NCBI GenBank assembly: GCA_017445015.1
Contig: JAFSVL010000017.1
Coordinates: forward strand, 1-64,000
Source: Bacteroidales bacterium
GTDB taxonomy: Bacteria; Bacteroidota; Bacteroidia; Bacteroidales; UBA932
Length of the DNA stretch: 64,000 nucleotides
Reading direction: 5' to 3'
Each line of letters opens with the position of its first letter. Within the stretch, counting starts at the first letter, position 1. Under the pieces are notes generated by a model that saw nothing but the letters and a program-made list of their open reading frames with translations, was not told the origin of the DNA and searched no databases. Positions 1 through 64,000 of this stretch are shown in pieces. The position numbers and the translations under genes are program-made.

Positions 1-2
1 AT

Positions 3-398
3 GAACGCCTGGACGGTTACAAGGGGTACACAACCAACAGTACGCTATCAGATGACAGAGTCATTGAGGAATACGGATACTTGTTCATGATAGAGAGGGC
101 CTTCCGCTTCTGCAAAACCGATCTGGACATCCGTCCGATGTATCACCGACTCTTCAACAGAATCGAAGCCCACGTTTGTATCTGCTTCGTTGCCTATACA
201 ATCATGCTGGAGTTGGAACGCATCCTCAAGAGCGCCGGATCCAAGATATCGCTGGATAGAGCACGCTTCCTGGCGGAGAAGATATACCAAATCGACTATG
301 TCAATCCTTACGACAACAAGCGCAAGTCGGTACTTCTCCACACCAAGGAACAGCCCGAAGTCGCTGAACTTCTCGACATCATCTCTGCAAACTGCTGA
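3..398 (+). CDS. IS4/IS1634-family transposase, C-terminal part (5' truncated by window edge)
   Basis: The reading frame is open from the first bases of the window and ends at 398, so only the last ~131 residues are present. The stretch around residues 26-45 contains Y-x(4)-IERAF-x(3)-KTDL, which matches the C-terminal Y/R/E/K signature of IS4-superfamily DDE transposases; the E in MIERAF would be the third catalytic acid. IERAFRFCKTDLDIRPMYH followed by RIEAH is characteristic of IS1634-like enzymes. The upstream half and left inverted repeat lie outside the window, so whether the element is intact cannot be judged. It faces the convergent ZIP gene, with a terminator hairpin between. This is the only mobile element seen. 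Family assignment is fairly secure; the exact IS is not identified. Confidence 0.82.
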   Translation, partial: ERLDGYKGYTTNSTLSDDRVIEEYGYLFMIERAFRFCKTDLDIRPMYHRLFNRIEAHVCICFVAYTIMLELERILKSAGSKISLDRARFLAEKIYQIDYVNPYDNKRKSVLLHTKEQPEVAELLDIISANC

Positions 399-425
399 AA
401 TGGGTGTCCCATTGCGGAAAACAGG

Positions 426-465
426 AAATGCGGCTCGGAACTTGTGTTTTGGGCCGCATTTTTTT
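426..465 (+). terminator. Rho-independent terminator after the transposase
   Basis: A 9-bp perfect stem (AAATGCGGC at 426-434 with GCCGCATTT at 453-461) is followed by a run of T to 465. It lies 27 nt past the transposase stop and separates it from the convergent metal transporter. On the minus strand the T-tract is weak, so it acts mainly for plus-strand transcripts. Confidence 0.7.
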
Positions 466-517
466 CAAGCGTATGGACGGGGTGTTGCGCACGGAGCCGG
501 GGTACGCCAAGCGGAAC

Positions 518-1282
518 TTATCCCATCATCACATCCAAGGCCATCATCAGGGCAAAGCCCAGTGCGAAGCCGATAGTCCCTATGTTGGAATGCGCCCCCT
601 GGGACGTTTCCGGAATCAATTCTTCCACGACGACATAGAGCATGGCTCCGGCGGCGAACGACAGAAGCCAGGGCATGAGCGGCGTTACCGCTGTGGCCAG
701 CAAGAGCACCAGTGCGCCGCCTATAGGCTCGACGATACCGCTCAGACATCCTATTCCGAAGGCTTTTGCCCGGCTGTTTCCCTCGGCCCGCAGGGGCATC
801 GAGATGATGGCTCCCTCCGGTATATTCTGTATCGCTATTCCCAGGGACAAGGCAATCGCTCCCGCCAGGGTGAACCCCGAATTCATGGCCCCGGCTATGG
901 CTACGCCCACCGCCATGCCTTCCGGGAAATTGTGAATCGTTACGGCAAGGGCCAGTTTGGTGGTGCGTGAAAGCCCGCTTTCGGGGCCCTCCACCTCGCC
1001 CGTGGCGTGAATGTGCGGAGTAATATAGTCGATGAGCAGCAGGAAGGCAAAGCCCCCCAGAAGGCCGGTGATGCCCGGCCATACATTCCCGCCGCCCATT
1101 TCGATGGAGGGAATAAGCAGCGACCACACGGAGGCGGCCACCATGACGCCGGAGGCGAAACCAAGCAGCCCTTTCTGCACTTGTGCCGGAATATCCTTCT
1201 TCATGAAGAATACGAAGGCGGATCCAAGCGCCGTCCCCAGGAAGGGTATGGCGAGGGCGGTAAAAACAGCGGACCAATCCAT
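518..1282 (-). CDS. ZIP family metal (zinc) transporter
   Basis: A 254-residue integral membrane protein with about eight hydrophobic segments, the usual size for bacterial ZupT-like ZIP carriers that import Zn2+ and related divalent metals across the inner membrane. The two metal-site helices are visible: HNFPEG near residue 117 and QNIPEG near residue 153. A third acidic motif, EELIPE, lies near residue 221. The histidine-containing loop between helices 3 and 4 is short (HIHATGE). ATG at 1280-1282 is preceded by AT-rich DNA and no Shine-Dalgarno. It is convergent to the transposase and divergent from the sialidase-like lipoprotein, so it is probably monocistronic. Family is certain; metal preference is inferred. 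Confidence 0.93.
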   Translation of the reverse strand: MDWSAVFTALAIPFLGTALGSAFVFFMKKDIPAQVQKGLLGFASGVMVAASVWSLLIPSIEMGGGNVWPGITGLLGGFAFLLLIDYITPHIHATGEVEGPESGLSRTTKLALAVTIHNFPEGMAVGVAIAGAMNSGFTLAGAIALSLGIAIQNIPEGAIISMPLRAEGNSRAKAFGIGCLSGIVEPIGGALVLLLATAVTPLMPWLLSFAAGAMLYVVVEELIPETSQGAHSNIGTIGFALGFALMMALDVMMG

Positions 1283-1372
1283 AAGCGGATGCTAATATAT
1301 GCATTATTTTGATATCTTGTGGAGAAAATTATTTATCTTCGCAAGGAATGTTTGAATAACACTGAAACGGAG

Positions 1373-3934
1373 ATGAAAAGAATTCGGATATCGGGATTTG
1401 TCATGCTGGCGGTGCTGGCGGCATCATGTACGGTGGAGCCTGTCGCCGGGCGGGGAACGGTTATCGAGGCGAGCGTGCCGGAGGAAGTGAAGACCGCCTT
1501 CGGTGACAAAACCGGCAATGTCGTCAACCTGTACTGGCAGCCCGGTGATGCCATCAATATCAACGGCCGCTCTTCCGATCCGCTGGAGGGCGGCTATGTC
1601 CCGTCGCGCAGCGCGCGTTTCATTTTCAGTGATGCGGTGCTCTCGACGCCGTATTATGCCGTCAGCCCGGCTTCAGCCGTAAGTTCGTATGCGTCTGCAT
1701 CGGCGGTCGTATCGATTCCGGCGGAGCAGGAGTATGTGGAAGGCAGTTATGACCCTGCCGCCGGCCTGATGCTGGCGGTGAGCGGCGGCGAATCCATGAA
1801 TTTTTCCCTGTCCTTTTCGATGATGCGGCTGACCGTCGCCGAGGGTACGCATACGGCGCATAAGATCCGTCGCGTCCGGCTGACCGCGCGGGGCGGGGAG
1901 CAGATGGCCGGAGCCTTTACCACGAATTTCACTACGCTTACGGACCGTGCCGGCGGGCTGTCTTCGGTGGTCGTGGAGAGTGAAGCGGGGATTCCGCTGG
2001 GCGGCGAGGTGGTGCTCGTCTTTGCGCCCAGGACCTACGCCCAGGGCCTTTCCATTGAAATCGTAGATGAGTCGGGTCACTATATGGTCAAGAATTCCAC
2101 CGCCTCGTTTACCGCGGCTGCGGGCCGCATTTACAATACTTCGCTCACCTTTGAGCCTACCGGGACGTATATCGACGGCGGGGCTTCCGGCGTGGACAAT
2201 TCCGCTGCGGAATTGAATACCTGGGAGGAAATGAATGCCTGGGGCCATACGGAAAATTCCCACGCAGATGCCTATAGCCGCTCCAACCTGACCATGATCG
2301 GCGGTACCTATGTGCAGGTTCCGGAAGACAGGCTGGGCATGATCAGCGGCAATATCGGTGTGGTCTATCCCCGTTTCATCCAGACTTCCCGCGGGGACTG
2401 GCTGATGTTCTACCACTATGGGAATTCATCGACCTGGGCCGGCAATTACTGCTCTTATCTGCGCAGCCCCGATCTGAAGAACTGGACTTTTGAAAAGAAA
2501 CTTTTCGCCGTCAAGAATAACCAGATGAGCGATTATTATGCCAGTGAGACCCTGCCCCAGAAGTTTTCGCGCTATTATGCGGGTGCGGACCTGTGCACCT
2601 TGCCCGACGGACGCATCCTCGCCGTCGCCGCCACGCGACCGGGGTCGAACTACAAGCTCAGACCGCTGGACAGCGGCCTTGCGATCCGGTATTCTGCGGA
2701 CGGCGGTTTGACCTGGACCGACGACCAGCTGGTGCTGGTAGGAACCTGCTGGGAACCCTTCCCGGTGGTGCTTCCTTCCGGGCGCATCCAGATTTATTAC
2801 ACGGATGCGCGGCCTCATTACCCTTCCGGCAATACGACCTGGAAGGGGACCGAGGTGACGGGTTCCGGAGTTTCCTATATTTATTCCGATGACAACGGTG
2901 CCACCTGGGTGTCCACCGACGGGAACGGGGACCACCTGATCGGCTATCGCCAGTTGCGCACGGTTTCCGAGGTGGACGGAACGAAGTTGTATTGCGACCA
3001 GATGCCTTCCGTCCTGGTACTGAATGCCGGAGCGGGCCTGGCGGGCGCAGGAGAGTCTCTGAAGAAATCCCTGAGCCCCGGCTTTAAGGTCTGCACGGCC
3101 TATACCGGGCCGGACATGGAATGGGGAACCCCGGAATCCGACGGGGATTTTCCTGAAGACCGCGTCAATAATTTTGTCGAGGGGGCGGCGCCCTACCTGC
3201 TGCAATTCCCTTCCGGAGAGACCGTGCTGACCTTTAACCACGACGATGGTTCCGGGCATTTGTTCCAGTATATGATGGGAGATGCCCAGGCACGCAATTT
3301 CCAGGGTGCGCGGCCGGTCATGCCTTCCGGAATCTCCGGCCTGGACGAGGCGGCCTCCGCGATTGTCAGCCGCGGATTCTGGGGCAGTACCCGCCTGACC
3401 GGCAGCCATACGCTGGTCGCCGGCATCGGCGGGTCAGAAACGCCGAAGACCCTGCAGGTTGCCCAATTCTGGCTCAACCACGATATCGCGGCACCGGTCA
3501 TTGCCGTGAATATGGACGGTAAAAACGGCGAGTGGACCACGCACGAGGCGCTCTTTGCCGGCTCTTCCACGCCGGACCAGGTGATTCTGCGGGCTGCGCA
3601 CGACGCAACGAAACTATATCTGCTGCTCGAATCCGTCGGCGATGCGGCGGCCGTGCATGCGGACCTGGCGGCCGGCAGCACGCTCCAGCGGATTTCCGTG
3701 AATGCTTCCGGACTGGTTTCTTCCGCTATCGGCGGCGTTTCCGCCGTCAGCCGGAGCGCCAGGACGGCGGACGGGCGGAGCGGTTTCCTTTGCGAAGTCT
3801 CCGTACCCCTTTCCGCATTCGGCGGACAAAGCGCCGTCCCCGTCTGTCTCACCCTGGAGGGTGCCGGCTATTTGGACAGTTTCTCCCTGGCTTCCTCCGA
3901 CATTTCCGTTTTGCCCCGTATTACTCTCCAATAA
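1373..3934 (+). CDS. Large surface lipoprotein: fimbrillin-like N-terminus, sialidase-type beta-propeller, CBM9-like C-terminus
   Basis: Start chosen at ATG 1373 because it gives a clean lipoprotein signal (KRIR, hydrophobic core, lipobox LAASC with Cys19); the frame is open from a GTG at 1319. About 853 residues. Residues ~30-260 resemble the Mfa/fimbrillin-like domain of Bacteroidales (KTAFGD followed by a WQPGD-type strand). Residues ~300-700 look like a six-bladed sialidase/BNR propeller with two Asp-boxes, SADGGLTW near 440 and SDDNGATW near 503. Residues ~705-853 resemble a CBM9/DOMON-type carbohydrate-binding module (NMDGKNGEWT at ~713). It is probably an outer-membrane glycan-processing or glycan-binding protein. 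I cannot identify the sialidase catalytic Arg triad or Tyr/Glu pair, so the substrate is open. It stands alone, with no SusCD pair beside it. Confidence 0.75.
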   Translation: MKRIRISGFVMLAVLAASCTVEPVAGRGTVIEASVPEEVKTAFGDKTGNVVNLYWQPGDAININGRSSDPLEGGYVPSRSARFIFSDAVLSTPYYAVSPASAVSSYASASAVVSIPAEQEYVEGSYDPAAGLMLAVSGGESMNFSLSFSMMRLTVAEGTHTAHKIRRVRLTARGGEQMAGAFTTNFTTLTDRAGGLSSVVVESEAGIPLGGEVVLVFAPRTYAQGLSIEIVDESGHYMVKNSTASFTAAAGRIYNTSLTFEPTGTYIDGGASGVDNSAAELNTWEEMNAWGHTENSHADAYSRSNLTMIGGTYVQVPEDRLGMISGNIGVVYPRFIQTSRGDWLMFYHYGNSSTWAGNYCSYLRSPDLKNWTFEKKLFAVKNNQMSDYYASETLPQKFSRYYAGADLCTLPDGRILAVAATRPGSNYKLRPLDSGLAIRYSADGGLTWTDDQLVLVGTCWEPFPVVLPSGRIQIYYTDARPHYPSGNTTWKGTEVTGSGVSYIYSDDNGATWVSTDGNGDHLIGYRQLRTVSEVDGTKLYCDQMPSVLVLNAGAGLAGAGESLKKSLSPGFKVCTAYTGPDMEWGTPESDGDFPEDRVNNFVEGAAPYLLQFPSGETVLTFNHDDGSGHLFQYMMGDAQARNFQGARPVMPSGISGLDEAASAIVSRGFWGSTRLTGSHTLVAGIGGSETPKTLQVAQFWLNHDIAAPVIAVNMDGKNGEWTTHEALFAGSSTPDQVILRAAHDATKLYLLLESVGDAAAVHADLAAGSTLQRISVNASGLVSSAIGGVSAVSRSARTADGRSGFLCEVSVPLSAFGGQSAVPVCLTLEGAGYLDSFSLASSDISVLPRITLQ

Positions 3935-3961
3935 ATTTATTTCACTTAAAATCATACTATT

Positions 3962-4447
3962 ATGTCTCTGAACAAAGTCATGCTTATCGGTAACGTTGGA
4001 AAGGATCCCGAAGTACGTTACCTTGAGGGGAACAACGCCGGCGGACAGCAGGCCAAGGTGGCCCGCTTCCCCCTGGCTACATCCGAGCGTTACCGCGACC
4101 GCAGCGGGGAAACGCGCGAAAACACGGAATGGCACAACATCTCCTGCTGGCGCAATAATGCCGACGTCGTCGAGCGTTTCGTCAAGAAGGGTACGCAACT
4201 CTACATCGAGGGCCGTATCCGTACCCGTCAGTGGACGGACCAGACGGGGAACAAGCGCTACCAGACGGAAATCGAGGCGGATACGATCCAACTGCTCGGC
4301 CGCCGGGATGAGAATCCCGCACAGATGCCGGCGTCCAGGCCGTACCAGGCTGCTCCGGCCCCCGCGCCCGCTCCGGCTCCCGCCGCCGTCCAGGAGGCTC
4401 CCATTGACCTGATGCCGGAGGGCGGCTCCGACGATCTCCCGTTCTAA
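3962..4447 (+). CDS. ssb: Single-stranded DNA-binding protein
   Basis: A 161-residue protein with an N-terminal OB fold (MSLNKVMLIGNVGKDPEVRY), the core ENTEWHNISCWR strand and the IEGRIRTRQW segment that defines SSB. An Ala/Pro-rich flexible linker (residues ~118-145) leads to the acidic tip DDLPF that recruits DNA-repair partners. The protein coats ssDNA during replication and repair. The next gene is recJ, a known SSB-interacting exonuclease, but recJ has its own promoter in the 50-bp gap. Length and both ends are typical of the family. Confidence 0.97.
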   Translation: MSLNKVMLIGNVGKDPEVRYLEGNNAGGQQAKVARFPLATSERYRDRSGETRENTEWHNISCWRNNADVVERFVKKGTQLYIEGRIRTRQWTDQTGNKRYQTEIEADTIQLLGRRDENPAQMPASRPYQAAPAPAPAPAPAAVQEAPIDLMPEGGSDDLPF

Positions 4448-4461
4448 GCCTCGCACGTTTT

Positions 4462-4491
4462 TTGCATCCTGCGGATTTTTGCTTAAATTTG
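4462..4491 (+). promoter_or_regulatory. Bacteroidetes-type promoter of the recJ run
   Basis: TTG at 4462-4464 and TAAATTTG at 4484-4491 are separated by 19 nt, matching the Bacteroidetes -33/-7 consensus. The box ends only 6 nt before the recJ ATG at 4498, so the transcript should start at or next to the start codon. Confidence 0.72.
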
Positions 4492-4497
4492 CGGAAT

Positions 4498-6234
4498 ATG
4501 GCAGGAGAGTGCAAATGGCTGTCCCGGGAACCGGTGGACAGCGCGAAAGTGGAGCGGCTGGCTACCGAGGTGGGAATCGACAGGGTTCTCGCCGAGTTGC
4601 TGGTCCGCCGCGGTGTGCAGACCTTCGAACAGGCGCGCTCTTTCTTCCGGCCCAGTCTCTCGGATCTCCACGATCCCTTCCTGATGAAGGACATGGATGT
4701 GGCGGTGGAGCGCCTGCACAAGGCCATTACATTCGGCGAGAAAATCCTGGTCTATGGGGATTACGATGTGGACGGCACCACTGCCGTATCGCTTGTGCTG
4801 GGCTTCATCCGCCGCTTTACCGGGAAGGTGGATTTTTACATCCCTGACCGCTACGACGAGGGCTACGGCGTCTCCTACAAAGGTATCGACTGGGCTGCGG
4901 AAGGCGGCTTTACCCTGATGATTACCCTCGACTGCGGCATCAAGGCCATCGACAAGGTGGAATATGCCCGCAGCAAGGGGATCGACGTGATTGTCTGCGA
5001 CCATCACCTGCCCGAAGATTCGATCCCGGCGGCGGTCGCCGTGCTGGACCCCAAGCGCGAGGACTGCCATTATCCTTTTGATGACCTTTGCGGCTGCGGA
5101 GTGGGCTTCAAACTCGTGCAGGGCTACAGCCAGCGCTACGGCATACCCTTCGAATCGCTGATTCCGCTCTTCGACCTGCTCGTCGTGAGTATCGCCGCCG
5201 ACCTGGTAACGATGGTCGGGGAGAACCGGGTACTGGCGCACTTCGGGCTGAAGCAGCTCAATGAGAATCCCTGCGAGGGCCTTCGCGCCCTGATCGAACT
5301 TTCGAACCTCGAACAGGGGCACGTCAGCATTGACGACATCGTATTCAAGATCGGTCCCCGCATCAATGCCGCCGGACGTATGGAAACCGGGCGGCTGGCG
5401 GTGGACCTGCTCAATGCCGCGGATGAACGTACGGCGATGGCCGTGGGCCGGCAGATCAACGAGAACAACAACGAGCGCAAGAATATCGACCGGGAAATTA
5501 CCCAGGAGGCGTTGGAGATGGTGGAAACGGGCAGCTGCATGGCCTCGGAGAATGTCACCATCGTCTATAATCCCAAGTGGAACAAGGGCGTGGTGGGCAT
5601 CGTGGCGTCCCGTCTCGTGGAGGCATATTACAAACCCGCCGTGGTGCTTACCAAATCCAATGGCTTTGTCACCGGATCCGCGCGCAGCGTACAGGGTTTC
5701 GACCTTTACCAGTCCATCGACAGTTGCGCGGACCTGCTCGAAAATTTCGGCGGACACGTCTATGCCGCCGGCCTGACGATGAAAGAGGAGCACCTCCGGG
5801 AATTCTGTGCACGGATGGACAAGTTCGTGGGGGAACATCTGACGGAGGAAATGCAGACTCCCGTCGTGGATGTGGACGCAGTGCTGGACTTTGCACGCAT
5901 CACCCCCAAATTCTTCCGTATCCTCAAGCAGTTCCAGCCTTTCGGCCCGGGCAACGGGAATCCGGTATTCGTAACGGAAAATGTGTATGATTCCGGTGCG
6001 GGACGCAAGGTGGGGGCCGGCGGACTGCATCTCAAACTGGACCTCATCCAGGAGTCGCAGCCCTATCACCAGATTCCCGCCATCGCTTTCAACATGGCGG
6101 GCTGTTACGACTATATCCACGAAGGGAATCCCTTTGATATCTGCTATTCCATCGTCGAGAACTACTACCGGGGCAACGCTACCATCCAACTCCGCGTCCG
6201 GGATATCCGGGAGCGGGATACGGACATCATTTAA
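4498..6234 (+). CDS. recJ: Single-stranded-DNA-specific exonuclease RecJ
   Basis: 578 residues, the expected length. The DHH phosphoesterase core carries DYDVDGTTA near residue 86, the DCGIK motif, and CDHHLPE; the DHHA1 half carries GSARSVQGFDLYQSI and GGHVYAAG. RecJ degrades ssDNA 5' to 3' in recombination and base-excision repair and needs Mn2+/Mg2+ held by these Asp/His residues. ATG 4498 was chosen over the in-frame upstream start at 4462 because that one would fall on top of the promoter and extend past the family's N-terminus. It heads a co-oriented run through exbBD, tonB, rluB, era and parC, with exbB 24 nt downstream. Confidence 0.96.
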   Translation: MAGECKWLSREPVDSAKVERLATEVGIDRVLAELLVRRGVQTFEQARSFFRPSLSDLHDPFLMKDMDVAVERLHKAITFGEKILVYGDYDVDGTTAVSLVLGFIRRFTGKVDFYIPDRYDEGYGVSYKGIDWAAEGGFTLMITLDCGIKAIDKVEYARSKGIDVIVCDHHLPEDSIPAAVAVLDPKREDCHYPFDDLCGCGVGFKLVQGYSQRYGIPFESLIPLFDLLVVSIAADLVTMVGENRVLAHFGLKQLNENPCEGLRALIELSNLEQGHVSIDDIVFKIGPRINAAGRMETGRLAVDLLNAADERTAMAVGRQINENNNERKNIDREITQEALEMVETGSCMASENVTIVYNPKWNKGVVGIVASRLVEAYYKPAVVLTKSNGFVTGSARSVQGFDLYQSIDSCADLLENFGGHVYAAGLTMKEEHLREFCARMDKFVGEHLTEEMQTPVVDVDAVLDFARITPKFFRILKQFQPFGPGNGNPVFVTENVYDSGAGRKVGAGGLHLKLDLIQESQPYHQIPAIAFNMAGCYDYIHEGNPFDICYSIVENYYRGNATIQLRVRDIRERDTDII

Positions 6235-6258
6235 AGGAAAGACAAAACCAAACGAAAT

Positions 6259-6933
6259 ATGATTTTCAATTTACTCCAGGCTGATATCGAGGCACAACCC
6301 GTTGTGCAGGAGATGTCGTTTTCTCTGATTGAGATGGCCAAAAAGGGCGGCTGGCTGATGCTGGTGCTGCTGCTTCTGTCCATCCTCGCCATTTACATTT
6401 TCGGTAAGAAATGGTGGATGATCCGCCAGGCCCAGAAAGTGGATAAGAATTTTATGCTGGATATCCGCGATTACATCAAGGAAGGCAAGATCGATTCCGC
6501 CAGGACCCTTTGCTCCAAGTATGACAATCCCGTAGCACGGATGGTGGAGGCCGGCGTGGCCCGCGTGGGCAAGCCGCTCGGCGACATCCGTACCGCGATT
6601 GAAAACGTGGGCGATGTGGAGGTGGCACGTCTCGAAAAGGGACTGCCGTACCTCGCGACCATCGCCGGCGGCGCGCCGATGATCGGTTTCCTCGGTACCG
6701 TCATGGGAATGGTGCAGGCCTTCTTCAATATGTCGATGGCCGGCAATAATATTGATATCACGCTGCTTTCCAGCGGTATTTATACGGCGATGATAACTAC
6801 CGTCGGCGGTCTTGTCGTGGGTATCCTGGCTTTCTTCGGCTACAATATCCTTACGTCGGAGATTTCCGATCTGGTAGCGGGGATGGAAAACGCCACGATC
6901 GAGTTCATGGACCTCTTGGAACAACCTCAGTAA
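6259..6933 (+). CDS. exbB: MotA/TolQ/ExbB proton channel protein
   Basis: A 224-residue inner-membrane protein with three predicted membrane helices (about residues 30-50, 125-150 and 170-195). The family signature GTVMGMVQAFFNM in the second helix and a TTVGGLVVGILAFF third helix are seen. ExbB forms the pentameric channel that couples proton flow to TonB. It shares one base with exbD (TAATG at 6931-6935), indicating translational coupling. exbB-exbD-tonB together make a complete energising module. TolQ is the alternative, but the downstream TonB-like protein favours ExbB. Confidence 0.93.
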   Translation: MIFNLLQADIEAQPVVQEMSFSLIEMAKKGGWLMLVLLLLSILAIYIFGKKWWMIRQAQKVDKNFMLDIRDYIKEGKIDSARTLCSKYDNPVARMVEAGVARVGKPLGDIRTAIENVGDVEVARLEKGLPYLATIAGGAPMIGFLGTVMGMVQAFFNMSMAGNNIDITLLSSGIYTAMITTVGGLVVGILAFFGYNILTSEISDLVAGMENATIEFMDLLEQPQ

Positions 6934-7343
6934 TGGCACTGAAACGTACATTGCGGGCAGACCCGAACATCTCGATGTCCTCGATGACGGACATCGTGTT
7001 CCTCCTGCTCATCTTCTTTCTGGTGACTTCCACGCTGGTGAACCCCAACGCGCTGAAGCTCCTGCTCCCTAAGAGCACGGGCCAGGTGTCGTCCAAGGCC
7101 ACGGTGAGCGTCTCCATCAAGGACTGGGGCGAGGACCGCTACACTTACCATATCAACGGGGATGAGCAGCCTGTCGCTTTTGCCGATGTGGAAGACGGCC
7201 TGGTGGAACTCCTTCAGAACGAGGAGGATCCCACCTTCTCCATCTATTCCGACGAGAGCGTACCCATCAAGGAAATCGTCCAGGTGATGAATATCGCCAA
7301 GCGTAACCACTACAAGGTGATTCTGGCCACACAACCTGAATAG
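6933..7343 (+). CDS. exbD: ExbD/TolR biopolymer transport protein
   Basis: 136 residues, with a short cytosolic N-terminus, one transmembrane helix (SSMTDIVFLLLIFFLVTST) carrying the conserved Asp that relays protons, and a periplasmic domain. The ATG overlaps the exbB stop by one base. The helix with its Asp early in the membrane and the LLLP turn after it are diagnostic. ExbD plugs the ExbB pentamer and transmits motion to TonB. The stop at 7343 is one base from the tonB start. Confidence 0.93.
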   Translation: MALKRTLRADPNISMSSMTDIVFLLLIFFLVTSTLVNPNALKLLLPKSTGQVSSKATVSVSIKDWGEDRYTYHINGDEQPVAFADVEDGLVELLQNEEDPTFSIYSDESVPIKEIVQVMNIAKRNHYKVILATQPE

Positions 7344-7344
7344 G

Positions 7345-8136
7345 ATGGAAAATTTTCTCAGGGAAAGGAAACGGAACGAGGGCCGCAGCAAACTGCTGGG
7401 CGGGGGACTCGCGGCGGTGGCGCATGTGCTGCTGCTCCTGACGCTGAGTTTTAGCGGGCTGAACTATATCTATCCGCCGCCCGCAGAATCTACTTTCCTG
7501 CTGGACTTTACCGACGAAATCGAGGAACAGCCGGCACCTCCGCGTGTCGTTTCGCGGAAGATAGAGCCACGTGCCGAGGAGGTGGACAAAACGAAACCGG
7601 TGGAACTGGTGAAACGCAGCAACATCAATGACGCAACTTCCGGCGACGCCTCCAATCCCGCGCCTACGGGCAATGACTACGGCGATGTGGAAACGCCCGC
7701 ACAGCCCGAGGAAACCCAGGAAGTCATCGATCCCCGTTCCCTTTTCCCGGGAATGTCCAAGAAAGACAAGAGCGCCGGGGAACAGACGAAAAAGGAAGCC
7801 GACGGCGGAAGGAAGAGCGACGGGAATCCGGACGGGAACGCCCCTGTGGGCAAGATGGAAGGGGTGCCCAATGCGCATTTGGAGGGACGGATGGTGGACT
7901 ATATCGCCCGTCCCGAGTATCAGGTGCAGGAGAGCGGTACCGTGGTGGTGACCATCTGGGTGGACCAGAGCGGAATCGTCACCAAGGCGCAGGCCGGCGC
8001 TCCCGGCACGACGACTTCCAATCCCAGCCTTTGGGCGGCCGCCCGCAACGCGGCGATGAAAACCCGCTTTAAAATGAAAGGTGACGCTCCTGTCCTGCAG
8101 GAAGGCACCATTACTTATATCTTTAAACTGCACTGA
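7345..8136 (+). CDS. tonB: TonB-like energy transducer
   Basis: 263 residues: an N-terminal anchor (hydrophobic AAVAHVLLLLTLSF near residues 25-38), a long Pro/Glu/Lys-rich periplasmic spacer (residues ~50-175) and a C-terminal TonB-type domain (EYQVQESGTVVVTIWVDQSG to the end). TonB spans the periplasm and pulls on the plug of TonB-dependent receptors, such as the one at 41546-44485. It overlaps rluB by one base (TGATG at 8134-8138). A TolA-like role is possible, because TolA and TonB C-terminal domains are hard to tell apart, but the exbBD neighbours support TonB. Confidence 0.85.
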   Translation: MENFLRERKRNEGRSKLLGGGLAAVAHVLLLLTLSFSGLNYIYPPPAESTFLLDFTDEIEEQPAPPRVVSRKIEPRAEEVDKTKPVELVKRSNINDATSGDASNPAPTGNDYGDVETPAQPEETQEVIDPRSLFPGMSKKDKSAGEQTKKEADGGRKSDGNPDGNAPVGKMEGVPNAHLEGRMVDYIARPEYQVQESGTVVVTIWVDQSGIVTKAQAGAPGTTTSNPSLWAAARNAAMKTRFKMKGDAPVLQEGTITYIFKLH

Positions 8137-9218
8137 TGGAAGGGTATTCGAAAGACGGGCGCAAACTGCGCCCGAGGCGGTCTGCAGGGCCGCGGAGTGA
8201 GGAACACGGCGCTCCGAAGACCGAACGCAAAAGTTTCGGCGGGCGCAAGACATATGGGGACCGCAAGCCGGAGGGCGAGCATCGGAATTTCGGTGAGCGA
8301 AAGACCTATGGGAAACCGGGTGAGGGCCGGGGCGGACGTCCCGGTGCCAGGCCTTATGGAAAGTCCTCGGGCCGTCCCGGTGCCGGACCGTTCGGTAAAC
8401 CGCGCCGGCGGGATGCCGACGAGGGTATCAACCGGATGATTTCGCGCCGGCGCGAGGAAGGCGGGGGCCGGATTCCCAGTACGGAGATCCCTGCGCCCAA
8501 GGACGAGATCCGCCTGAACCGTTATATCGCCAATTCCGGCGTATGTTCGCGCCGCGAGGCGGATACGCTCATCCAGGCGGGGGTCGTTACGGTCAACGGC
8601 GAGGTGGTGACCGAACTCGGCACCAAGGTGAATCCGCTCAAGGACGAGGTGCGTTTCAACGGAGAGCGCCTCAAGGGAGAGGAAAAAGTCTATATCGTGA
8701 TGAACAAGCCCGCGGGCTATGTCACCACGGCGGGGGATCCCCACGCGGACCGTACCGTGATGGATCTGCTGAAGGGCTGCACGGCCAGGGTCTATCCCGT
8801 GGGCCGTCTGGACAAGGCGACGACCGGCGTCCTGATGTTCACCAACGACGGGGAGATGGCCGAGCGCCTGACCCACCCGTCCTATGACAAGAAGAAAATC
8901 TACCAGGTAGGTCTGGACCGCCCGCTCAGCCAGGAAGACTTCGACGCCGTCCTCTCCGGCATTACGCTGACCGACGGCCCCATCGCTGCGGATGAACTGG
9001 AATTCATCGACGAGGGCGACCACCGCAAACTCGGCATCGAGATCCATTCCGGAAAGAACCGTATCGTGCGCCGGATCTTCGAATCGCTGGGTTATACGGT
9101 AAAGACCCTGGACCGCGTGTACTTTGCCGGCCTGACAAAACGGGGCCTCAAGAAAGGGGAGTGGCGCTATCTGAACGAGGGGGAGGTCAACATCCTTAAA
9201 ATGGGGGCCTATAGTTGA
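8136..9218 (+). CDS. rluB: RsuA/RluB-type rRNA pseudouridine synthase with long basic N-terminal extension
   Basis: 360 residues. From ~125 there is an S4 RNA-binding domain (RLNRYIANSGVCSRREAD), then a pseudouridine synthase domain with the catalytic Asp in VGRLDKATTG near residue 228. RluB-type enzymes isomerise a uridine in 23S rRNA. The first ~123 residues are a low-complexity Gly/Arg/Lys extension with imperfect KTYG/RPYG/GPFG repeats, presumably disordered and RNA-binding; such tails occur in Bacteroidetes members of the family. ATG 8136 overlaps the tonB stop, and the stop overlaps the era ATG (TGATG at 9216-9220). Assignment to RluB rather than RluE/F rests on size and is not tested. 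Confidence 0.88.
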   Translation: MEGYSKDGRKLRPRRSAGPRSEEHGAPKTERKSFGGRKTYGDRKPEGEHRNFGERKTYGKPGEGRGGRPGARPYGKSSGRPGAGPFGKPRRRDADEGINRMISRRREEGGGRIPSTEIPAPKDEIRLNRYIANSGVCSRREADTLIQAGVVTVNGEVVTELGTKVNPLKDEVRFNGERLKGEEKVYIVMNKPAGYVTTAGDPHADRTVMDLLKGCTARVYPVGRLDKATTGVLMFTNDGEMAERLTHPSYDKKKIYQVGLDRPLSQEDFDAVLSGITLTDGPIAADELEFIDEGDHRKLGIEIHSGKNRIVRRIFESLGYTVKTLDRVYFAGLTKRGLKKGEWRYLNEGEVNILKMGAYS

Positions 9219-10108
9219 TGCACCGTTCCGGCTTCGTCAATATCATCGGAAATCCGAATGTCGGGAAGTCCACGCTGATGAACGCGATGGTGGGTGAAAA
9301 ACTCTCCATCGTCACCGCCAAGGCGCAGACGACCCGTCACCGGATCATGGGCATCCTGAACGGCGAGGATGAAAAGGGCGGCTGGCAGATTGTCTTTTCC
9401 GACACGCCGGGCATTTTGAAGCCCTCCTACCGCCTGCAGCAGAATATGATGAACTTCGTGCAGGGGGCCATCGGCGATGCCGACTTGATCCTTTATGTGA
9501 CGGATACCGTCGAGAATCCGGAGAAAAATGCCGAGTATGTACAGAAATTGCGCGACCTGGCTTGTCCGGTCATCGTCGTCCTTAACAAAATCGACCTCAG
9601 CGCCCAGGAAAAGGTGGTGGCGTTGATGCAGGAGTGGCAGCAGCGGCTCCCTTCGGCACAGGTGTTCCCGGCGTCCGCCCTGGAGAAATTCAATCTCGAG
9701 AGCATTCTCGCCGCCGTCGTGGATAACCTGCCGGAATGTCCGCCCTGGTTTGACAAGGATGCGTTTACGGACCGGAACCTGCGGTTTTTTGCCTCGGAAA
9801 TCCTGCGGGAGAAAATCCTGCTCAATTATAAGGAGGAAATCCCGTACTGCTGCGAAGTGGGGATCGAGTCTTTCAAGGAAGGGGCGGAGCGGTATGATAT
9901 CGACGCAGTGATTTATGTGATGCGTGAATCGCAGAAGGGAATCCTCATCGGCCGCAGGGGCGAGGCGCTCAAGCGCACCGGGACGCAGGCACGTATCGAT
10001 ATGGAGGACTTTTTCCAGAAGAAGGTGTTCCTGCGTACCTATGTGAAAGTGGACCCGGACTGGCGTGAGAGCCGGCGGGAACTGCGCAAGTTCGGATACG
10101 AAGACTAA
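9218..10108 (+). CDS. era: GTPase Era
   Basis: 296 residues. G1 GNPNVGKST, switch TTRHRIMGI, G3 DTPG and G4 NKID are all present, followed by a C-terminal KH domain (RESQKGILIGRRGEALKRTG). Era binds the 3' end of 16S rRNA and aids 30S maturation. I start it at ATG 9218 (one-base overlap with the rluB stop), not at the TTG one codon earlier. It sits 14 nt upstream of parC and next to an rRNA pseudouridine synthase, in keeping with ribosome assembly. Confidence 0.97.
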   Translation: MHRSGFVNIIGNPNVGKSTLMNAMVGEKLSIVTAKAQTTRHRIMGILNGEDEKGGWQIVFSDTPGILKPSYRLQQNMMNFVQGAIGDADLILYVTDTVENPEKNAEYVQKLRDLACPVIVVLNKIDLSAQEKVVALMQEWQQRLPSAQVFPASALEKFNLESILAAVVDNLPECPPWFDKDAFTDRNLRFFASEILREKILLNYKEEIPYCCEVGIESFKEGAERYDIDAVIYVMRESQKGILIGRRGEALKRTGTQARIDMEDFFQKKVFLRTYVKVDPDWRESRRELRKFGYED

Positions 10109-10122
10109 GACGTTATAGTTAT

Positions 10123-12804
10123 ATGGAAGAATACGACGATATCATTCGGGAAGAACCCATAGAGGAAGGCGAGGCTGCCCAAAGCGGCAAGTTCAGCCGT
10201 CTGCTGGGCAGCGATTCCCGGAAATACAAGTTGTCGGGAATGTTCAAGGACTGGTTCCTGGACTACTCGTCGTATGTCATCCTGTACCGTGCCGTGCCGC
10301 ATATCGTGGACGGTTTGAAGCCCGTACAGCGGCGCGTGCTGCACGCGATGTCCCGTATGGATGACGGCGCTTACACCAAGGTCGCGAACATCGTGGGACA
10401 GGCGATGCAGTACCATCCCCACGGTGATGCGTCGATTCTCGGTGCGCTCGTCCAACTGGGGCAGAAAGGCTATTGCATCGACTGCCAGGGAAACTGGGGA
10501 AATATCCTGACCGGCGATTCCAACGCCGCTCCGAGGTACATCGAGGCGCGTCTGAGCAAATTCGCGAAAGAAGTGCTCTTCGACCCCGAAATTACCCATT
10601 GGATGAATTCTTACGACGGCCGCAACAAGGAGCCCGTCGAACTGCCCGTGCGTTTCCCGCTGCTGCTGGCGCAGGGGACCGAAGGCATCGCCGTAGGAAT
10701 GGCCTCGAAGATCCTTCCGCATAATTTCAATGAACTGATAGATGCTTCCGTGGCGATTCTCGAGGGAAAACCCTATGAATTGTATCCCGACTTCCCGACC
10801 GGCGGTTATGCGGACTGCTCGAAATACATGGAGGGGCGTCGCGGAGGCAGCGTGAAACTGCGTGCGAAAATCGAGAAGATCGACAAAAGCACCATCTCCA
10901 TTACGGAACTTCCCTACGGAAAGACCACGCACATGATCATTGATTCCATCTTGAAGGCACGCGACAAAGGCAAGATCAAGATTAAGAAAATCGATGACAT
11001 GACCACCGACACGGTGGAGATTCTGATCCATCTTCCCGCCGACGTGTCGCCCGACAAGACGATAGACGCGCTTTACGCCTTTACGGAATGTGAATACAAT
11101 GTGTCGCCCAACGCCTGTGTGACTGTGGACGGCAAGCCGCAGTTCCTGAGCGTGAACGATATCCTGGAGTACTCTACCGCCCATACGCGCGAACTTCTGC
11201 GCCAGCAACTGGACCTCAAACTCTCCAAACTGGAGAATGACTGGCATTACTGTTCCCTGGAGAAGATTTTCTTCGAAAACCGGGTATATAAGGTGCTGGA
11301 ATACGACCATCCTGACTGGGAGACGCAGTTGCAGGAAGTGCTTGAGCGGATGCTGGCTTTCCAGGACAGCCTGCGCCGCGAGATCGTCATGGAGGATATC
11401 GAACGACTGGTGGAGAAGCCGGTGCGCAAGATTTCCAAATTCGACGTGAAGGCGATGGACGAACATATCCGCGCCCTGGACGAGCAGATGGATGCCGTGA
11501 TGGAAAATCTCGCCCATATCAACCGTTTTACGATTGACTGGTTCAAGTCCCTGAAGAAGAAATACGGCAAGGATTTCCCGCGCCGCACGACCCTGACGGG
11601 CTTCGAGAGCATCGCCGTCACGCGCGTGGTGAACAACAATGCCAAATTGCAGGCAAATCTGGCCGAGGGCTTCGTGGGCATCGGCCTCAAACGCGATGAC
11701 GGCGGCGAATATATCTGTGACTGTTCCGACCTTTCGGAAATCATCGTTATCGGGCGGGACGGCCATTACCGCATCGCCAAGGTCAGCGACAAGGCCTTTT
11801 TCGGGAAGGACCTGCTTTATGTCGGGGTATTTAACCGGGGCGATGCCCGGACCGTCTATAATGCCATCTACCGGGACGGCAAGACTTCCTGCTATTACGC
11901 GAAGCGCTTTGCCCTGACGAGCGTTACCCGGGACAGGGATTATGACCTTACCGCCGGTACGCCGGATTCGCAGGTCATGTGGCTGAGCGTGAACCACAAC
12001 GGCGAGGCGGAGACGGTACGCATCCAGCTTCGTCCCCGGCCGAAACTCAAGAAAACGGCTTTCGACTATGACTTCTCGGCGCTGGCCATCAAGGGTAAGG
12101 GCGTGCGTGGAAACCTGGTTTCGAAGAATGTCATCAGCAAGATTTCCTTCCGTTCGCAGGGGGTCTCGACCATCGCCGGGAAGGACATCTGGTATGATGC
12201 CGATATCCAGAAACTCAATGAGGACGGTCGCGGACAGTATCTCGGCCAGTTCAATGCGGACGACAAGGTGCTGGCGATTTTCAAGAACGGAACCTTCTAC
12301 ACCACGTCGTTTGACCTGGTCAACAAATATCAGGGAGAGGTGTTGCGCATCGAGAAGTTCGATCCGGACAAGACCTTTACCGCCCTTTATTGGGATGCTT
12401 CCGCCAAGGCCTTCTATGTGAAGCGTTTTTCCTTTGTCGTCAGTGACAATACGCCGGTTTCGTTCATTGCCGAGGGGGCAAAGTCCTTCCTTGCCGGCCT
12501 GAGCGATGATTTGCATCCCCGTTATGAAGTCGTCTGGAAACTTCCTGAAAAACCGGCCGACATCATCGAGGCGGAGGAGTGGATTGCCAAGAAGGGCATC
12601 GGTGCCAAGGGAAAGAAATGCGTGGACCGCGGGGAAGTCAAGCTTGTCCGCTTTATCGAGCCGCTGGTCCGGCCGGAAGATGAGAGTGTGGATATTCTTT
12701 CCGATATCCCCGAAACGGCTCCCGAGTCATTGCCCGATTCGCTGCCCGAACTTCCGGATTCCGACCCTGAAACCCCCGTATTCGAAGAACTTACCCTGTT
12801 CTAA
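10123..12804 (+). CDS. parC: DNA topoisomerase IV subunit A (type IIA)
   Basis: 893 residues. The breakage-reunion domain begins MFKDWFLDYSSYVILYRAVP, with the QRRVLHAM and HPHGDASI winged-helix motifs. The catalytic tyrosine is Tyr139 in APRYIEAR, which forms the 5'-phosphotyrosyl link during strand passage. A coiled coil follows, and the C-terminal beta-pinwheel is poorly conserved and lacks an obvious GyrA-box, supporting ParC over GyrA. The acidic Pro/Ser/Asp/Glu tail (last ~30 residues) is probably disordered. It is the last gene of the recJ run; parE is not in the window. ParC decatenates daughter chromosomes. Confidence 0.92.
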   Translation: MEEYDDIIREEPIEEGEAAQSGKFSRLLGSDSRKYKLSGMFKDWFLDYSSYVILYRAVPHIVDGLKPVQRRVLHAMSRMDDGAYTKVANIVGQAMQYHPHGDASILGALVQLGQKGYCIDCQGNWGNILTGDSNAAPRYIEARLSKFAKEVLFDPEITHWMNSYDGRNKEPVELPVRFPLLLAQGTEGIAVGMASKILPHNFNELIDASVAILEGKPYELYPDFPTGGYADCSKYMEGRRGGSVKLRAKIEKIDKSTISITELPYGKTTHMIIDSILKARDKGKIKIKKIDDMTTDTVEILIHLPADVSPDKTIDALYAFTECEYNVSPNACVTVDGKPQFLSVNDILEYSTAHTRELLRQQLDLKLSKLENDWHYCSLEKIFFENRVYKVLEYDHPDWETQLQEVLERMLAFQDSLRREIVMEDIERLVEKPVRKISKFDVKAMDEHIRALDEQMDAVMENLAHINRFTIDWFKSLKKKYGKDFPRRTTLTGFESIAVTRVVNNNAKLQANLAEGFVGIGLKRDDGGEYICDCSDLSEIIVIGRDGHYRIAKVSDKAFFGKDLLYVGVFNRGDARTVYNAIYRDGKTSCYYAKRFALTSVTRDRDYDLTAGTPDSQVMWLSVNHNGEAETVRIQLRPRPKLKKTAFDYDFSALAIKGKGVRGNLVSKNVISKISFRSQGVSTIAGKDIWYDADIQKLNEDGRGQYLGQFNADDKVLAIFKNGTFYTTSFDLVNKYQGEVLRIEKFDPDKTFTALYWDASAKAFYVKRFSFVVSDNTPVSFIAEGAKSFLAGLSDDLHPRYEVVWKLPEKPADIIEAEEWIAKKGIGAKGKKCVDRGEVKLVRFIEPLVRPEDESVDILSDIPETAPESLPDSLPELPDSDPETPVFEELTLF

Positions 12805-12807
12805 GAT

Positions 12808-12846
12808 CCCTGTCGCTGCGCGACCCTGTCCGGGTAAATGGTCGCG
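12808..12846. repeat. Dispersed intergenic repeat (copy 1) with a hairpin
   Basis: The 27 bases at 12808-12834 match 49198-49224 at 24 of 27 positions, in the same orientation, and share an identical 12-base core ACCCTGTCCGGG. Here the copy can fold: CGCGACC (12819-12825) pairs with GGTCGCG (12840-12846). A second fragment, GCTCCGCAACCCT at 12871-12883, is identical to 13 bases at 49205-49217. No coding or terminator role is evident; there is no U-tract. Confidence 0.55.
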
Positions 12847-12891
12847 GAGGTCCTTTTCCTTCCGCTTACCGCTCCGCAACCCTACAACTTC

Positions 12892-14061
12892 TTATTCCAG
12901 GGCGAAGCAGATGACGACGTCGCCGAAGCGGCTGGAAACCGTATCTTCGGACTGGAGGAAGGTGGTGGTGAGCTGTCCGCGCCAGACGATATCGTCCTTT
13001 TCGTTGTAGGGAATCTCCATCTCGAAGCCATAGGATCTGGAGTTGTATTTAACCACGGCGCTGCATTTCCAGCTGGTGCGCGTGCCGCCGTCGTCTTCCG
13101 TTACCAGGAAGGCCATCTTTTCCATGGCCTGGGAGAAATCCGTCATCAGCAGGGCATCGAGGGGCAGTTCTTCTCCGAGTTGTTTTCTCCGTACCACCAG
13201 CGTGAAATCCGTTATCGAGGGTTTGTAGTTCTTTAGTTCCGCTTCCGTCGAGGCCTTGAAGCCGTTTGCCGCTCCGCACTGGATACGGAATTCGGAGGCC
13301 CCGCCGAACCAGGAGTCGTAATGGCGCAGCATCCGGAAACTTTTGAGACGGAGTGTCCTCATGGCGGGTGCGGCGGCAGTGACAGCGACGGCCGCAGTGG
13401 TCGCGGTGGGCGTCCCGGCATAGAGATCGAGCGGGGTGAAGGCGCTGTCGTCGTTACGGTTGATGACCCAGACGGGCCGGCTTAACGCCAGGGCTTCGGT
13501 AACGACGACGGAATCCCGGACCGTCAGCCTCCCCCCGGAGTCCCGGAACAGTTCATAGCCGTAATTGGATTCTGCGCCATATCCCGGGTCCCAGGTGATG
13601 ACCGGAAGGCTGCTGCCGTCCCAGTCTTCCGAGTAGGGCCAGTAAATCTGGATGTCCGAGTCTTCCATGGCATCCAGCCAGGCCTGCACACTGTCCGTGC
13701 CGCCTTCTGCTTTCGATGCGGCCTTTTCCTCCAGATATTCCGTGATCAATTCCCGCAGGGGCTTGTCATAATGGTGTGCAGGCGCTTTCCCGTCCGCAGA
13801 TCCTACACCCGCACCCGGGGTCTTCAGCAAGTCCCGCATCATGTATTCTTCATCGTACCCGTTTTGTGAAGAGGCGCTTACGGCGTCCCGTACTTCATCC
13901 ATCTGTCCTTGGGCAAGGGGCAGTGACGAGAGGATGCGGGCCACCTCGGAGAGCGGGGCGTGCTTGTCGGGGACGGTGTTCTCGGGAGCCTGCATTTCGA
14001 ATTCGCGGCAGGCGGGCAGCATCAGCAGCGCTGCAAGGCAAGCAGACAGATACTTTTTCAT
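12892..14061 (-). CDS. Uncharacterised lipoprotein
   Basis: 389 residues with a lipoprotein signal (MKKYLSACLAALLMLPAC, lipid-anchored Cys18). I do not recognise a domain. Residues ~40-130 are helical and charged, residues ~135-215 carry aromatic strands (IQIYWPYSEDW), an Ala/Thr-rich linker lies at ~220-235, and the C-terminal ~150 residues are beta-rich. Its stop is 85 bp from parC, convergent. It is transcribed separately from the topA-ddl-prmC run: a TACCTTTG box lies upstream at 14097-14104. Likely anchored in the outer membrane; function unknown. Confidence 0.75.
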   Translation of the reverse strand: MKKYLSACLAALLMLPACREFEMQAPENTVPDKHAPLSEVARILSSLPLAQGQMDEVRDAVSASSQNGYDEEYMMRDLLKTPGAGVGSADGKAPAHHYDKPLRELITEYLEEKAASKAEGGTDSVQAWLDAMEDSDIQIYWPYSEDWDGSSLPVITWDPGYGAESNYGYELFRDSGGRLTVRDSVVVTEALALSRPVWVINRNDDSAFTPLDLYAGTPTATTAAVAVTAAAPAMRTLRLKSFRMLRHYDSWFGGASEFRIQCGAANGFKASTEAELKNYKPSITDFTLVVRRKQLGEELPLDALLMTDFSQAMEKMAFLVTEDDGGTRTSWKCSAVVKYNSRSYGFEMEIPYNEKDDIVWRGQLTTTFLQSEDTVSSRFGDVVICFALE

Positions 14062-14096
14062 TTTGCTTCGTTTTTTTGCGGTTAATCATTCCGAAG

Positions 14097-14104
14097 CAAA
14101 GGTA
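14097..14104 (-). promoter_or_regulatory. -7 box (TACCTTTG) for the lipoprotein gene
   Basis: Read on the minus strand, a perfect TAnnTTTG box lies 35 nt before the ATG of the lipoprotein. No good -33 TTG is seen at the standard spacing. Just upstream, a palindrome (GTTGAAA, AT-rich loop, TTTCAAC at 14119-14137) could be a terminator stem for prmC or an operator. Confidence 0.45.
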
Positions 14105-14196
14105 TGCCGGGAACTGCCGTTGAAATTTTTTTTCAACGCTTATTTTTAGGCGATAAGGATATTACCTGCACAGGCGATAAAAGTGCCGCAGGTAAC

Positions 14197-15051
14197 TTAA
14201 AAGGGGCGCTGAAATTGGATGAAACGGTCCCGTCCGGAGAGGTCGGGAAGCAGGGAAACGTCGGAAAAACCGGCCTGTATGAAGATGTCGGCCGTATCGG
14301 GCCCCAGGGCGTCGTTGATTTCGACGATGCCCGTCCCTCCGGGCAGGAGTTGCGTGAGCGCCATGCCGGCAATCGCCCGGTAGAACAGCAGCGGATTCCC
14401 GTCCGGGACGAACAGTGCCATCTCCGGTTCATAATCCAGGACATTGCGCCGCATCTGTGCCTTTTGCCGCTCAAGGACGTAGGGCGGATTGGAGACGATA
14501 AGATGGAAGGGACCTCCGTCAATGCGGGGCTGCGTCAATACGTCGGCCCTCACGAAGTGCGGTGCCGGTCTGTCCGGGAACTGCGAACGGGCTTCCGCCA
14601 GGGCTTCGCCGGACAAATCGACGGCGGTGACGCAAAGTCCGGGCCGTTCCAGCATCAATGTCCAGGCGATGCAGCCGCTGCCGGTGCAGAGGTCCAGGAC
14701 CCGGCATCCGGGGCCTGCCCCGTCGATGGCGGCGAGGGCCCTTTCTACAAGCAGTTCCGTCTCCGGGCGGGGAATCAGTACGGCGGGGGAAACCTTGAAG
14801 TCGCGGCCGCAGAAAGTTGCAGCGCCCAGGACATACTGGAGCGGTTCACCGTGCAGCAGGCGGTCCAGGTCGTCTTGAAGGAGGTCGAGCGATGCGGGCG
14901 GAATCTCCGTTTCCGGATGTACGAGCGGGGTATGCGGGGGGAGGCCGAGCCGCGCGCTGAAAAGCCGGGTCATGAGATTCCCGGCTTCCGGGGCGGGATA
15001 TAAAGCCAAGAGGGCCTTGCGGCCCTCCCGTATGAAATCGGAGAGCAGCAC
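14197..15051 (-). CDS. prmC: Release factor glutamine methyltransferase
   Basis: 284 residues. The SAM-binding motif VLDLCTGSGCIAWTL and the glutamine-binding NPPY motif (VSNPPYVLERQ) are present, with the IPRPETELLVE segment typical of PrmC/HemK. It methylates the Gln of the GGQ motif in RF1/RF2, raising termination efficiency. The start is GTG at 15049-15051, overlapping the ddl stop by one base (TAGTG), so it is probably translated by re-initiation. Last gene of topA-ddl-prmC. Confidence 0.95.
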   Translation of the reverse strand: MLLSDFIREGRKALLALYPAPEAGNLMTRLFSARLGLPPHTPLVHPETEIPPASLDLLQDDLDRLLHGEPLQYVLGAATFCGRDFKVSPAVLIPRPETELLVERALAAIDGAGPGCRVLDLCTGSGCIAWTLMLERPGLCVTAVDLSGEALAEARSQFPDRPAPHFVRADVLTQPRIDGGPFHLIVSNPPYVLERQKAQMRRNVLDYEPEMALFVPDGNPLLFYRAIAGMALTQLLPGGTGIVEINDALGPDTADIFIQAGFSDVSLLPDLSGRDRFIQFQRPF

Positions 15052-16067
15052 TAGTCGCCTTCGATGATGCCGGTCAGGAAATCGGTCATGTCCAGGCCTT
15101 CCGCCTTGACCATCTTGGGCACCAGCGAGGCGCTGGTCATGCCGGGGATGGTATTGGCTTCCAGGAAGTACAGTCCGTCCTCCGTGGAAATATAATCCAT
15201 GCGTACGACGCCCGCGCAGCCCAGATGGGCGTAGAGCCGGCAGGTCGTGCGCTGCACTTCGTCGCGCAGGCTGTCGGGAATCTCGGCAGGGCAGACCTCA
15301 CGGCTATGGCCGTTGTACTTGGCATCATAGTCAAACCACACGCCATCCGGGATGATTTCAATCACGGGAAGGGCCCGGATGTCGCCGGCGCTCTTCCAAG
15401 CGGCGCAGGTGAGTTCCCGTCCGCTTATGCCCTGTTCCACCAGCACGGTACGGTCCTCCCTGAAGGCGATCATGACGGCAGTCTTGAGTTCTTCCGGCTT
15501 TTCCACGCGGCTGATGCCGAAACTCGACCCGCCGGAGGTGGGCTTGACAAAGACCGGGAAACGCAGTTTTTCGCAGACGGACGCACAGGCGGAATCGATA
15601 TCGTCCGTCTTGTGGATCAATACGTCCGGTGCGCATTTGACGGCGTCCAGGCCCTTGATATAACTCTTGCAGGAATATTTGTCGAAAGCGACGGCGGAGG
15701 TGAAGGCGTCGCAACTGCTGAAAGGAATGCCCAGCATCTCCAGATAGCCCTGAAGCAGTCCGTTCTCGCCGGGGGCGCCATGCTGCACGATGTAGGCGTA
15801 CTCGAAGCGTACCTTTTTGCCATACACCTGAACGGAGAAATCGGTTTTGTCGATTTCCGGACGCGCCCCTTCCGGGAAGGTGATGCGCATGGCGTTGCGT
15901 TTTCTCATCGCTACCAGCTGCCATTTCCCTAAACGGGCGAAAATCTGATAGATATCATACTGTGTCCCGTCCAGGCGCGAGGCGACAAATTCGCCGCTCC
16001 GGCACGAAACTTCCCATTCCGATGAGTCGCTGCCGTAGATCACGGCGATGGATTGATATTTGCCCAT
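15051..16067 (-). CDS. ddl: D-alanine--D-alanine ligase
   Basis: 338 residues with the ATP-grasp fold. ATP/phosphate loop residues appear in KPTSGGSSFGISRVE, the Mg-binding end of the fold in YFLEANTIPGMT, and the substrate serine loop in an EQGISGREL segment. It makes the D-Ala-D-Ala dipeptide of peptidoglycan in the cytoplasm. I start at ATG 16067 (MGKYQSIAVIYGSDSSEW); the open frame extends upstream, but that part overlaps topA and is not Ddl-like. It lies 5 nt after the topA stop. Confidence 0.95.
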   Translation of the reverse strand: MGKYQSIAVIYGSDSSEWEVSCRSGEFVASRLDGTQYDIYQIFARLGKWQLVAMRKRNAMRITFPEGARPEIDKTDFSVQVYGKKVRFEYAYIVQHGAPGENGLLQGYLEMLGIPFSSCDAFTSAVAFDKYSCKSYIKGLDAVKCAPDVLIHKTDDIDSACASVCEKLRFPVFVKPTSGGSSFGISRVEKPEELKTAVMIAFREDRTVLVEQGISGRELTCAAWKSAGDIRALPVIEIIPDGVWFDYDAKYNGHSREVCPAEIPDSLRDEVQRTTCRLYAHLGCAGVVRMDYISTEDGLYFLEANTIPGMTSASLVPKMVKAEGLDMTDFLTGIIEGD

Positions 16068-16072
16068 GGTGC

Positions 16073-18373
16073 TTACTTTTTGCTGAACCTGCGGAATTTG
16101 CGGGAGGTGGGGGTACTGTCTCCGATGATTTTCAGGCAATCCGCCTCCGTCAGGGCGGCGGGGTCCGTACCCTTGGGGAGTTTGTAGTTGGACTGTCCGT
16201 ATTTGAGGTAAGGTCCGTAACGGCCCGCGAGTATTTTCATTTCGCCCCATTCCTTGATGACTTCGCTCGCCGCGGACCTGGCGGCCGCTGCACTGAGCAG
16301 ACGGATGCATTCGTCCAGCGATATGCTTTCGGGGGACTTCCCGCGCGGCAGCGAGACGCTTTTTTCGCCGCATTTGATGAAGGGACCGTAGCGGCCGCGC
16401 ATCGCAATGACCGGCTCTCCCTCGTATTCCCCGACAGTACGCGGCAGACGGAAGAGTTTGAGCGCCTCTTCGAGCGTGATGTTTTCAATCAGCTGACCGT
16501 TGCCGAGGCTCGCGCAAATGCGTTTGTCGCCTTCTCCCTTCTGCACAAAAGGACCCCACTGCCCGAACTTAGCGACAATCTTCTGCCCGTCCGAGGGATC
16601 CACGCCGAGTTCCCGTTCGATGCGGGAATACTGCCGGTCCGATACCGCCTGTTCCACTTTCTGGTGGAACGGAGCGTAGAACTGGGCGATGACCTCGTTC
16701 CAGACCCTTTCCCCCTCGGCGATGAGGTCGAAATCCTTCTCCACATTCGCGGTAAAATCATAGTCCATGATGTCCGGGAAATTGGCGCAGAGGTAGTCCG
16801 TGACGATGATGCCGATTTCCTGGGGCAGCAACTTGCCCTTCTCGGCGCCGATCATCTCGGTTTTGACGCTTTCGCTGACCACCCCGTTTTCGAGCCGCAT
16901 GACCTTGACCTCGGCGCGTGTGCCTTCCTTGTCCCCCTTGACCAGATAACCGCGCCCTGCCGTCAGGGTGGTTACCGTCGGTGCGTAGGTGGAAGGACGG
17001 CCTATGCCCAGTTCCTCCATTTTCTTGATGAGGGTGCGGTCGGAATAACGCTGGGGCGGCTGGGTGAATTTGCCCTCGGCCGTGATGGCCTCCGCGCTGA
17101 CAGGCTCCCCGGGGGCGACATCGGGCAGACGGGCGGCTTCGACCTCCGTTTCCCCTTCTTCCGGCGTGTCCCGGTACAGTTTCAGGAAGCCGTCAAAAAG
17201 GACTTTCTGTGCGCGTACGATGAACTTTTCCGGCCGTTTGTCGGAAACGACGTTCACCGTCCGCTCTTCCAGGCTGGCATCAGCCATCTGGGAGGCTACG
17301 GTGCGCTTCCAGATCAGGTTGTAGAGCCGCTTCTCCTGTTCGGACCCTTCGATGGAAGTGTTCTGGATATAGGTGGGACGGATGGCCTCGTGCGCTTCCT
17401 GGGCGCCGCGGGAATGGGTCTTGAACTGCCTTGTGCGGGAATATTCCGGGCCGAAATTCTCGATGATGAAGGCCTTTGCGGTACCCAGCGCCAGCGACGA
17501 CAGGTTCGTACTGTCGGTACGCATATAGGTAATAAGGCCCCGTTCATAAAGATTTTGCGCGAGACGCATCGTCGTACTGAGGGAAAAATGCAGTTTGGCG
17601 GCGGCTTCCTGCTGCAGCGTCGATGTGGTGAAAGGCGGCGCCGGACAGCGCGAAACGTTCTTTTCCTCCATCCCGCCAACGCTCAGGACGGCTCCGATGC
17701 TGTCTTCTAGAAAACGCCGCGCCTCTTCCGGTGAGGGGAAACGCGTATCCAGCAGCCCCCGGGCCTTTTCTCCGCCGATGTTCAGTTGCGCCTCGACGCG
17801 ATAGTAGGCTTCCGGTTTGAAAGCGGCGATTTCGCGCTCGCTGTCCACCACCAGACGGAGCGTTACGGACTGTACGCGTCCGGCGGAAAGCCCTTTCTGG
17901 ACTTTGCGCCAGAGGATGGGGGAGAGTTCGAACCCCACCAGACGGTCCAGCGTGCGCCGGGCCTGCTGCGCGTTCACAAGGTTATAGTCGATGTCCCGCG
18001 GATGCTCTACGGCTTCCAGGATGGCATTTTTGGTGATTTCGTGGAAAACGATGCGGCGGGTACGAGCTTTTTCCAGTCCCAGGACTTCCGTCAGGTGCCA
18101 GGAAATGGCCTCCCCCTCCCGGTCCTCATCGGACGCCAGCCATACGGTCTTTGCCGCGGAAGCCGCCTTGCGCAATTCGGAGACCAGCCTTTTCTTGTCG
18201 TCCGGAATTTCATATTCGGGGCGGAACCCGTCCGCGATATCCACGCTCAGTTTCTTCTCTGCAAGGTCACGGATGTGACCCCGGCTGGATTTAACTTCAT
18301 AGTCTTTTCCCAGGAACTTCTGAATGGTGTTCGCCTTGGTCGGAGACTCCACGATTACTAAATTTTCAGCCAT
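16073..18373 (-). CDS. topA: DNA topoisomerase I (type IA)
   Basis: 766 residues. The Toprim domain begins MAENLVIVESPTKANTIQKF and includes the DEDREGEAISWHL motif. The active-site tyrosine is Tyr283 in GLITYMRTDSTN. The C-terminal third carries repeated GRYGPFIKCG / GRYGPYLKYG topoisomerase-C modules in place of zinc fingers, as is usual in Bacteroidetes. It relaxes negative supercoils. I use ATG 18373, not the upstream start at 18406, which adds a non-homologous 11-residue tail. Divergent from the PBP gene; a TTG-N20-TTTCTTTG promoter-like pair can be read in the gap. Confidence 0.96.
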   Translation of the reverse strand: MAENLVIVESPTKANTIQKFLGKDYEVKSSRGHIRDLAEKKLSVDIADGFRPEYEIPDDKKRLVSELRKAASAAKTVWLASDEDREGEAISWHLTEVLGLEKARTRRIVFHEITKNAILEAVEHPRDIDYNLVNAQQARRTLDRLVGFELSPILWRKVQKGLSAGRVQSVTLRLVVDSEREIAAFKPEAYYRVEAQLNIGGEKARGLLDTRFPSPEEARRFLEDSIGAVLSVGGMEEKNVSRCPAPPFTTSTLQQEAAAKLHFSLSTTMRLAQNLYERGLITYMRTDSTNLSSLALGTAKAFIIENFGPEYSRTRQFKTHSRGAQEAHEAIRPTYIQNTSIEGSEQEKRLYNLIWKRTVASQMADASLEERTVNVVSDKRPEKFIVRAQKVLFDGFLKLYRDTPEEGETEVEAARLPDVAPGEPVSAEAITAEGKFTQPPQRYSDRTLIKKMEELGIGRPSTYAPTVTTLTAGRGYLVKGDKEGTRAEVKVMRLENGVVSESVKTEMIGAEKGKLLPQEIGIIVTDYLCANFPDIMDYDFTANVEKDFDLIAEGERVWNEVIAQFYAPFHQKVEQAVSDRQYSRIERELGVDPSDGQKIVAKFGQWGPFVQKGEGDKRICASLGNGQLIENITLEEALKLFRLPRTVGEYEGEPVIAMRGRYGPFIKCGEKSVSLPRGKSPESISLDECIRLLSAAAARSAASEVIKEWGEMKILAGRYGPYLKYGQSNYKLPKGTDPAALTEADCLKIIGDSTPTSRKFRRFSKK

Positions 18374-18434
18374 CTCACAAGTGTTTTGAACTGCAAAGAA
18401 AAACACAAACTCTCAAATTTTCAAAAATTAATGG

Positions 18435-18442
18435 TAATTTTG
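18435..18442 (+). promoter_or_regulatory. -7 box (TAATTTTG) of the PBP1A gene
   Basis: A perfect TAnnTTTG box ends 8 nt before the ATG at 18451, so the 5' leader would be extremely short. The -33 region is AT-rich with no clear TTG. Confidence 0.5.
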
Positions 18443-18450
18443 CAAAACTT

Positions 18451-20805
18451 ATGAAAGAAGAACTCCAAAAGAAAATCATACGCTGGTTCTGGATTCTGCT
18501 GTGTTTGCCCTTCGTGGCAATAGCCCTGCTATTGCTCCTGGTGGGAATCTTCGCAAAAATCCCCTCCTTTGAGGAATTGGAGCGTCCCGACAACAAACTG
18601 GCCACCCAGGTCATCGCACAGGATGGGGAAGTGCTCTGCACTTTCCATATAGAAAACCGTACCTATGTCGCCTACAAGGACCTCTCGCCCCATCTGGTCC
18701 ATGCCACCGTCGCTACCGAAGACAAACGCTTCTACCGGCATTCCGGCATCGACCTGCGCGGTCTGGGACGGGTGTTCTTCAAAACCCTGCTGCGCGGAGA
18801 CATGAGCCAGGGCGGCGGCAGCACCGTCACCCAGCAGCTCGCCAAAACCCTCTATCCCCGCGTGGAAGGCGGCAGCCGGATTCCCGGCTGGTCCAAGGTG
18901 GTGATGATCTGGAACAAGATGCGGGAATGGATTACCGCCGTCAAACTTGAGCGCGACTATACCAAGGACGAAATCATGGACATGTACCTCAACTCCATCT
19001 TCTTCGGAAGCGGAGCCTATGGGGTAAAGACCGCAGCGGAAACTTTTTTTGCGAAACAGCCCGCAGACCTGACCGTCGAGGAGAGCGCGACCCTCATCGG
19101 CATGGTGAACAAGCCCACGCGCTATAATCCCGTCCTCAACTATGACCGGAGCCTGGCGCGGCGGAACTTCGTCATCGACCGCATGCAGCAGGCCCGGTAC
19201 CTTACCCGGCATGAGGCCGACTCCGTCAAGGCGCTGCCGATCATGCTTTCCTATTCCGTCCGCGACCACAATTCCGGACTTGCGCCCTACTTCCGGGACC
19301 GCCTGCGCCGCGATATGTCCGCAGACCGTCCCCGCCGGTCGGATTACGGCGACCGGGAACTTTTTTCCGCCGATTCGCTGCGCTGGAGGGAGGACGGCCT
19401 TTACGGATGGCTCAATAAGAACCGTAAACCTGACGGCAGCCGTTACGATCTGGACCGCGACGGCCTCCGGATCTACACGACCCTGGATTTCAAGATGCAG
19501 AAATACGCCGAGGAAGCCGTGGCCGAGCACCTGGGGAAGAACCTGCAGCCCAAATTCAATTCGGAAATGCGCTGGAAGCGCAACCGGCCTTTCGCCTCCG
19601 ACATCAGCCAGGAGACCATTTCACGCCTGATGATGCAGGCGCGCAGATGGAGCGACCGCTACCGTTCCCAGAAAAAGAACGGCCTGGGCGAAAAGGAAAT
19701 CCTCGCACAGTTCTCCCAGCCCGTCAAGATGCGGGTATTCTCCTGGAACAGGAAGGGCTACATCGATACCCTGATGACCCCTGACGACTCCATCCTTTAC
19801 TACAAGGGTATCCTCCGGGCGGGGTTTGTCGCCATCGAACCGGGGACCGGGCACGTCAAGGCTTATGTGGGCGGCCCGAACTACCGCTATTTCAAGTATG
19901 ACAACGTGGGGCAGGGCCGCCGCCAGGTCGGTTCCACCATCAAGCCTTTCATTTATGCCTATGCGATGGAGCAGGGGATGACGCCCTGTTACCGGCTGAT
20001 CGACCAGACCTATCTGATCACCCTTCCCAACGGCGATACCTGGGCCCCCAAGCAGGACGGCGGCACCTCCGGCGCCACCGTCACCCTGAAATGGGGCCTG
20101 ACGCACTCCAAAAACAACATTTCCGCCTTCCTGATGAAGACCTTCGGGCCGGATGCGGTGGTGGGAATGATGCGCAGGCTCGGCATCACAGGCCGCATAG
20201 ACCCCGTGCATTCCCTCTGCGTAGGCTCAGCCGACATCTCCCCGTATGAGATGGTGGCCGCCTACAATACCTTCCCCTCCAAGGGAATCTATACCACTCC
20301 CTTATATGTGAAGAGGATCGAGGACAACCAGGGCGTGGTGCTCTCGGAGTTCACCACCCATTCCCGGGAGGCGTTCGATGCCGTGAGTGCCTATGAGATG
20401 GTGAATATGATGCAGGGGGTGGTCAACAACGGTACCGGATACCGTCTGCGGGGCACTTACGGTCTTCAGGGCGAGATCGGGGGCAAGACCGGAACGACCA
20501 ACGACAACTCCGACGGCTGGTTCATCGGTTATACTCCCTATATTACCGCCGGCGTCTGGGTGGGGGCCGAAGACCGGCAGGTCCACTTCAGTTCCACGGC
20601 GCTCGGTCAGGGCGCCAACGCCGCCCTGCCCATCTGGGCGCTCTTCGTGAGGAAGTGCCTCTCGGACCGCAGCATCGGCTGGGATCCCGCGGACCGTTTT
20701 ACCCCGCCGGCAGGGGCGGACCTGGATATCGACTGCGGGGTCATCAAGGTCGGGGACGGCGGAATTGTCGAGGAAGAATCCGCCGAGGACCGGTATTTCA
20801 ATTAG
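18451..20805 (+). CDS. Penicillin-binding protein 1A, bifunctional glycosyltransferase/transpeptidase
   Basis: 784 residues. A basic N-terminus and one membrane helix (residues ~12-33) anchor it. The GT51 domain has the catalytic Glu90 in ATEDKRFYRHSG and the GGSTVTQQLAK motif. The transpeptidase domain has the acyl-Ser495 in GSTIKPF, the SKN triad in THSKNN, and KTGTT. It polymerises lipid II and crosslinks peptidoglycan on the periplasmic side of the inner membrane. Divergent from topA; an Lrp-type regulator follows 17 nt downstream. The gene is often called mrcA/pbpF in annotations, but I leave the symbol empty. Confidence 0.95.
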   Translation: MKEELQKKIIRWFWILLCLPFVAIALLLLLVGIFAKIPSFEELERPDNKLATQVIAQDGEVLCTFHIENRTYVAYKDLSPHLVHATVATEDKRFYRHSGIDLRGLGRVFFKTLLRGDMSQGGGSTVTQQLAKTLYPRVEGGSRIPGWSKVVMIWNKMREWITAVKLERDYTKDEIMDMYLNSIFFGSGAYGVKTAAETFFAKQPADLTVEESATLIGMVNKPTRYNPVLNYDRSLARRNFVIDRMQQARYLTRHEADSVKALPIMLSYSVRDHNSGLAPYFRDRLRRDMSADRPRRSDYGDRELFSADSLRWREDGLYGWLNKNRKPDGSRYDLDRDGLRIYTTLDFKMQKYAEEAVAEHLGKNLQPKFNSEMRWKRNRPFASDISQETISRLMMQARRWSDRYRSQKKNGLGEKEILAQFSQPVKMRVFSWNRKGYIDTLMTPDDSILYYKGILRAGFVAIEPGTGHVKAYVGGPNYRYFKYDNVGQGRRQVGSTIKPFIYAYAMEQGMTPCYRLIDQTYLITLPNGDTWAPKQDGGTSGATVTLKWGLTHSKNNISAFLMKTFGPDAVVGMMRRLGITGRIDPVHSLCVGSADISPYEMVAAYNTFPSKGIYTTPLYVKRIEDNQGVVLSEFTTHSREAFDAVSAYEMVNMMQGVVNNGTGYRLRGTYGLQGEIGGKTGTTNDNSDGWFIGYTPYITAGVWVGAEDRQVHFSSTALGQGANAALPIWALFVRKCLSDRSIGWDPADRFTPPAGADLDIDCGVIKVGDGGIVEEESAEDRYFN

Positions 20806-20822
20806 CACAGTTTTTAAGAAGT

Positions 20823-21341
20823 ATGATGGAATATCAGGTAGATGATACGGACAAAAGGATTTTGTCGTATTTGACGAAGGATGCGCGGGTCCCGCTGACG
20901 GAAATCGCCAAGGGAGCGAACATTTCCGCCGCCGCGGTGAACCAGCGTATCAAGAAGCTGAAGGAGGCTGGCGTGATTACCGGCTCCCGTATGGAGGTGA
21001 AGCCGGCGGCCCTCGGCCTGACGGTCTGTGCTTTCATCAGCGTTTCCCTTAGCGAGGACAATAAGTACGCGGAGGTGGTGGCGGCCCTTAAACATGTGCC
21101 GGAAGTGGTGGAATGCCACTTTGTGACCGGACGTGCGGCCCTGCTCATCAAGGTGTTCTGTTTCAGCAACGAACACCTGATGGACGTGCTGCTGAATACC
21201 ATCCAGCGTATTCCCTATATCAGTTCCACGGAAACCCTGCTCTCCCTGGATGAGGCGTTCTCCCGCCAGGTCTGGGTGAAGGGATCTAATCCCGCAACGC
21301 CGCTGTCTTCTTCTCCAGCCACCGGGTCTCTTCTTCGCTGA
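20823..21341 (+). CDS. Lrp/AsnC family transcriptional regulator
   Basis: 172 residues. The N-terminal winged helix-turn-helix (DDTDKRILSYLTKDARVPLTEIA) is followed by a RAM/AsnC effector-binding domain (residues ~70-150). Such proteins bind amino acids and regulate their metabolism as octamers. Start ATG 20823, 17 nt after the PBP gene; a second Met follows at once. Its last 56 bp overlap, tail to tail, the 3' end of pepP on the other strand, so the low-complexity C-terminal tail (PLSSSPATGSLLR) is partly dictated by pepP. Target genes are unknown. Confidence 0.93.
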   Translation: MMEYQVDDTDKRILSYLTKDARVPLTEIAKGANISAAAVNQRIKKLKEAGVITGSRMEVKPAALGLTVCAFISVSLSEDNKYAEVVAALKHVPEVVECHFVTGRAALLIKVFCFSNEHLMDVLLNTIQRIPYISSTETLLSLDEAFSRQVWVKGSNPATPLSSSPATGSLLR

Positions 21342-23064
21342 GATAAGGCGAAAGCGTCCTGAACACCTTTTCCTGGTAGGCATTCAGCCAGCGTATTTCC
21401 GCTTGCGTCAGTAACTCCGGAAGCAGCGCGCCGACATCGAAATGGCAGAGTGTCAGCGTCTCAAAGCGCAGCCATTTCCCAAAATCATTTTCCCCGTCCT
21501 GAACACACAGGAGAAGGTTTTCGTGCCTGACTCCGTGTTGCCCTTCCCGGTAAATCCCCGGTTCACAGGAAACGACCATCCCCGGTTCAAGCGCTACGGG
21601 ATTGAGGTCCTGGCGGATGCTTTGCGGCCCTTCATGTACGCCGAGCAGGAAACCTACGCCATGTCCGGTGCCGTGTCCGTAATTGCGGTGCGCTTTCCAC
21701 AGCGGCTCGCGGGCCAGCGCGTCGATGCGGCAGCCCGGCGTCCCTTCCGGAAAGACAGCGGATGCAAGGGCGATGTGGCCCTTGAGGACGAGGGTGTAAT
21801 CTTCCTGTTCCTGCAGGGTGCACGCGCCCAGCGGTACGGTGCGCGTGATGTCGGTTGTCCCGCAGAGGTATTGTCCGCCCGAATCACAGAGATACAGTCC
21901 CTCGCGGCGGAGCCGGGGCGCGGGCTCTTCCGGAGTCACATAGTGGGGGAGCGCCGCGGAAGGGCCATACGCGGAAATCGTCTCGAAACTGTCCGACAGG
22001 TATTCCTCGCTCTCCCCGCGCAGTCTTCCGAGCAGGATGGCGGCTTCCCGTTCGCTGACGGACCGTCCCGCTTCCAGTTCCCTTTCAAGCCGGAAAAGGA
22101 ATTTTTCCATGGCGATGCCGTCCAGCAGGTGCGCACGCTGCAGGGCTTCGATCTCATCTTCCGTCTTCACGGCCTTTTTTGCGGCGACGGGGCTCTCTCC
22201 CGCGACCATCTCCACGCCGGCACCGTGCAGGGCCTCGTGCAGGGCGATGTTCAGGCTGTCCGGACTGCAATACAGGCGGCCGCCCCCGCCCAGGTCCTCG
22301 GAGAGCAGCAGAACGGCGCTGTAGTCCTCGATGCGCACGCCGTCCGCGGCGATGCGCTCCAGCGCGTCTTCCGACCCCGGATCCGCGACGCTGTCCTTGA
22401 GGACATACCAGACGGCCTCATTGGCACTGACCAGCAGGTAGCTGATGACATAGGGGTTGTATTCGATGTCGGAGGCGCGGACGTCCAGGGTCCAGGCCAC
22501 TTCGTCCAGGGCGCCGAGCAGCAGGGCGTCGCAGTGCCGGGTGCGGCAGAAGTCGCGCAGAAAGTCCAGTTTGGCGCGGCGGCCCTCCCGCGAATCGACG
22601 GTGAAGAGGGGAGTCTGCGGCAGTTCCGGGCAGTCCGGCCAGAGCGGCGCAAGCAGTTCCGGAACGCCGACGACCTCGCATTCTTCCCCGACGGCTTGCT
22701 GCAGCGCGTCTGCGAACCCGGCGGAGGTGGTCAGCGCGTCGACGGCGATTCGCGTCAGGTCCCGCTGCTCTCCGAGCCAGCGGGCGAGGTCTTCGCAGCC
22801 CAGCCGCTTTTGCGGGTGGAGGGTGATGCCGCTGCCTTCCAGTGCATGCCGGGCTTCGATGAGGTAGCGGGTGTCGGTCCAGAGGCCCGCTTCGTCGGCG
22901 GTGACCACGAGGCCGGAAGCCTCGCCGCCGTAGCCGCTGAGAAAGCGGATCTGCTTGTAGCGTTCGGGGATGTATTCGCTGCCGTGGGGGTCGGAGCCGG
23001 TCAGCACGACGGCGTCCCAGTCCCGGGAGCGCATCAGTGCCCGCAAAGAGTCCAGTTTATTCAT
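21286..23064 (-). CDS. pepP: Xaa-Pro aminopeptidase (M24 family, three-domain type)
   Basis: 592 residues: two creatinase-type N-terminal domains, then the pita-bread M24 metalloprotease fold and a C-terminal extension, as in eukaryotic-like aminopeptidase P. Metal ligands are visible: Asp in LYLCDSGGQY and TTDITRTV, His in GHGTGHGVGF, Glu in SCEPGIY and RHENLLL. It removes N-terminal residues before proline, in the cytoplasm as there is no signal peptide. ATG 23062-23064 lies 5 nt past a TATCTTTG box. Its start is 29 bp from that of the divergent dusB. Confidence 0.94.
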   Translation of the reverse strand: MNKLDSLRALMRSRDWDAVVLTGSDPHGSEYIPERYKQIRFLSGYGGEASGLVVTADEAGLWTDTRYLIEARHALEGSGITLHPQKRLGCEDLARWLGEQRDLTRIAVDALTTSAGFADALQQAVGEECEVVGVPELLAPLWPDCPELPQTPLFTVDSREGRRAKLDFLRDFCRTRHCDALLLGALDEVAWTLDVRASDIEYNPYVISYLLVSANEAVWYVLKDSVADPGSEDALERIAADGVRIEDYSAVLLLSEDLGGGGRLYCSPDSLNIALHEALHGAGVEMVAGESPVAAKKAVKTEDEIEALQRAHLLDGIAMEKFLFRLERELEAGRSVSEREAAILLGRLRGESEEYLSDSFETISAYGPSAALPHYVTPEEPAPRLRREGLYLCDSGGQYLCGTTDITRTVPLGACTLQEQEDYTLVLKGHIALASAVFPEGTPGCRIDALAREPLWKAHRNYGHGTGHGVGFLLGVHEGPQSIRQDLNPVALEPGMVVSCEPGIYREGQHGVRHENLLLCVQDGENDFGKWLRFETLTLCHFDVGALLPELLTQAEIRWLNAYQEKVFRTLSPYLSEEETRWLEKKTAALRD

Positions 23065-23069
23065 ATTTG

Positions 23070-23089
23070 CAAAGATATAATTATTTTTG
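23070..23089. promoter_or_regulatory. Divergent, back-to-back promoters for pepP and dusB
   Basis: The 29 bp between the two start codons contain a minus-strand TATCTTTG (23077-23070), 5 nt before the pepP ATG, and a plus-strand TATTTTTG (23082-23089), 4 nt before the dusB GTG. Each upstream -33 region must lie inside the other gene, and neither shows a clear TTG at 19-20 nt. Both transcripts would be leaderless, and the two polymerases would compete for the same DNA. Confidence 0.6.
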
Positions 23090-23093
23090 CAGC

Positions 23094-24089
23094 GTGAAGA
23101 TTGGAAACATCAATTTAGGTGACCGGCCGGTGCTGTTGGCGCCGATGGAGGACGTGACGGACCGCTCGTTCCGGCTGTTGTGCCGGGAACAGGGGGCCGA
23201 TATGGTCTATACCGAATTCGTGCCCTCGGACGGACTGGTGCGGGATGCCCGCAAGGCCATCGAGAAGATGTACACCCTGGAGGGGGAGTCCCCGGTGGGC
23301 ATCCAGATTTACGGGCACATTCCCGAATCGATGGTGGAGGCGGCGAAGATGGCCGAGGCGGCCGCGCAGTTGGCCGGCGGTCACGGAGCGGACCTGATCG
23401 ACATCAATTTCGGCTGTCCGGTGAGCAAGATTGCCGGGCGGGGTGCGGGTTCCGGGATGATGCGCGAGCCGGACAAGATGGTTGCCATAACCCGTGCGGT
23501 GGTGGAGGCGGTGAAGCTGCCGGTGACGGTCAAGACGCGCCTGGGATGGGACGAGGGCTCGAAAATCATCGTCGAACTGGCCGAGCGCCTGCAGGATGCG
23601 GGCATCGCCGCGCTGACCATTCACGGACGGACGCGCTGTCAGTTGTACCGCGGAGAAGCGGACTGGACGCTCATCGGCGCGGTGAAGAACAACCCCCGGA
23701 TGCGGATTCCCATTATCGGCAACGGCGATATCGATTCGCCGCAGAAGGCCCGCGAGGCGTTCGACCGCTATGGTGTGGACGGCATAATGGTCGGGCGTGC
23801 GTCCTTTGGGCACCCCTGGATCTTCCGCGAAATCAAGCATTTCCTGCAGACGGGAGAGGAGTTGCCGCCGCTGTCGGTGGCGGAGCGTGTGGCCCTGGCG
23901 CGGCGTCATCTGGCGCTTTCGCTCGCCGTGAAAGGGGAGCCGCGCGGGATTTTCGAGATGCGCCGGCACCTGAGCTGCTATTTCAAGGGACTGCCGGATT
24001 TCAAGGAGACGCGCATAAAAATGGTGACGACGCTATCGACGGAGGAACTCGACGCGATTTTTGATTATATTTGCACCCGCTATGCTTGA
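23094..24089 (+). CDS. dusB: tRNA-dihydrouridine synthase
   Basis: 331 residues from GTG 23094. The N-terminus MKIGNINLGDRPVLLAPMEDVTD is typical of Bacteroidetes DusB, while an upstream start at 23037 would run through the pepP start. The FMN-barrel motifs are present: catalytic Cys in DINFGCPV (~residue 105), Lys in VKTRLGWD, and HGRTRCQLY. Dus enzymes reduce uridine in the tRNA D-loop with NADPH. Its last 8 bp overlap lpxK, whose promoter box lies inside dusB. Confidence 0.94.
   Translation: MKIGNINLGDRPVLLAPMEDVTDRSFRLLCREQGADMVYTEFVPSDGLVRDARKAIEKMYTLEGESPVGIQIYGHIPESMVEAAKMAEAAAQLAGGHGADLIDINFGCPVSKIAGRGAGSGMMREPDKMVAITRAVVEAVKLPVTVKTRLGWDEGSKIIVELAERLQDAGIAALTIHGRTRCQLYRGEADWTLIGAVKNNPRMRIPIIGNGDIDSPQKAREAFDRYGVDGIMVGRASFGHPWIFREIKHFLQTGEELPPLSVAERVALARRHLALSLAVKGEPRGIFEMRRHLSCYFKGLPDFKETRIKMVTTLSTEELDAIFDYICTRYA
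24066..24073 (+). promoter_or_regulatory. -7 box (TATATTTG) inside dusB, for lpxK
   Basis: A perfect TAnnTTTG sits within the last 24 bp of dusB, 8 nt before the lpxK ATG. No -33 TTG is seen at 19-20 nt, so it may be weak or act in addition to read-through from dusB. Confidence 0.4.
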
Positions 24090-25170
24090 TACGGTCCTCC
24101 TTTTCCCTTACTGGCTGGCGCTGAAATGGCGCCATCGCCGCTATGACACGGGGAAGGTGAGCATCGAACGCGCCGAGGTGCCGACGGTCTGCGTGGGCAA
24201 TATCACCGCCGGCGGCACGGGCAAAACCCCGCACGTGGAGCTGATTCTGCGCCTGCTGCTCAATTCCGACGAATGGGCGATGCGCAATATCGCCGTGCTG
24301 TCGCGGGGGTACAGGCGCAAGGGCAGCGGTTTTGCGGAAGTGGAACTGAACGGCAGCGCCCTCCTTTGCGGCGACGAGCCGGTCCAAATCAAGAAAAAAT
24401 TCCCCGTCGTGCGCGTGGCCGTCGATGCGGACCGTGTCGACGGATGCCGGCGCCTCTGCCATCCGGACGCGAAGGACGTGCCCCCGGCGGACTATATCGT
24501 GCTCGACGATGCCTTCCAGTACCGCCGCCTGCGCGCCGACCTGAACATTGTCCTCGTCGATTTCAACCGTCCCGTACACACGGACCTGCTGCTCCCGCTG
24601 GGGCGCCTGCGCGATCTGCGCGAACGCCTCTGGGAGGCCGATGTCATCGTGGTCACCAAATGCCGGGAGACGCTGGACGAGACGGAGAAGGAGGAGTTCG
24701 CCGCGCAGATGGGCCTGCTCGAATACGATTGCTACGACCACCTGGCCACCACCCCCACCGGGAAGCGCATCTGGGTGTATTTCACTTGTATCCAATACGA
24801 GGCCTGCGAACCCTTGTTCGAGGAGTCCAATCCCCGTTTTATCTATTCGAAGAAGGCGGTCCTGATGACGGGAATTGCCCGCAACGCCCTGCTCTGCGAC
24901 CACCTGGGGGCCCGTTACGAGTTGCTCCGTGTCTTTGATTTCCCGGACCATCACCGCTTTACCCGGCTGGATTTCGCGCGGATTCTCGCGGTGGTGCGCC
25001 GGCACCCCACGGCGGTGGTGCTGACCACCGAAAAAGACGCCCAGCGCATCGCAAATGCGCCGGACGTCCCTCAGATGCTGCGCGAGCGCCTGTTCTACCT
25101 GCCCATCCGGGCGGAGTTCGTGACGCCCTCGGAACGCAGTTCGTTCCGTGCCCGGATTGTCAGACCGTAA
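24082..25170 (+). CDS. lpxK: Tetraacyldisaccharide 4'-kinase
   Basis: 362 residues. A short N-terminal hydrophobic patch (MLDTVLLFPYWLALKW) associates with the membrane; the P-loop reads GNITAGGTGKTP (~residues 39-50). The LDDAFQYRRL motif matches the conserved Walker-B-like LDDGfQhR segment. LpxK phosphorylates lipid A disaccharide, a late step in lipid A synthesis, at the inner face of the inner membrane. ATG 24082 was chosen because the upstream codons (from 24061) belong to the dusB end. The 3' end overlaps frr by 11 bp, tail to tail. Confidence 0.95.
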   Translation: MLDTVLLFPYWLALKWRHRRYDTGKVSIERAEVPTVCVGNITAGGTGKTPHVELILRLLLNSDEWAMRNIAVLSRGYRRKGSGFAEVELNGSALLCGDEPVQIKKKFPVVRVAVDADRVDGCRRLCHPDAKDVPPADYIVLDDAFQYRRLRADLNIVLVDFNRPVHTDLLLPLGRLRDLRERLWEADVIVVTKCRETLDETEKEEFAAQMGLLEYDCYDHLATTPTGKRIWVYFTCIQYEACEPLFEESNPRFIYSKKAVLMTGIARNALLCDHLGARYELLRVFDFPDHHRFTRLDFARILAVVRRHPTAVVLTTEKDAQRIANAPDVPQMLRERLFYLPIRAEFVTPSERSSFRARIVRP

Positions 25171-25729
25171 GGATTTCCTTTTCCTTCGCCGCGACGATTT
25201 CGTCGATTGTGGCGATGTTCTTGTCGGTAATCTTCTGTACTTCCTCCTCGGCTTCCTTTTCGGTGTCCTCGGAGAGGCCGTCGTTCTTCTGGGCCTTGCG
25301 GAGCTGGTCCACCGCGTCGCGGCGGGCGTTGCGGACGACGATTTTTGCGTTCTCGCCGGAGGCTTTAGCCTTCTTGATCAGTTCGCGGCGGCGTTCCTCG
25401 GTCAGGGCGGGAACGGTGCAGCGGATGATTTCGCCGTTGTTCTGGGGGGTGAGTCCGACATTGGAGTCGATGATGGCCTTTTCGATGGCGGCAATCAGGC
25501 TGCGCTCCCAGGGCTGGATGGCCAGGGTCTTGGCGTCCGGGGTGGTGATGGAGGAAACCTGGCCGATGGGGGTCATCGTACCGTAATAGCTGACCATCAC
25601 GTTCTTGAAGATGGACGGGTTGGCCTTGCCGACGCGGTAGGTCTTGAGGTCTTCTTCCAGGAAGAGGACGGCTTCCTGCATCTTCGCGTCGATATTCTCG
25701 ACAATCTTTTTTGCTTGCTCGGTTAACAT
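25160..25729 (-). CDS. frr: Ribosome recycling factor
   Basis: 189 residues, slightly longer than the usual 185. The three-helix bundle signatures are clear: VGKANPSIFKNVMVSYYGT near the N-terminus and a VRNARRDAVDQLRKAQKND helix in the second half. RRF splits post-termination ribosomes with EF-G. Start ATG 25729 (MLTEQAKKIV), 16 nt after the pyrH stop; pyrH-frr is a conserved bacterial pair. The stop overlaps lpxK by 11 bp. Confidence 0.97.
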   Translation of the reverse strand: MLTEQAKKIVENIDAKMQEAVLFLEEDLKTYRVGKANPSIFKNVMVSYYGTMTPIGQVSSITTPDAKTLAIQPWERSLIAAIEKAIIDSNVGLTPQNNGEIIRCTVPALTEERRRELIKKAKASGENAKIVVRNARRDAVDQLRKAQKNDGLSEDTEKEAEEEVQKITDKNIATIDEIVAAKEKEILTV

Positions 25730-25745
25730 ATCCTTTGATTTGATT

Positions 25746-26450
25746 TTATGCGTGTACCAGGGTGCCGGCCTTGCCGCCGCGCAGGATGTCCAGCAGGGCG
25801 TCCGGATCATTGATATTGAAGACCACGATGGGGACGGGCCCCTGCTCGCAGAGGGCGAACGCCGTGGTGTCCATGACTTTCAGGCGGTCGTTGATGGCTT
25901 TCTCGAAAGTCAGTTCGTCGAATTTGACGGCATCCGGGTTCCTCAGGGGATCTTTGTCGTAAACGCCGTCCACCCGCGTTCCTTTCAGCACGGCCTCCGC
26001 ACCCAGTTCCAACGCCCGCAGGGCGGCTCCCGAATCGGTGGAGAAATACGGGTTGCCGGTGCCTCCGGCGAGGAGCGCTACGCCTCCGCGTTTGAGTACG
26101 GCGAGCGCCGAGTCGCGGTCATAGTAGCGGGCAATCGGCGCCATCGGCGTTGCGGTGAAGACCTCCGCCTCGATGCCTTCGCTGCGAAGGGCTCCCGCCA
26201 GTGCAAGGGAGTTGATGACGGTCGCGAGCATCCCCATGCGGTCGCCCGTGACACGGTCGAATCCTTTCCCTACGCCCTGCAAGCCGCGGAAGATGTTTCC
26301 GCCTCCGGTGACGATGGCCATCTGGTGACCTTCCCGCACCGCGGCGGCGATGCGATGCGAGAAAACTTTCAGGTATTCCACATCGATGCCCCGGCCTTCC
26401 TGTTCGCCAAGCCGCTCTCCGCTTAATTTCAAAAGGACTCTTCTGTACAT
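25746..26450 (-). CDS. pyrH: UMP kinase
   Basis: 234 residues. The N-terminus MYRRVLLKLSGERLG and the VTGGGNIFRGLQG motif are diagnostic of the hexameric bacterial UMP kinase (amino-acid-kinase fold), which makes UDP from UMP. ATG 26450 was selected because the open frame upstream (to 26525) is not homologous. A minus-strand TATTTTTG box lies about 25 nt upstream. Co-transcribed with frr. Confidence 0.96.
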   Translation of the reverse strand: MYRRVLLKLSGERLGEQEGRGIDVEYLKVFSHRIAAAVREGHQMAIVTGGGNIFRGLQGVGKGFDRVTGDRMGMLATVINSLALAGALRSEGIEAEVFTATPMAPIARYYDRDSALAVLKRGGVALLAGGTGNPYFSTDSGAALRALELGAEAVLKGTRVDGVYDKDPLRNPDAVKFDELTFEKAINDRLKVMDTTAFALCEQGPVPIVVFNINDPDALLDILRGGKAGTLVHA

Positions 26451-26547
26451 AGTGTCTGGCTTTTGTTCGAAACACAAAAATACCGGAAAATTATGAAACT
26501 TGCAAGATATGGCGTATATTTGCAAACCTTATCATATTATTGACGCG

Positions 26548-27276
26548 ATGTTTATTTTTACTTCTTCCATCGGCAAAAAATTCATCCAGGCCGTCAGCGG
26601 AGCATTCCTGATCGTGTTCCTGCTGCTGCACGCCACCATCAACTTCTTTTCCGTCATCGATTCCTTTACGGGCAAGTACGGTGCCTGTGCGGGGGACGAT
26701 GCCCTCTTCTCCGAAGGGGACGGCCTCTTCAAGCTGGGCTGTGACTTTATGTCCACGCCCGTCATCAGCATCATGGTCCCCATCCTGGCGCTGGGCTTCC
26801 TCATCCATATTCTTTATGGTTGCTGGCTCACGGCGCAGAACCTGCGGGCGAGGGGCGGCCTGAAGCGCTATGAGGTCTCCAGCCGGGCGGCGGCGGATTC
26901 CTGGTCTGCCCGGAATATGTTTGTCCTGGGTATGGTGATTCTGGGATTCATCGTTTTCCATCTGACCCATTTCTGGGCGAAGATGCAGCTCCCCGAGATG
27001 TTCGGGATCGGCACTTTCGAGAACAACCCCTACCTGCTGCTCAATGTCACCTTCGGTTCCTGGTGGATGCTGGCGCTTTATCTGCTGTGGTTCCTGGCAC
27101 TCTGGTTCCACCTTTGCCACGGTTTCTGGAGCATGCTGCAGACGGTTGGCTGGAACGGCAGCGTCTGGTTCAAGCGGCTCAAGGTCATCAGCGTCCTCGT
27201 CTCGAGCCTGATCTGCCTGATGTTCGCCGCGGTGGCCGTCAACGCCTATATCCAGGCGAATTTCCTTGCCGCCTGA
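26548..27276 (+). CDS. sdhC: Succinate dehydrogenase/fumarate reductase cytochrome b subunit (b558 type), unaccompanied
   Basis: 242 residues with five hydrophobic helices and conserved heme-ligand histidines (LLLHATINFF, FLIHILYGCWL, VFHLTHFW, LWFHLCHGFW). The AQNLRARGG segment matches Bacteroides-type SdhC/FrdC. It anchors the flavoprotein and iron-sulphur subunits and passes electrons between quinone and succinate/fumarate. In Bacteroidetes it normally precedes sdhA and sdhB; here rplM follows instead. ATG 26548 gives the usual MFxxxSSIGKK start; TATATTTG at 26515-26522 is a plausible -7 box. Divergent from pyrH. Confidence 0.9.
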   Translation: MFIFTSSIGKKFIQAVSGAFLIVFLLLHATINFFSVIDSFTGKYGACAGDDALFSEGDGLFKLGCDFMSTPVISIMVPILALGFLIHILYGCWLTAQNLRARGGLKRYEVSSRAAADSWSARNMFVLGMVILGFIVFHLTHFWAKMQLPEMFGIGTFENNPYLLLNVTFGSWWMLALYLLWFLALWFHLCHGFWSMLQTVGWNGSVWFKRLKVISVLVSSLICLMFAAVAVNAYIQANFLAA

Positions 27277-27293
27277 GGGCGCGGGAAATGATT

Positions 27294-27325
27294 TTTGGTT
27301 AAAAGTAAAATAATTGCTACCTTTG
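27294..27325 (+). promoter_or_regulatory. Promoter of the rplM operon
   Basis: TTTG at 27294-27297 and TACCTTTG at 27318-27325 are separated by 20 nt, a good Bacteroidetes -33/-7 pair. The predicted start is near 27330, giving a 5' leader of about 55 nt before the rplM GTG. Confidence 0.65.
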
Positions 27326-27360
27326 CGACCCCTATTTTGTGTAGGGATCGCAAATTTTTT
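27322..27360 (+). promoter_or_regulatory. Hairpin with T-tract upstream of rplM (possible r-protein leader or attenuator)
   Basis: TTTGCGA (27322-27328) pairs with TCGCAAA (27348-27354), then after a C/A mismatch CCCTA (27330-27334) pairs with TAGGG (27342-27346), followed by a run of T from 27355. It resembles a terminator or a ribosomal-protein leader; leaders upstream of L13 have been described in Bacteroidia. The outer arm overlaps the -7 box, so only upstream-initiated transcripts could form the whole structure. Confidence 0.5.
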
Positions 27361-27386
27361 GTATTAACCAGTTAAAGATCAACACA

Positions 27387-27839
27387 GTGGACACACAAAG
27401 CTACAAGACTGTATCTCTCAACAAGGAGACAGTGGACAAGAAGTGGGTCGTCATTGATGCGACGGATCTCGCACTGGGTCGTCTGGCTGCCCGCGTGGCG
27501 CTTGTCCTGAGGGGCAAGAACAAGCCCGGCTTCACCCCGCACGTGGATTGCGGTGACAATGTCATCGTCGTCAACGCGGAGAAGGTGGCGCTGAGCGGCA
27601 AGAAGATGACCGACCGCGTCTACACGCGCTACACCGGATATCCCGGCGGACAGCGTTTCACGACGCCCAAGGAGATTCTCGCCAAGAGGCCTACCGAACT
27701 CGTCCGGAGAGCAGTGAAGGGTATGCTCCCGAAGACGCGCCTTGGCAACAAGCTGATCGGCAACCTGTTCATTTACGCAGGTCCCAATCATCCGCACGAG
27801 GCCCAGAACCCTAAAACTATCAAGTTGAACGAAATTTAA
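27387..27839 (+). CDS. rplM: 50S ribosomal protein L13
   Basis: 150 residues. The core L13 motifs are present: WVVIDATDLALGRLAARVA, then PHVDCGDNVIVVNAEK, RVYTRYTGYPGGQR and VKGMLPKTRLG. The start codon is GTG at 27387 (MDTQSYKTVSLNKE), matching the N-terminus of Bacteroides L13; no earlier in-frame start fits. It binds 23S rRNA early in 50S assembly. rpsI follows 9 nt downstream, the classic L13-S9 pair. Confidence 0.98.
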   Translation: MDTQSYKTVSLNKETVDKKWVVIDATDLALGRLAARVALVLRGKNKPGFTPHVDCGDNVIVVNAEKVALSGKKMTDRVYTRYTGYPGGQRFTTPKEILAKRPTELVRRAVKGMLPKTRLGNKLIGNLFIYAGPNHPHEAQNPKTIKLNEI

Positions 27840-27848
27840 ACAGAGCAA

Positions 27849-28238
27849 ATGGAACAGACAAACGCCCTTGGAAGACGCAAGGCAGCTGTTGCTCGCGTTT
27901 ATCTCGCAGCCGGTAAAGGCAACGTTACGATCAACGACCGTCCCGTGGAGGAGTATTTCGCCCTCGAGTCGCTCCGTTACATCGTCGCCCAGCCTTTCGA
28001 GGTGACATCCACCGCAGGTCAGTTTGACGTGAAGGTGACCATCGCCGGCGGTGGCATCAAAGGCCAGGCCGAGGCCATCCGTCTCGGTATCGCCCGCGCC
28101 CTCTGCGAGCTGGATGCAGAAGCGTACCGTCCCGCGCTCAAGGCCGCCGGTTTCCTCACCCGCGATGCACGCGAGGTTGAGCGCAAGAAACCCGGTCAGC
28201 CCGGTGCCCGCAGACGCTTCCAGTTCAGCAAACGTTAG
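27849..28238 (+). CDS. rpsI: 30S ribosomal protein S9
   Basis: 129 residues. [13 protein letters not shown] at the N-terminus, the [19 protein letters not shown] loop and the C-terminal RRRFQFSKR tail that contacts P-site tRNA are all diagnostic. It ends 171 nt before rpsB. Confidence 0.98.
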
Positions 28239-28409
28239 AAGCGAACCGCTGTTTTACGGCACGGATGCGGTTGTAAACTGCCCCTGCAGGTGGTTGCCGC
28301 TCCGCGGAAAAGGTCAGGGACCGGTCCCGCTGAAGTCCGCTACCCGGACCTTGATGAAAAGAGTCCGCCCGATGCGGCGGAAAAGGATCAAGAAATCAGA
28401 AACAAAACA

Positions 28410-29264
28410 ATGTCAAGAACAAATTTCCAAGAACTGCTTGATGCAGGCGTACATTTCGGGCATCTGGCCAGGAAGTGGAACCCCAAAATGGCTCCCTATA
28501 TCTTCGACCAGAAGAACGGAATCCACGTGATTGACCTGCACAAGACCATCGTCAAGATTGACGAGGCCGCCGAGGAAATGAAGCAGCTCGCGAAGTCGGG
28601 CCGCAAGATTCTCTTCGTGGCGACCAAGAAACAGGCGAAAGACGTCGTCTCCGAGAAGGCGGCGGCCGTCGGTATGCCTTCGGTGACCGAGCGCTGGGCG
28701 GGCGGTATGCTTACCAATTTCCCGACCATCCGCAAGGCGGTCAAGAAGATGGGCACCATCGACAAAATGAAAGAGGACGGCACCTTCGAGAAACTTGCAA
28801 AGCGTGAGCGCCTGCAGGTGGACCGCCAGAGAGCCAAACTCGAGAAGAACCTCGGCTCCATCCGCGACATGAGCCGCCTCCCTTCGGCCCTTTTCGTGGT
28901 CGATATCCAGAAGGAAGCCAACGCGGTGAAGGAAGCCAACCGGCTCAACATTCCGGTATTCGCAATGGTCGATACTTGTTGCGATCCCACTCCCATTGAT
29001 TATGTGATTCCGGCCAATGATGATGCCACCAAGTCCATCGAGTGCATTATGAACGCCCTCTGCGCCGCCATTGCGGAAGGTCTGGAGGAGCGCAAGCTCG
29101 AGAAGGACAAGGAAGCCGTTCCCGAGGAAGGCGCCGAGGAAGTGAAGGAAGCTCCCGCCGGCAAGAAACTCCGTGCCCGCAAGGGTGCGAAGGCCGAGGG
29201 TGAAGCCCCTGTCGCCGAAGTTGCCGAAACTCCCGCCGAAGAAGCCGCTCCCGCGGCCGAGTAG
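28410..29264 (+). CDS. rpsB: 30S ribosomal protein S2
   Basis: 284 residues. MSRTNFQELLDAGVHFGH and RWNPKMAPYIF-like segments, the FVATKKQA motif and VDTCCDPTPIDYVIPANDD identify S2. The last ~50 residues form an Ala/Glu/Lys-rich extension beyond the usual ~235-residue fold, as often seen in Bacteroidetes. Start ATG 28410; the longer open frame from 28290 is untranslated leader. The 171-nt gap after rpsI (28239-28409) is GC-rich with a CCGCTCCGCGG palindrome at 28297-28307. rpsB-tsf is the standard pair. Confidence 0.98.
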   Translation: MSRTNFQELLDAGVHFGHLARKWNPKMAPYIFDQKNGIHVIDLHKTIVKIDEAAEEMKQLAKSGRKILFVATKKQAKDVVSEKAAAVGMPSVTERWAGGMLTNFPTIRKAVKKMGTIDKMKEDGTFEKLAKRERLQVDRQRAKLEKNLGSIRDMSRLPSALFVVDIQKEANAVKEANRLNIPVFAMVDTCCDPTPIDYVIPANDDATKSIECIMNALCAAIAEGLEERKLEKDKEAVPEEGAEEVKEAPAGKKLRARKGAKAEGEAPVAEVAETPAEEAAPAAE

Positions 29265-29295
29265 TTCCGTTTGAATCTCTAAAAAGTTAAGTGAT

Positions 29296-30291
29296 ATGGC
29301 TATTACAGCAGCAGATGTAATGAAGTTGCGCAAGATGACCTCCGCCGGCATGATGGATTGCAAGAAGGCGCTGGAAGAAGCTGAAGGCAACTTTGAGAAG
29401 GCTATCGGCATTATCCGTGAGAAAGGCAAGCTCGTCGCCGCCAAACGTGCGGACCGCGAGACGACCGAAGGCGCGGTGAAGGCCCGTATCGCCGGGAACA
29501 AGGGCATCCTTGTCTGCCTGGGTTGCGAGACCGATTTCGTCAGCCGCAACGCCGATTTCCAGGCGCTGGCGGAGGCGATTGCCGATGTCGCCATCGCCTC
29601 CTGTCCCGCCGACCTCGAAGGCCTGAAGGCCTGCAAGATGGCGGACGGCTATACTGTGGCGGAGGCCGTCGAGGCCCAGACCGGAAAGACCGGTGAGAAG
29701 CACGTCCTCGTAGGGTACGCGCTTGTGGAAGCCCCCTTCGTGGTGGAATATATCCACAAGATCAACGGCAAACTCGGTGCTCTGGTGGGCTTCAACAAGG
29801 AAGTCCCCACGGAACTCGCCAAGGGGGTCGTGATGCAGGTGGCTTCGATGAACCCCGTTTCCCTCTCCAAGGAGGACTGCCCGCAGGCCACCATTGACAA
29901 CGAACTGGCCGTGGCCGTGCAGAAGACCCGCGAGGAACTGGTGCAGAAGGCCGTTGACGCCGCCCTCAAGAAGGTGGGCATCAATCCTGCGCACGTGGAC
30001 AGCGAGGACCATATCGAGTCCAATACCGCGAAGGGCTGGATTACTCCCGAACAGGCCGCCCAGGCCCGCGAAATCATTAAGACCGTCGGCGCCGAGAAGG
30101 CTGCAAGCCTCAACGAGCAGATGATCCAGAACATCGCGAACGGGCGTCTTGCCAAGTTCTTCAAGGAGCAGACCCTGCTCGAGCAGGACTACCAGATGTC
30201 CGATGAGAAGATGACGGTCGGACAGGCCGTCGCCGCAGTGGACAAGGACGCGAAGGTCGTCGCTTTCAAGCGCTTCTCCCTGAACGACTAA
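29296..30291 (+). CDS. tsf: Elongation factor Ts
   Basis: 331 residues. The N-terminal UBA-like domain (VMKLRKMTSAGMMDCKKALEE) and the EF-Tu-contacting TDFVSRN motif are present, and the length matches the long Bacteroidetes form. EF-Ts exchanges GDP for GTP on EF-Tu. It lies 31 nt after rpsB and is followed by a clear terminator. Confidence 0.98.
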   Translation: MAITAADVMKLRKMTSAGMMDCKKALEEAEGNFEKAIGIIREKGKLVAAKRADRETTEGAVKARIAGNKGILVCLGCETDFVSRNADFQALAEAIADVAIASCPADLEGLKACKMADGYTVAEAVEAQTGKTGEKHVLVGYALVEAPFVVEYIHKINGKLGALVGFNKEVPTELAKGVVMQVASMNPVSLSKEDCPQATIDNELAVAVQKTREELVQKAVDAALKKVGINPAHVDSEDHIESNTAKGWITPEQAAQAREIIKTVGAEKAASLNEQMIQNIANGRLAKFFKEQTLLEQDYQMSDEKMTVGQAVAAVDKDAKVVAFKRFSLND

Positions 30292-30310
30292 TCCTTGCAG
30301 GAGTTGACGA

Positions 30311-30344
30311 AAGACCGGCAGCCTTCGGGTTTGCCGGTTTTTTT
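30311..30344 (+). terminator. Rho-independent terminator of rpsB-tsf
   Basis: ACCGGCA (30314-30320) pairs with TGCCGGT (30332-30338), followed by a T-tract to 30344. It ends 2 nt before the -7 box of the next gene, so terminator and promoter are nested. Confidence 0.75.
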
Positions 30345-30345
30345 A

Positions 30346-30353
30346 TATCTTTG
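30346..30353 (+). promoter_or_regulatory. -7 box (TATCTTTG) for the small lipoprotein gene
   Basis: A perfect TAnnTTTG abuts the tsf terminator T-tract and ends 5 nt before the ATG at 30359. The -33 element would fall in the terminator stem; no clear TTG is there. Confidence 0.5.
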
Positions 30354-30358
30354 CGGAT

Positions 30359-30982
30359 ATGAAAGTTCAAATCTGGCCGATACTGACGCTGGCTTTTCTT
30401 TTTTGTATGTCGTGCGACGATGCGCGGTATCCTGAGGAGCCATCGGCGGATTATGCTCCGCAAATCCCTGAAGCCGTCGATTTGGGACTGAGCGTGCGCT
30501 GGGCGTCCTTTAACCTGGGCGCAGCGGCTCCTGAAGGCTATGGGGACTGTTTTGCCTGGGGAGAGACCCTCCCCAAAGGCGCTTATACCCTCTCGTCGTA
30601 TAAAGGGGACGGAAACTTTGCGGATGCCGCGTCCGCGGCCCTGGGCGGAGGCTGGCGCGTTCCCTCCTATGCGGAGTGGAACGAACTCTCCAAACCGGAA
30701 AATGCCTCCTGGGAATGGACCCGGCTGAACGGGATTTTCGGTATGAAGGTCATCAGCAAGGTCGGCGGGTATGAGGGAAACTGGATTTTCCTGCCCGCCG
30801 CCGGCTACCGTTACAGCAGGAGTTGGTACGGCTTCCGCTTCTATGGCTATTACTGGGCCTCGTCTCCGCATCCGGACGGGACGGAGTTCGCCCGCCGCGT
30901 CTATTTCTATTCGGGCGGGATAAGCGGAAATGAATACGGCCGTTCGTTCTACGGACTCTCTATCCGTCCTGTCTGCGAATAA
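30359..30982 (+). CDS. Lipoprotein with a Fibrobacter succinogenes major-paralogue (FISUMP-type) domain
   Basis: 207 residues. The lipoprotein signal ends at lipobox CMSC (Cys19). The rest matches the FISUMP domain: VDLGLSVRWASFNLGA, FAWGE, GGGWRVPSYAEWNEL, then NWIFLPAAGYR, YYWASSP and a final LSIRPVCE. The domain is related to C-type-lectin-like folds and is common on Bacteroidales surfaces; its ligand is unknown. Its own promoter is fused to the tsf terminator. The 3' end overlaps lutC by 23 bp, tail to tail. Confidence 0.85.
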   Translation: MKVQIWPILTLAFLFCMSCDDARYPEEPSADYAPQIPEAVDLGLSVRWASFNLGAAAPEGYGDCFAWGETLPKGAYTLSSYKGDGNFADAASAALGGGWRVPSYAEWNELSKPENASWEWTRLNGIFGMKVISKVGGYEGNWIFLPAAGYRYSRSWYGFRFYGYYWASSPHPDGTEFARRVYFYSGGISGNEYGRSFYGLSIRPVCE

Positions 30983-31481
30983 GGACGCCCAAGGAACGGG
31001 CGCCGTGGGCCCCGAACACGAGGGCCTGCTCTATATCGGCGGTCTTGGACGGGCCTGAAATGAAGATGCCGTAGCGGGCCGGACTTTCGCCCAGGCGGTC
31101 AAAGGCATCGTGCATGTTGTGTACGATGGCGTCCTCGGGAATGACCAGCACCAGCGTATCTGTGATGAAATAATCCACCCGGGGGCGGCCCTCCGGTTCG
31201 GGAAGATAGACGCAACCGTTCTCGGCCACCCCGAACCGTCCCGGCACGACGGCAATCCCTTCCGCTTCCGGGAAGAGTTCCCGTGCGGCGTCCTCCTCGT
31301 CTTCACCCGATTCCAGGAAGCGCACCTTCCCGCCGCTTCCCTTCACGGCTTCGCAAAACTGTGCGAGGGGATCTTCATAACGCAGGGAACCCTGTTTCAG
31401 GGCGGCCAGGTCGTGTTTTTCAAAAATTTCCGGCTGTGCGGCGCGCAGCGACCGGAAGATAATTTCCTTACTTGTTGCCAT
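30960..31481 (-). CDS. lutC: Lactate utilization protein C (LutC/YkgG)
   Basis: 173 residues from ATG 31481 (a GTG lies one codon earlier). The YFITDTLVLVIPEDAIVHNMHDA region and the FISGPSKTADIEQALVFGAHG motif are typical of the LUD domain. LutABC oxidises L-lactate to pyruvate through iron-sulphur proteins. It overlaps the lutB 3' end by 14 bp and ends inside the convergent FISUMP gene. It is shorter than many LutC proteins (~240 residues) but matches the compact YkgG form. Confidence 0.9.
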   Translation of the reverse strand: MATSKEIIFRSLRAAQPEIFEKHDLAALKQGSLRYEDPLAQFCEAVKGSGGKVRFLESGEDEEDAARELFPEAEGIAVVPGRFGVAENGCVYLPEPEGRPRVDYFITDTLVLVIPEDAIVHNMHDAFDRLGESPARYGIFISGPSKTADIEQALVFGAHGARSLGVLIRRQDG

Positions 31482-32778
31482 CACGCAGTTTTTTATAGGA
31501 TTTCTGGGAAGCGATATCGGGAAATTCCCGGCCTTTGCCCCATCGGGCGCCGAAGGCCTTGAGCATCTTCATGCCGGGCTTTCCGGCACGGAGCGCGGTT
31601 TCCAGCGTCCAGGGCTGCGCCATGACAAGCCCCATCCCTTTGGAGAGCAGCATTTTCCTTCCCGAAGCATGCCAGCGCTGCCGGGCCTTGTAAATCTGGT
31701 CCGGGAGGTCCACTTTCGCCGGGCACAGGGAACTGCAGGAGGCGCATAGCGTGCAGGCGGAAAGGTTGTCGCGGTAGCGGCGGGCGTCGGCCATTATGCC
31801 GAGGTTGATGCCCACGGGCCCCGGAATAAAATAGGAATAGGCGTAGCCGCCGATGCGCCGGTACACCGGGCAGGTATTCATGCAGCCGCCGCAGCGCAGA
31901 CAGTTCAACAGGCGGAAGTGCTCCCAGTCCGCAAGGATTCGGCTCCGGCCGTTGTCCACGATGATGATGTGGAATTCGCTGCCTTCACGGGGTGCGCTGT
32001 ACAGGGTCGTATAGGTGGTGACGGGCTGCCCCGTCGCCGTGCGGGCCAGCAGGCGGGTGAATACGCCGAGGCTTTCGCGGTCCGGGACGATTTTATCGAT
32101 GCCGAAGGCGGCAATCTGCAGTTTCGGCAGCGAGGTTCCCATGTCGGCATTGCCCTCGTTGGTGCAGACGACGACCTCGCCGGTCGATGCCACCGCGAAA
32201 TTCACTCCGGTCATTCCGGCATCGGCGGTCAGGAACTTTTCCCGCAGGTTGCGCCGCGCCGCATGGGTGAGGTAGGTCGGGTCGGCATTTCCGGGCTCGG
32301 TGCCCATTTCCTTTTCGAAGAGCCGCCCCACTTCCTCGCGCTTGACGTGGATGGCGGGCAGGACGATATGGCTGGGGCGGGACCCCATCAACTGGATGAT
32401 CCGCTCGCCGAGGTCGGTTTCAATCGCTTCGATGCCCAGGCCTTCGAGGTAGGGGACGAGCCCGCATTCTTCGGAGAGCATCGATTTGCTCTTGACGAAG
32501 CGCTTGACGCCGCGCTCCGTAAGCAGGTTGCCGATGATTTCCCGGTATTCCCGGGCATCTGCCGCCCAGTGTACGACGGCGCCTGCGGCGGAAGCCTTCT
32601 TCTCGAACTGCTCCAACAGTTCGGGCAGGTGGCTGTTGCTGTAGAGTTTGAGCCGGGAAGCCGCGTCGCGCAGGGCTTCCCATTCGGGGATGGTCTTGGC
32701 GAGACGGTCCCGTTTGCCGCGGACGAGCCACAGGGTTTCGTCCTGCCAGTCCACTTTTGCATGATCGATCTTTCTCAT
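31468..32778 (-). CDS. lutB: Lactate utilization iron-sulphur protein LutB (YkgF)
   Basis: 436 residues. An N-terminal LUD domain (residues ~60-290, with TGVNFAVASTGEVVV) precedes a ferredoxin-like domain with two 4Fe-4S clusters, CLRCGGCMNTCP and CTLCASCSSLCP. Start ATG 32778 overlaps the lutA stop as ATGA; the long open frame upstream is not homologous. It carries electrons from lactate oxidation toward the quinone pool or another acceptor. Confidence 0.93.
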   Translation of the reverse strand: MRKIDHAKVDWQDETLWLVRGKRDRLAKTIPEWEALRDAASRLKLYSNSHLPELLEQFEKKASAAGAVVHWAADAREYREIIGNLLTERGVKRFVKSKSMLSEECGLVPYLEGLGIEAIETDLGERIIQLMGSRPSHIVLPAIHVKREEVGRLFEKEMGTEPGNADPTYLTHAARRNLREKFLTADAGMTGVNFAVASTGEVVVCTNEGNADMGTSLPKLQIAAFGIDKIVPDRESLGVFTRLLARTATGQPVTTYTTLYSAPREGSEFHIIIVDNGRSRILADWEHFRLLNCLRCGGCMNTCPVYRRIGGYAYSYFIPGPVGINLGIMADARRYRDNLSACTLCASCSSLCPAKVDLPDQIYKARQRWHASGRKMLLSKGMGLVMAQPWTLETALRAGKPGMKMLKAFGARWGKGREFPDIASQKSYKKLRDGNK

Positions 32779-33488
32779 AGGCCGCAGGCAAGGATTTCGG
32801 TGATGTGGAGGGTTTTGACCGGAAGTTTTTCCGCGGCGATGATACCGGCCTGGTGCATCAGGCAGGAACTGTCGGCGGCGGTGATGTATTCGGGGCCGGT
32901 CGCCATGTGGCGGCGGACGCGGTCTTGTCCCATCTTGACGGAGATGTCGCTCTCCTCCGCAGAAAACAGTCCGCCGAAGCCGCAGCATTCGTCGGGACGT
33001 TCGCTTTCCACGACTTCGATGCCGTCAATCAGCGACAAAAGGTCCCGCAGTTTGTTGAAATAGGGAACATTCTGCTCGGAAGGGGAGGACAGTCCGGTCA
33101 TCCGCACCCCGTGGCAACTGTTATGCAGGCAGACCTTGTGCGGGAAACGGCCGGGCAGCGACGCCGGCTTCACGACATCGTGCAGGTATTCGCAGATCTC
33201 CCAGATGCGGCCCTTGAAGCGGTCTCCGTAATGTTCCCGCACGAAGGAAACACAACTCGACGAGGGCCCGACAATCGTGTCGTAGCGCTCGAAAATCTTC
33301 TCGAAGCGTCGCTTGAGCGCGTCCGTGTCGGATTCATAGCCCGCATTGGCCATCGGCTGGCCGCAGCAGGTCTGTCCGTCCGGAATTTCTGCCTCTACGC
33401 CGAGGTGGCGCAGGAGCCTGAGGCAGGCGCGGGGAACCTGCGGGGAAACCGCCCTGACATAGCAGGGTACAAAGAGGGCAACTTTCAT
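32775..33488 (-). CDS. lutA: Lactate utilization protein A (LutA/YkgE), CCG-domain
   Basis: 237 residues with two cysteine-rich CCG domains: PDGQTCCGQPMANAG and ERPDECCGFGGLFS, plus HNSCHGVRM. Such domains bind non-cubane iron-sulphur clusters in LutA, GlpC and heterodisulphide reductase. ATG 33488 is the family start (MKVALFVPCYV). The run lutA-lutB-lutC has overlapping starts. The promoter is a TATCTTTG box (33514-33507), divergent from the flippase. Confidence 0.93.
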   Translation of the reverse strand: MKVALFVPCYVRAVSPQVPRACLRLLRHLGVEAEIPDGQTCCGQPMANAGYESDTDALKRRFEKIFERYDTIVGPSSSCVSFVREHYGDRFKGRIWEICEYLHDVVKPASLPGRFPHKVCLHNSCHGVRMTGLSSPSEQNVPYFNKLRDLLSLIDGIEVVESERPDECCGFGGLFSAEESDISVKMGQDRVRRHMATGPEYITAADSSCLMHQAGIIAAEKLPVKTLHITEILACGL

Positions 33489-33506
33489 TGGCGGAATTCG
33501 TTTCTG

Positions 33507-33531
33507 CAAAGATAGAAAATTATTACCTTTG
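33507..33531. promoter_or_regulatory. Divergent promoter pair for lutABC and the flippase
   Basis: On the minus strand TATCTTTG (33514-33507) precedes lutA by 18 nt. On the plus strand TACCTTTG (33524-33531) ends 7 nt before the flippase ATG. Only 50 bp separate the two start codons, so the -33 regions overlap. Confidence 0.55.
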
Positions 33532-33538
33532 CAGGGCC

Positions 33539-34975
33539 ATGAACCTGAAATCGCTGGCGAAAGATACGGCCGTTTACGGTCTGAGCAGCATTGTGGGCAG
33601 ATTTCTCAATTATCTGCTCGTCCCCCTCTATACCACGATGATTCCCGCTTCCTGCGGGGGCTACGGTACGGTGACGAACCTTTACGCCTATACCGCGCTG
33701 CTGCTGGCGCTGCTTACCTTCGGCATGGAAACGACCCTGTTCCGTTTTTCGTCCAAGGAAGGGGAGGACCCGCGACTGGTGTACGGGACGACCTTGAAAA
33801 TGGTGGGCGGGGTGGCGCTGTTTTTTGCCGCCGCGACGCTGGCGCTGCTTTCCCCCATATCCTCTGCGCTCGGCTATGCCGATCATCCCGCCTATGTGGG
33901 CTGCATGGCGCTGATTGTAGCCATGGATGCGTTCCAGGCCATTATGTTCAGCCGCTTGCGCCAGACGGGGAAGGCGGTGAAATTCATGCTCTGCAAGTTC
34001 GCCTTCATCATCCCCAATATCCTGCTCAACCTTTTCGTGTTCCTGGTGCTGCCGCGTTATTACCAGGCCCCGGACGGGGGCGTCGGCTTCATTTTCGCGG
34101 TGAACCTGTTCTGCACGGCATCGGTATTCCTGTGCTTTATTCCGGAACTGAAGGGCCTCGGCTATGGTTTTGACAAGGCGCTTGCCGGAAGGATGCTGCG
34201 CTATACCTGGCCGCTTCTGCTCCTTTCGCTGGTCGGGATTCTGAATCAGGTGGCGGATAAAATCCTCTATCCCTGGCTCGTGCCCGGGCCCGAAGGAAAG
34301 GTGCAGCTGGGCATCTACGGTGCATGCGCGAAGATTGCGATGATCCTGGCCTTGCTCACGCAGGCATTCCGCTATGCCTATGAGCCGATCGTCTTTGGCA
34401 GCAGCAAGGATAAAAACAGTCCGCAGACGCTTGCGGACGGCATGAAATATTTTATCATTTTCAGCCTGCTCGCCTATCTGGCGGTCATGTTCTACCTGCC
34501 GGTGCTGAAATATTTTGTCGGCAGCAGTTATTGGGAAGGGCTTAAGGTGGTGCCGGTCGTGATGGCCGCGGAAATCTGCATGGGCGTGTATTTCAACCTC
34601 TCGTTCTGGTACAAACTTTCCGACCGGACCATCTGGGGAGCCGCTCTCAGCGGTATCGGCGCAAGCGTCATGATCGGACTGAATGTCTTGCTCGTGCCTC
34701 GCATCGGCTATATGGGCTGTGCCTGGGCCGGACTGGCCGGCTACGGAACGGCGATGGTGCTGAGTTTTATCATCGGCGCAAAGAAATACCCGGTCGCCTA
34801 CGATTTGCGCAGTGCATTGCTTTTTGTCCTGCTGACGGCCGCACTGCTGGGCGCATCGATGCTTTTTGCACGGAGCCGCATGGCGACAATCCCGCTGCAG
34901 TTGTCGTTCAATACGCTGCTCCTGCTGGTGTATTCGGTTTTTGTCTATTTTAGTGTCAAAAATACCAGAAAGTAA
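33539..34975 (+). CDS. Wzx-like polysaccharide/lipid-linked oligosaccharide flippase
   Basis: 478 residues with about 12-14 membrane helices, in the MOP/MATE polysaccharide transporter family. The N-terminus SLAKDTAVYGLSSIVGRFLNYLL is the typical first-helix motif of Bacteroidetes O-antigen/capsule flippases, which move undecaprenyl-linked sugars to the periplasm. ATG 33539, 7 nt past a TACCTTTG box. It lies near a Stealth transferase (35785) but not in a full capsule cluster; it could instead serve another lipid-linked precursor. Confidence 0.88.
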   Translation: MNLKSLAKDTAVYGLSSIVGRFLNYLLVPLYTTMIPASCGGYGTVTNLYAYTALLLALLTFGMETTLFRFSSKEGEDPRLVYGTTLKMVGGVALFFAAATLALLSPISSALGYADHPAYVGCMALIVAMDAFQAIMFSRLRQTGKAVKFMLCKFAFIIPNILLNLFVFLVLPRYYQAPDGGVGFIFAVNLFCTASVFLCFIPELKGLGYGFDKALAGRMLRYTWPLLLLSLVGILNQVADKILYPWLVPGPEGKVQLGIYGACAKIAMILALLTQAFRYAYEPIVFGSSKDKNSPQTLADGMKYFIIFSLLAYLAVMFYLPVLKYFVGSSYWEGLKVVPVVMAAEICMGVYFNLSFWYKLSDRTIWGAALSGIGASVMIGLNVLLVPRIGYMGCAWAGLAGYGTAMVLSFIIGAKKYPVAYDLRSALLFVLLTAALLGASMLFARSRMATIPLQLSFNTLLLLVYSVFVYFSVKNTRK

Positions 34976-34979
34976 TTGT

Positions 34980-35642
34980 ATGAAAAAGATTTTTACCCAT
35001 GTTTTGTATGCGGCGGCTGCGTTTGCGGCTGCCTCCTGCGGAAGCCAGCAGGGCAAAAAAGCCCAGGAGAATGCGCAGGATGCCGCTGCGGCCCCTGAGA
35101 CCGAAATCGCTTCGGCGCCCCTGGCGGAGGACAGCGAGCCGGTGTTCGATATTGTGACGAACCTCGGCACTATCCGGATCAAACTCTTCAAGGATACGCC
35201 CCAGCACAGGGATAACTTTGTAAAACTGGCAAAATCAGGATTTTACAAGGGGATTCTCTTCCACAGGGTGATTGACGGCTTTATGATTCAGGCAGGCGAC
35301 CCGCTGACCAGGAATCCTGCGAACAAGGCCAGTTTCGGCACCGGAGGTCCGGGTTACACGGTTCCCGCGGAGATCCTGCCGGAGCATACGCACAAGAAGG
35401 GGGCGCTGGCCGCCGCCCGGCGCGGCGATATGGCCAATCCGATGCGCGAGTCTTCCGGGTCGCAGTTTTATCTGGTGCAGGATCCCGTCTCCTGCGCGCA
35501 ACTGGACGGCGCTTACACCGTATTCGGCGAGACGCTTTCCGGTTTCGATGTCATCGACAAGATTGCCAAAGTTCCCAGGGACGGGCGTGACTGCCCGTTG
35601 AGCGACGTGAAAATCCTGAAAGTCGTCGAGGTGGAGGAGTAA
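34980..35642 (+). CDS. Secreted cyclophilin-type peptidyl-prolyl isomerase (lipoprotein)
   Basis: 220 residues. The lipoprotein signal (MKKIFTHVLYAAAAFAAASC, lipid-anchored Cys20) is followed by a charged Ala/Gln/Glu linker and a cyclophilin domain (FDIVTNLGTIRIKLF, FHRVIDGFMIQAGDP, SGSQFYLVQD). The GDP/FxxQ active-site residues are present. It catalyses proline isomerisation in exported proteins, anchored in an envelope membrane. It begins 4 nt past the flippase stop and ends 74 nt before a terminator. Confidence 0.92.
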   Translation: MKKIFTHVLYAAAAFAAASCGSQQGKKAQENAQDAAAAPETEIASAPLAEDSEPVFDIVTNLGTIRIKLFKDTPQHRDNFVKLAKSGFYKGILFHRVIDGFMIQAGDPLTRNPANKASFGTGGPGYTVPAEILPEHTHKKGALAAARRGDMANPMRESSGSQFYLVQDPVSCAQLDGAYTVFGETLSGFDVIDKIAKVPRDGRDCPLSDVKILKVVEVEE

Positions 35643-35715
35643 TTTTGGCACGGTCCTTGAATATTTGGCCTTTGAATAGTTTTTTCATAGGTTAAATATA
35701 GGTTTGAATGTGTGG

Positions 35716-35748
35716 ACCGTCCGCGATGGGATATCGGGGACGGTTTTT
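35716..35748 (+). terminator. Rho-independent terminator after the cyclophilin gene
   Basis: ACCGTCC (35716-35722) pairs with GGACGGT (35738-35744), followed by T to 35748 and a second T-tract beyond. It closes the flippase-cyclophilin unit. Confidence 0.7.
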
Positions 35749-35784
35749 CGTTTTTTTTGTTTAAATTGCAGCCGGTCTGCAGAG

Positions 35785-36738
35785 ATGAAGATGGAACCGA
35801 TAGATGCCCTTTTCCCCTGGGTGGACGGAAGCGACCCCGTGCTCTCCGCCCGCAGGGCGCAGTATGCTGCAGGAGATGCGCTCCACAACGATGAGGTGGG
35901 GGGCACGACCCGGTACGCCTCGCTGGGAGAGGTGAAATACTGCGTGGCCTCGCTGCTGCGTTTCGCCCCGTTTCTGCGAAAGGTCTTTATCGTGACGGAC
36001 GGACAGGATCCGGGCTTGCGCCCGATGCTCGAAAAATATTTTCCCGACCGTGCGGATGATGTGGTCATCGTGGACCATAAGGTGATTTTCAAGGGCTGGG
36101 AGCAGTTCCTTCCGACCTTCAATTCCAATTCCATCGACGTCCTGATCTGGAACATCCCCGAACTTTCAGAGCGTTTCGTGTATTTGAATGACGACATGAT
36201 GCTCATCCGTCCGGTGACTCCGGAGGACTTTTTCCGTCCGGAGGGAGTGGTCTGTTACGGAACGCGCTTCCCGGCCTTTTTCGGCCGGGTGCTCCGCAGC
36301 CTCCGTCCCTCGCATATCGGGTTCAAGGCGGCGATGCTCCGGGCCCTCGAACTGGAAGGGGGAGGGCGCTATTTCATCAACCTCGGACATGCACCCTGCC
36401 CCATGCTGAAAAGTTGGTTCGAAGACTGGGCGGGGCGCCGTCCGGACATGGTGGAGCTGAATCTGCGCGACAAGTTCCGCAGCCGCGAGCAGTTCGAAGG
36501 GCAGGAGCCCTTTTATCTGGATATGGACCGCCGGGGGCGCCTGGTGCTGATTCCGGACAAGAAGGCCGCCTTCTATTTCAAGCGGCACGGCGGCAGGGAT
36601 TATGTGGCGAAGAAACTTCGTTCCTTCGATAAAGACCATATGCGCAAGTTTGTCTGTTTCAATTCACTGAACCTCTGCACGCCGGAAGAGTCGGGGCAGG
36701 TGCTCCGCTGGCTGGGAGGGCGCATCGGAATTGAGTGA
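35785..36738 (+). CDS. Stealth-family sugar-phosphate transferase
   Basis: 317 residues. The four Stealth conserved regions are visible: CR1 IDALFPWVDGSDP, CR2 RYASLGEVKYCVASLLRFAPFL with IVTDGQDP, CR3 around LGHAPCPMLKSWFED, and a C-terminal Lys-rich region. Stealth proteins are phosphotransferases that add hexose-1-phosphate to capsular or wall polymers (the family name refers to immune evasion). ATG 35785 was selected because the open frame from 35704 crosses the terminator. It is in the neighbourhood of a flippase and, further on, Wzi (53287), but not in an operon with them. Acceptor unknown. Confidence 0.88.
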   Translation: MKMEPIDALFPWVDGSDPVLSARRAQYAAGDALHNDEVGGTTRYASLGEVKYCVASLLRFAPFLRKVFIVTDGQDPGLRPMLEKYFPDRADDVVIVDHKVIFKGWEQFLPTFNSNSIDVLIWNIPELSERFVYLNDDMMLIRPVTPEDFFRPEGVVCYGTRFPAFFGRVLRSLRPSHIGFKAAMLRALELEGGGRYFINLGHAPCPMLKSWFEDWAGRRPDMVELNLRDKFRSREQFEGQEPFYLDMDRRGRLVLIPDKKAAFYFKRHGGRDYVAKKLRSFDKDHMRKFVCFNSLNLCTPEESGQVLRWLGGRIGIE

Positions 36739-36746
36739 GATTTCCC

Positions 36747-36777
36747 TTGCGTTTGTGGGAGGAATTGATTACCTTTA
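36747..36777 (+). promoter_or_regulatory. Promoter of the nuclease/TonB-receptor operon
   Basis: TTG at 36747-36749 and TACCTTTA at 36770-36777 are separated by 20 nt, close to the Bacteroidetes consensus (one mismatch at the last base). It lies 41 nt upstream of the ATG at 36819 and is the only good promoter before 49 kb on this strand. Confidence 0.6.
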
Positions 36778-36818
36778 CAGACTAAGGCAAATTCAAATTA
36801 AAAACGATAGACACGGAC

Positions 36819-39287
36819 ATGAAGACCAAGTATTTTGCATGGCTGCCGGTGGTGCTTCTCACCCTGGGCGCCTGTGACGACAAGAAGAACCTCGGTCCCG
36901 AGGAACTGACCCTTTCCGCCACGGAACTCGACTTTGCATCGGCGTCCGAGAGCAAGACGCTGAACCTCAAGGCTACCATCGACTGGGGAATCCAGTGGAG
37001 TGATGAAACGGACAAGGCCTGGCTGAGCATCGACCCTGATGCCGGAAAGGCCTCGGCGGAAGAGAAGACCATTACCATCACGGTCCTGGAGAATACAGGT
37101 GAAAACCGCAGCGCCACCGTTACTTTCTACGGCAATGTCCTGCACAAGCAGACGGTGACCATCTCCCAGACCGGAGAGAAGGGCGACGGGGAAGCGATCA
37201 CCGTCGCCGAATTCATCGCAAAGGCGGATACCCAGACTCCCTTTGTGCTGGAAGGCAAAGTGAGCAATGTCAACGGCACGTACAAGTATTTCAACCTTTC
37301 GGACGGTACCGAGACGGTGCAGATTTACCAGCCGGTGAATTTTGACAGTTTCTCCATCGAAAACGGCGGAACGGCAAGGGTGAAGGGCGTGTATGAGAGA
37401 TTTGAGAAGAATGACGGCACCGTGGTCCACGAGATGAAAAACGGAAACATCCTCTCCTATGAGGGGCCCGACCTGGGCGACCATATCTTCGCCCAGACCT
37501 TCTCGGCAAGCCTCGGTGACTTTACGGAGGAGGTGAAGTCCGGAACCGTCAACCCCGTCTGGGCCTACGATTCCAAGTACAAATGCGCCAAGGCTACCGC
37601 CTATGTGGACGGCAAGAACAACGCTTCGGAATCCTGGCTGATCAGTCCGGAGATCGACCTTACCTCCGAGACGGCCGCCACCCTTGTCTTCGACCATGCC
37701 TGCAATTATTTCACCGCGGTATCCAACGAGGTCTCCCTCTGGGCAAGCAAGAACGGCGCGGCCTTCGTCCAGCTGGTCATCCCTACATATCCCACCAGTT
37801 TCACCTTCGTGTCTTCCGGGAAGATCAGTCTCAAGGATTTCCTCGGCGCCAAAGTGAAGATCGCGCTTGTGTACACTTCCACGGCGACAAAGGCCGGCAC
37901 CTATGAGGTGCAGAATTTCTTCGTCGATGCGGAGGACAGCGGCGAGACCGTCTATCCCAGGCAGGAAAACTGCAATTCGGTCAGCGAAATCATCGCCCTT
38001 GCCAAGGATACCAAGTTCAACTGCACGGCGGCGATGCTGGTGGTCGCCAAATCCACCGGCGGCGTGGTCGTGTCCGACCAGACCGGGAACCTGTATCTTT
38101 ACGATGAGCAGGCCACCGCGAACGTCGCCATCGGAGATAAGATTACCTTCTCCGGCCTGCGCGCCGTGTACAACGGGGTTCCCGAGGTGACCGGCCTTTC
38201 CAATGTGACGGTAGCGTCTTCGGGCAATGAAGTGACTTATCCCGAGCCCAAGGATATCATCGGCGGTTTTGACAGTTATTCCTCTGCCGTCGCCGAGTAT
38301 ATCTCCATGACGGGAACGCTCAGCAAGAGCCAGAATGCCGCCGGTACCGTAACGTATTACAACCTTGCCGTTCCCGGCGCGACGATGCAGGGCAGCGTTT
38401 CCCTGCCGTCCGCATCCCTGGGCCTGGACGCGCTTGAGGGCAAGATGATCACCGTTGCCGGATATTACAACGGCACGTCCGGCTCGTCCACCAAATACCA
38501 CAATATCATTGCCGTAAAAGTGGAGGAGGCGTCCGGACTGTCCATCCTGACGGTTGACAAGACGGACATCAGTGTCGCGGCCTCGGCGCAGACGGCCAGT
38601 TTCAACGTGGGTGGCAACACTTCTTGGACGGTGAGCTGCGACGACGCGGCGCTTACGGCAACGCCCGCTTCCGGCAGCGGCGCCGCGGAGGTCGTGCTGT
38701 CCTTCCCGGAGAACACCGACACCGAGAACGCCAAGACCTACACGGTGAGGGTCAGTACGGAGGATCCCGCCCCCGTCAAGGAGTTTACCGTCGTGATTAC
38801 GCAGAAGAAGGCTTCTTCGGGTACCGAGCAGGAGTTTGAACTTACAAACGACGAGATTGTCGCGGCCATCAATGCGGCTGTTGCCAACAAAGCCAATGGT
38901 TACACGGAGATAACGATAAACAGCGCGTCGGGAGAGTGGCAGGGTAAAATGAATGCCCAGAAAGATGTGTCCTATGTACAGCTCCGGGCAAAAGACGGTG
39001 CCTGTATCAAGTCTCCCGCCTTTGAGAAAGACATCAAGCGAATTGAGCTCCGGATTAATTCCAAGACGGGTGCGCAGCGCATTATCCATGCCATTCCTTC
39101 CGACAGCGTTCCGTCCTCCGGCGATTACAAGGCGGCCGACTGGGCTGCACAATATGGTCAGGCTGCCAGTACAGGCAACGTGGCAGAGACTTTGACAATT
39201 AATGTGGACGGCGCAGTCAAAGATTTTGCACTGATCGTTTCGGGCGGTGCCGTTTATATCGACAGCATATTGGTTGTCTGTGAATAG
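36819..39287 (+). CDS. Multi-domain surface lipoprotein: BACON, OB-fold, choice-of-anchor-J-like, second OB-fold and BACON
   Basis: 822 residues with a lipoprotein signal (lipobox LGAC, Cys19). The likely order is: BACON domain ~28-115; OB-fold ~120-190 (FVLEGKVSNVNGTYKYFNL); a choice-of-anchor-J-like lectin-type domain ~200-345 (ESWLISPEIDLTS); a second OB-fold ~360-510; a second BACON ~515-605; and a C-terminal ~200-residue domain I cannot name. BACON domains bind mucin or carbohydrate-like ligands in Bacteroidetes, and OB-folds of this type accompany YhcR-like and DUF5689 proteins. First gene of the nuclease operon. It may capture the substrate; that is inferred. Confidence 0.75.
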   Translation: MKTKYFAWLPVVLLTLGACDDKKNLGPEELTLSATELDFASASESKTLNLKATIDWGIQWSDETDKAWLSIDPDAGKASAEEKTITITVLENTGENRSATVTFYGNVLHKQTVTISQTGEKGDGEAITVAEFIAKADTQTPFVLEGKVSNVNGTYKYFNLSDGTETVQIYQPVNFDSFSIENGGTARVKGVYERFEKNDGTVVHEMKNGNILSYEGPDLGDHIFAQTFSASLGDFTEEVKSGTVNPVWAYDSKYKCAKATAYVDGKNNASESWLISPEIDLTSETAATLVFDHACNYFTAVSNEVSLWASKNGAAFVQLVIPTYPTSFTFVSSGKISLKDFLGAKVKIALVYTSTATKAGTYEVQNFFVDAEDSGETVYPRQENCNSVSEIIALAKDTKFNCTAAMLVVAKSTGGVVVSDQTGNLYLYDEQATANVAIGDKITFSGLRAVYNGVPEVTGLSNVTVASSGNEVTYPEPKDIIGGFDSYSSAVAEYISMTGTLSKSQNAAGTVTYYNLAVPGATMQGSVSLPSASLGLDALEGKMITVAGYYNGTSGSSTKYHNIIAVKVEEASGLSILTVDKTDISVAASAQTASFNVGGNTSWTVSCDDAALTATPASGSGAAEVVLSFPENTDTENAKTYTVRVSTEDPAPVKEFTVVITQKKASSGTEQEFELTNDEIVAAINAAVANKANGYTEITINSASGEWQGKMNAQKDVSYVQLRAKDGACIKSPAFEKDIKRIELRINSKTGAQRIIHAIPSDSVPSSGDYKAADWAAQYGQAASTGNVAETLTINVDGAVKDFALIVSGGAVYIDSILVVCE

Positions 39288-40455
39288 GATAATATTTTCA
39301 ACGGCTGTTGTCCTGCTGTGTCTTCAGGCTTGTACAAAGCCTGAAGACAATGGTGGCGGGGCGCTTTCGCTCGGCATCCCCCGGCTCCGGGTCAGCAATA
39401 TCGCAGATGCCCAGTTTATTACGGTGACTGCCGATGAGGCCTGGACCCTTGATATCGACTGGGGCGGGGCCGGGCCCTGGGGGGAACTCAGCGTCAGCAG
39501 CGGAATGCGCAGCAAGAAGGGCATTACCTTCAGCTGGACGAAGAATGCCGGGAGCGGCGAGCGCAGCGCCGTCTTTACCCTTAACGGAAAGACCCGCACC
39601 GTATCGCAGACTTTCGTGCAGGAGGGGACGCCTTCCACTCCGGTCCAGCCCGACATCCCCACCACCCTTCAGCCGGATATTCCCGGGGGCTGGCTGGAAC
39701 TTCCCGCCCTGGACAGGAGCGACTGTTGCTTCTTTACCCATTCCATGACGCAGGGTACCTATAAGGGCCGCAATTATTCCTTCTATCTGGACCCGAAAGC
39801 ACGCATTGCCCTCTGGGTGGCCTATCCGCTGAACAAGGCGCTCATCGGCAACGGCTCCCGCTCCGAAGAATGGGCCTTGGACCCCAAGGTCCCCGAGCAG
39901 TACCAGTCCGTGGTTTACGGCGGATACAAGTCGGGCGGTTATGACCGCGGTCACCAGCTGCCTTCGGCGGACCGTCTTGGCGACGGTATCAACGAAACCA
40001 CTTTCTACGGGACCAATATCACGCCCCAGCTCAGCCATTTCAACCAGCGGATCTGGGCCAGCCTGGAAGGGATGGTCCGCAGCTGGTCTTCCCAGTTCGA
40101 TACGCTCTATGTGGTGACCGGGACGGACGTCGCAGGCGCGACCCTGACGGCCTACGATAATTACTACAAGGAAATCACCGTTCCGACGGGATACTACAAG
40201 GTGCTGCTCGGCTACAAACGCAACGGCACGGTCGGCATCACCAACACGACCGGCGGCTATACCGGCATCGCCTTCTACTTTGAACACAGAAATGATTATC
40301 CCAACAGCAAAGAGACCATTTTCCAGCAGTCGATGACCATCGGCGCCATCGAAAATAAACTCGGTATGGATTTCTTTGTGAACCTTCCAGCCGTGGCCGG
40401 GCCCCCGTTTGCCGCCAAGGCGGAATCCACTTTTGACCCCTGGTGGAAAAATTAA
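39280..40455 (+). CDS. Lipoprotein DNA/RNA non-specific endonuclease (NUC1) with BACON domain
   Basis: 391 residues from GTG 39280, whose frame gives a textbook lipoprotein signal ending LQAC; it overlaps the preceding stop by 8 bp. Residues ~25-105 form a BACON domain, then a Pro-rich linker, then the His-Me-finger nuclease domain. The catalytic motif is DRGH (Asp222-His225, in GGYDRGHQLPSADR), with the Mg-binding Asn in FYGTNITPQLSHFNQR. NUC1 enzymes cut DNA and RNA without sequence preference. As a lipoprotein it should act at the cell surface or in the periplasm, on extracellular nucleic acid. Confidence 0.9.
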   Translation: MNRIIFSTAVVLLCLQACTKPEDNGGGALSLGIPRLRVSNIADAQFITVTADEAWTLDIDWGGAGPWGELSVSSGMRSKKGITFSWTKNAGSGERSAVFTLNGKTRTVSQTFVQEGTPSTPVQPDIPTTLQPDIPGGWLELPALDRSDCCFFTHSMTQGTYKGRNYSFYLDPKARIALWVAYPLNKALIGNGSRSEEWALDPKVPEQYQSVVYGGYKSGGYDRGHQLPSADRLGDGINETTFYGTNITPQLSHFNQRIWASLEGMVRSWSSQFDTLYVVTGTDVAGATLTAYDNYYKEITVPTGYYKVLLGYKRNGTVGITNTTGGYTGIAFYFEHRNDYPNSKETIFQQSMTIGAIENKLGMDFFVNLPAVAGPPFAAKAESTFDPWWKN

Positions 40456-40461
40456 TGGCTT

Positions 40462-41544
40462 ATGAAAAGAAAAATCCTGCTTGTCACCCTGCTTGCGCTG
40501 CTTGCCAGCGTCAGCGCCTTCCCGCAAAAGGTAAGCCAGAGTTATGTGATCGGGTTTTATAATCTCGAGAATCTCTTTGATACCGTGCATGACGAGGGGA
40601 AGAACGACTATCAGTATCTTCCCGACGGCCAGAACCAGTGGACGGAGGCCAAGTATCGCAAGAAATTGCAGAATATGGCAACGGTCATCCGTGCGATGAA
40701 AGAGGAAAACAAGCGCTGGCATACCGTGCTGGGGGTCAGTGAAATCGAGAACCGTCACGTGCTGGAAGACCTTGTGTCCCAGCCGGAAATCCTTGCGGCG
40801 AATTTCCAGATCGTGCATTATGACGGCCCGGACCGCCGCGGTGTGGACTGTGCGTTCCTCTATCGCCCTTCGGAATTCCAGTTGATAGAGAGCCTGACCA
40901 TCCCGTTTACGTTTTATGGGGTGGCCCTGAATAGTCCCATGACCCCGGAAGAGCGTAAAAACTTCCGCACCCGCGACGTGCTGATGGTGCGCGGGACCAT
41001 CGCGGGAGAAATGTTCGCCTTTTATGTGGCCCACCTGCCTTCGCGGCTGGGCGGAAAAGGCGGGGACCTGCGTGCGCGCGGTGCCGAAATCATTTACGAG
41101 CACGCGCAGCGCTTTGAAAAGCGCTTCCCCGGCATCAAGATCGTGGTGATGGGGGATATGAACGACGACCCCTTCAACGATTCGATGTCTCTGTTCCTGC
41201 ACGGACGGAAGACGCGGGAGGAAATGGAGGAGAGTGATTTCTACAATCCCTACTGGGCGATGCTGGAGGCGGGTTACGGTTCCAACGCCTATCGCGGGGT
41301 CTGGAGCATTTTCGACCAGGAACTGGTCAATTACAACCTGGCGCACGCCCCCGAAGGGACGCTACAGTTGCTTCCGCTCATCCAGCGGCGACGGCAGACC
41401 TTCTACGGCCGCGTCTTCAGCAAACCGTTCATGACGGTGCAGGAAGGTCCGTATAAGGGCACCCCGTTCCGTACCTTTTCCGGCGGGACCTTCATCGGTG
41501 GTTATTCCGATCACTACCCAACCTATATAATCGTAGGAAAATAA
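40462..41544 (+). CDS. Secreted endonuclease/exonuclease/phosphatase family protein
   Basis: 360 residues. A signal peptide (MKRKILLVTLLALLASVSAFPQ) is followed by the EEP fold: GFYNLENLFDT, GVSEIENRHV (metal-binding Glu), VYVAHLPSR-type FYVAHLPSRLGG, GDMNDDPFND and YSDHYPTYI (catalytic His). Family members are DNase I-like nucleases or phosphodiesterases. It lies 6 nt after the NUC1 gene and 1 nt before the TonB-receptor ATG, so the three are co-transcribed. Its substrate could be the oligonucleotides released by NUC1, or a phosphoester; the sequence does not decide. Confidence 0.88.
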   Translation: MKRKILLVTLLALLASVSAFPQKVSQSYVIGFYNLENLFDTVHDEGKNDYQYLPDGQNQWTEAKYRKKLQNMATVIRAMKEENKRWHTVLGVSEIENRHVLEDLVSQPEILAANFQIVHYDGPDRRGVDCAFLYRPSEFQLIESLTIPFTFYGVALNSPMTPEERKNFRTRDVLMVRGTIAGEMFAFYVAHLPSRLGGKGGDLRARGAEIIYEHAQRFEKRFPGIKIVVMGDMNDDPFNDSMSLFLHGRKTREEMEESDFYNPYWAMLEAGYGSNAYRGVWSIFDQELVNYNLAHAPEGTLQLLPLIQRRRQTFYGRVFSKPFMTVQEGPYKGTPFRTFSGGTFIGGYSDHYPTYIIVGK

Positions 41545-41545
41545 T

Positions 41546-44485
41546 ATGATAAAAAGACTTGTCCTTACCCTGGTCACCCTTTTTGCCGTCCTGACTCCCG
41601 CCACGGCCCAGTTGCCTTCCGGAGGAATCAAGGGAACGGTCATCAATCGCGCGGACCGCAGTCCGGTCACGGGTGCAAAGGTGGAAATTTTCAAGGAAGG
41701 CCGCCCCAGTGGCATCGTTTCAACCGTTCAGGACGGTACTTTCCTTCTGGAAGGGTATGACCGCGGCGACTGGATGATAATGGTCACCGCCCAGGGCTAC
41801 CTGCCGGTTCAACTGAATGTCACCCTTTCCGGCGGGGTCCGGGACCTCTTCAACATCGGCCTTACTCCGACAAAAGCCGTTGAAAATCCGGAAGACGGTT
41901 CCGACTTCATGGAATTCGACCTCGCGGATACCGGTTACAGCGACGCCCCGACGGTGCTCTTCTCCGACGATGTATATTCCAGCATCGTCGGATACAGTTT
42001 CGGCAGCGTGCGTTTCAAGAACCGCGGATACAATTCGGAGAGCCAGGACGTCCTGCTCAGCGGGATCAAGCTGAATGATGCGCTGACCGGCTATTCGCCC
42101 TGGTCGCTCTGGTCCGGCCTGAATGAAATCACCCGTTCCAAAGCCACGACCAATTCAATGGAAGCGTCCGACTATGCGCTTGGCGGCTACAACGGCGTGA
42201 CGAACATCTTCGCCAATCCCTCCAGCGTGCGCAGGGGGCTGCGGGTCAGCGCGCTGACCAACAGCGCGATGTACCGCCTCCGCCTGATGCTTACCTACGC
42301 TTCGGGCAAGAAGGACAACGGCTGGAGTTACGCCTTCAGCGCTTCCGGACGTTTTGGCGGGAATGACTGGATCCAGGGTGTCTTCTACCGCAGTCTGGCC
42401 TACTATGCCGGTGTCGAAAAGACCTTCGGCGATGCCCATACCCTCTCCCTGTTCACTTTCGCCACGCCGGGCATCCGGGGCACGCAGAACGCCTCCACGC
42501 AGGAAGTGTATGACCTGATGGGGGACAATATGTATAATTCCAACTGGGGCTACCAGAACGGCAAGCGGCGCAATTCGCGGATGCGCAAGACTTTCGAGCC
42601 CATTACGGTGCTCAAGTATGAATTTACCCCTTCCGACCGCTTCCGTTCGATGACGACCCTGCTCTGGCGCACCGGCAAGAACGGCTATACCGCGCTGGAC
42701 TGGTATGACGCGCAGGACCCCCGCCCCGACTATTACCGCAACCTCCCCAGTTACGCCTATATGGAGGAAGAGGATATCGACCGCAGCAATCCCGACAAGG
42801 CCGACTGGATGCGTTATGCCTGGACGGCATCCGGCAGTGAATTCGACAAGTACCGTCATGTGGACTGGGACCATCTCTACGATGTGAATGCAAGCAGTCC
42901 CGACGGGCGCAGCAAATACGCGCAGGAAGAGCGGCACGTCGATCAGAACGACATCAACCTGGCGGAAAGCATCAAGTGGCGCGCCAGCGACCTCTTTACC
43001 CTCACGGCCGGCGTCACCCTCAAATGGAACCGCACGGAGAATTACAAACAGATATGTGACCTGCTGGGAGGCAAGTACTTCCTCAATATCGACTCCTTTG
43101 CCGAACGCGATTTCGCCGTTTCCGAGGCCCGGGTCCAGAATGACCTGGATTATTGGATACGGCACGGCGAAGCGGAAAAAATCACCACCGGCGGCAAGTA
43201 CGGCTATGATTACATCGCTCAGGTACGCCGGGCGGGCCTCTGGGCCAACGGCGCGTTCCATAAGGGCGGTTTCGATGCTTCCGTCGGCGTTTCCGCAGGC
43301 TATGACGCCTTCTGGCGCGAGGGCCTGATGCGCAAGGGACTCTTTGCCGGCACGGACGATGCGGGCAGGGACATCATCATCGACGGCGTCAACCTTACCA
43401 CGCGGGACAGCAAGGGCAGGGTGGTGACCTCCAAGGGCAAATCCGAGGTCAGCCGCTTCTTTACCGGTTCAGCCAAGGCCTTTGCGGGCTATACCTTTGT
43501 CGGCGGTCACAGGATATGGGCGGACGCCGGCTTCTTCAACGACGCCCCCACTTTTAACGAGGCCTTTGTCTCGCCCCGTACACGCAATACCCTGATGGAC
43601 GGACTTACGACGAAGAAGACCCTTTCCGGAGACATCAATTACCAGTTCAGCCACAAAGGCTACAACGCCCGCCTGAGCCTCTACTACACCCGGATATGGG
43701 ACCAGTCCGACGTGATGAGTTTCTATGATGATTCCCAGCACTCCTTCACGAATTTTGCCATGACCGGCATCAGTCAGCGCCATATGGGACTTGAACTGGG
43801 CGTCAGCGTTCCGCTGCCCCTTCAGGGACTGAGCATCTCCGGCGTCCTGAGCCTGGGTGAGCATATCTATAACAGCCGTCCGCACATGGTGCAGACCATC
43901 GACAACAGTGCGGAAATCATCCGTGACGAGGAGGTTACCTGGTGGGACCGCACCCCGATTTACAAGATTGCCGGTTACTCCCCGGAGGGTACGCCCATCT
44001 ACGACCAGGATATCAACGGCAATTTTATCATCACCGGTTACAAAAAGCATTATGTGGCGGGAAGCCCGCAGGTGGCGGCGCAGCTCTCGCTCAACTATAA
44101 TATCAGGTACTGGTTCTTTGAAATCAACGGCCAGTGTTTCGCCCGTTCCTTCCTGGACATGAACCCGCTCTACCGTACGGATTATGCCTGCCGGGGAGGC
44201 GATGCCAATCCGGGCATTATCGAGGAGATGACCGCCCAGGAAGAATTCGCGCCGGCGTTCCTGCTGAATGCCAGCGTCGGAAAGAGCTGGTTTGTCAAGG
44301 GCAATCAGCTCGGCTTTTCACTCAGCCTCAATAATATGACAAACAACAAGAATGTCAAGACCGGAGGCTACGAGCAGACGCGCCTGATCGCGTCCTCGGG
44401 CAAGGACCGTTATTATCGCTTCGATCCCAAGTACTTCTACATGCCCGGCTTCAATTATATGTTAAACCTGTATTTCCGATTCTAG
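41546..44485 (+). CDS. TonB-dependent outer-membrane receptor with carboxypeptidase-regulatory-like N-terminal domain
   Basis: 979 residues. Signal peptide (~1-22), a carboxypeptidase-D regulatory-like domain (~27-110: GGIKGTVINRADRSPVTGAKVEIF), plug domain (VLLSGIKLNDALTGYSPWSLWSGL) and a large beta-barrel to the aromatic C-terminus (YMLNLYFRF). It should move a substrate across the outer membrane using the TonB-ExbBD system (7345-8136 is a candidate partner). No SusD gene is nearby, unlike glycan-importing SusC systems. Its neighbours are nucleases and an OB-fold lipoprotein, which suggests oligonucleotide or nucleoside-phosphate cargo. Confidence 0.9.
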   Translation: MIKRLVLTLVTLFAVLTPATAQLPSGGIKGTVINRADRSPVTGAKVEIFKEGRPSGIVSTVQDGTFLLEGYDRGDWMIMVTAQGYLPVQLNVTLSGGVRDLFNIGLTPTKAVENPEDGSDFMEFDLADTGYSDAPTVLFSDDVYSSIVGYSFGSVRFKNRGYNSESQDVLLSGIKLNDALTGYSPWSLWSGLNEITRSKATTNSMEASDYALGGYNGVTNIFANPSSVRRGLRVSALTNSAMYRLRLMLTYASGKKDNGWSYAFSASGRFGGNDWIQGVFYRSLAYYAGVEKTFGDAHTLSLFTFATPGIRGTQNASTQEVYDLMGDNMYNSNWGYQNGKRRNSRMRKTFEPITVLKYEFTPSDRFRSMTTLLWRTGKNGYTALDWYDAQDPRPDYYRNLPSYAYMEEEDIDRSNPDKADWMRYAWTASGSEFDKYRHVDWDHLYDVNASSPDGRSKYAQEERHVDQNDINLAESIKWRASDLFTLTAGVTLKWNRTENYKQICDLLGGKYFLNIDSFAERDFAVSEARVQNDLDYWIRHGEAEKITTGGKYGYDYIAQVRRAGLWANGAFHKGGFDASVGVSAGYDAFWREGLMRKGLFAGTDDAGRDIIIDGVNLTTRDSKGRVVTSKGKSEVSRFFTGSAKAFAGYTFVGGHRIWADAGFFNDAPTFNEAFVSPRTRNTLMDGLTTKKTLSGDINYQFSHKGYNARLSLYYTRIWDQSDVMSFYDDSQHSFTNFAMTGISQRHMGLELGVSVPLPLQGLSISGVLSLGEHIYNSRPHMVQTIDNSAEIIRDEEVTWWDRTPIYKIAGYSPEGTPIYDQDINGNFIITGYKKHYVAGSPQVAAQLSLNYNIRYWFFEINGQCFARSFLDMNPLYRTDYACRGGDANPGIIEEMTAQEEFAPAFLLNASVGKSWFVKGNQLGFSLSLNNMTNNKNVKTGGYEQTRLIASSGKDRYYRFDPKYFYMPGFNYMLNLYFRF

Positions 44486-44488
44486 GCC

Positions 44489-45607
44489 ATGAAAAAGTTT
44501 TTATATTCCCTGGCTCTGGCCTGTGCGGTGCTCTCGTCCTGTGACATCGAACCGCTTTACATAGAATCCGACCTCCGCTGGAAAAAGTACGAGCCGCAGA
44601 CGCTGCAGCCCACGCACACGATCCGGGAACTGTCCCAGATGTACCAGCCGGGCAAGCCTTTTGTCGTGAACCGGGACCTGATCGTGGGCGGGCAGGTGGT
44701 ATCCACGGACCAGCCGGGCAACTTCTACAAGAGCCTGTTCCTGCAGGACGAGACCGGCGGGCTTGAACTGAAAATCGGCCGCAACGGCCTTTATAACGAT
44801 TATAAGCAAGGACAGTGGGTGTATGTCAACTGCCGTGACCTGTCCATCGGCATGTACGGGTACAAGACCGGCAGCTACGGTGGCTCGGGCATGGTGCAGA
44901 TCGGCTTTTCCGACCCGACGGGGGAGTATGAGACTTCCTACATCGAATCCCCGCTGCTTGTGAATACCCGCATCATACGGGGCGAGCAGGGCACGATGCC
45001 GGAGCCGGTGGCCGTCGAATCTTCCGGGCAGTTGCCGAAATCCTCCGACAGCCAGGCCACCCATTCCCTGCTGGGCAGGCTGGTTACCCTGCGCGGCCTC
45101 TATTATGCAAAGGAGACTTTCGTGCTGCTTTATCTGGATTCGACCAAGGACAAGAAACTGTACACCAACCGGGTGTTCCTTTCGGATACCAACGGCGCCA
45201 CGGGTGACGACAAGACCCACGGCATCACCACCTGGGCCATGTCCAAGTCCAAGATGACGGAATACCTCTGCGCCGGCCTCTGGGACGACTGCAAGGTGGG
45301 CAGCGGAAGTACTTTTACGGGGCAGACGCTCGCCGATTTCCGGGGCGACGGTTCCTATCCCGGCGTTGAGAAGGCTGCCTATAGCGTGAGCCAGTACTTT
45401 ACGATGGGGCAGACGAGCATCCAGGTCCGGACGAGCGGGTTCTGCAAGTTCGCGGACCTCGAAATGCCCGCGGACGTACTCAGCGGGCGGCGTGCCCTTG
45501 ATATGACCGGCGTCCTGACCATCTATCAGGGAAGCCTCCAGCTGGTTGTCAATTCCCAGGACGACTGGCGTTATTCCGATACAGGAAAAAAATTATATGA
45601 ACGATGA
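44489..45607 (+). CDS. DUF5689 (OB-fold) lipoprotein
   Basis: 372 residues; lipoprotein signal ending LSSC (Cys18). The DUF5689 signature IRELSQMYQPGKPFVVNRDLIVGGQVVSTDQPGNFYKSLFLQ is clear, followed by the glycine-rich RNGLYNDYKQGQWVYV strand and a C-terminal domain. DUF5689 proteins are Bacteroidetes surface lipoproteins often encoded beside TonB receptors and nucleases; the OB-fold suggests ligand binding. It starts 3 nt after the receptor stop and its stop overlaps the peptidase ATG by 4 bp. Best guess: the receptor's surface partner, replacing SusD. Confidence 0.85.
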   Translation: MKKFLYSLALACAVLSSCDIEPLYIESDLRWKKYEPQTLQPTHTIRELSQMYQPGKPFVVNRDLIVGGQVVSTDQPGNFYKSLFLQDETGGLELKIGRNGLYNDYKQGQWVYVNCRDLSIGMYGYKTGSYGGSGMVQIGFSDPTGEYETSYIESPLLVNTRIIRGEQGTMPEPVAVESSGQLPKSSDSQATHSLLGRLVTLRGLYYAKETFVLLYLDSTKDKKLYTNRVFLSDTNGATGDDKTHGITTWAMSKSKMTEYLCAGLWDDCKVGSGSTFTGQTLADFRGDGSYPGVEKAAYSVSQYFTMGQTSIQVRTSGFCKFADLEMPADVLSGRRALDMTGVLTIYQGSLQLVVNSQDDWRYSDTGKKLYER

Positions 45608-47613
45608 AACACGTCTCGCTGATGATGGCGGCAATGATGGCAATGGCATCCTGCACATCCCTAAATCCGTTTTTTGAAGAATGGGACACCCCTTACGGGA
45701 TCCCTCCCTATGAGAAGATCAAAGTTTCCGATTACATGCCGGCCCTGCGGGAGGGGATGAAGCGGCAGAGCGCAGCGGTGGAGGCCATCGTGACGAATTC
45801 CGACGCGCCGACCTTCGGGAATACCGTGGCCGCGCTCGAAATGAGCGGCCTGTTGCTTTCCAAGGTGGAGGGCGTGCTCTTCAATGTCAGCGAAACGGAC
45901 CGCAGCGATGCCCTGGACGCCGTCGTGGAGGAGGCCCTGCCCCTGCTGAGCGCCCATTCCGATGCCATTTCCTTCAATAAGGCGCTCTATGCCCGCGTCG
46001 CCGCGGTGATGGAAAACGAATATGACGCGCTGGACCGGGAGCGGCAGATGGTGCTCAAAGAACTGTGCGAGTCGTTTGTCCGGGAGGGCGTGAACCTGCC
46101 GGAGGCCGTGCAGGATACGCTCAAGGAAATCAATGCGCAACTTTCGCTCAAGACGCAGAAAATCGGCAACAATATCCTTGCGGAGTCCAATGCGTTCAAG
46201 GAGAAATTCGGCTTCAGCGTCAGCGCTTATCCGGACAAGATGACCTCGACGGAGGACCGGGAACTGCGCCGTGCCTACAATGAATTCTATACCTCCCGCG
46301 GGCATCGCGGCAATGGGAACGACAATACCGCCCTCATCCTCGAAGTGATGCGTCTGCGCATCCGCCGTGCGCAAATCCTGGGTTTCCCCACGCCCGCGGC
46401 CTACGAACTCGCCCCCAAGATGGCGGGTACGTCCGATGCGGTCGATGCGTTCCTTTCGCCCATCATGCAGGCTGCGCTCAAGGCGGCCGGAAGGGAACTG
46501 AAGGACATGCAGGCGATGATGGACGAGGATATCCGCGCCGGCCTCCTTCCCGAAGGCAGTACGATCCAGCCCTGGGACTGGTGGTATTATGCGGAGAAGG
46601 TGCGCAGGGCGCGCTATGACCTGGACGAGGAGCAGACCAAGCCCTATTTCCAGATTGACAGCGTGGTGAAGGGACTCTTCCTCGCCGCGGGAAAACTCTA
46701 TGGCATCCAGGCAGAGCGGCTCTCCGGCGTACCTGTCTATAACCCGGAGGTGACGACCTACAAGATCAGCGATGCCGACGGCTCGCTGGCCGGCATATTT
46801 ACCACCGACTATTTCCCGCGTCCGAGCAAGCGGGGCGGTGCGTGGATGAACAATGTCCGGGAACAGTATATCGCGCCGGACGGTACCGACGTGCGTCCCA
46901 TCATCGTCAATGTGGGCAACCTGCACGAAAATCTCTCCGTGGATGAGGTGCAGACCGTGTTCCACGAGTTCGGCCATGCCCTGCACGGGCTGCTTTCGCG
47001 CTGCCGTTATGCTTCCGTGAGCGGTACGTCCGTCAAGCGCGACTATGTGGAAATGCTCTCGCAGTTCAATGAGAACTGGGCCTTCCAGCCGGAACTGCTC
47101 GCGGAGTATGCCCGCAACGCTCAGGGCGAGGTGATTCCCGCGGAACTCGTGGAAAAAATCAATAATGCCTTGAAATTCAATCAGGGATTCATGACCACCG
47201 AACTCTGCGCCGCATCGATCCTGGACATGAAATGGCACGAGTTGACGGAGATTCCTGAAGAGGCGTTCGCCGACCCGGCCGCCTGGATTGATGCCTTCGA
47301 AGCGAAGGTCTGCGCCGATATGGGCCTGATTCCCGAAATTGCGCCCCGTTACCGCACCACCTACTTCAACCACATCTTCTCCAGCGGCTACAATGCCGGT
47401 TATTACGGATACCTTTGGGCGGAAGTGCTGGACAAGGATGCCTTCAGTTTGTTCGAGGCGCGTCCCGATGTGTTTGACAAGGAACTGGCCACCCGCTTCA
47501 AGGAGACCTTCCTGCAGAGGGGCGGCTCGGAGGAGCCGATGGTGCTCTATGAGTCGTTTGCCGGCCGGAAACCGGACCAGGCGGCCTTTCTCAGGGCCAG
47601 AGGACTTGACTAG
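45604..47613 (+). CDS. dcp: M3-family zinc metallopeptidase (peptidyl-dipeptidase Dcp-like), lipoprotein
   Basis: 669 residues. The signal carries a lipobox-like MASC (Cys17). The catalytic zinc motif is HEFGH (His454-His458), in VFHEFGHALHGLLS. Length and the N-terminal helical channel match the oligopeptidase A/Dcp group, which cuts dipeptides from peptide C-termini. The ATG overlaps the DUF5689 stop (ATGA), so the two are translationally coupled. It may process peptides in the periplasm, or free nucleic acid from protein in this operon; the latter is inference. gpmI follows 16 nt later. Confidence 0.9.
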   Translation: MKHVSLMMAAMMAMASCTSLNPFFEEWDTPYGIPPYEKIKVSDYMPALREGMKRQSAAVEAIVTNSDAPTFGNTVAALEMSGLLLSKVEGVLFNVSETDRSDALDAVVEEALPLLSAHSDAISFNKALYARVAAVMENEYDALDRERQMVLKELCESFVREGVNLPEAVQDTLKEINAQLSLKTQKIGNNILAESNAFKEKFGFSVSAYPDKMTSTEDRELRRAYNEFYTSRGHRGNGNDNTALILEVMRLRIRRAQILGFPTPAAYELAPKMAGTSDAVDAFLSPIMQAALKAAGRELKDMQAMMDEDIRAGLLPEGSTIQPWDWWYYAEKVRRARYDLDEEQTKPYFQIDSVVKGLFLAAGKLYGIQAERLSGVPVYNPEVTTYKISDADGSLAGIFTTDYFPRPSKRGGAWMNNVREQYIAPDGTDVRPIIVNVGNLHENLSVDEVQTVFHEFGHALHGLLSRCRYASVSGTSVKRDYVEMLSQFNENWAFQPELLAEYARNAQGEVIPAELVEKINNALKFNQGFMTTELCAASILDMKWHELTEIPEEAFADPAAWIDAFEAKVCADMGLIPEIAPRYRTTYFNHIFSSGYNAGYYGYLWAEVLDKDAFSLFEARPDVFDKELATRFKETFLQRGGSEEPMVLYESFAGRKPDQAAFLRARGLD

Positions 47614-47629
47614 TTGACAATGTAAAAGA

Positions 47630-49147
47630 ATGGAAAGAAAAGTACTGTTGATGATACTCGACGGATGGGGCGAGGGTAAAGAAGACCATTCCAATGCCAT
47701 TTATACGCAAGGCACACCCTTTATCGATTCCCTTCGCGCCAAATATCCGCATTCGCATCTTCATGCCTGCGGCGAGTATGTGGGCCTGCCCGACGGGCAG
47801 ATGGGTAATTCCGAAGTGGGGCACATGAACCTCGGCGCCGGGCGCGTAGTCTATCAGGACCTGGTGAAAATCAATATCGCCTGCAGGGAGCATGCCCTGA
47901 TGCAGAATGCGGAAATCAAGGCCGCCTACGATTATGTGAAGGCCAGCGGCAAGAAACTGCATTTCTTCGGCCTTTGTTCGCATGGGGGCGTGCATTCTTC
48001 CCTGGACCATCTGTATGAGTTCCTCTCCGAGGCGGAGAAAGCCGGACTGAAGGACGTGTTCGTCCATTGCTTTATGGATGGCCGCGATACCGATCCCCGT
48101 TCCGGCTATGGTTTCGTGAAGGAACTTGAGGAGAAGATGGCGGCTACGACGGGCCGCGTGGCTACCGTCTGCGGCCGTTTTTATACCATGGACCGCGACA
48201 AGCGCTGGAACCGCGTGAAAGAGGCGTACGATATGCTCGTGGAGGGCAAGGGGGCGCAATTTTCGTCAGCGCTGGACGGAATCCAGGCATCGTACGATGC
48301 GGACGTAACCGACGAATTCATCAAACCCATCGTCATTTGCGAGAACGGGCAGCCGCTCGCGAAGGTCGGGGAAGGCGACTGCGTGATTTTCTATAATTTC
48401 CGCAATGACCGCGCGCGCGAACTGACCGCGGTGCTTACGCAGCAGGATATGCCGGAAGAGGGGATGCACACCCTCCCGCTGCATTATTGCTGCCTTACCC
48501 CTTACGACGCTTCCTTCAAGGGGCTCCATATCCTCTTTGACAAGGAGGAGGTGCGTGATACCCTCGGCGAGACGGTGTCCAGGGCCGGGAAGCGGCAGTT
48601 GCGTATCGCCGAGACGGAGAAGTACGCCCACGTGACCTTCTTCTTCAACGGCGGGCGCGAAACTCCCTTCGAGAACGAAGACCGCATCCTGGTGAACTCG
48701 CCGAAGGTGGCGACCTACGACCTTCAGCCCGAAATGAGCGCCATCGAGGTTACGGACAAACTCATTGCCGCGATCCGCAGCGAGGAAGAGGATGTCATTA
48801 TCCTGAACTTCGCCAATGGCGATATGGTGGGCCATACCGGGGTTTACGATGCCATCCGCAATGCCGTAGGCTGTATCGACGGTTGTGTGGAAGCCGTCGT
48901 GACGGCGGCGCTCGCACACGGCTATGTGGTGCTGCTGACCGCGGACCACGGCAATGCCGATTATGCAGTGAACGAGGACGGCAGCCCCAATACCGCCCAT
49001 TCGCTGAACCGGGTGCAGTTCATCGTGATCGGCGAGCCTTCGGTGAAGGAGGTGAAGGACGGCGCCCTTTGCAATGTGGCGCCCACCATCCTCAAACTGA
49101 TGGGCATCCCGCAGCCGGAGGCGATGACGGCGGAACCGTTGATATAA
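47630..49147 (+). CDS. gpmI: 2,3-bisphosphoglycerate-independent phosphoglycerate mutase
   Basis: 505 residues, the usual length. The alkaline-phosphatase fold has the nucleophile Ser61 ([14 protein letters not shown]) and metal ligands in [33 protein letters not shown] and LTADHGNAD. It interconverts 3- and 2-phosphoglycerate using two Mn2+. ATG 47630 lies 16 nt after the peptidase. It may simply be read through from the upstream operon. The 3' flank holds a dispersed repeat. Confidence 0.97.
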
Positions 49148-49197
49148 ACGTTCGGAAGGAATAATTGCTTCGATGGCGGAAGAAAAAGACTTCTGCT

Positions 49198-49224
49198 CCC
49201 TGTTGCTCCGCAACCCTGTCCGGG
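49198..49224. repeat. Dispersed intergenic repeat (copy 2)
   Basis: Matches 12808-12834 at 24 of 27 bases, same orientation. Both copies lie just after the end of a long co-oriented gene run (parC; gpmI). Mismatches are at positions 7, 11 and 15 of the 27. Confidence 0.6.
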
Positions 49225-49252
49225 ATCTTTACTATTTGTTAACCTTGATATT

Positions 49253-50098
49253 ATGTGGGTCTGGCTGGCGGTCGCTTCCGCGTTATTGCTGGGATTTTAT
49301 GATGTTGGCAAAAAACTTTGCCTGCGTCGTAACGACATCCTGTATGTACTGCTGGGTATTACCCTGTGTTCAGTGGTGTTCCTGTCCCCGTTTCTGGAAC
49401 ACGGCAGCCTTCGGGAGCACCTGATATTGATTTTCAAGGCCTTCCTGGTGACTGTCTCCTGGGTGAGCGGTCTGGCTGGCATCAAGTATTTGCCCCTGAC
49501 GACGGCGAGCACGCTCAAAGCCTCGCGCCCGGTCATCGTCGTGGTGCTGTCGATGCTCATTTTTGGCGAGCGGCTGGGATGGATGCAGTGGGCCGGCGTG
49601 GTCCTGGTTTTCTCGGCGATTTTTATGCTGGGGCGTTCCAGCCGCCGGGAGGGCATTTCCTTCGCCCGCAACAAGGGTGTGCTGTATATGCTGCTGGCGA
49701 TTCTGAGCGGCGCGGCCAGCGCCCTGTGGGACAAGCACATTATCAGCGGAATGGCGCCGCTCTTTATCCAGAGTTGGACGAATGTCTATATCGCCGCCTT
49801 CCTCCTGCTGCTCATTGCCGGAAAGGCGCTTTTCAGCCGGGAGAGGCCGGAGCCGTTCCGTTTTGACTGGATGCTGCTGCTGACGGCGCTCGTCATCACC
49901 GCGTCGGATGCGCTGTACTTCTATTCGCTGAGCGGGGAAGGCGCGCTGCTCTCGGTCATTACCCTCGTGCGGCGCGCCTCCGTGATTGTTACTTTTGTGC
50001 TCGGTGCCCTGCTCTTCAAGGAACACCGCATCCGCGACAAAGCGGCCGTGCTGGCCATCCTGCTCGCGGGCCTGGTCCTGCTGGTGCTCGGGTCGTAG
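49253..50098 (+). CDS. EamA/DMT-superfamily transporter
   Basis: 281 residues with ten predicted membrane helices in two repeated EamA halves: the first contains KYLPLTTASTLKASRPVIVVV, the second WDKHIISGMAPLF and LLSVITLVRRASVIVTF. Members export amino acids, nucleotide sugars or other metabolites. There is no conserved partner: gpmI is 105 bp upstream, across a repeat, and umuC is convergent beyond a 400-bp gap. Substrate unknown. Confidence 0.88.
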   Translation: MWVWLAVASALLLGFYDVGKKLCLRRNDILYVLLGITLCSVVFLSPFLEHGSLREHLILIFKAFLVTVSWVSGLAGIKYLPLTTASTLKASRPVIVVVLSMLIFGERLGWMQWAGVVLVFSAIFMLGRSSRREGISFARNKGVLYMLLAILSGAASALWDKHIISGMAPLFIQSWTNVYIAAFLLLLIAGKALFSRERPEPFRFDWMLLLTALVITASDALYFYSLSGEGALLSVITLVRRASVIVTFVLGALLFKEHRIRDKAAVLAILLAGLVLLVLGS

Positions 50099-50205
50099 AG
50101 CCTTCCCATTCTGATTCCGCTGTAAAATTTCCTGCGGTAATTTTCCTGTCGTCGCTCTCCGGGCCAAGTTTTGAGCCACTCCCGGACCTCCGTCGCTGTC
50201 TTTAT

Positions 50206-50271
50206 CCGCTCCGCACATCATCTTCATCCGCTCCGCCTGCCGTATTCAGCCGCTCCGCACGTCGGCAGGTC
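50206..50271 (+). repeat. Three tandem 22-bp repeats with a CCGCTCCGC core
   Basis: CCGCTCCGC occurs at 50206-50214, 50228-50236 and 50250-50258, exactly 22 bp apart each time. The rest of each unit varies (ends in TTCA before the next core). A related CCGCTCCGCGG palindrome lies between rpsI and rpsB (28297-28307). Too few and too variable to be a CRISPR array. Confidence 0.7.
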
Positions 50272-50370
50272 CGGCAACCCCGGCGTTTTAGGCTGTTTTT
50301 TGCCAGGTTGCCGGACCAGGGGGCCTGCAACCCCGAAGAAAATGCCGTGTTTTTGCCAGGTTGCTGCACT
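50268..50370 (+). repeat. Two tandem 53-bp units, each with a hairpin
   Basis: Unit 1 starts at 50268 and unit 2 at 50321. Both contain CAACCCCG (50275-50282, 50328-50335) and an identical TTTTTGCCAGGTTGC (50297-50311, 50350-50364). In unit 1 GGTCCGGCAACC (50268-50279) is a perfect 12-bp inverted repeat of GGTTGCCGGACC (50306-50317); unit 2 keeps a shorter GCAACC/GGTTGC stem. Conservation lies in the stem ends and T-tract, not in a reading frame, pointing to an RNA or DNA structure. Confidence 0.65.
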
Positions 50371-50417
50371 CGTAAAAGTAGAGTAGAATATTTATGCTAT
50401 TTTCTTCGGAAAAGTGT

Positions 50418-50499
50418 ATGCTTCGAAGAAAAATCCAGGAGAAAGTTGCTGATTATCTGGAGAATGGCTCAAACAAGATTCCTGCCCGAGGCGCGAGAG
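50418..50499 (+). pseudogene. Decayed 5' fragment of an AAA-type ATPase (DUF4143 family)
   Basis: ATG 50418 begins MLRRKIQEKVADYLENGSNKI, which looks like the N-terminus of Bacteroidales ATPases of the DUF4143 group. There the sequence continues into a xxxGARQxGKS P-loop; here it reads PARGARAIS, without GKS, and collides with the umuC 3' end at 50500. The local DNA is more AT-rich than its surroundings. Interpretation as a remnant of a lost gene rests on my memory of the family. Confidence 0.4.
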
Positions 50500-51762
50500 C
50501 TATTTCACGGATACTCCGGGGATGTCGGACCAGCGGGTGGTGTAGTGGGGGGATTTATGCTCCTGGGTCATGTGGAAGCGGCCGTCGCCCTGGATGCCGA
50601 AACGCAGGGTCCCTTCCCCGAAACTGCGGTTGATGGCATCGATGGATGCCGACAGCCGGGCTTCACGCCCTGCGGCACGGGTGTCGCTGAATAGGGATTC
50701 CACATGCGCCTCTTCCTGTTCGATGCCCGTGAACACCACCCCGCCCTTCTTGTATCCGTAACCCGGATGGAAGAGTTGCCGTGCCGTCTGCGCGGCGGCG
50801 ACGACGATGCTCCGGTGCTCCTGCGTACCTTCCGGGAAGAGGACGTGGATTCCTCCGCAGGCCTGGGGTGCATCCTCCTTAAAGCGGTTGGTCATGGCGA
50901 ATACCACCATCTCCGTGGCGAATGAATGCTGGGTGCGCAACTTTTCGGCGGCTTTCCCGGCGAAGGTGGCGATCTGCCCGGTAAACTCCTGGAGGTCGGT
51001 TACGTCGTGCGAGAAACTGCGCGACACGCAGATGCTCTGTTTCGGCTCAATCATGTCTTCGAACACGATGCAGGGAATGCCGCGCAGTTCCTTCCATGTC
51101 CGCAGGCCGGGCAGATGGAAAAGCCCCATTACCGTGGATTCCGGCAGCGAGGCGTAGTCCCAGGCCGTCCTGACGCCGATTTCTTCCAGTTTCCTTAGCG
51201 AGTGGCGGCCTATGCCCCAGACATCCCCGACGGGAAACTTGCGCAGCACCTTTTCGATGTCCTGGGGACGATGCATATAGCAGCCGCCATTGAGGCGCGG
51301 ATATCTCTTGCAGAGTTTCGAGGCGATTTTGGCGAGCGTTTTCGTGGGTGCGATGCCCACCGATACCGGAATCGCCGTCTGTCTGCGGCAATCCCGTGAG
51401 ATTTGCTCGGCATAAGCCTTGAAATCGACGGACATTCCTGAAAGATCCAGGAAGGATTCGTCGATGGAATAGACTTCCACGCAGGGAGAATAGCCGCGCA
51501 GGACCTCCTGTACCCGTGCGGACAGGTCGCCGTAGAGGGCAAAATTGGAACTGAAGACGGCCACCTTATACCGCTCGACAATCGGCTTTATCTTAAAGAA
51601 CGGATCGCCCATTTTGATGCCCAGGGCCTTGGCCTCTTCGGAGCGGGCGATGGCGCAGCCGTCGTTGTTGCTCAGGACGATGACCGGCTTCCCGTTCAGA
51701 TCCGGACGGAACACCCTTTCGCACGAGGCGAAGAAATTGTTGCAGTCGGCCAGGGCGTACAC
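50500..51762 (-). CDS. umuC: DNA polymerase V catalytic subunit UmuC (Y family)
   Basis: 420 residues. Palm motifs are clear: MYALADCNNFFASCERVF with the catalytic Asp, YSIDESFLDLSG with the DE pair, and the GGCYMHRP and RKLEEIGVRTAWD helix-hairpin-helix region. It copies past DNA lesions, at the cost of mutations, after the SOS signal. The start codon is GTG at 51760-51762, 4 nt after the umuD stop. I see no LexA-box in the unit's upstream region. Full length, no breaks. Confidence 0.95.
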   Translation of the reverse strand: MYALADCNNFFASCERVFRPDLNGKPVIVLSNNDGCAIARSEEAKALGIKMGDPFFKIKPIVERYKVAVFSSNFALYGDLSARVQEVLRGYSPCVEVYSIDESFLDLSGMSVDFKAYAEQISRDCRRQTAIPVSVGIAPTKTLAKIASKLCKRYPRLNGGCYMHRPQDIEKVLRKFPVGDVWGIGRHSLRKLEEIGVRTAWDYASLPESTVMGLFHLPGLRTWKELRGIPCIVFEDMIEPKQSICVSRSFSHDVTDLQEFTGQIATFAGKAAEKLRTQHSFATEMVVFAMTNRFKEDAPQACGGIHVLFPEGTQEHRSIVVAAAQTARQLFHPGYGYKKGGVVFTGIEQEEAHVESLFSDTRAAGREARLSASIDAINRSFGEGTLRFGIQGDGRFHMTQEHKSPHYTTRWSDIPGVSVK

Positions 51763-51766
51763 TTCT

Positions 51767-52183
51767 TCAGGCTTTCTTGATGACCCAGGTGACTACGCCC
51801 CAGATGAGAAAATCATTGTCCGGCCCTATAGGGATGGGCCTGTACTTGGCGTGATGGGCATTGCAGGGCATGAGCACCGCGCTTCCGCCCGTCATCTCCA
51901 CCCGCTTGAGGGTGTATTCCCCGTCGATGAAGCAGACCGCCTTGCATCCGCTGTAAGGCTCCACCGCGCGGTCCACGATGATGATGTCGCCTTCATCCAT
52001 ATCCGCATCCACCATGGACACGCCGTCAACGCGGAAAAAGAAGGTGGAGGCGTTGTGCCGGACCAGCAGCTTCAGCAGGTCCAGTTTTTCGCGGAAATCG
52101 TCTGCCGGGGAGGGAAATCCCGCCTTGACTTCTCCCAGCGGGCTCTCGAACGAGCCGGTATTTTCCAGGGGATAAGGTTTCAT
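51767..52183 (-). CDS. umuD: DNA polymerase V accessory protein UmuD (S24 self-cleaving)
   Basis: 138 residues. Cleavage is expected between Ala21 and Gly22 (KAGFPSPADD); the catalytic dyad is Ser56 (VDGVSMVDADM) and Lys93 (GEYTLKRVE), 37 residues apart as in E. coli UmuD (Ser60/Lys97). RecA filaments trigger self-cleavage to UmuD', which joins UmuC. ATG 52183 overlaps the stop of the glycosyltransferase as ATGA, so umuDC is translated downstream of that gene. Confidence 0.95.
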   Translation of the reverse strand: MKPYPLENTGSFESPLGEVKAGFPSPADDFREKLDLLKLLVRHNASTFFFRVDGVSMVDADMDEGDIIIVDRAVEPYSGCKAVCFIDGEYTLKRVEMTGGSAVLMPCNAHHAKYRPIPIGPDNDFLIWGVVTWVIKKA

Positions 52184-53241
52184 TGCACAAGTTCTGTCCA
52201 GCGGCGTTCAAAAGTGGCGGGGGAGAGGGCCGTGCAGACGGCGTCACGGCCGCGCAGGCCCAGGGTGGCGCGTTCTTCGGCGCTGAGGGATACCAGGCGC
52301 CGGAGGGCTTCCGCAATCGATGCGCTCAGTTCAGGATGGAAGAGCGTGCCGTTGACGCCTTCATGAACATAGCGGGGATTGTCGCTGACGGCGCTGACGG
52401 CGGCGGGAAGGCCGCAGGCGAGGGCCTCGGCGAGCGAATTGGAGGTCCCTTCATGGTAACTGGGCAGGCAGAAGATGTCGGCATCATGGTAGAGCGACGC
52501 GACGTCGTGCTCGGCGATATGGAGACGGAACTGGTTTTCCAGCCCGAGTTGCGCAATCCTGCGCAGGCATTTGCGGTAATATCCGTTCTCCCGCACCAGA
52601 CCGTACCAGTCGAAACGTACCGCTTCCCCGCGCAGCAGCGCCGCCGCTTCAATCAGCCCGAGTGTATTCTTGCGCCGGCAGATGCGGGCTGTCGTGATGA
52701 TGCGGACGACACCCTCTGCGGCAGATGTTGCCCCGGGCCGGAAAAGCGCCGTATCCACGAAATTGGGAATGGTGAGCAGCCGTGACGAGAGTTTCGGAAA
52801 GTGGCTCCGCATGAAGGCTTCCTGCGAAAAATTGTTGCAGACGACATAATCGGCCTGCCGGTAGAGCAGGAAATGGATGCGGTCGTGCAGGTGTACGCGG
52901 ATGCTGAAATCGCGTTCCGACACGATCAGCCGGAAGCCCGGATAGAGCAGGTGCGCGATGCAGGCTTTGCGGTTGGCGCTGGTCAGGAAGGAAATCATCA
53001 GGTCGCAGCCGCTGCGCTTCATATACAGGGCCATCGAACAGACGAGTTGCAGCCTGAAAATTTTCTTCAGCGTGACGTGCCTGATGCCCAGACGCTTGAC
53101 ATCCTCTTCGTAAAACCGCCCCGTCCGGTAGGTAATCAACTCGACGTCGTGTCCTTCCCGCTTCAGCGCTGAAGCCAGTCCGATAAGCTGCCTCTCGGCG
53201 CCACCCAGGGTAAGGGAACCAATCAAAAGGGCGATTTTCAT
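52180..53241 (-). CDS. Glycosyltransferase family 4
   Basis: 353 residues with the GT-B fold. The N-terminal IGSLTLGGAERQLIGLA nucleotide-fold start and the C-terminal EGTSNSLAEALACGLPAAVS E-x7-E motif identify GT4, a retaining transferase that adds a sugar from a nucleotide donor, on the inner face of the inner membrane. Its stop overlaps umuD; its start is 45 bp from the divergent wzi ATG. Together with Wzi it suggests surface polysaccharide assembly. Sugar and acceptor unknown. Confidence 0.92.
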   Translation of the reverse strand: MKIALLIGSLTLGGAERQLIGLASALKREGHDVELITYRTGRFYEEDVKRLGIRHVTLKKIFRLQLVCSMALYMKRSGCDLMISFLTSANRKACIAHLLYPGFRLIVSERDFSIRVHLHDRIHFLLYRQADYVVCNNFSQEAFMRSHFPKLSSRLLTIPNFVDTALFRPGATSAAEGVVRIITTARICRRKNTLGLIEAAALLRGEAVRFDWYGLVRENGYYRKCLRRIAQLGLENQFRLHIAEHDVASLYHDADIFCLPSYHEGTSNSLAEALACGLPAAVSAVSDNPRYVHEGVNGTLFHPELSASIAEALRRLVSLSAEERATLGLRGRDAVCTALSPATFERRWTELVQ

Positions 53242-53286
53242 AAACGAAGGCGCAATTTAGCAAAAGTTTTGCTATTTTTACCGGAT

Positions 53287-54744
53287 ATGAACGATTTCGT
53301 GGTAACGATGATGCTGCTCGGTGCCGTTTCCACCGGCGGCAAGATGTCGTTCTGGGCCACGGCCAACGCCTATGGACTGATGCCGGAATACAGCGGCGGT
53401 CTCGTGCAGGTAGGGGCGCACACCAAGTTTGATGAAAGTAAGGACTGGAAGTGGTGCTGGGGCGTTTCTCTCGCGGGGCGCGGGGAAATGCACGACGGCT
53501 TCACCTTCATCCCGGACGAGGCTTATCTGAGCGGCGGCTGGCGGAACCTGTCGCTGGATCTGGGCATCAAGCATGAGGCGCAGTATTTCCAGGGCGCCGG
53601 CGAATACCTGGGCTCCCTTTCCGTGACGGCAGGCCGCCTGGCCTGGAGCGGCAATACCCGTTCCATGCCGGGATACACCCTGCGGCTTGCGCCGGCGAAC
53701 ATTCCCTTCACCAAAGGTCACGTGCAGATTTATGGCTCCTGGGGCGATTACGTCAATATCGACCCTTACAGTTATGTGCAGCACCACCTGGTCCATTCGA
53801 CCCGCTTCGGCCTGATCGGCCACATCGGCCGTTTCAGCCTTACGCTCGGGCTCGATCATTGGGCGCAATGGTCCGGCACGCATCCGACACTGGGGAAAAT
53901 GCCCACTTCCTTTATGGACTACCTGCGGGTCGTGACCGGCCGGAGCGGCGGCTCCTCGAGCAGCGAAAGTGACCGGATCAACGTCATCGGCAATCAGCTC
54001 GGTACGGAACTCGTACGACTGGAGTATCGCGGGAACGGCTGGAAGATCACGGCGCAGCACGAACTCCCCTACGACGACCGTTCCGGCATGAAGTGGCAGA
54101 ATTTCCCGGACGGGGTGAATACCTTCTGCTTCTCTTTCGAAGACAAGAAACGCTGGGTTTCCGACATTCTCCTTGAAGCCCAGTACACGATGTGGCAGTC
54201 GGGCAGGGATCACCAGCGCCTGGCGACCGAAGCGGAAATCGCCGCAGGAAAAGACCCCCGCCTCTTTACGGACAAATGGGGAACCTGGATTATCCTGGGC
54301 GGCGGCGACAATTACTGCAACAACGGCGAATATGCCTCCGGCTGGACGGCCTGGGGCCGCAGCAAGGGCAATCCGCTCTTTTATGTGAAGGGAACGCGCG
54401 ACGGAAGCCTGGACCACAAAAAGACCGTCATGGGGGTGGAGAACAACCGCCTGCTCTCGGCCCACGCCGGCCTGGGCGGATCCATCGCCCATTACGCGCC
54501 CTATCGCCTGATGTTTACCTGGGCGCGCTGTTACGGCACATACGGTGCTCCTTACGAGAAGAATACCAGAGGCTATGAAATTCCGCTCCATCAGCTCAGT
54601 ATGTCTTTTTCGGCGCAGATTCCTTTCCTCAAGGGCTCCCTGCTCCTGCTTCCCGGCATCTACTATGACTGGGGCGATATCCTGCCCAGCAACTTCGCCG
54701 CGACGCTCGGGCTCCGTTATGTTTTCAAACCCGGCATGAAATGA
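53287..54744 (+). CDS. Capsule assembly Wzi-like outer-membrane protein
   Basis: 485 residues, strand-rich with many Gly/aromatic residues, ending in [12 protein letters not shown] as expected of a beta-barrel. Motifs match the Bacteroidetes Wzi family: GKMSFWATANAYGL, GVSLAGRGEMHDGF, ETAGRLAWSGNTRS-type SVTAGRLAWSGN and FPDGVNTFCFSFEDKK. Wzi attaches capsule to the cell surface. The N-terminus lacks a clear signal peptide: ATG 53287 yields MNDFVVTMMLLGAV with no basic n-region, while the frame upstream reads through KRRR then LAKVLLFLP. A TATTTTTA box lies at 53273-53280. The stop overlaps folE by 4 bp. Confidence 0.75.
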   Translation: MNDFVVTMMLLGAVSTGGKMSFWATANAYGLMPEYSGGLVQVGAHTKFDESKDWKWCWGVSLAGRGEMHDGFTFIPDEAYLSGGWRNLSLDLGIKHEAQYFQGAGEYLGSLSVTAGRLAWSGNTRSMPGYTLRLAPANIPFTKGHVQIYGSWGDYVNIDPYSYVQHHLVHSTRFGLIGHIGRFSLTLGLDHWAQWSGTHPTLGKMPTSFMDYLRVVTGRSGGSSSSESDRINVIGNQLGTELVRLEYRGNGWKITAQHELPYDDRSGMKWQNFPDGVNTFCFSFEDKKRWVSDILLEAQYTMWQSGRDHQRLATEAEIAAGKDPRLFTDKWGTWIILGGGDNYCNNGEYASGWTAWGRSKGNPLFYVKGTRDGSLDHKKTVMGVENNRLLSAHAGLGGSIAHYAPYRLMFTWARCYGTYGAPYEKNTRGYEIPLHQLSMSFSAQIPFLKGSLLLLPGIYYDWGDILPSNFAATLGLRYVFKPGMK

Positions 54745-55328
54745 TCAGTGAAAAGACGGCCCGGCAGCATATCCGGGAACTGCTCGAATACATCGGCGAG
54801 GATCCGGACCGTGACGGCCTGCGCGATACGCCCGACCGTATCCTGCGGATGTTCGGCGAGATGTTCCGGGGCTATGACCCGGCGCAGAAGCCGGCGGTCA
54901 CGACCTTCCGCAATGGTTCGGACGGCATCGTTTACGACAATATGGTGGTCGATACCGGCTCCTTCTATTCGGTATGCGAGCATCATTTCCGTACCTTCTT
55001 CGGCGACTACTGGTTCGCCTATATCCCCAACCGCAAGGGCAAGATCCTCGGTCTGTCGAAGATTGCCCGCGTGGTGGATTACTGTTCGGCCCGCGCCCAG
55101 GTGCAGGAGCGGCTGGTGCATGATGTGGTGCAGATGCTTTCCGAAGCCCTGGACGACGAATACCCTCCGCTCGGGATGGCGCTGATGATGCGCGGACGCC
55201 ACATGTGCAAGGAAAGCCGGGGGGTGAAGAAGGAGGGGGCGATGGTCTCCACCTACCTGACGGGCATTTTCCGCACGGACGCCCAGACCAGAAACGAATT
55301 TTTATCCTATACCCGACATGTTCTCTGA
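54741..55328 (+). CDS. folE: GTP cyclohydrolase I
   Basis: 195 residues. The zinc and catalytic motifs [29 protein letters not shown] and [22 protein letters not shown] are all present. It converts GTP to 7,8-dihydroneopterin triphosphate, the first step of folate (and queuosine) synthesis. ATG 54741 overlaps the wzi stop (ATGA), and the stop overlaps tdk by 11 bp. Confidence 0.97.
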
Positions 55329-55890
55329 AAATTATCGCAGGTCCGGCTGCGTCGAGGTCATCTGCGGCTCGATGTTTTCCGGCAAGACCGAGGAACTGAT
55401 CCGCCGCCTCAAGCGGGCGCAGTTCGCCAATCAGAAAATCGCCATCTTCAAGCCCATCATCGATGTGCGCTACTCCGAGGTGGAGGTGGTCTCCCATGAC
55501 CTTCACAGCATTCGCTCCACGCCGATTTCGGATGCGTCGAGCATGCTGGAGATTCCGCCGGAGGTGGAAGTGGTCGGGATTGACGAGGCGCAGTTCTTCG
55601 GCGACAACCTCGTGGAGGTCTGTCAGGCGCTGGCGAACCGCGGCGTGCGTGTGATTATCGCCGGTCTGGATACGGATTTTCAGGGGAATCCCTTCGGCCC
55701 CATGCCGCGCCTGATGGCGATTGCCGAGGATGTGCAGAAAGTCCACGCCATCTGCGTGCGCTGCGGAAACCTGGCCAACCACTCGCACCGCCTTTCCAAA
55801 AGCAGCGACCTGGTCCTGCTCGGCGAGAAGGATATCTACGAGCCCCTTTGCCGGGAGTGTTATAACAAGGCAATCGCCGAATCGGACTAG
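55318..55890 (+). CDS. tdk: Thymidine kinase (type II)
   Basis: 190 residues. The P-loop is [19 protein letters not shown] (~residues 16-34), followed by the DEAQFF active-site motif and a zinc-binding lasso domain with [11 protein letters not shown] and CRECYNKA. It phosphorylates thymidine for salvage into dTMP. It begins inside folE (11-bp overlap), and its stop overlaps the convergent ribbon-helix-helix-like gene by 4 bp. Confidence 0.97.
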
Positions 55891-56120
55891 AAGAGCGTCG
55901 GGTGGCTCTTGTCGAGTTCCGTCAGGATGCGCTCCATGACGGCGCTGCGGATGAGGGCGGAACGGGAGGAGACTTTGAAGCGTTTGCAGAACTCGTCAAT
56001 GGCTGAGAGTTCCATCTCGTTGAAAAATACACTCTTGCGATATTTTCTCCGGAGGGCGTTGCGCTGCCGGTCCAGATAGGCGGGATCCACCCCGGCGTAT
56101 TTTTTCTTTTTCCGTGGCAT
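55887..56120 (-). CDS. Small basic ribbon-helix-helix-like protein
   Basis: 77 residues. A lysine-rich N-terminus ([10 protein letters not shown]) is followed by [38 protein letters not shown], which looks like a strand-helix-helix of the RHH/CopG DNA-binding fold. The C-terminus DKSHPTLF is well formed. I believe homologues are widespread in Bacteroidales as hypothetical proteins. No toxin partner is beside it. Its own promoter lies 4 nt upstream, inside the DUF5106-gene end. Likely a DNA-binding regulator; target unknown. Confidence 0.7.
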
Positions 56121-56124
56121 AGCG

Positions 56125-56154
56125 CAAATATAAGTATAATTATTTGATATACAA
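56125..56154 (-). promoter_or_regulatory. Promoter of the ribbon-helix-helix-like gene
   Basis: Read on the minus strand: TTG (56154-56152), 19 nt, TATATTTG (56132-56125), then only 4 nt to the ATG. A perfect Bacteroidetes -33/-7 match; the -33 half overlaps the last codons of the DUF5106-type gene. Confidence 0.75.
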
Positions 56155-56964
56155 TTCCTGAAGCGCCCTGGCTACGGGAAGGAGCTGGACCAGGCTGTCC
56201 ATCTCCAGGCGCCGGCCGATAATCGTTCCGCCGGGTTCGACCATGAAGAGGCGCGGAGTGCCGATGACGCCGTATCCCAATTGATAGCCGGAACGGATTT
56301 CCGGGTCCCAGTAATGCCGGACTTTGACGAGCGGATTCCCGCTGCGGATTTCCCGGCGGAACTGCCGCCAGGACTTGCGGTCAGTCCCGGTATAGACGGC
56401 GGCCATGTCGATGGGAAAATCCACGCCGGAGAGGGCTGAGGGTAGTAATTTGACCTCGGCACGGCATTTCGAACAGCCCGGTTCATAGAAAAACAGCAAT
56501 GTCGTTTTGCCCTTGGCGGGAATATCGGCGTGTCCGCCGCAGGGTTTGTACAGCCGCATCGCAGGGGCATCCATCCCGATAAGCGAACTGCGGTTGAAAC
56601 GTACGAACATTTCGGCGTCCAGTTCGTCGAATTCGCTGCGCATCGCCAGCCGCTTGGTGGCGAACCACTGTTCATGGAGCCGGATGGCGACTTCTTCCTC
56701 GCCCATCAGCTTCGAGTTCCGGTAATGGTCGAAGAGCGCAAGAGCTACATGCTGGCGGGTGAGGCTGTCGCGGCAGCTTTCAATCAGGAAGTTGCTTTCC
56801 CGGAGTTTGTCGGCATTGTCGAGCGGGAGCATGGCCTCGCAGTAGCGCAGCAGCAGGGAGTCGAGGGCGGCGAAGTGCAGGGAATCCGCCGTCCCGGCCA
56901 GAGCGGGCAACTCCAGTGCCAGGACAAGGAGCGCCGTCAGCAGTCTTTTCAGCGCTGTGCGCAT
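56140..56964 (-). CDS. Secreted thioredoxin-fold protein (DUF5106-like)
   Basis: 274 residues. A signal peptide (MRTALKRLLTALLVLALELPALA) is followed by a helical DUF5106-like domain (~25-150) and a thioredoxin-like domain whose redox motif is CSKC in FFYEPGCSKCRAEVKL, with the cis-Pro in GTPRLFMVEPGG. It probably exchanges disulphides in the periplasm. The ATG overlaps the coaD stop by one base (TGATG). Last member of lon-ung-coaD-this gene. Confidence 0.8.
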   Translation of the reverse strand: MRTALKRLLTALLVLALELPALAGTADSLHFAALDSLLLRYCEAMLPLDNADKLRESNFLIESCRDSLTRQHVALALFDHYRNSKLMGEEEVAIRLHEQWFATKRLAMRSEFDELDAEMFVRFNRSSLIGMDAPAMRLYKPCGGHADIPAKGKTTLLFFYEPGCSKCRAEVKLLPSALSGVDFPIDMAAVYTGTDRKSWRQFRREIRSGNPLVKVRHYWDPEIRSGYQLGYGVIGTPRLFMVEPGGTIIGRRLEMDSLVQLLPVARALQELYIK

Positions 56965-57440
56965 CAGGCCTCGTCCGGTTCGGGCAGCACGACCCCTTCG
57001 GGCATGAAGAGGGAGGTGTCACCGCGGTGTTTGAGGATGTCGCGTACCGCCGACGAGGAAATGTGCGCGAATTCCTGGGCCGTCGGGATGATGATGGTCT
57101 CGATTTCCGGTGCAAGCCGCCGGTTGGCATCGGCGATGCTGCGTTCCGCTTCGAAATCGAGCATATTCCGTACGCCGCGGACGATGTGGCGGATACCCAT
57201 ATCCCGGCAGATATCCACTGTCAGGCCATCGTAATTGATGATTTGTACACCATCCAGTCCGGCTGTCACCTGGCGGATGATATCAATTTTCTGCTCGGTG
57301 CTGAAATAGCCGCGCTTGTCCTGATTGACACCGATGGCGATGACGATGCGGTCAAACATCGTCAGGGCGCGTTTCAGAATATTCAGATGCCCTGCGGTAA
57401 AGGGGTCGAAAGACCCGGGGAACAGTGCTACAGTTTCCAT
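56964..57440 (-). CDS. coaD: Phosphopantetheine adenylyltransferase
   Basis: 158 residues. The nucleotidyltransferase motif GSFDPFTAGHLNI (with the T/H-x-G-H), RGVRNMLDFEAE and the C-terminal SSSAVRDI motif identify CoaD. It makes dephospho-CoA from phosphopantetheine and ATP. The start overlaps ung by 13 bp. In many Bacteroidetes coaD is beside other genes; here it sits between ung and a thioredoxin-like gene. Confidence 0.97.
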   Translation of the reverse strand: METVALFPGSFDPFTAGHLNILKRALTMFDRIVIAIGVNQDKRGYFSTEQKIDIIRQVTAGLDGVQIINYDGLTVDICRDMGIRHIVRGVRNMLDFEAERSIADANRRLAPEIETIIIPTAQEFAHISSSAVRDILKHRGDTSLFMPEGVVLPEPDEA

Positions 57441-58096
57441 TCTATCGGGGTTTTCCCTGCATTGCGCAGGATTTCATTGGTTTTGGAAAAATGCCGGCAG
57501 CCGAAAAAGGCGCCGCCGGCCAGCGGGGACGGATGTGCCGCCTCCAGCACGAAATGGCGCGCCGGGTCGATGAGCCCGCGCTTTGAACGGGCGAAATTGC
57601 CCCAGAGCAGGAAGACCAGACCTTCCCTGCGCTCGGACAGGGTGCGGATGACGGCGTCCGTGAATTCCTGCCAGCCGCTGCGGCTGTGGGAGGCCGCTTT
57701 TCCCGCTTCTACGGTCAGGACCGCATTGAGCAGCAGTACGCCCTGGCGTGCCCAGGGTTCGAGATTCGGGCGTCCGGACATGCGGATGCCGAGGTCGTCC
57801 TCGATTTCACGGAAAATATTCTTGAGGGACGGGGGAGCGGGAACGCCGTCCGGCACGGAGAAGGACAGTCCCATCGCCTGGCCGGGATTGTGATAGGGGT
57901 CCTGTCCCAGGATAACGACCTTCACATCGTCGAAGGGAGTCAGTTCAAAGGCTTTGAAAATGCGGTTCCCGGCCGGATAGATGCGTTTGCCGGCCGCCTT
58001 TTCGGCATGAAGGAAAGCGACAAGCCGTGCAAAATACGGCTTGTCGAACTCTTCCTGGAGGATGCCCTTCCAGCTGTCTTCAATCTGTACGTTCAA
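57428..58096 (-). CDS. ung: Uracil-DNA glycosylase (family 1)
   Basis: 222 residues. The catalytic Asp66 is in LGQDPYHNPGQAMGL; the uracil pocket and DNA loop are in HPSPLAGGAFFGCRHF with its His. It removes uracil from DNA. The start codon is TTG at 58094-58096 ([13 protein letters not shown], the expected N-terminus), overlapping the lon stop as TTGA. The use of TTG and overlap suggest low-efficiency coupled translation. Confidence 0.96.
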   Translation of the reverse strand: MNVQIEDSWKGILQEEFDKPYFARLVAFLHAEKAAGKRIYPAGNRIFKAFELTPFDDVKVVILGQDPYHNPGQAMGLSFSVPDGVPAPPSLKNIFREIEDDLGIRMSGRPNLEPWARQGVLLLNAVLTVEAGKAASHSRSGWQEFTDAVIRTLSERREGLVFLLWGNFARSKRGLIDPARHFVLEAAHPSPLAGGAFFGCRHFSKTNEILRNAGKTPIEWKL

Positions 58097-60492
58097 AATA
58101 TATATTCGATCACGTCCTGGATGGTCTTTACATAATGGAAGTTCAGGCCCTCGATATAGACCGGTTTGATATCTTCCACGTCCTTGCGGTTTTCTTCGCT
58201 GATGACAATGGTCCCTACCCCGGCGCGCTTGGCTGCCAGGATCTTTTCCTTGATGCCGCCTACGGGCAGCACACGGCCGCGCAGCGTCATTTCGCCGGTC
58301 ATGGCAATGCCTTTCCGGATGCCCTTGCCGCGCAGGGCGCTGACCATGGAACTCACCATCGTGATTCCGGCGGAGGGCCCGTCCTTGGGCGTGGCGCCCT
58401 CCGGGACATGGACGTGAATATCCTTCTGCGAGAATTGCTTGGAGGTCAGGTTCGCCATTTCCGGGTGCGCCTTGATATACTGGTAGGCGATGGTGGCGGA
58501 TTCTTTCATCACGTCACCCAGGTTGCCGGTCATGCTCATGACGCCCTTCCCGTTGCTGATGGAGGTTTCCACGAAGAGGATTTCTCCGCCCATCGACGTC
58601 CAGGCGAGTCCGGTCACTACGCCGGGGCCTTCATTGCCTTTCTGCCGGTCATGGAAGGCGGTAGGGAGTCCCAGATATTCTTTGAGGTGTTCCCTTTTGA
58701 TGACGGAGGGGGCCTCTTCGCCCATGGCGATTTTCTTCGCGGTGACGCGGGCGATTTTGGCAATCTGCTTCTCCAGGCCGCGCACGCCGGATTCATGGGT
58801 GTACTGGTCGATGATATCACGCAGGCAGGCCTTGTCGATGCGCAGCGACTTCGCCTTCAGCCCATGTTCCTTCAATTGCTTGGGAACAAGGAAATTACGG
58901 GCGATCTCCATTTTTTCCTCGGCAAGATATCCCGTTACGTTGATGACCTCCATGCGGTCCAGCAGGGCCGGCTGTACCGGGGAGATGCTGTTGGCGGTGG
59001 TAATAAAGAGGACGTTGGAGAGGTCATAGTCCAGGTCGAGGTAGTTGTCGTGGAACGTGGTGTTCTGCTCCGGATCCAGCGCTTCGAGCAGGGCCGATGC
59101 GGGGTCGCCCTTGAAGTCGGAACTGAGTTTGTCGATTTCGTCGAGCACGATGACGGGATTGGAAGTGCCGGCGCGGCAGATTCCGTTCAGGATCCGGCCG
59201 GGAAGGGCACCGACATAGGTCTTGCGATGGCCGCGGATTTCCGCTTCATCGTGCATGCCGCCCAGTGCGATGCGGATGTATTTGCGTCCGAGCGCCCGGG
59301 CCACGGATTTCCCGAGGCTGGTCTTGCCCACGCCGGGAGGCCCGTAGAGGCAGAGAATCGGCGATTTCATATTCCCCTTCAGTTTGAGCACCGCAAGGTA
59401 TTCGATGATGCGGTCCTTTACGTCGTCGAGTCCGAAATGGTCGTCGTCGAGCACCTTCTTGGCATTTGCAAGGTCGAGGTTGTCGGCGCTCACCGTATTC
59501 CAGGGCAGGTCGAGCATGAATTCGAGGTAGGCATACTGGATGCTGTAGTCGGGGGAATTGGGGTTGTGCTTGGTGAGTTTTGTCACTTCGCGCTCGAAGG
59601 CTTCGGCAATGGCCTTGGGCCAGTCTTTGTCCTTCGCCCGGGCGCGGAGTTTTTCGGCATCGCCGGTCTCGTCCATGCCCAGTTCCTCCTGGATGGTGCG
59701 CAACTGGTTGTTCAGGTAGTATTCGCGCTGCTGCTGGTCTATTTCGCTCTTGACCTTCTGGTTGATTTCCTGTTTGATCTTTCCGAGCTGGACCTGCGTT
59801 TCGAGGATGGTGAGCAATTTCATCGCCCTGACGCGCACATCGTCGTATTGCAGCAGCTCCATCTTCTGCCGGAAATCGTCCGTCTCGATGGTGGTTGCGA
59901 CAAAGTTGACCAGGAAGGTCAGGTTGTCAATGGAACGCAGGGCGTTGATTCCTTCGCGCCAGCCCACGTTGGCGTTCTTGATGACCGTAACCGCCTTTTC
60001 CTTGATGGATTCCATCAGCGCAATGATATCGTTGCCGACGCTGTCCGGAACGATTTCCGGGCGGTAGCGCACGCGGGCGGTGAGATAGGGGTCGCTTCCC
60101 AGCAGGGCTACCATCTCGATGCGCCGTACCGACTGCACGATGGCCGTCATGTTCCCGTCGGGCATATCGAGGGTCTTGAGTACCCGCGCGATCGTTCCGT
60201 ACCGGTACAGGTCCGTCTCGGAAGGGTCCTCGACAGTGGCGTCATATTGCGGAATCGTGCCGATGAAGAATTCTTTCTTTTCGGCTTCCTTGACCAGTTT
60301 TACCGATTTTTCGCGGCCGATGGTGATGGGGAAGATGGACCCCGGGAAGAGGGCGACATTGCGCAGTGCGAGCACCGGCAGAATGTCAGGAAGCTGCGCC
60401 TCGTCGATTTTCATGCTCCCGTCGTCCTGCATCATGGGAATGACATTCACCTCGGCGACAGCGGGAAGGGCGTAGTCGTATTCTTTTCTCAT
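58093..60492 (-). CDS. lon: ATP-dependent protease La
   Basis: 799 residues. The N-terminal substrate-binding domain ([19 protein letters not shown]), AAA+ module with Walker [14 protein letters not shown], and the proteolytic domain with catalytic Ser707 in DGPSAGITM and Lys in [14 protein letters not shown] are present. Lon degrades misfolded and regulatory proteins in the cytoplasm. ATG 60492 opens with [10 protein letters not shown]. It heads the lon-ung-coaD-DUF5106 run and has its own promoter 48-77 nt upstream. Confidence 0.97.
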
Positions 60493-60539
60493 ATATTCTC
60501 TGTCAAATTGTCAGTAATGGTTCCGTTTAATACTTTCCG

Positions 60540-60569
60540 CTAATATAGTCAATCTCCGTGCCAAGTCAA
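60540..60569 (-). promoter_or_regulatory. Promoter of the lon run
   Basis: On the minus strand, TTG (60569-60567) is 19 nt from TATATTAG (60547-60540), a -7 box with two mismatches to TAnnTTTG. The -33 TTG lies in the tail of the rng terminator T-tract. The 5' leader would be about 43 nt. Confidence 0.5.
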
Positions 60570-60595
60570 AAAAAGAGGTTCATTCGAGAACCTCT
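60568..60595 (-). terminator. Rho-independent terminator overlapping the rng stop codon
   Basis: On the minus strand AGAGGTTC (60595-60588) pairs with GAACCTCT (60581-60574), 8 bp, loop of 6, followed by T to 60568. The rng stop codon (60582-60580) lies in the loop/3' arm, so translation termination and transcription termination coincide. Confidence 0.75.
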
Positions 60596-62139
60596 CCTTT
60601 TTCATTCCGGAATTCGTACTGCAGGATGCTGAACTCCGTGACTTCGCTCATGCGGAGTTTGCATTTGTACTTTCGTCTCCACTTTGACAGGAACGAGTTC
60701 CAGCCGCGCGTAAGATAGGCGCCCAGGATGGGGCTGACCCGGATTTCGACCTTCTTCAGATCCTTTTCGGAGATGAGGTCGGAAAGTTCGCGCTCAATCT
60801 GCTCGTCGATCACCACCGTAGAGGCAATCTTGCCCGTTCCGTGACACAGGGGACACTGCTCGGTGGTGTTAATTTCCGTTACGGGGCGGATTCTCTGCCG
60901 TGTAATCTGCATCAGGCCGAACTTCGTGAGCGGAAGGACATTGTGCTTTGCCCGGTCTTCCGCCATCAGCGATACCATGTACTTGTAGAGTTCGTTCCGG
61001 TGCTCGGCGCTGTCAAGGTCGATGAAGTCCACGATGACGATGCCGCCCATGTCGCGCAGGCGCAACTGCCGGGCGATTTCTTCCGCGGCGAACTTGTTGA
61101 CCTCGAATGCATTCTCTTCGTGGTCCGTGGTCTTGGTGCGGATGCCGCTGTTGACATCGATGACATTGAGCGCTTCCGTGGTCTCGATGACCAGGTAGGA
61201 ACCCTGCTTCATCGGCACGATGCGTCCGAAGGAACTCTTGATCTGGCGCGTGACCTCGAAGTAATCGAAGATGTTCTTGCGGCCGTCGTAGAGTTTGACG
61301 ATTTTCTCCTGTTCCGGTGAAATCAGGGACACGTACTTGCGGGTTTCCTCATAGACCTTGGGATCGTTCACATAAACGTTCGAGAAAGTCTCATTGAGCA
61401 AATCGCGGAGCGTAGCCGTGGTTTTCGAGTACTCGGTAAACAGGAGCCCGACCCCTTTTCGGCCGGCGACTTTCTTCCAGGAACCTTCCCATTTGTCGAT
61501 GAGGGAACGGAGCTCCGCCACCAGTACGGCAGCGGTCTTGCCTTCCGCCGCCGTGCGGATAATGGCACCGTAATTCTTGGGGAGGATGTTCCCGACGAGA
61601 GTTTCCAGCCGTCGTTTCTCCTCTTTGGAGGAGATTTTCTGGGAGATGCTCACCTTCTCGGCGAAGGGGAGCAGTACAATGTTGCGTCCTGCCAGTGAAA
61701 TTTCCGCGCTCAGCCGGGAGCCCTTGGTGGAAATCGGTTCTTTGACAATTTGTCCCATGATGATCTGGCCGGGCTTGAGGATATCCTCGATTTTGCCTTC
61801 TTTGCCCAGGGGGCTGCCCAGAGGCGTGTCGGCATAGAGTTTCCCCAGGTCCTTTCCGGGACGGCTCTCCTTCACGAACGTGTCGAAGGCACTGAAATAA
61901 AGTCCCAGGTCCAGATAATGGATGAAAGCGTCCTTGTCGTCACCGATATCCACGAAGGCGGCGTTCAGGGCGGGGAGAAGTTTCCGGACCTTGCCCAGAT
62001 ACACATCCCCTACCGAGAATTGCCGTCCCCCGACCGACTCTCTGCCCAGTTCGATGAGCCGATGGTTTTCCATCAGCGCAACACGAACCTCTGATGGGGA
62101 AATGTCCACCACCAAGTCTTTGATTTTGTCAGGTTCCAT
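60580..62139 (-). CDS. rng: Ribonuclease G
   Basis: 519 residues. An S1 domain (VGDVYLGKVRKLLPALNAAFVD) precedes the RNase H-like catalytic core with metal-binding Asp residues in NVIDVNSGIRTK and VIVDFIDLDS; the Zn-link is CPLCHGTGK. RNase E/G cleaves AU-rich single-stranded RNA and matures 16S rRNA. The start is ATG 62139 (MEPDKIKDLVVDIS); the open frame to 62208 is not homologous and holds a hairpin (62163-62178). Confidence 0.95.
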   Translation of the reverse strand: MEPDKIKDLVVDISPSEVRVALMENHRLIELGRESVGGRQFSVGDVYLGKVRKLLPALNAAFVDIGDDKDAFIHYLDLGLYFSAFDTFVKESRPGKDLGKLYADTPLGSPLGKEGKIEDILKPGQIIMGQIVKEPISTKGSRLSAEISLAGRNIVLLPFAEKVSISQKISSKEEKRRLETLVGNILPKNYGAIIRTAAEGKTAAVLVAELRSLIDKWEGSWKKVAGRKGVGLLFTEYSKTTATLRDLLNETFSNVYVNDPKVYEETRKYVSLISPEQEKIVKLYDGRKNIFDYFEVTRQIKSSFGRIVPMKQGSYLVIETTEALNVIDVNSGIRTKTTDHEENAFEVNKFAAEEIARQLRLRDMGGIVIVDFIDLDSAEHRNELYKYMVSLMAEDRAKHNVLPLTKFGLMQITRQRIRPVTEINTTEQCPLCHGTGKIASTVVIDEQIERELSDLISEKDLKKVEIRVSPILGAYLTRGWNSFLSKWRRKYKCKLRMSEVTEFSILQYEFRNEKGEVLE

Positions 62140-62185
62140 CGGAATTTCAGGTTGGACTAAGTGAAGCCCTTCGGCTTCAAAATTT

Positions 62186-62218
62186 AAAAAAAGGCCCGGC
62201 GGTTCCACCGTCAGGCCT
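62186..62218 (-). terminator. Rho-independent terminator of the HU/small basic protein unit
   Basis: On the minus strand AGGCC (62218-62214) pairs with GGCCT (62196-62192), with an inner CGGT/ACCG stem and a GGA loop, followed by T to 62186. It lies 8 nt past the stop of the 29-residue gene and separates it from rng. Confidence 0.65.
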
Positions 62219-62226
62219 CGGTTCGA

Positions 62227-62316
62227 CTATTTCTTCTTGTGTCGGTTGAGGCGCAAGCGTTTTTTACGCTTATGGGTTGCCATCTTGTGCCTCTTATGCT
62301 TTTTTCCGTTAGGCAT
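62227..62316 (-). CDS. 29-residue, highly basic conserved protein (candidate ribosomal protein)
   Basis: A short gene (ATG 62316, TAG 62227) encoding MPNGKKHKRHKMATHKRKKR followed by LRLNRHKKK: 18 of 29 residues are Lys, Arg or His. Nothing this basic and short arises easily by chance; it has a clean start 12 nt past the HU stop and a terminator after it. I recall near-identical short proteins in other Bacteroidales, which suggests strong conservation. Its composition fits a ribosomal or rRNA-binding peptide; a Bacteroidetes-specific ribosomal protein, bL38, has been reported in Flavobacterium, but I cannot verify identity. Confidence 0.75.
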   Translation of the reverse strand: MPNGKKHKRHKMATHKRKKRLRLNRHKKK

Positions 62317-62328
62317 GATAATGGTGTT

Positions 62329-62607
62329 TTATTTCACCTTGACCTGCGCAACAAAGCTCTTGGCGGGTTTGAACGCGGGAATGTCGTGCGCCGGGATGGT
62401 GATGGTTGTTTTACGGGTGATATTGCGGGCTGCCTTCTGGGCGCGGTGCTTGATGATAAAGCTGCCGAATCCTCTCAGATAAACGGGCTCACCACTGATC
62501 AAAGATCCCTTCACGCTTTCCATGAAAGCTTCAACAACTGCCTGGACTTCCACCTTTTCAAGGCCCTTTTCCCTGGCGATTTCGTTTACGATGTCTGCTT
62601 TAGTCAT
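62329..62607 (-). CDS. hup: HU-family DNA-binding protein
   Basis: 92 residues, the typical size. MTKADIVNEIA at the start, GSLISGEPVYLRGFGSFIIKHR with the FGSF motif, and the DNA-embracing arm ARNITRKTTITIPA are present. HU bends and compacts DNA as a dimer. Start ATG 62607 sits about 45 nt past a strong promoter. Co-transcribed with the 29-residue gene. Confidence 0.96.
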   Translation of the reverse strand: MTKADIVNEIAREKGLEKVEVQAVVEAFMESVKGSLISGEPVYLRGFGSFIIKHRAQKAARNITRKTTITIPAHDIPAFKPAKSFVAQVKVK

Positions 62608-62657
62608 TTTGCTTATATTTTAATATAAAACTAAGATAGTTCCGGAAAAACGGAGTG

Positions 62658-62687
62658 CAAAAATAGTGCTAAATTTTAAATAATCAA
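62658..62687 (-). promoter_or_regulatory. Strong Bacteroidetes-type promoter of the HU gene
   Basis: On the minus strand TTG (62687-62685), 19 nt, TATTTTTG (62665-62658), a perfect match. The -33 lies 9 nt past the stop of the upstream peptidase gene. The leader is AT-rich, about 45 nt, with no Shine-Dalgarno. Confidence 0.75.
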
Positions 62688-62695
62688 AATTTTAA

Positions 62696-63370
62696 TTAGC
62701 GGTTTCTCGCGATGCCGATGTAGTAGAAAAGCGTAGCGAGCGAACCGATGGCGGCGATGACATAGGTATAGGCGGCCCACTGCAGGGCGTCCTCGACCAT
62801 CGGGCGGGTCTCAAAGTCTGTAATCCCTTGTGTCTCAAGCCATTCTACGGCCCTCTTGCTGGCGTTTACCTCAACGGGGAGGGTGATGAGGCTGAAGAGG
62901 GTGGTGGTGGCGAACAGCGCGATGCCCAGCCACAGCAATGCCGGAAAGGCGGTGACGAAAATCACGCCGGCCAGCAGGACCCATTGGACGATGTTGCTGG
63001 CGAACGAGACGAAGGGGACCAGTGCGGAGCGGAGTTTTACCGGCGTGTAGCCCGTTGCATGCTGGATGGCATGTCCCGTTTCGTGGGCGGCCACCGCGAT
63101 GGCGGCGACACTGCGGCTCCCGTACACGCCTTCGCTGAGGTTGACAGTCTTGTTCGTGGGGTTGTAATGGTCCGTCAGCTGCCCTTTCGTAGAGATGACC
63201 CTGACATCGCTGATGCCGTTTTGGCGGAGCATCAGTTCGGCGATCTCGGCGCCTGTATAGGCTGCGGGCACCTGGGAATATTTGGCGAATTTGCGCTGCA
63301 GGCGCTGCTGGATGATGAAACTCAGCAGCATGACCGCAATCATGATAATCCAGATCAGGGAACTGTTCAT
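62696..63370 (-). CDS. YugP-like zinc metallopeptidase (membrane)
   Basis: 224 residues. An N-terminal helix (LIWIIMIAVMLLSFII) is followed by the zinc site HETGH (AVAAHETGHAIQHATGY) and two more membrane helices near 115-165. This matches the neutral zinc metallopeptidase YugP family of unknown substrate. ATG 63370 overlaps the stop of the upstream DUF362 gene (ATGA). Probably embedded in the inner membrane. Confidence 0.9.
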   Translation of the reverse strand: MNSSLIWIIMIAVMLLSFIIQQRLQRKFAKYSQVPAAYTGAEIAELMLRQNGISDVRVISTKGQLTDHYNPTNKTVNLSEGVYGSRSVAAIAVAAHETGHAIQHATGYTPVKLRSALVPFVSFASNIVQWVLLAGVIFVTAFPALLWLGIALFATTTLFSLITLPVEVNASKRAVEWLETQGITDFETRPMVEDALQWAAYTYVIAAIGSLATLFYYIGIARNR

Positions 63371-64000
63371 TTCTTTGTGTTTACGTTGATTAATTCATAT
63401 TCCCGGCTCCCGATGCCGAGTTTTTCCGCCTGCTCGAAACAGGATTTCCAGTCGCTTTCCGGATGGAGGTTATTGAAGAGGTTGCCCGTTTCGTGGAAGT
63501 GCTCGTCGTGCAGGGCTTCCCACAACTGGCTTCCCGGCAGGGGTTCCGCCTTCATGCAGGCGTCGACGCAGGCCTGGTCGAGGGCCAGCGGGTCCGTCGA
63601 TGCGAACATGCCGATGTCCGGCAGCATGGGGGTGTCGTTTTCGCAGTGGCAGTCGCAGCTCGGCGATATATCCATCACCAGCGTGATATGGAAGCAGGGG
63701 CGTCCGTCCACGACCGCTTTGGCGTATTCGGCCATCTTGCGGCTCAACAGTTCGTTGGCCGTGTCGTTGGTGAAGCCGATGGCGTCGAAGTTGCATGCGC
63801 CCAGGCATTGGCCGCATCCTACGCAGTGTGACTTATCCACCTGCATCTTTTTTGTCGCCTCGTCGAAATGCAGGCCGTCGTTGGCGCAATTTTTCAGGCA
63901 CTGGCGGCAACCGCGGCAGAGTTCGGGATCGATTTCCGCCTGCCCGCTGCTGTGCATCTCCTTTTTTCCGGCCCTGGAGCCGCAGCCCATGCCGATATTC
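63367..64000 (-). CDS. DUF362 ferredoxin-type protein (5' end beyond window)
   Basis: The frame is open to the window edge (…NIGMGCGSRAGK), so at least 150 N-terminal residues are missing; 211 are seen. Two 4Fe-4S clusters are visible: CRGCRQCLKNCAND and CVGCGQCLGACNFD, followed by FHITLVMDISPSCDCHC and ASTDPLALDQACVDAC of the DUF362 domain. Such proteins are widespread in anaerobes and may transfer electrons. Translationally coupled to the peptidase. Confidence 0.85.
   Translation of the reverse strand, partial: NIGMGCGSRAGKKEMHSSGQAEIDPELCRGCRQCLKNCANDGLHFDEATKKMQVDKSHCVGCGQCLGACNFDAIGFTNDTANELLSRKMAEYAKAVVDGRPCFHITLVMDISPSCDCHCENDTPMLPDIGMFASTDPLALDQACVDACMKAEPLPGSQLWEALHDEHFHETGNLFNNLHPESDWKSCFEQAEKLGIGSREYELINVNTKK

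What the first reader, a model, noticed from the sequence alone, without database searches (positions are those of the whole stretch)
36819..47613. Candidate extracellular nucleic-acid degradation and uptake operon built around a SusD-less TonB receptor
Seen: six genes with gaps of at most 6 nt or small overlaps encode a BACON/OB-fold lipoprotein, a NUC1 lipoprotein nuclease (DRGH at residues 222-225), a secreted endonuclease/exonuclease/phosphatase protein, a TonB-dependent receptor, a DUF5689 OB-fold lipoprotein and an M3 lipoprotein peptidase. Known: NUC1 enzymes cut DNA and RNA; EEP enzymes cleave phosphodiesters; TonB receptors import substrates too large for porins; DUF5689 is a little-studied OB-fold domain. 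Inferred: surface nuclease cuts nucleic acid, OB-fold lipoproteins capture fragments, the receptor imports oligonucleotides, the EEP enzyme finishes digestion in the periplasm, and the peptidase handles bound protein. It would be a nucleic-acid counterpart of a polysaccharide utilization locus.
Basis: partly seen in the sequence, partly recalled or inferred. Interest (0 to 1): 0.85.

Follow-up and report, generated by a model that had tools for sequence, protein, structure and literature searches.

The report
DNA import operon with built-in nucleases
These six neighbouring genes look like a machine that cuts DNA at the cell surface and pulls it through the outer membrane, related to a gene pair that a duck bacterium needs to take up foreign DNA, which makes it a candidate for the still unknown DNA entry gate of this bacterial group.

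Summary
The six-gene observation is confirmed. The receptor (41546-44485) and DUF5689 lipoprotein (44489-45607) are orthologues of RA0C_RS04915/RA0C_RS04920 of Riemerella anatipestifer, both essential for natural transformation (PMC8459023). The receptor matches over its full length (E 5e-93), is reciprocally best, and lies on the same side of a 100%-support branch. The EEP nuclease gene also flanks the Riemerella pair. Of 26 receptor orthologues from 128 other class genomes, 24 have DUF5689 next door and 19 have EEP; of 12 paralogue loci, none. All 15 same-genus loci keep NUC1-EEP-receptor-DUF5689. Elsewhere the locus recruits other nucleases, and DUF5689 is fused to Endonuclease I or PLD nuclease, so nucleic acid is the likely cargo.

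The best reading is a TonB-driven outer-membrane DNA importer feeding a ComEC route rather than chiefly a nutritional system, though nutrition is not excluded. Against transformation: one relative keeps the trio without detectable ComEC, another without DprA, and ComEC in this genus is reduced to its channel core. The M3 peptidase is peripheral (12 of 15 same-genus loci, 0 of 26 elsewhere). The pair was known in Flavobacteriaceae; I found no report of the nuclease operon.

The parts
36819..39287 (+). P1: BACON / choice-of-anchor J lipoprotein with OB-like segments, 822 aa; proposed surface DNA-binding protein
   Evidence: OB-fold nucleic-acid-binding Pfam above cut-off in the three same-genus copies scanned; a P1-like gene lies upstream in 14 of 15 same-genus loci, the 15th (L036) begins inside NUC1 at its contig end
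39280..40455 (+). P2: DRGH-type DNA/RNA non-specific endonuclease lipoprotein (PF01223); the ORF can also start at 39247
   Evidence: R234, H236, N266, E274 (numbering from the 39247 start) invariant in 15 of 15 rows, the D of DRGH not; best PDB matches are solved nucleases of this family
40462..41544 (+). P3: exported endonuclease/exonuclease/phosphatase (PF19580)
   Evidence: orthologue beside the Riemerella pair, E 4e-54; motif residues such as those of GDxND and SDH invariant in 14 of 14 rows (window, 10 of 15 same-genus loci, L050, L052, Riemerella)
41546..44485 (+). P4: divergent TonB-dependent receptor, orthologue of RA0C_RS04915
44489..45607 (+). P5: DUF5689 lipoprotein, orthologue of RA0C_RS04920
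45604..47613 (+). P6: M3 (Dcp-like) lipoprotein peptidase, peripheral member
   Evidence: in 12 of 15 same-genus loci, 0 of 26 other orthologous loci

Best explanation
The operon is an outer-membrane DNA-import system. P1 and the DUF5689 lipoprotein P5 hold DNA at the cell surface, the surface DRGH nuclease P2 makes ends or trims it, the receptor P4 pulls DNA into the periplasm using TonB energy, and the exported EEP nuclease P3 processes it there. In its Riemerella relative this route leads to natural transformation; here it most likely delivers DNA to the genome's ComEA-like helix-hairpin-helix (HHH) protein and its reduced ComEC, with nutrient gain as a by-product. Shown: orthology, conserved linkage, conserved catalytic residues, export features, presence of ComEC, DprA, HHH and NamZ homologues in the genome. 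Inferred: DNA as cargo, direction and order of steps, TonB dependence in this organism, and transformation as purpose.
For: P4 vs the Riemerella receptor: E 5e-93 over the full length. Reciprocal: the Riemerella receptor finds only P4 in this genome, and P4 finds the Riemerella receptor first, E 3e-60, next paralogue 2e-20. That genome holds one DUF5689 protein, directly downstream, and the gene order fits the published locus tags (recA 04870, comEC 04895, upstream gene 04910 = EEP, receptor 04915, DUF5689 04920). Both genes are essential for transformation (PMC8459023); two of three tonB-type mutants transform less (PMC8383284). In a 55-row tree, window and Riemerella receptors lie among 37 rows split from 18 paralogues by a branch with support 100. 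Linkage in 26 orthologous loci: DUF5689 24, EEP 19; 0 of 12 paralogue loci (Fisher p 3e-8 and 4e-5, relatedness not corrected for). Nucleases gather here: NUC1 in 15 of 15 same-genus loci and in Bacteroides finegoldii with receptor, DUF5689 and EEP; Endonuclease I in Flammeovirga and Aureibacter, DUF5689 fused to Endonuclease I and to a PLD nuclease. Own genome has ComEC, DprA, HHH and NamZ homologues.
Against: ComEC and DprA are near-universal in the class sample (128 and 126 of 129), and HHH was in 55 of 55 hand-picked genomes with and without the receptor, while the receptor is in 26 of 128; so no co-occurrence signal links it to competence. G026 has the trio but no detectable ComEC; G120 has it but no detectable DprA. 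ComEC of this genus is cut down to the channel core. NUC1 is absent from Riemerella, so it is not needed for transformation there. The EEP gene is not among the transformation genes named in the passages I read (supplements not read). Identity to the Riemerella receptor is only 27%. Flavobacterium johnsoniae has the homologues yet was not competent when tested (PMC8459023). The tonBB effect was put down to iron (PMC8383284 abstract).
Confidence: 0.66

Rival explanations
1. Nutritional nucleic-acid utilisation: DNA and RNA are cut outside, oligonucleotides are imported by P4 and digested by P3 for carbon, nitrogen or phosphate, with no link to transformation.
For: Two nucleases and a peptidase in one operon; ComEC reduced in this genus; one relative with the trio but without detectable ComEC and one without detectable DprA; receptor patchy while ComEC and DprA are near-universal.
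Against: The orthologous pair is essential for transformation in Riemerella, where DNA must arrive long enough to recombine. Removing phosphate lowered transformation there (PMC8383284 abstract), though that does not test expression of these genes. One literature search aimed at such a nutritional system listed two papers, neither about it by title and abstract.
Confidence: 0.24
2. The receptor carries another cargo (metal complex, glycan, peptide), and the nucleases serve biofilm or extracellular-DNA clearance, co-transcribed by chance.
For: P4 lacks recognisable Plug and barrel Pfam matches, so its cargo cannot be read from family; a peptidase and iPGM also sit in the run.
Against: Receptor, DUF5689 and EEP stay together over many families, and 0 of 12 paralogue receptor loci have either partner; different nuclease families are recruited to the same locus.
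Confidence: 0.07

Closest known systems
Riemerella anatipestifer RA0C_RS04915/RA0C_RS04920 natural transformation pair (PMC8459023)
   Same: Full-length orthologous receptor, DUF5689 protein directly downstream, EEP gene adjacent, same side of a 100%-support branch.
   Different: In Riemerella the EEP gene is divergent, the DUF5689 protein is longer (469 aa) and no NUC1 gene was found in the genome; here EEP is in the operon with a DRGH nuclease, an OB/BACON lipoprotein and a peptidase.
Pneumococcal EndA and Moraxella NucM entry nucleases (PMC12455585 and PMC6384898, passages read)
   Same: DRGH family (PF01223 here), exported, linked to DNA entry; EndA degrades the second strand where the ComEC nuclease domain is likely inactive.
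   Different: Here the nuclease is a predicted lipoprotein encoded with a TonB receptor; its role in DNA entry is inferred only.
SusCD-type polysaccharide utilisation loci
   Same: TonB receptor with N-terminal CarboxypepD_reg domain, surface lipoproteins and enzymes in one operon (general features recalled).
   Different: No SusD and no carbohydrate enzyme among the proteins scanned.

Membership tests
Bacteroidota outer-membrane DNA-uptake pair (RA0C_RS04915/04920 type) | receptor orthologous over full length, reciprocal best | tested here: met
Bacteroidota outer-membrane DNA-uptake pair (RA0C_RS04915/04920 type) | DUF5689 protein directly downstream | tested here: met
   window; Riemerella; 24 of 26 other loci
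Bacteroidota outer-membrane DNA-uptake pair (RA0C_RS04915/04920 type) | required for natural transformation / DNA uptake | not testable with these tools
   known only for Riemerella (PMC8459023)
Bacteroidota outer-membrane DNA-uptake pair (RA0C_RS04915/04920 type) | inner-membrane and cytosolic competence genes in the same genome | tested here: met
   ComEC (reduced), DprA, HHH, NamZ found; ComF was not searched; these genes are so common that this is weak evidence
SusCD polysaccharide utilisation locus | SusD-family partner next to the receptor | tested here: not met
   no SusD family among nine proteins scanned with Pfam nor six scanned with NCBIfam
SusCD polysaccharide utilisation locus | carbohydrate-active enzymes in the operon | tested here: not met
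DRGH / Endonuclease_NS nuclease | PF01223 above cut-off with conserved R, H, N, E | tested here: met
   the D of DRGH is present in the window but not invariant in the genus
EndA-like competence nuclease | makes the entering single strand for ComEC | not testable with these tools
   role known for EndA from PMC12455585 (passages)
Type IV pilus or T2SS-like competence | pilin, secretin and pilus ATPases for DNA uptake | not tested
   no search made

The most novel reading that the evidence does not exclude
The receptor/DUF5689/EEP trio is a widespread pilus-free, TonB-powered DNA gate of Bacteroidota, reaching gut and oral Bacteroidales, and its swappable nuclease cassette (EEP, DRGH nuclease, Endonuclease I, PLD) supplies the strand-degrading step that their ComEC proteins cannot perform; in the window's genus ComEC has shrunk to a bare channel because the operon's nucleases do this work.
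Probability: 0.3. Interest if true: 0.87.

Novelty: new variant of a known kind. Interest (0 to 1): 0.68.

Why it matters
How DNA crosses the outer membrane in Bacteroidota is open: for the naturally competent Porphyromonas gingivalis the import step into the periplasm is stated to be unclear, with no T2SS or T4SS identified and the conjugation pilus not involved (PMC11532111, passages). In Riemerella two genes of unknown mechanism are essential, and the protein that makes single strands is called unidentified (PMC8459023). This locus ties the two questions together, extends the pair to the window's order and to Bacteroides finegoldii, and names a testable nuclease candidate (EEP, which flanks the pair even in Riemerella). 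It also gives DUF5689 a likely role, nucleic-acid binding, through its fusions to nucleases.

Tried and rejected
Co-occurrence with competence genes gave no signal because those genes are near-universal; it neither supports nor refutes transformation. PDB profile searches of the receptor and of DUF5689 gave no useful template: matches confined to the N-terminal CarboxypepD_reg-like part for the receptor and one chance-level match for DUF5689. A single-sequence fold of P5 failed (mean pLDDT 28.6) and was not searched further; I made no alignment-based fold because the relatives of P5 came from sources that the fold tool does not take. A NUC1-ComEC link: by coordinates, 3 of the 18 genomes with NUC1 have it within about 7 kb of ComEC. 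Read, NUC1 is divergent and 28 nt from comEC in G070, and four or five genes away in G129 and G099; treated as suggestive, not used. The nutritional reading was kept as the main rival, not rejected. SusCD membership was rejected (no SusD).

Limits of the counts. In the tree nine same-genus receptors were thinned out and three (L058, L059, L098) left out. The 12 paralogue control loci were chosen by me among the matches below 175 bits, not drawn at random, and the profiles used on them were built from neighbours in the fetched loci, so remote partners could be missed. One further paralogue in the order set (L056) does have a DUF5689-like neighbour (99 bits). Two orthologues lack DUF5689: L078, and L098 whose contig ends. 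In one search only the best six candidates per genome were scored, so orthologues may be missed. My note gave 17+ families for the 26 orthologues; recounted it is 14. Neighbourhood calls rest on longest-ORF selection, which is rough in loci such as L080, L081, L085 and L086. One search read seven of the eight stretches. The Riemerella genome compared is strain CCUG25054, not the ATCC 11845 of the paper.

Full report
What is there. Window 36819-47613 holds six + strand genes in one tight run: a BACON/choice-of-anchor J lipoprotein (P1), a DRGH nuclease lipoprotein (P2), an exported EEP-family nuclease (P3), a TonB-type receptor (P4), a DUF5689 lipoprotein (P5) and an M3 peptidase lipoprotein (P6). 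Upstream lie a cyclophilin and a Stealth-family gene; 16 nt downstream an iPGM gene. P4 itself gives only the CarboxypepD_reg domain above cut-off, but two more distant homologues, L099 and L105, carry the Plug and barrel domains, so it belongs to the TonB receptor class. No SusD was found among the proteins scanned.

Conservation near the window. A search of 41 genomes (own, 24 same-genus, 16 same-order) found full-length receptors in 15 of 24 same-genus genomes; 8 of the other 9 are under 90% complete. All 15 loci keep NUC1-EEP-receptor-DUF5689 in that order on one strand; M3 is present in 12. A P1-like gene lies upstream in 14; the fifteenth contig begins inside NUC1. The nuclease's R, H, N and E and its lipobox Cys are invariant in 15 of 15 rows (window and 14 loci); the D of DRGH is not. 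Of the 16 same-order genomes, five (G025, G026, G029, G032, G035) have a receptor of this group, one of them partial; DUF5689 is beside it in four (not G025) and EEP in two, two of the other three loci starting at a contig end just upstream of or inside the receptor (L051, L058).

The link to natural transformation. The only paper in the library that names DUF5689 is a transposon screen in Riemerella anatipestifer (PMC8459023; passages and the Discussion read). There, RA0C_RS04915 (CarboxypepD_reg, outer membrane) and RA0C_RS04920 (DUF5689) are neighbours, and deletion of either abolishes transformation. I fetched a Riemerella genome (strain CCUG25054) through a printed comEC primer. It has one DUF5689 protein. 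The gene order runs from recA through four genes to comEC, then through two genes to EEP, receptor and DUF5689, which fits the published locus tags in steps of five; the identities of the genes in between are my reading of the sequences. P4 matches that receptor over its whole length (E 5e-93, 27% identity), P3 the EEP (E 4e-54) and P5 the DUF5689 protein (E 8e-14). Searches in both directions give each other as best match. Mutants of tonBA and tonBB, not of tbfA, transform less (PMC8383284, section read), though the authors ascribe the tonBB effect to iron (abstract).

Spread over the class. With a receptor profile, the own genome and 26 of 128 others (drawn at 95% completeness or more) score 666 bits or more; the next match is 174. 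The 26 come from 14 families. Of their 26 loci, 24 have DUF5689 beside the receptor (one of the two exceptions lies at a contig end), 19 have EEP within 6 kb (16 of these on the other strand only), 3 have NUC1, all in one family of the window's order, and none has M3. None of 12 paralogue loci has any of these (Fisher p 3e-8 for DUF5689 and 4e-5 for EEP, not corrected for relatedness). A tree of 55 receptors puts the window, Riemerella and all 34 rows labelled with a DUF5689 neighbour among 37 rows, split from 18 paralogues by a branch with support 100 (quick method, SH-aLRT).

Nucleases gather at this locus. Named records show it too: Bacteroides finegoldii has fimbrillin-NUC1, fimbrillin, receptor, DUF5689 and EEP in a row, though the record is labelled a 27 kb plasmid. 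Flammeovirga kamogawensis has two annotated EEP genes, receptor, a DUF5689/DUF6359 protein and a DUF5689-Endonuclease I fusion. Aureibacter tunicatorum has receptor, two annotated DUF5689 proteins, Endonuclease I and two annotated EEP genes. Prevotella sp. oral taxon 299 has receptor, DUF5689 and an OB-fold protein, with no EEP among the four neighbours scanned. L091 carries a DUF5689-PLD nuclease with a T9SS tail; L083 and L084 a second, T9SS-tailed EEP. These fusions and repeated recruitments are my main reason to take nucleic acid as the cargo.

How it may work. P1 and P5 bind DNA at the surface; P2 cuts; P4 imports with TonB energy; P3 works in the periplasm; then HHH protein and ComEC. 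The genome has a ComEC core, DprA, a 376-aa frame with two HHH matches and NamZ. In the five same-genus ComEC genes read besides the own one, the protein is 356-394 aa; the two of these scanned have the channel domain alone, without DUF4131 and without a lactamase-type nuclease domain. The own gene is cut by a contig end. Riemerella's ComEC also shows no PF00753. In pneumococcus, whose ComEC nuclease domain is likely inactive, EndA degrades the second strand (PMC12455585, passages); EndA and the entry nuclease NucM are of the DRGH family (PMC6384898, passages). So P2 or P3 could supply this step; of the two, only EEP is found in Riemerella (no NUC1 there). Other Riemerella nucleases were not searched. 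This is inference.

Against it. Transformation as purpose is not shown in this genus. ComEC and DprA are near-universal in the class sample, and HHH was found in all 55 genomes that I picked, while the receptor is patchy. G026 has the trio without detectable ComEC, and G120 has it without detectable DprA. The reduced ComEC may equally mean lost competence.

What is new. The pair itself was reported in Riemerella and, by distribution, in Flavobacteriaceae in 2021. None of the ten library searches I made listed, by title and start of abstract, a paper on its spread to Bacteroidales, on the EEP linkage, on the nuclease operon or on DUF5689-nuclease fusions; not all were aimed at these, and the library lacks most subscription journals and bioRxiv. 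That the window's order is Bacteroidales is inferred: a same-order genome (G160, L087) shares the fimbrillin-NUC1 architecture with Bacteroides finegoldii.

Noticed in passing
L116-L120; own copy G000:C92:37014-37730 (L115): ComEC in the window's genus is reduced to the membrane-channel core (356-394 aa in five read), lacking the OB-type and nuclease-type domains, yet a match was found in all 24 same-genus genomes searched.
   Followed up: partly
L134:11951-14143 (Flammeovirga) and L091:12156-14372: DUF5689 is fused to Endonuclease I and to a PLD-type nuclease, suggesting that it is a nucleic-acid-binding domain.
   Followed up: partly
G026 (L052): A 99% complete relative carries the receptor/DUF5689/EEP trio but has no detectable ComEC.
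   Followed up: no
L126:3308-6737 (G070): A DRGH nuclease gene lies divergent to comEC with 28 nt between them.
   Followed up: partly
L127:2210-5445 (G163): A 387-aa HHH-repeat protein gene directly precedes comEC on the same strand, as expected for a ComEA-like partner.
   Followed up: no
G120:C4, G146:C1, G048:C81, G088:C14: In the four receptor-bearing genomes of family f26, NUC1 lies on the receptor's contig, about 9 to 31 kb away.
   Followed up: no
L002 and L004 (own genome, C17 and C64): Two further proteins with BACON-like and DUF5689-like matches outside the operon, some below cut-off, function unknown.
   Followed up: no
window 35704-36738: Stealth-family (CR1/CR2) gene directly upstream of the operon, 80 nt before P1.
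   Followed up: no
L136 (Bacteroides finegoldii NZ_OY725948.1): The gene set without M3 sits in a 27 kb circular record labelled a plasmid and typed non-mobilizable; it may be a chromosome fragment or a real extra copy.
   Followed up: no
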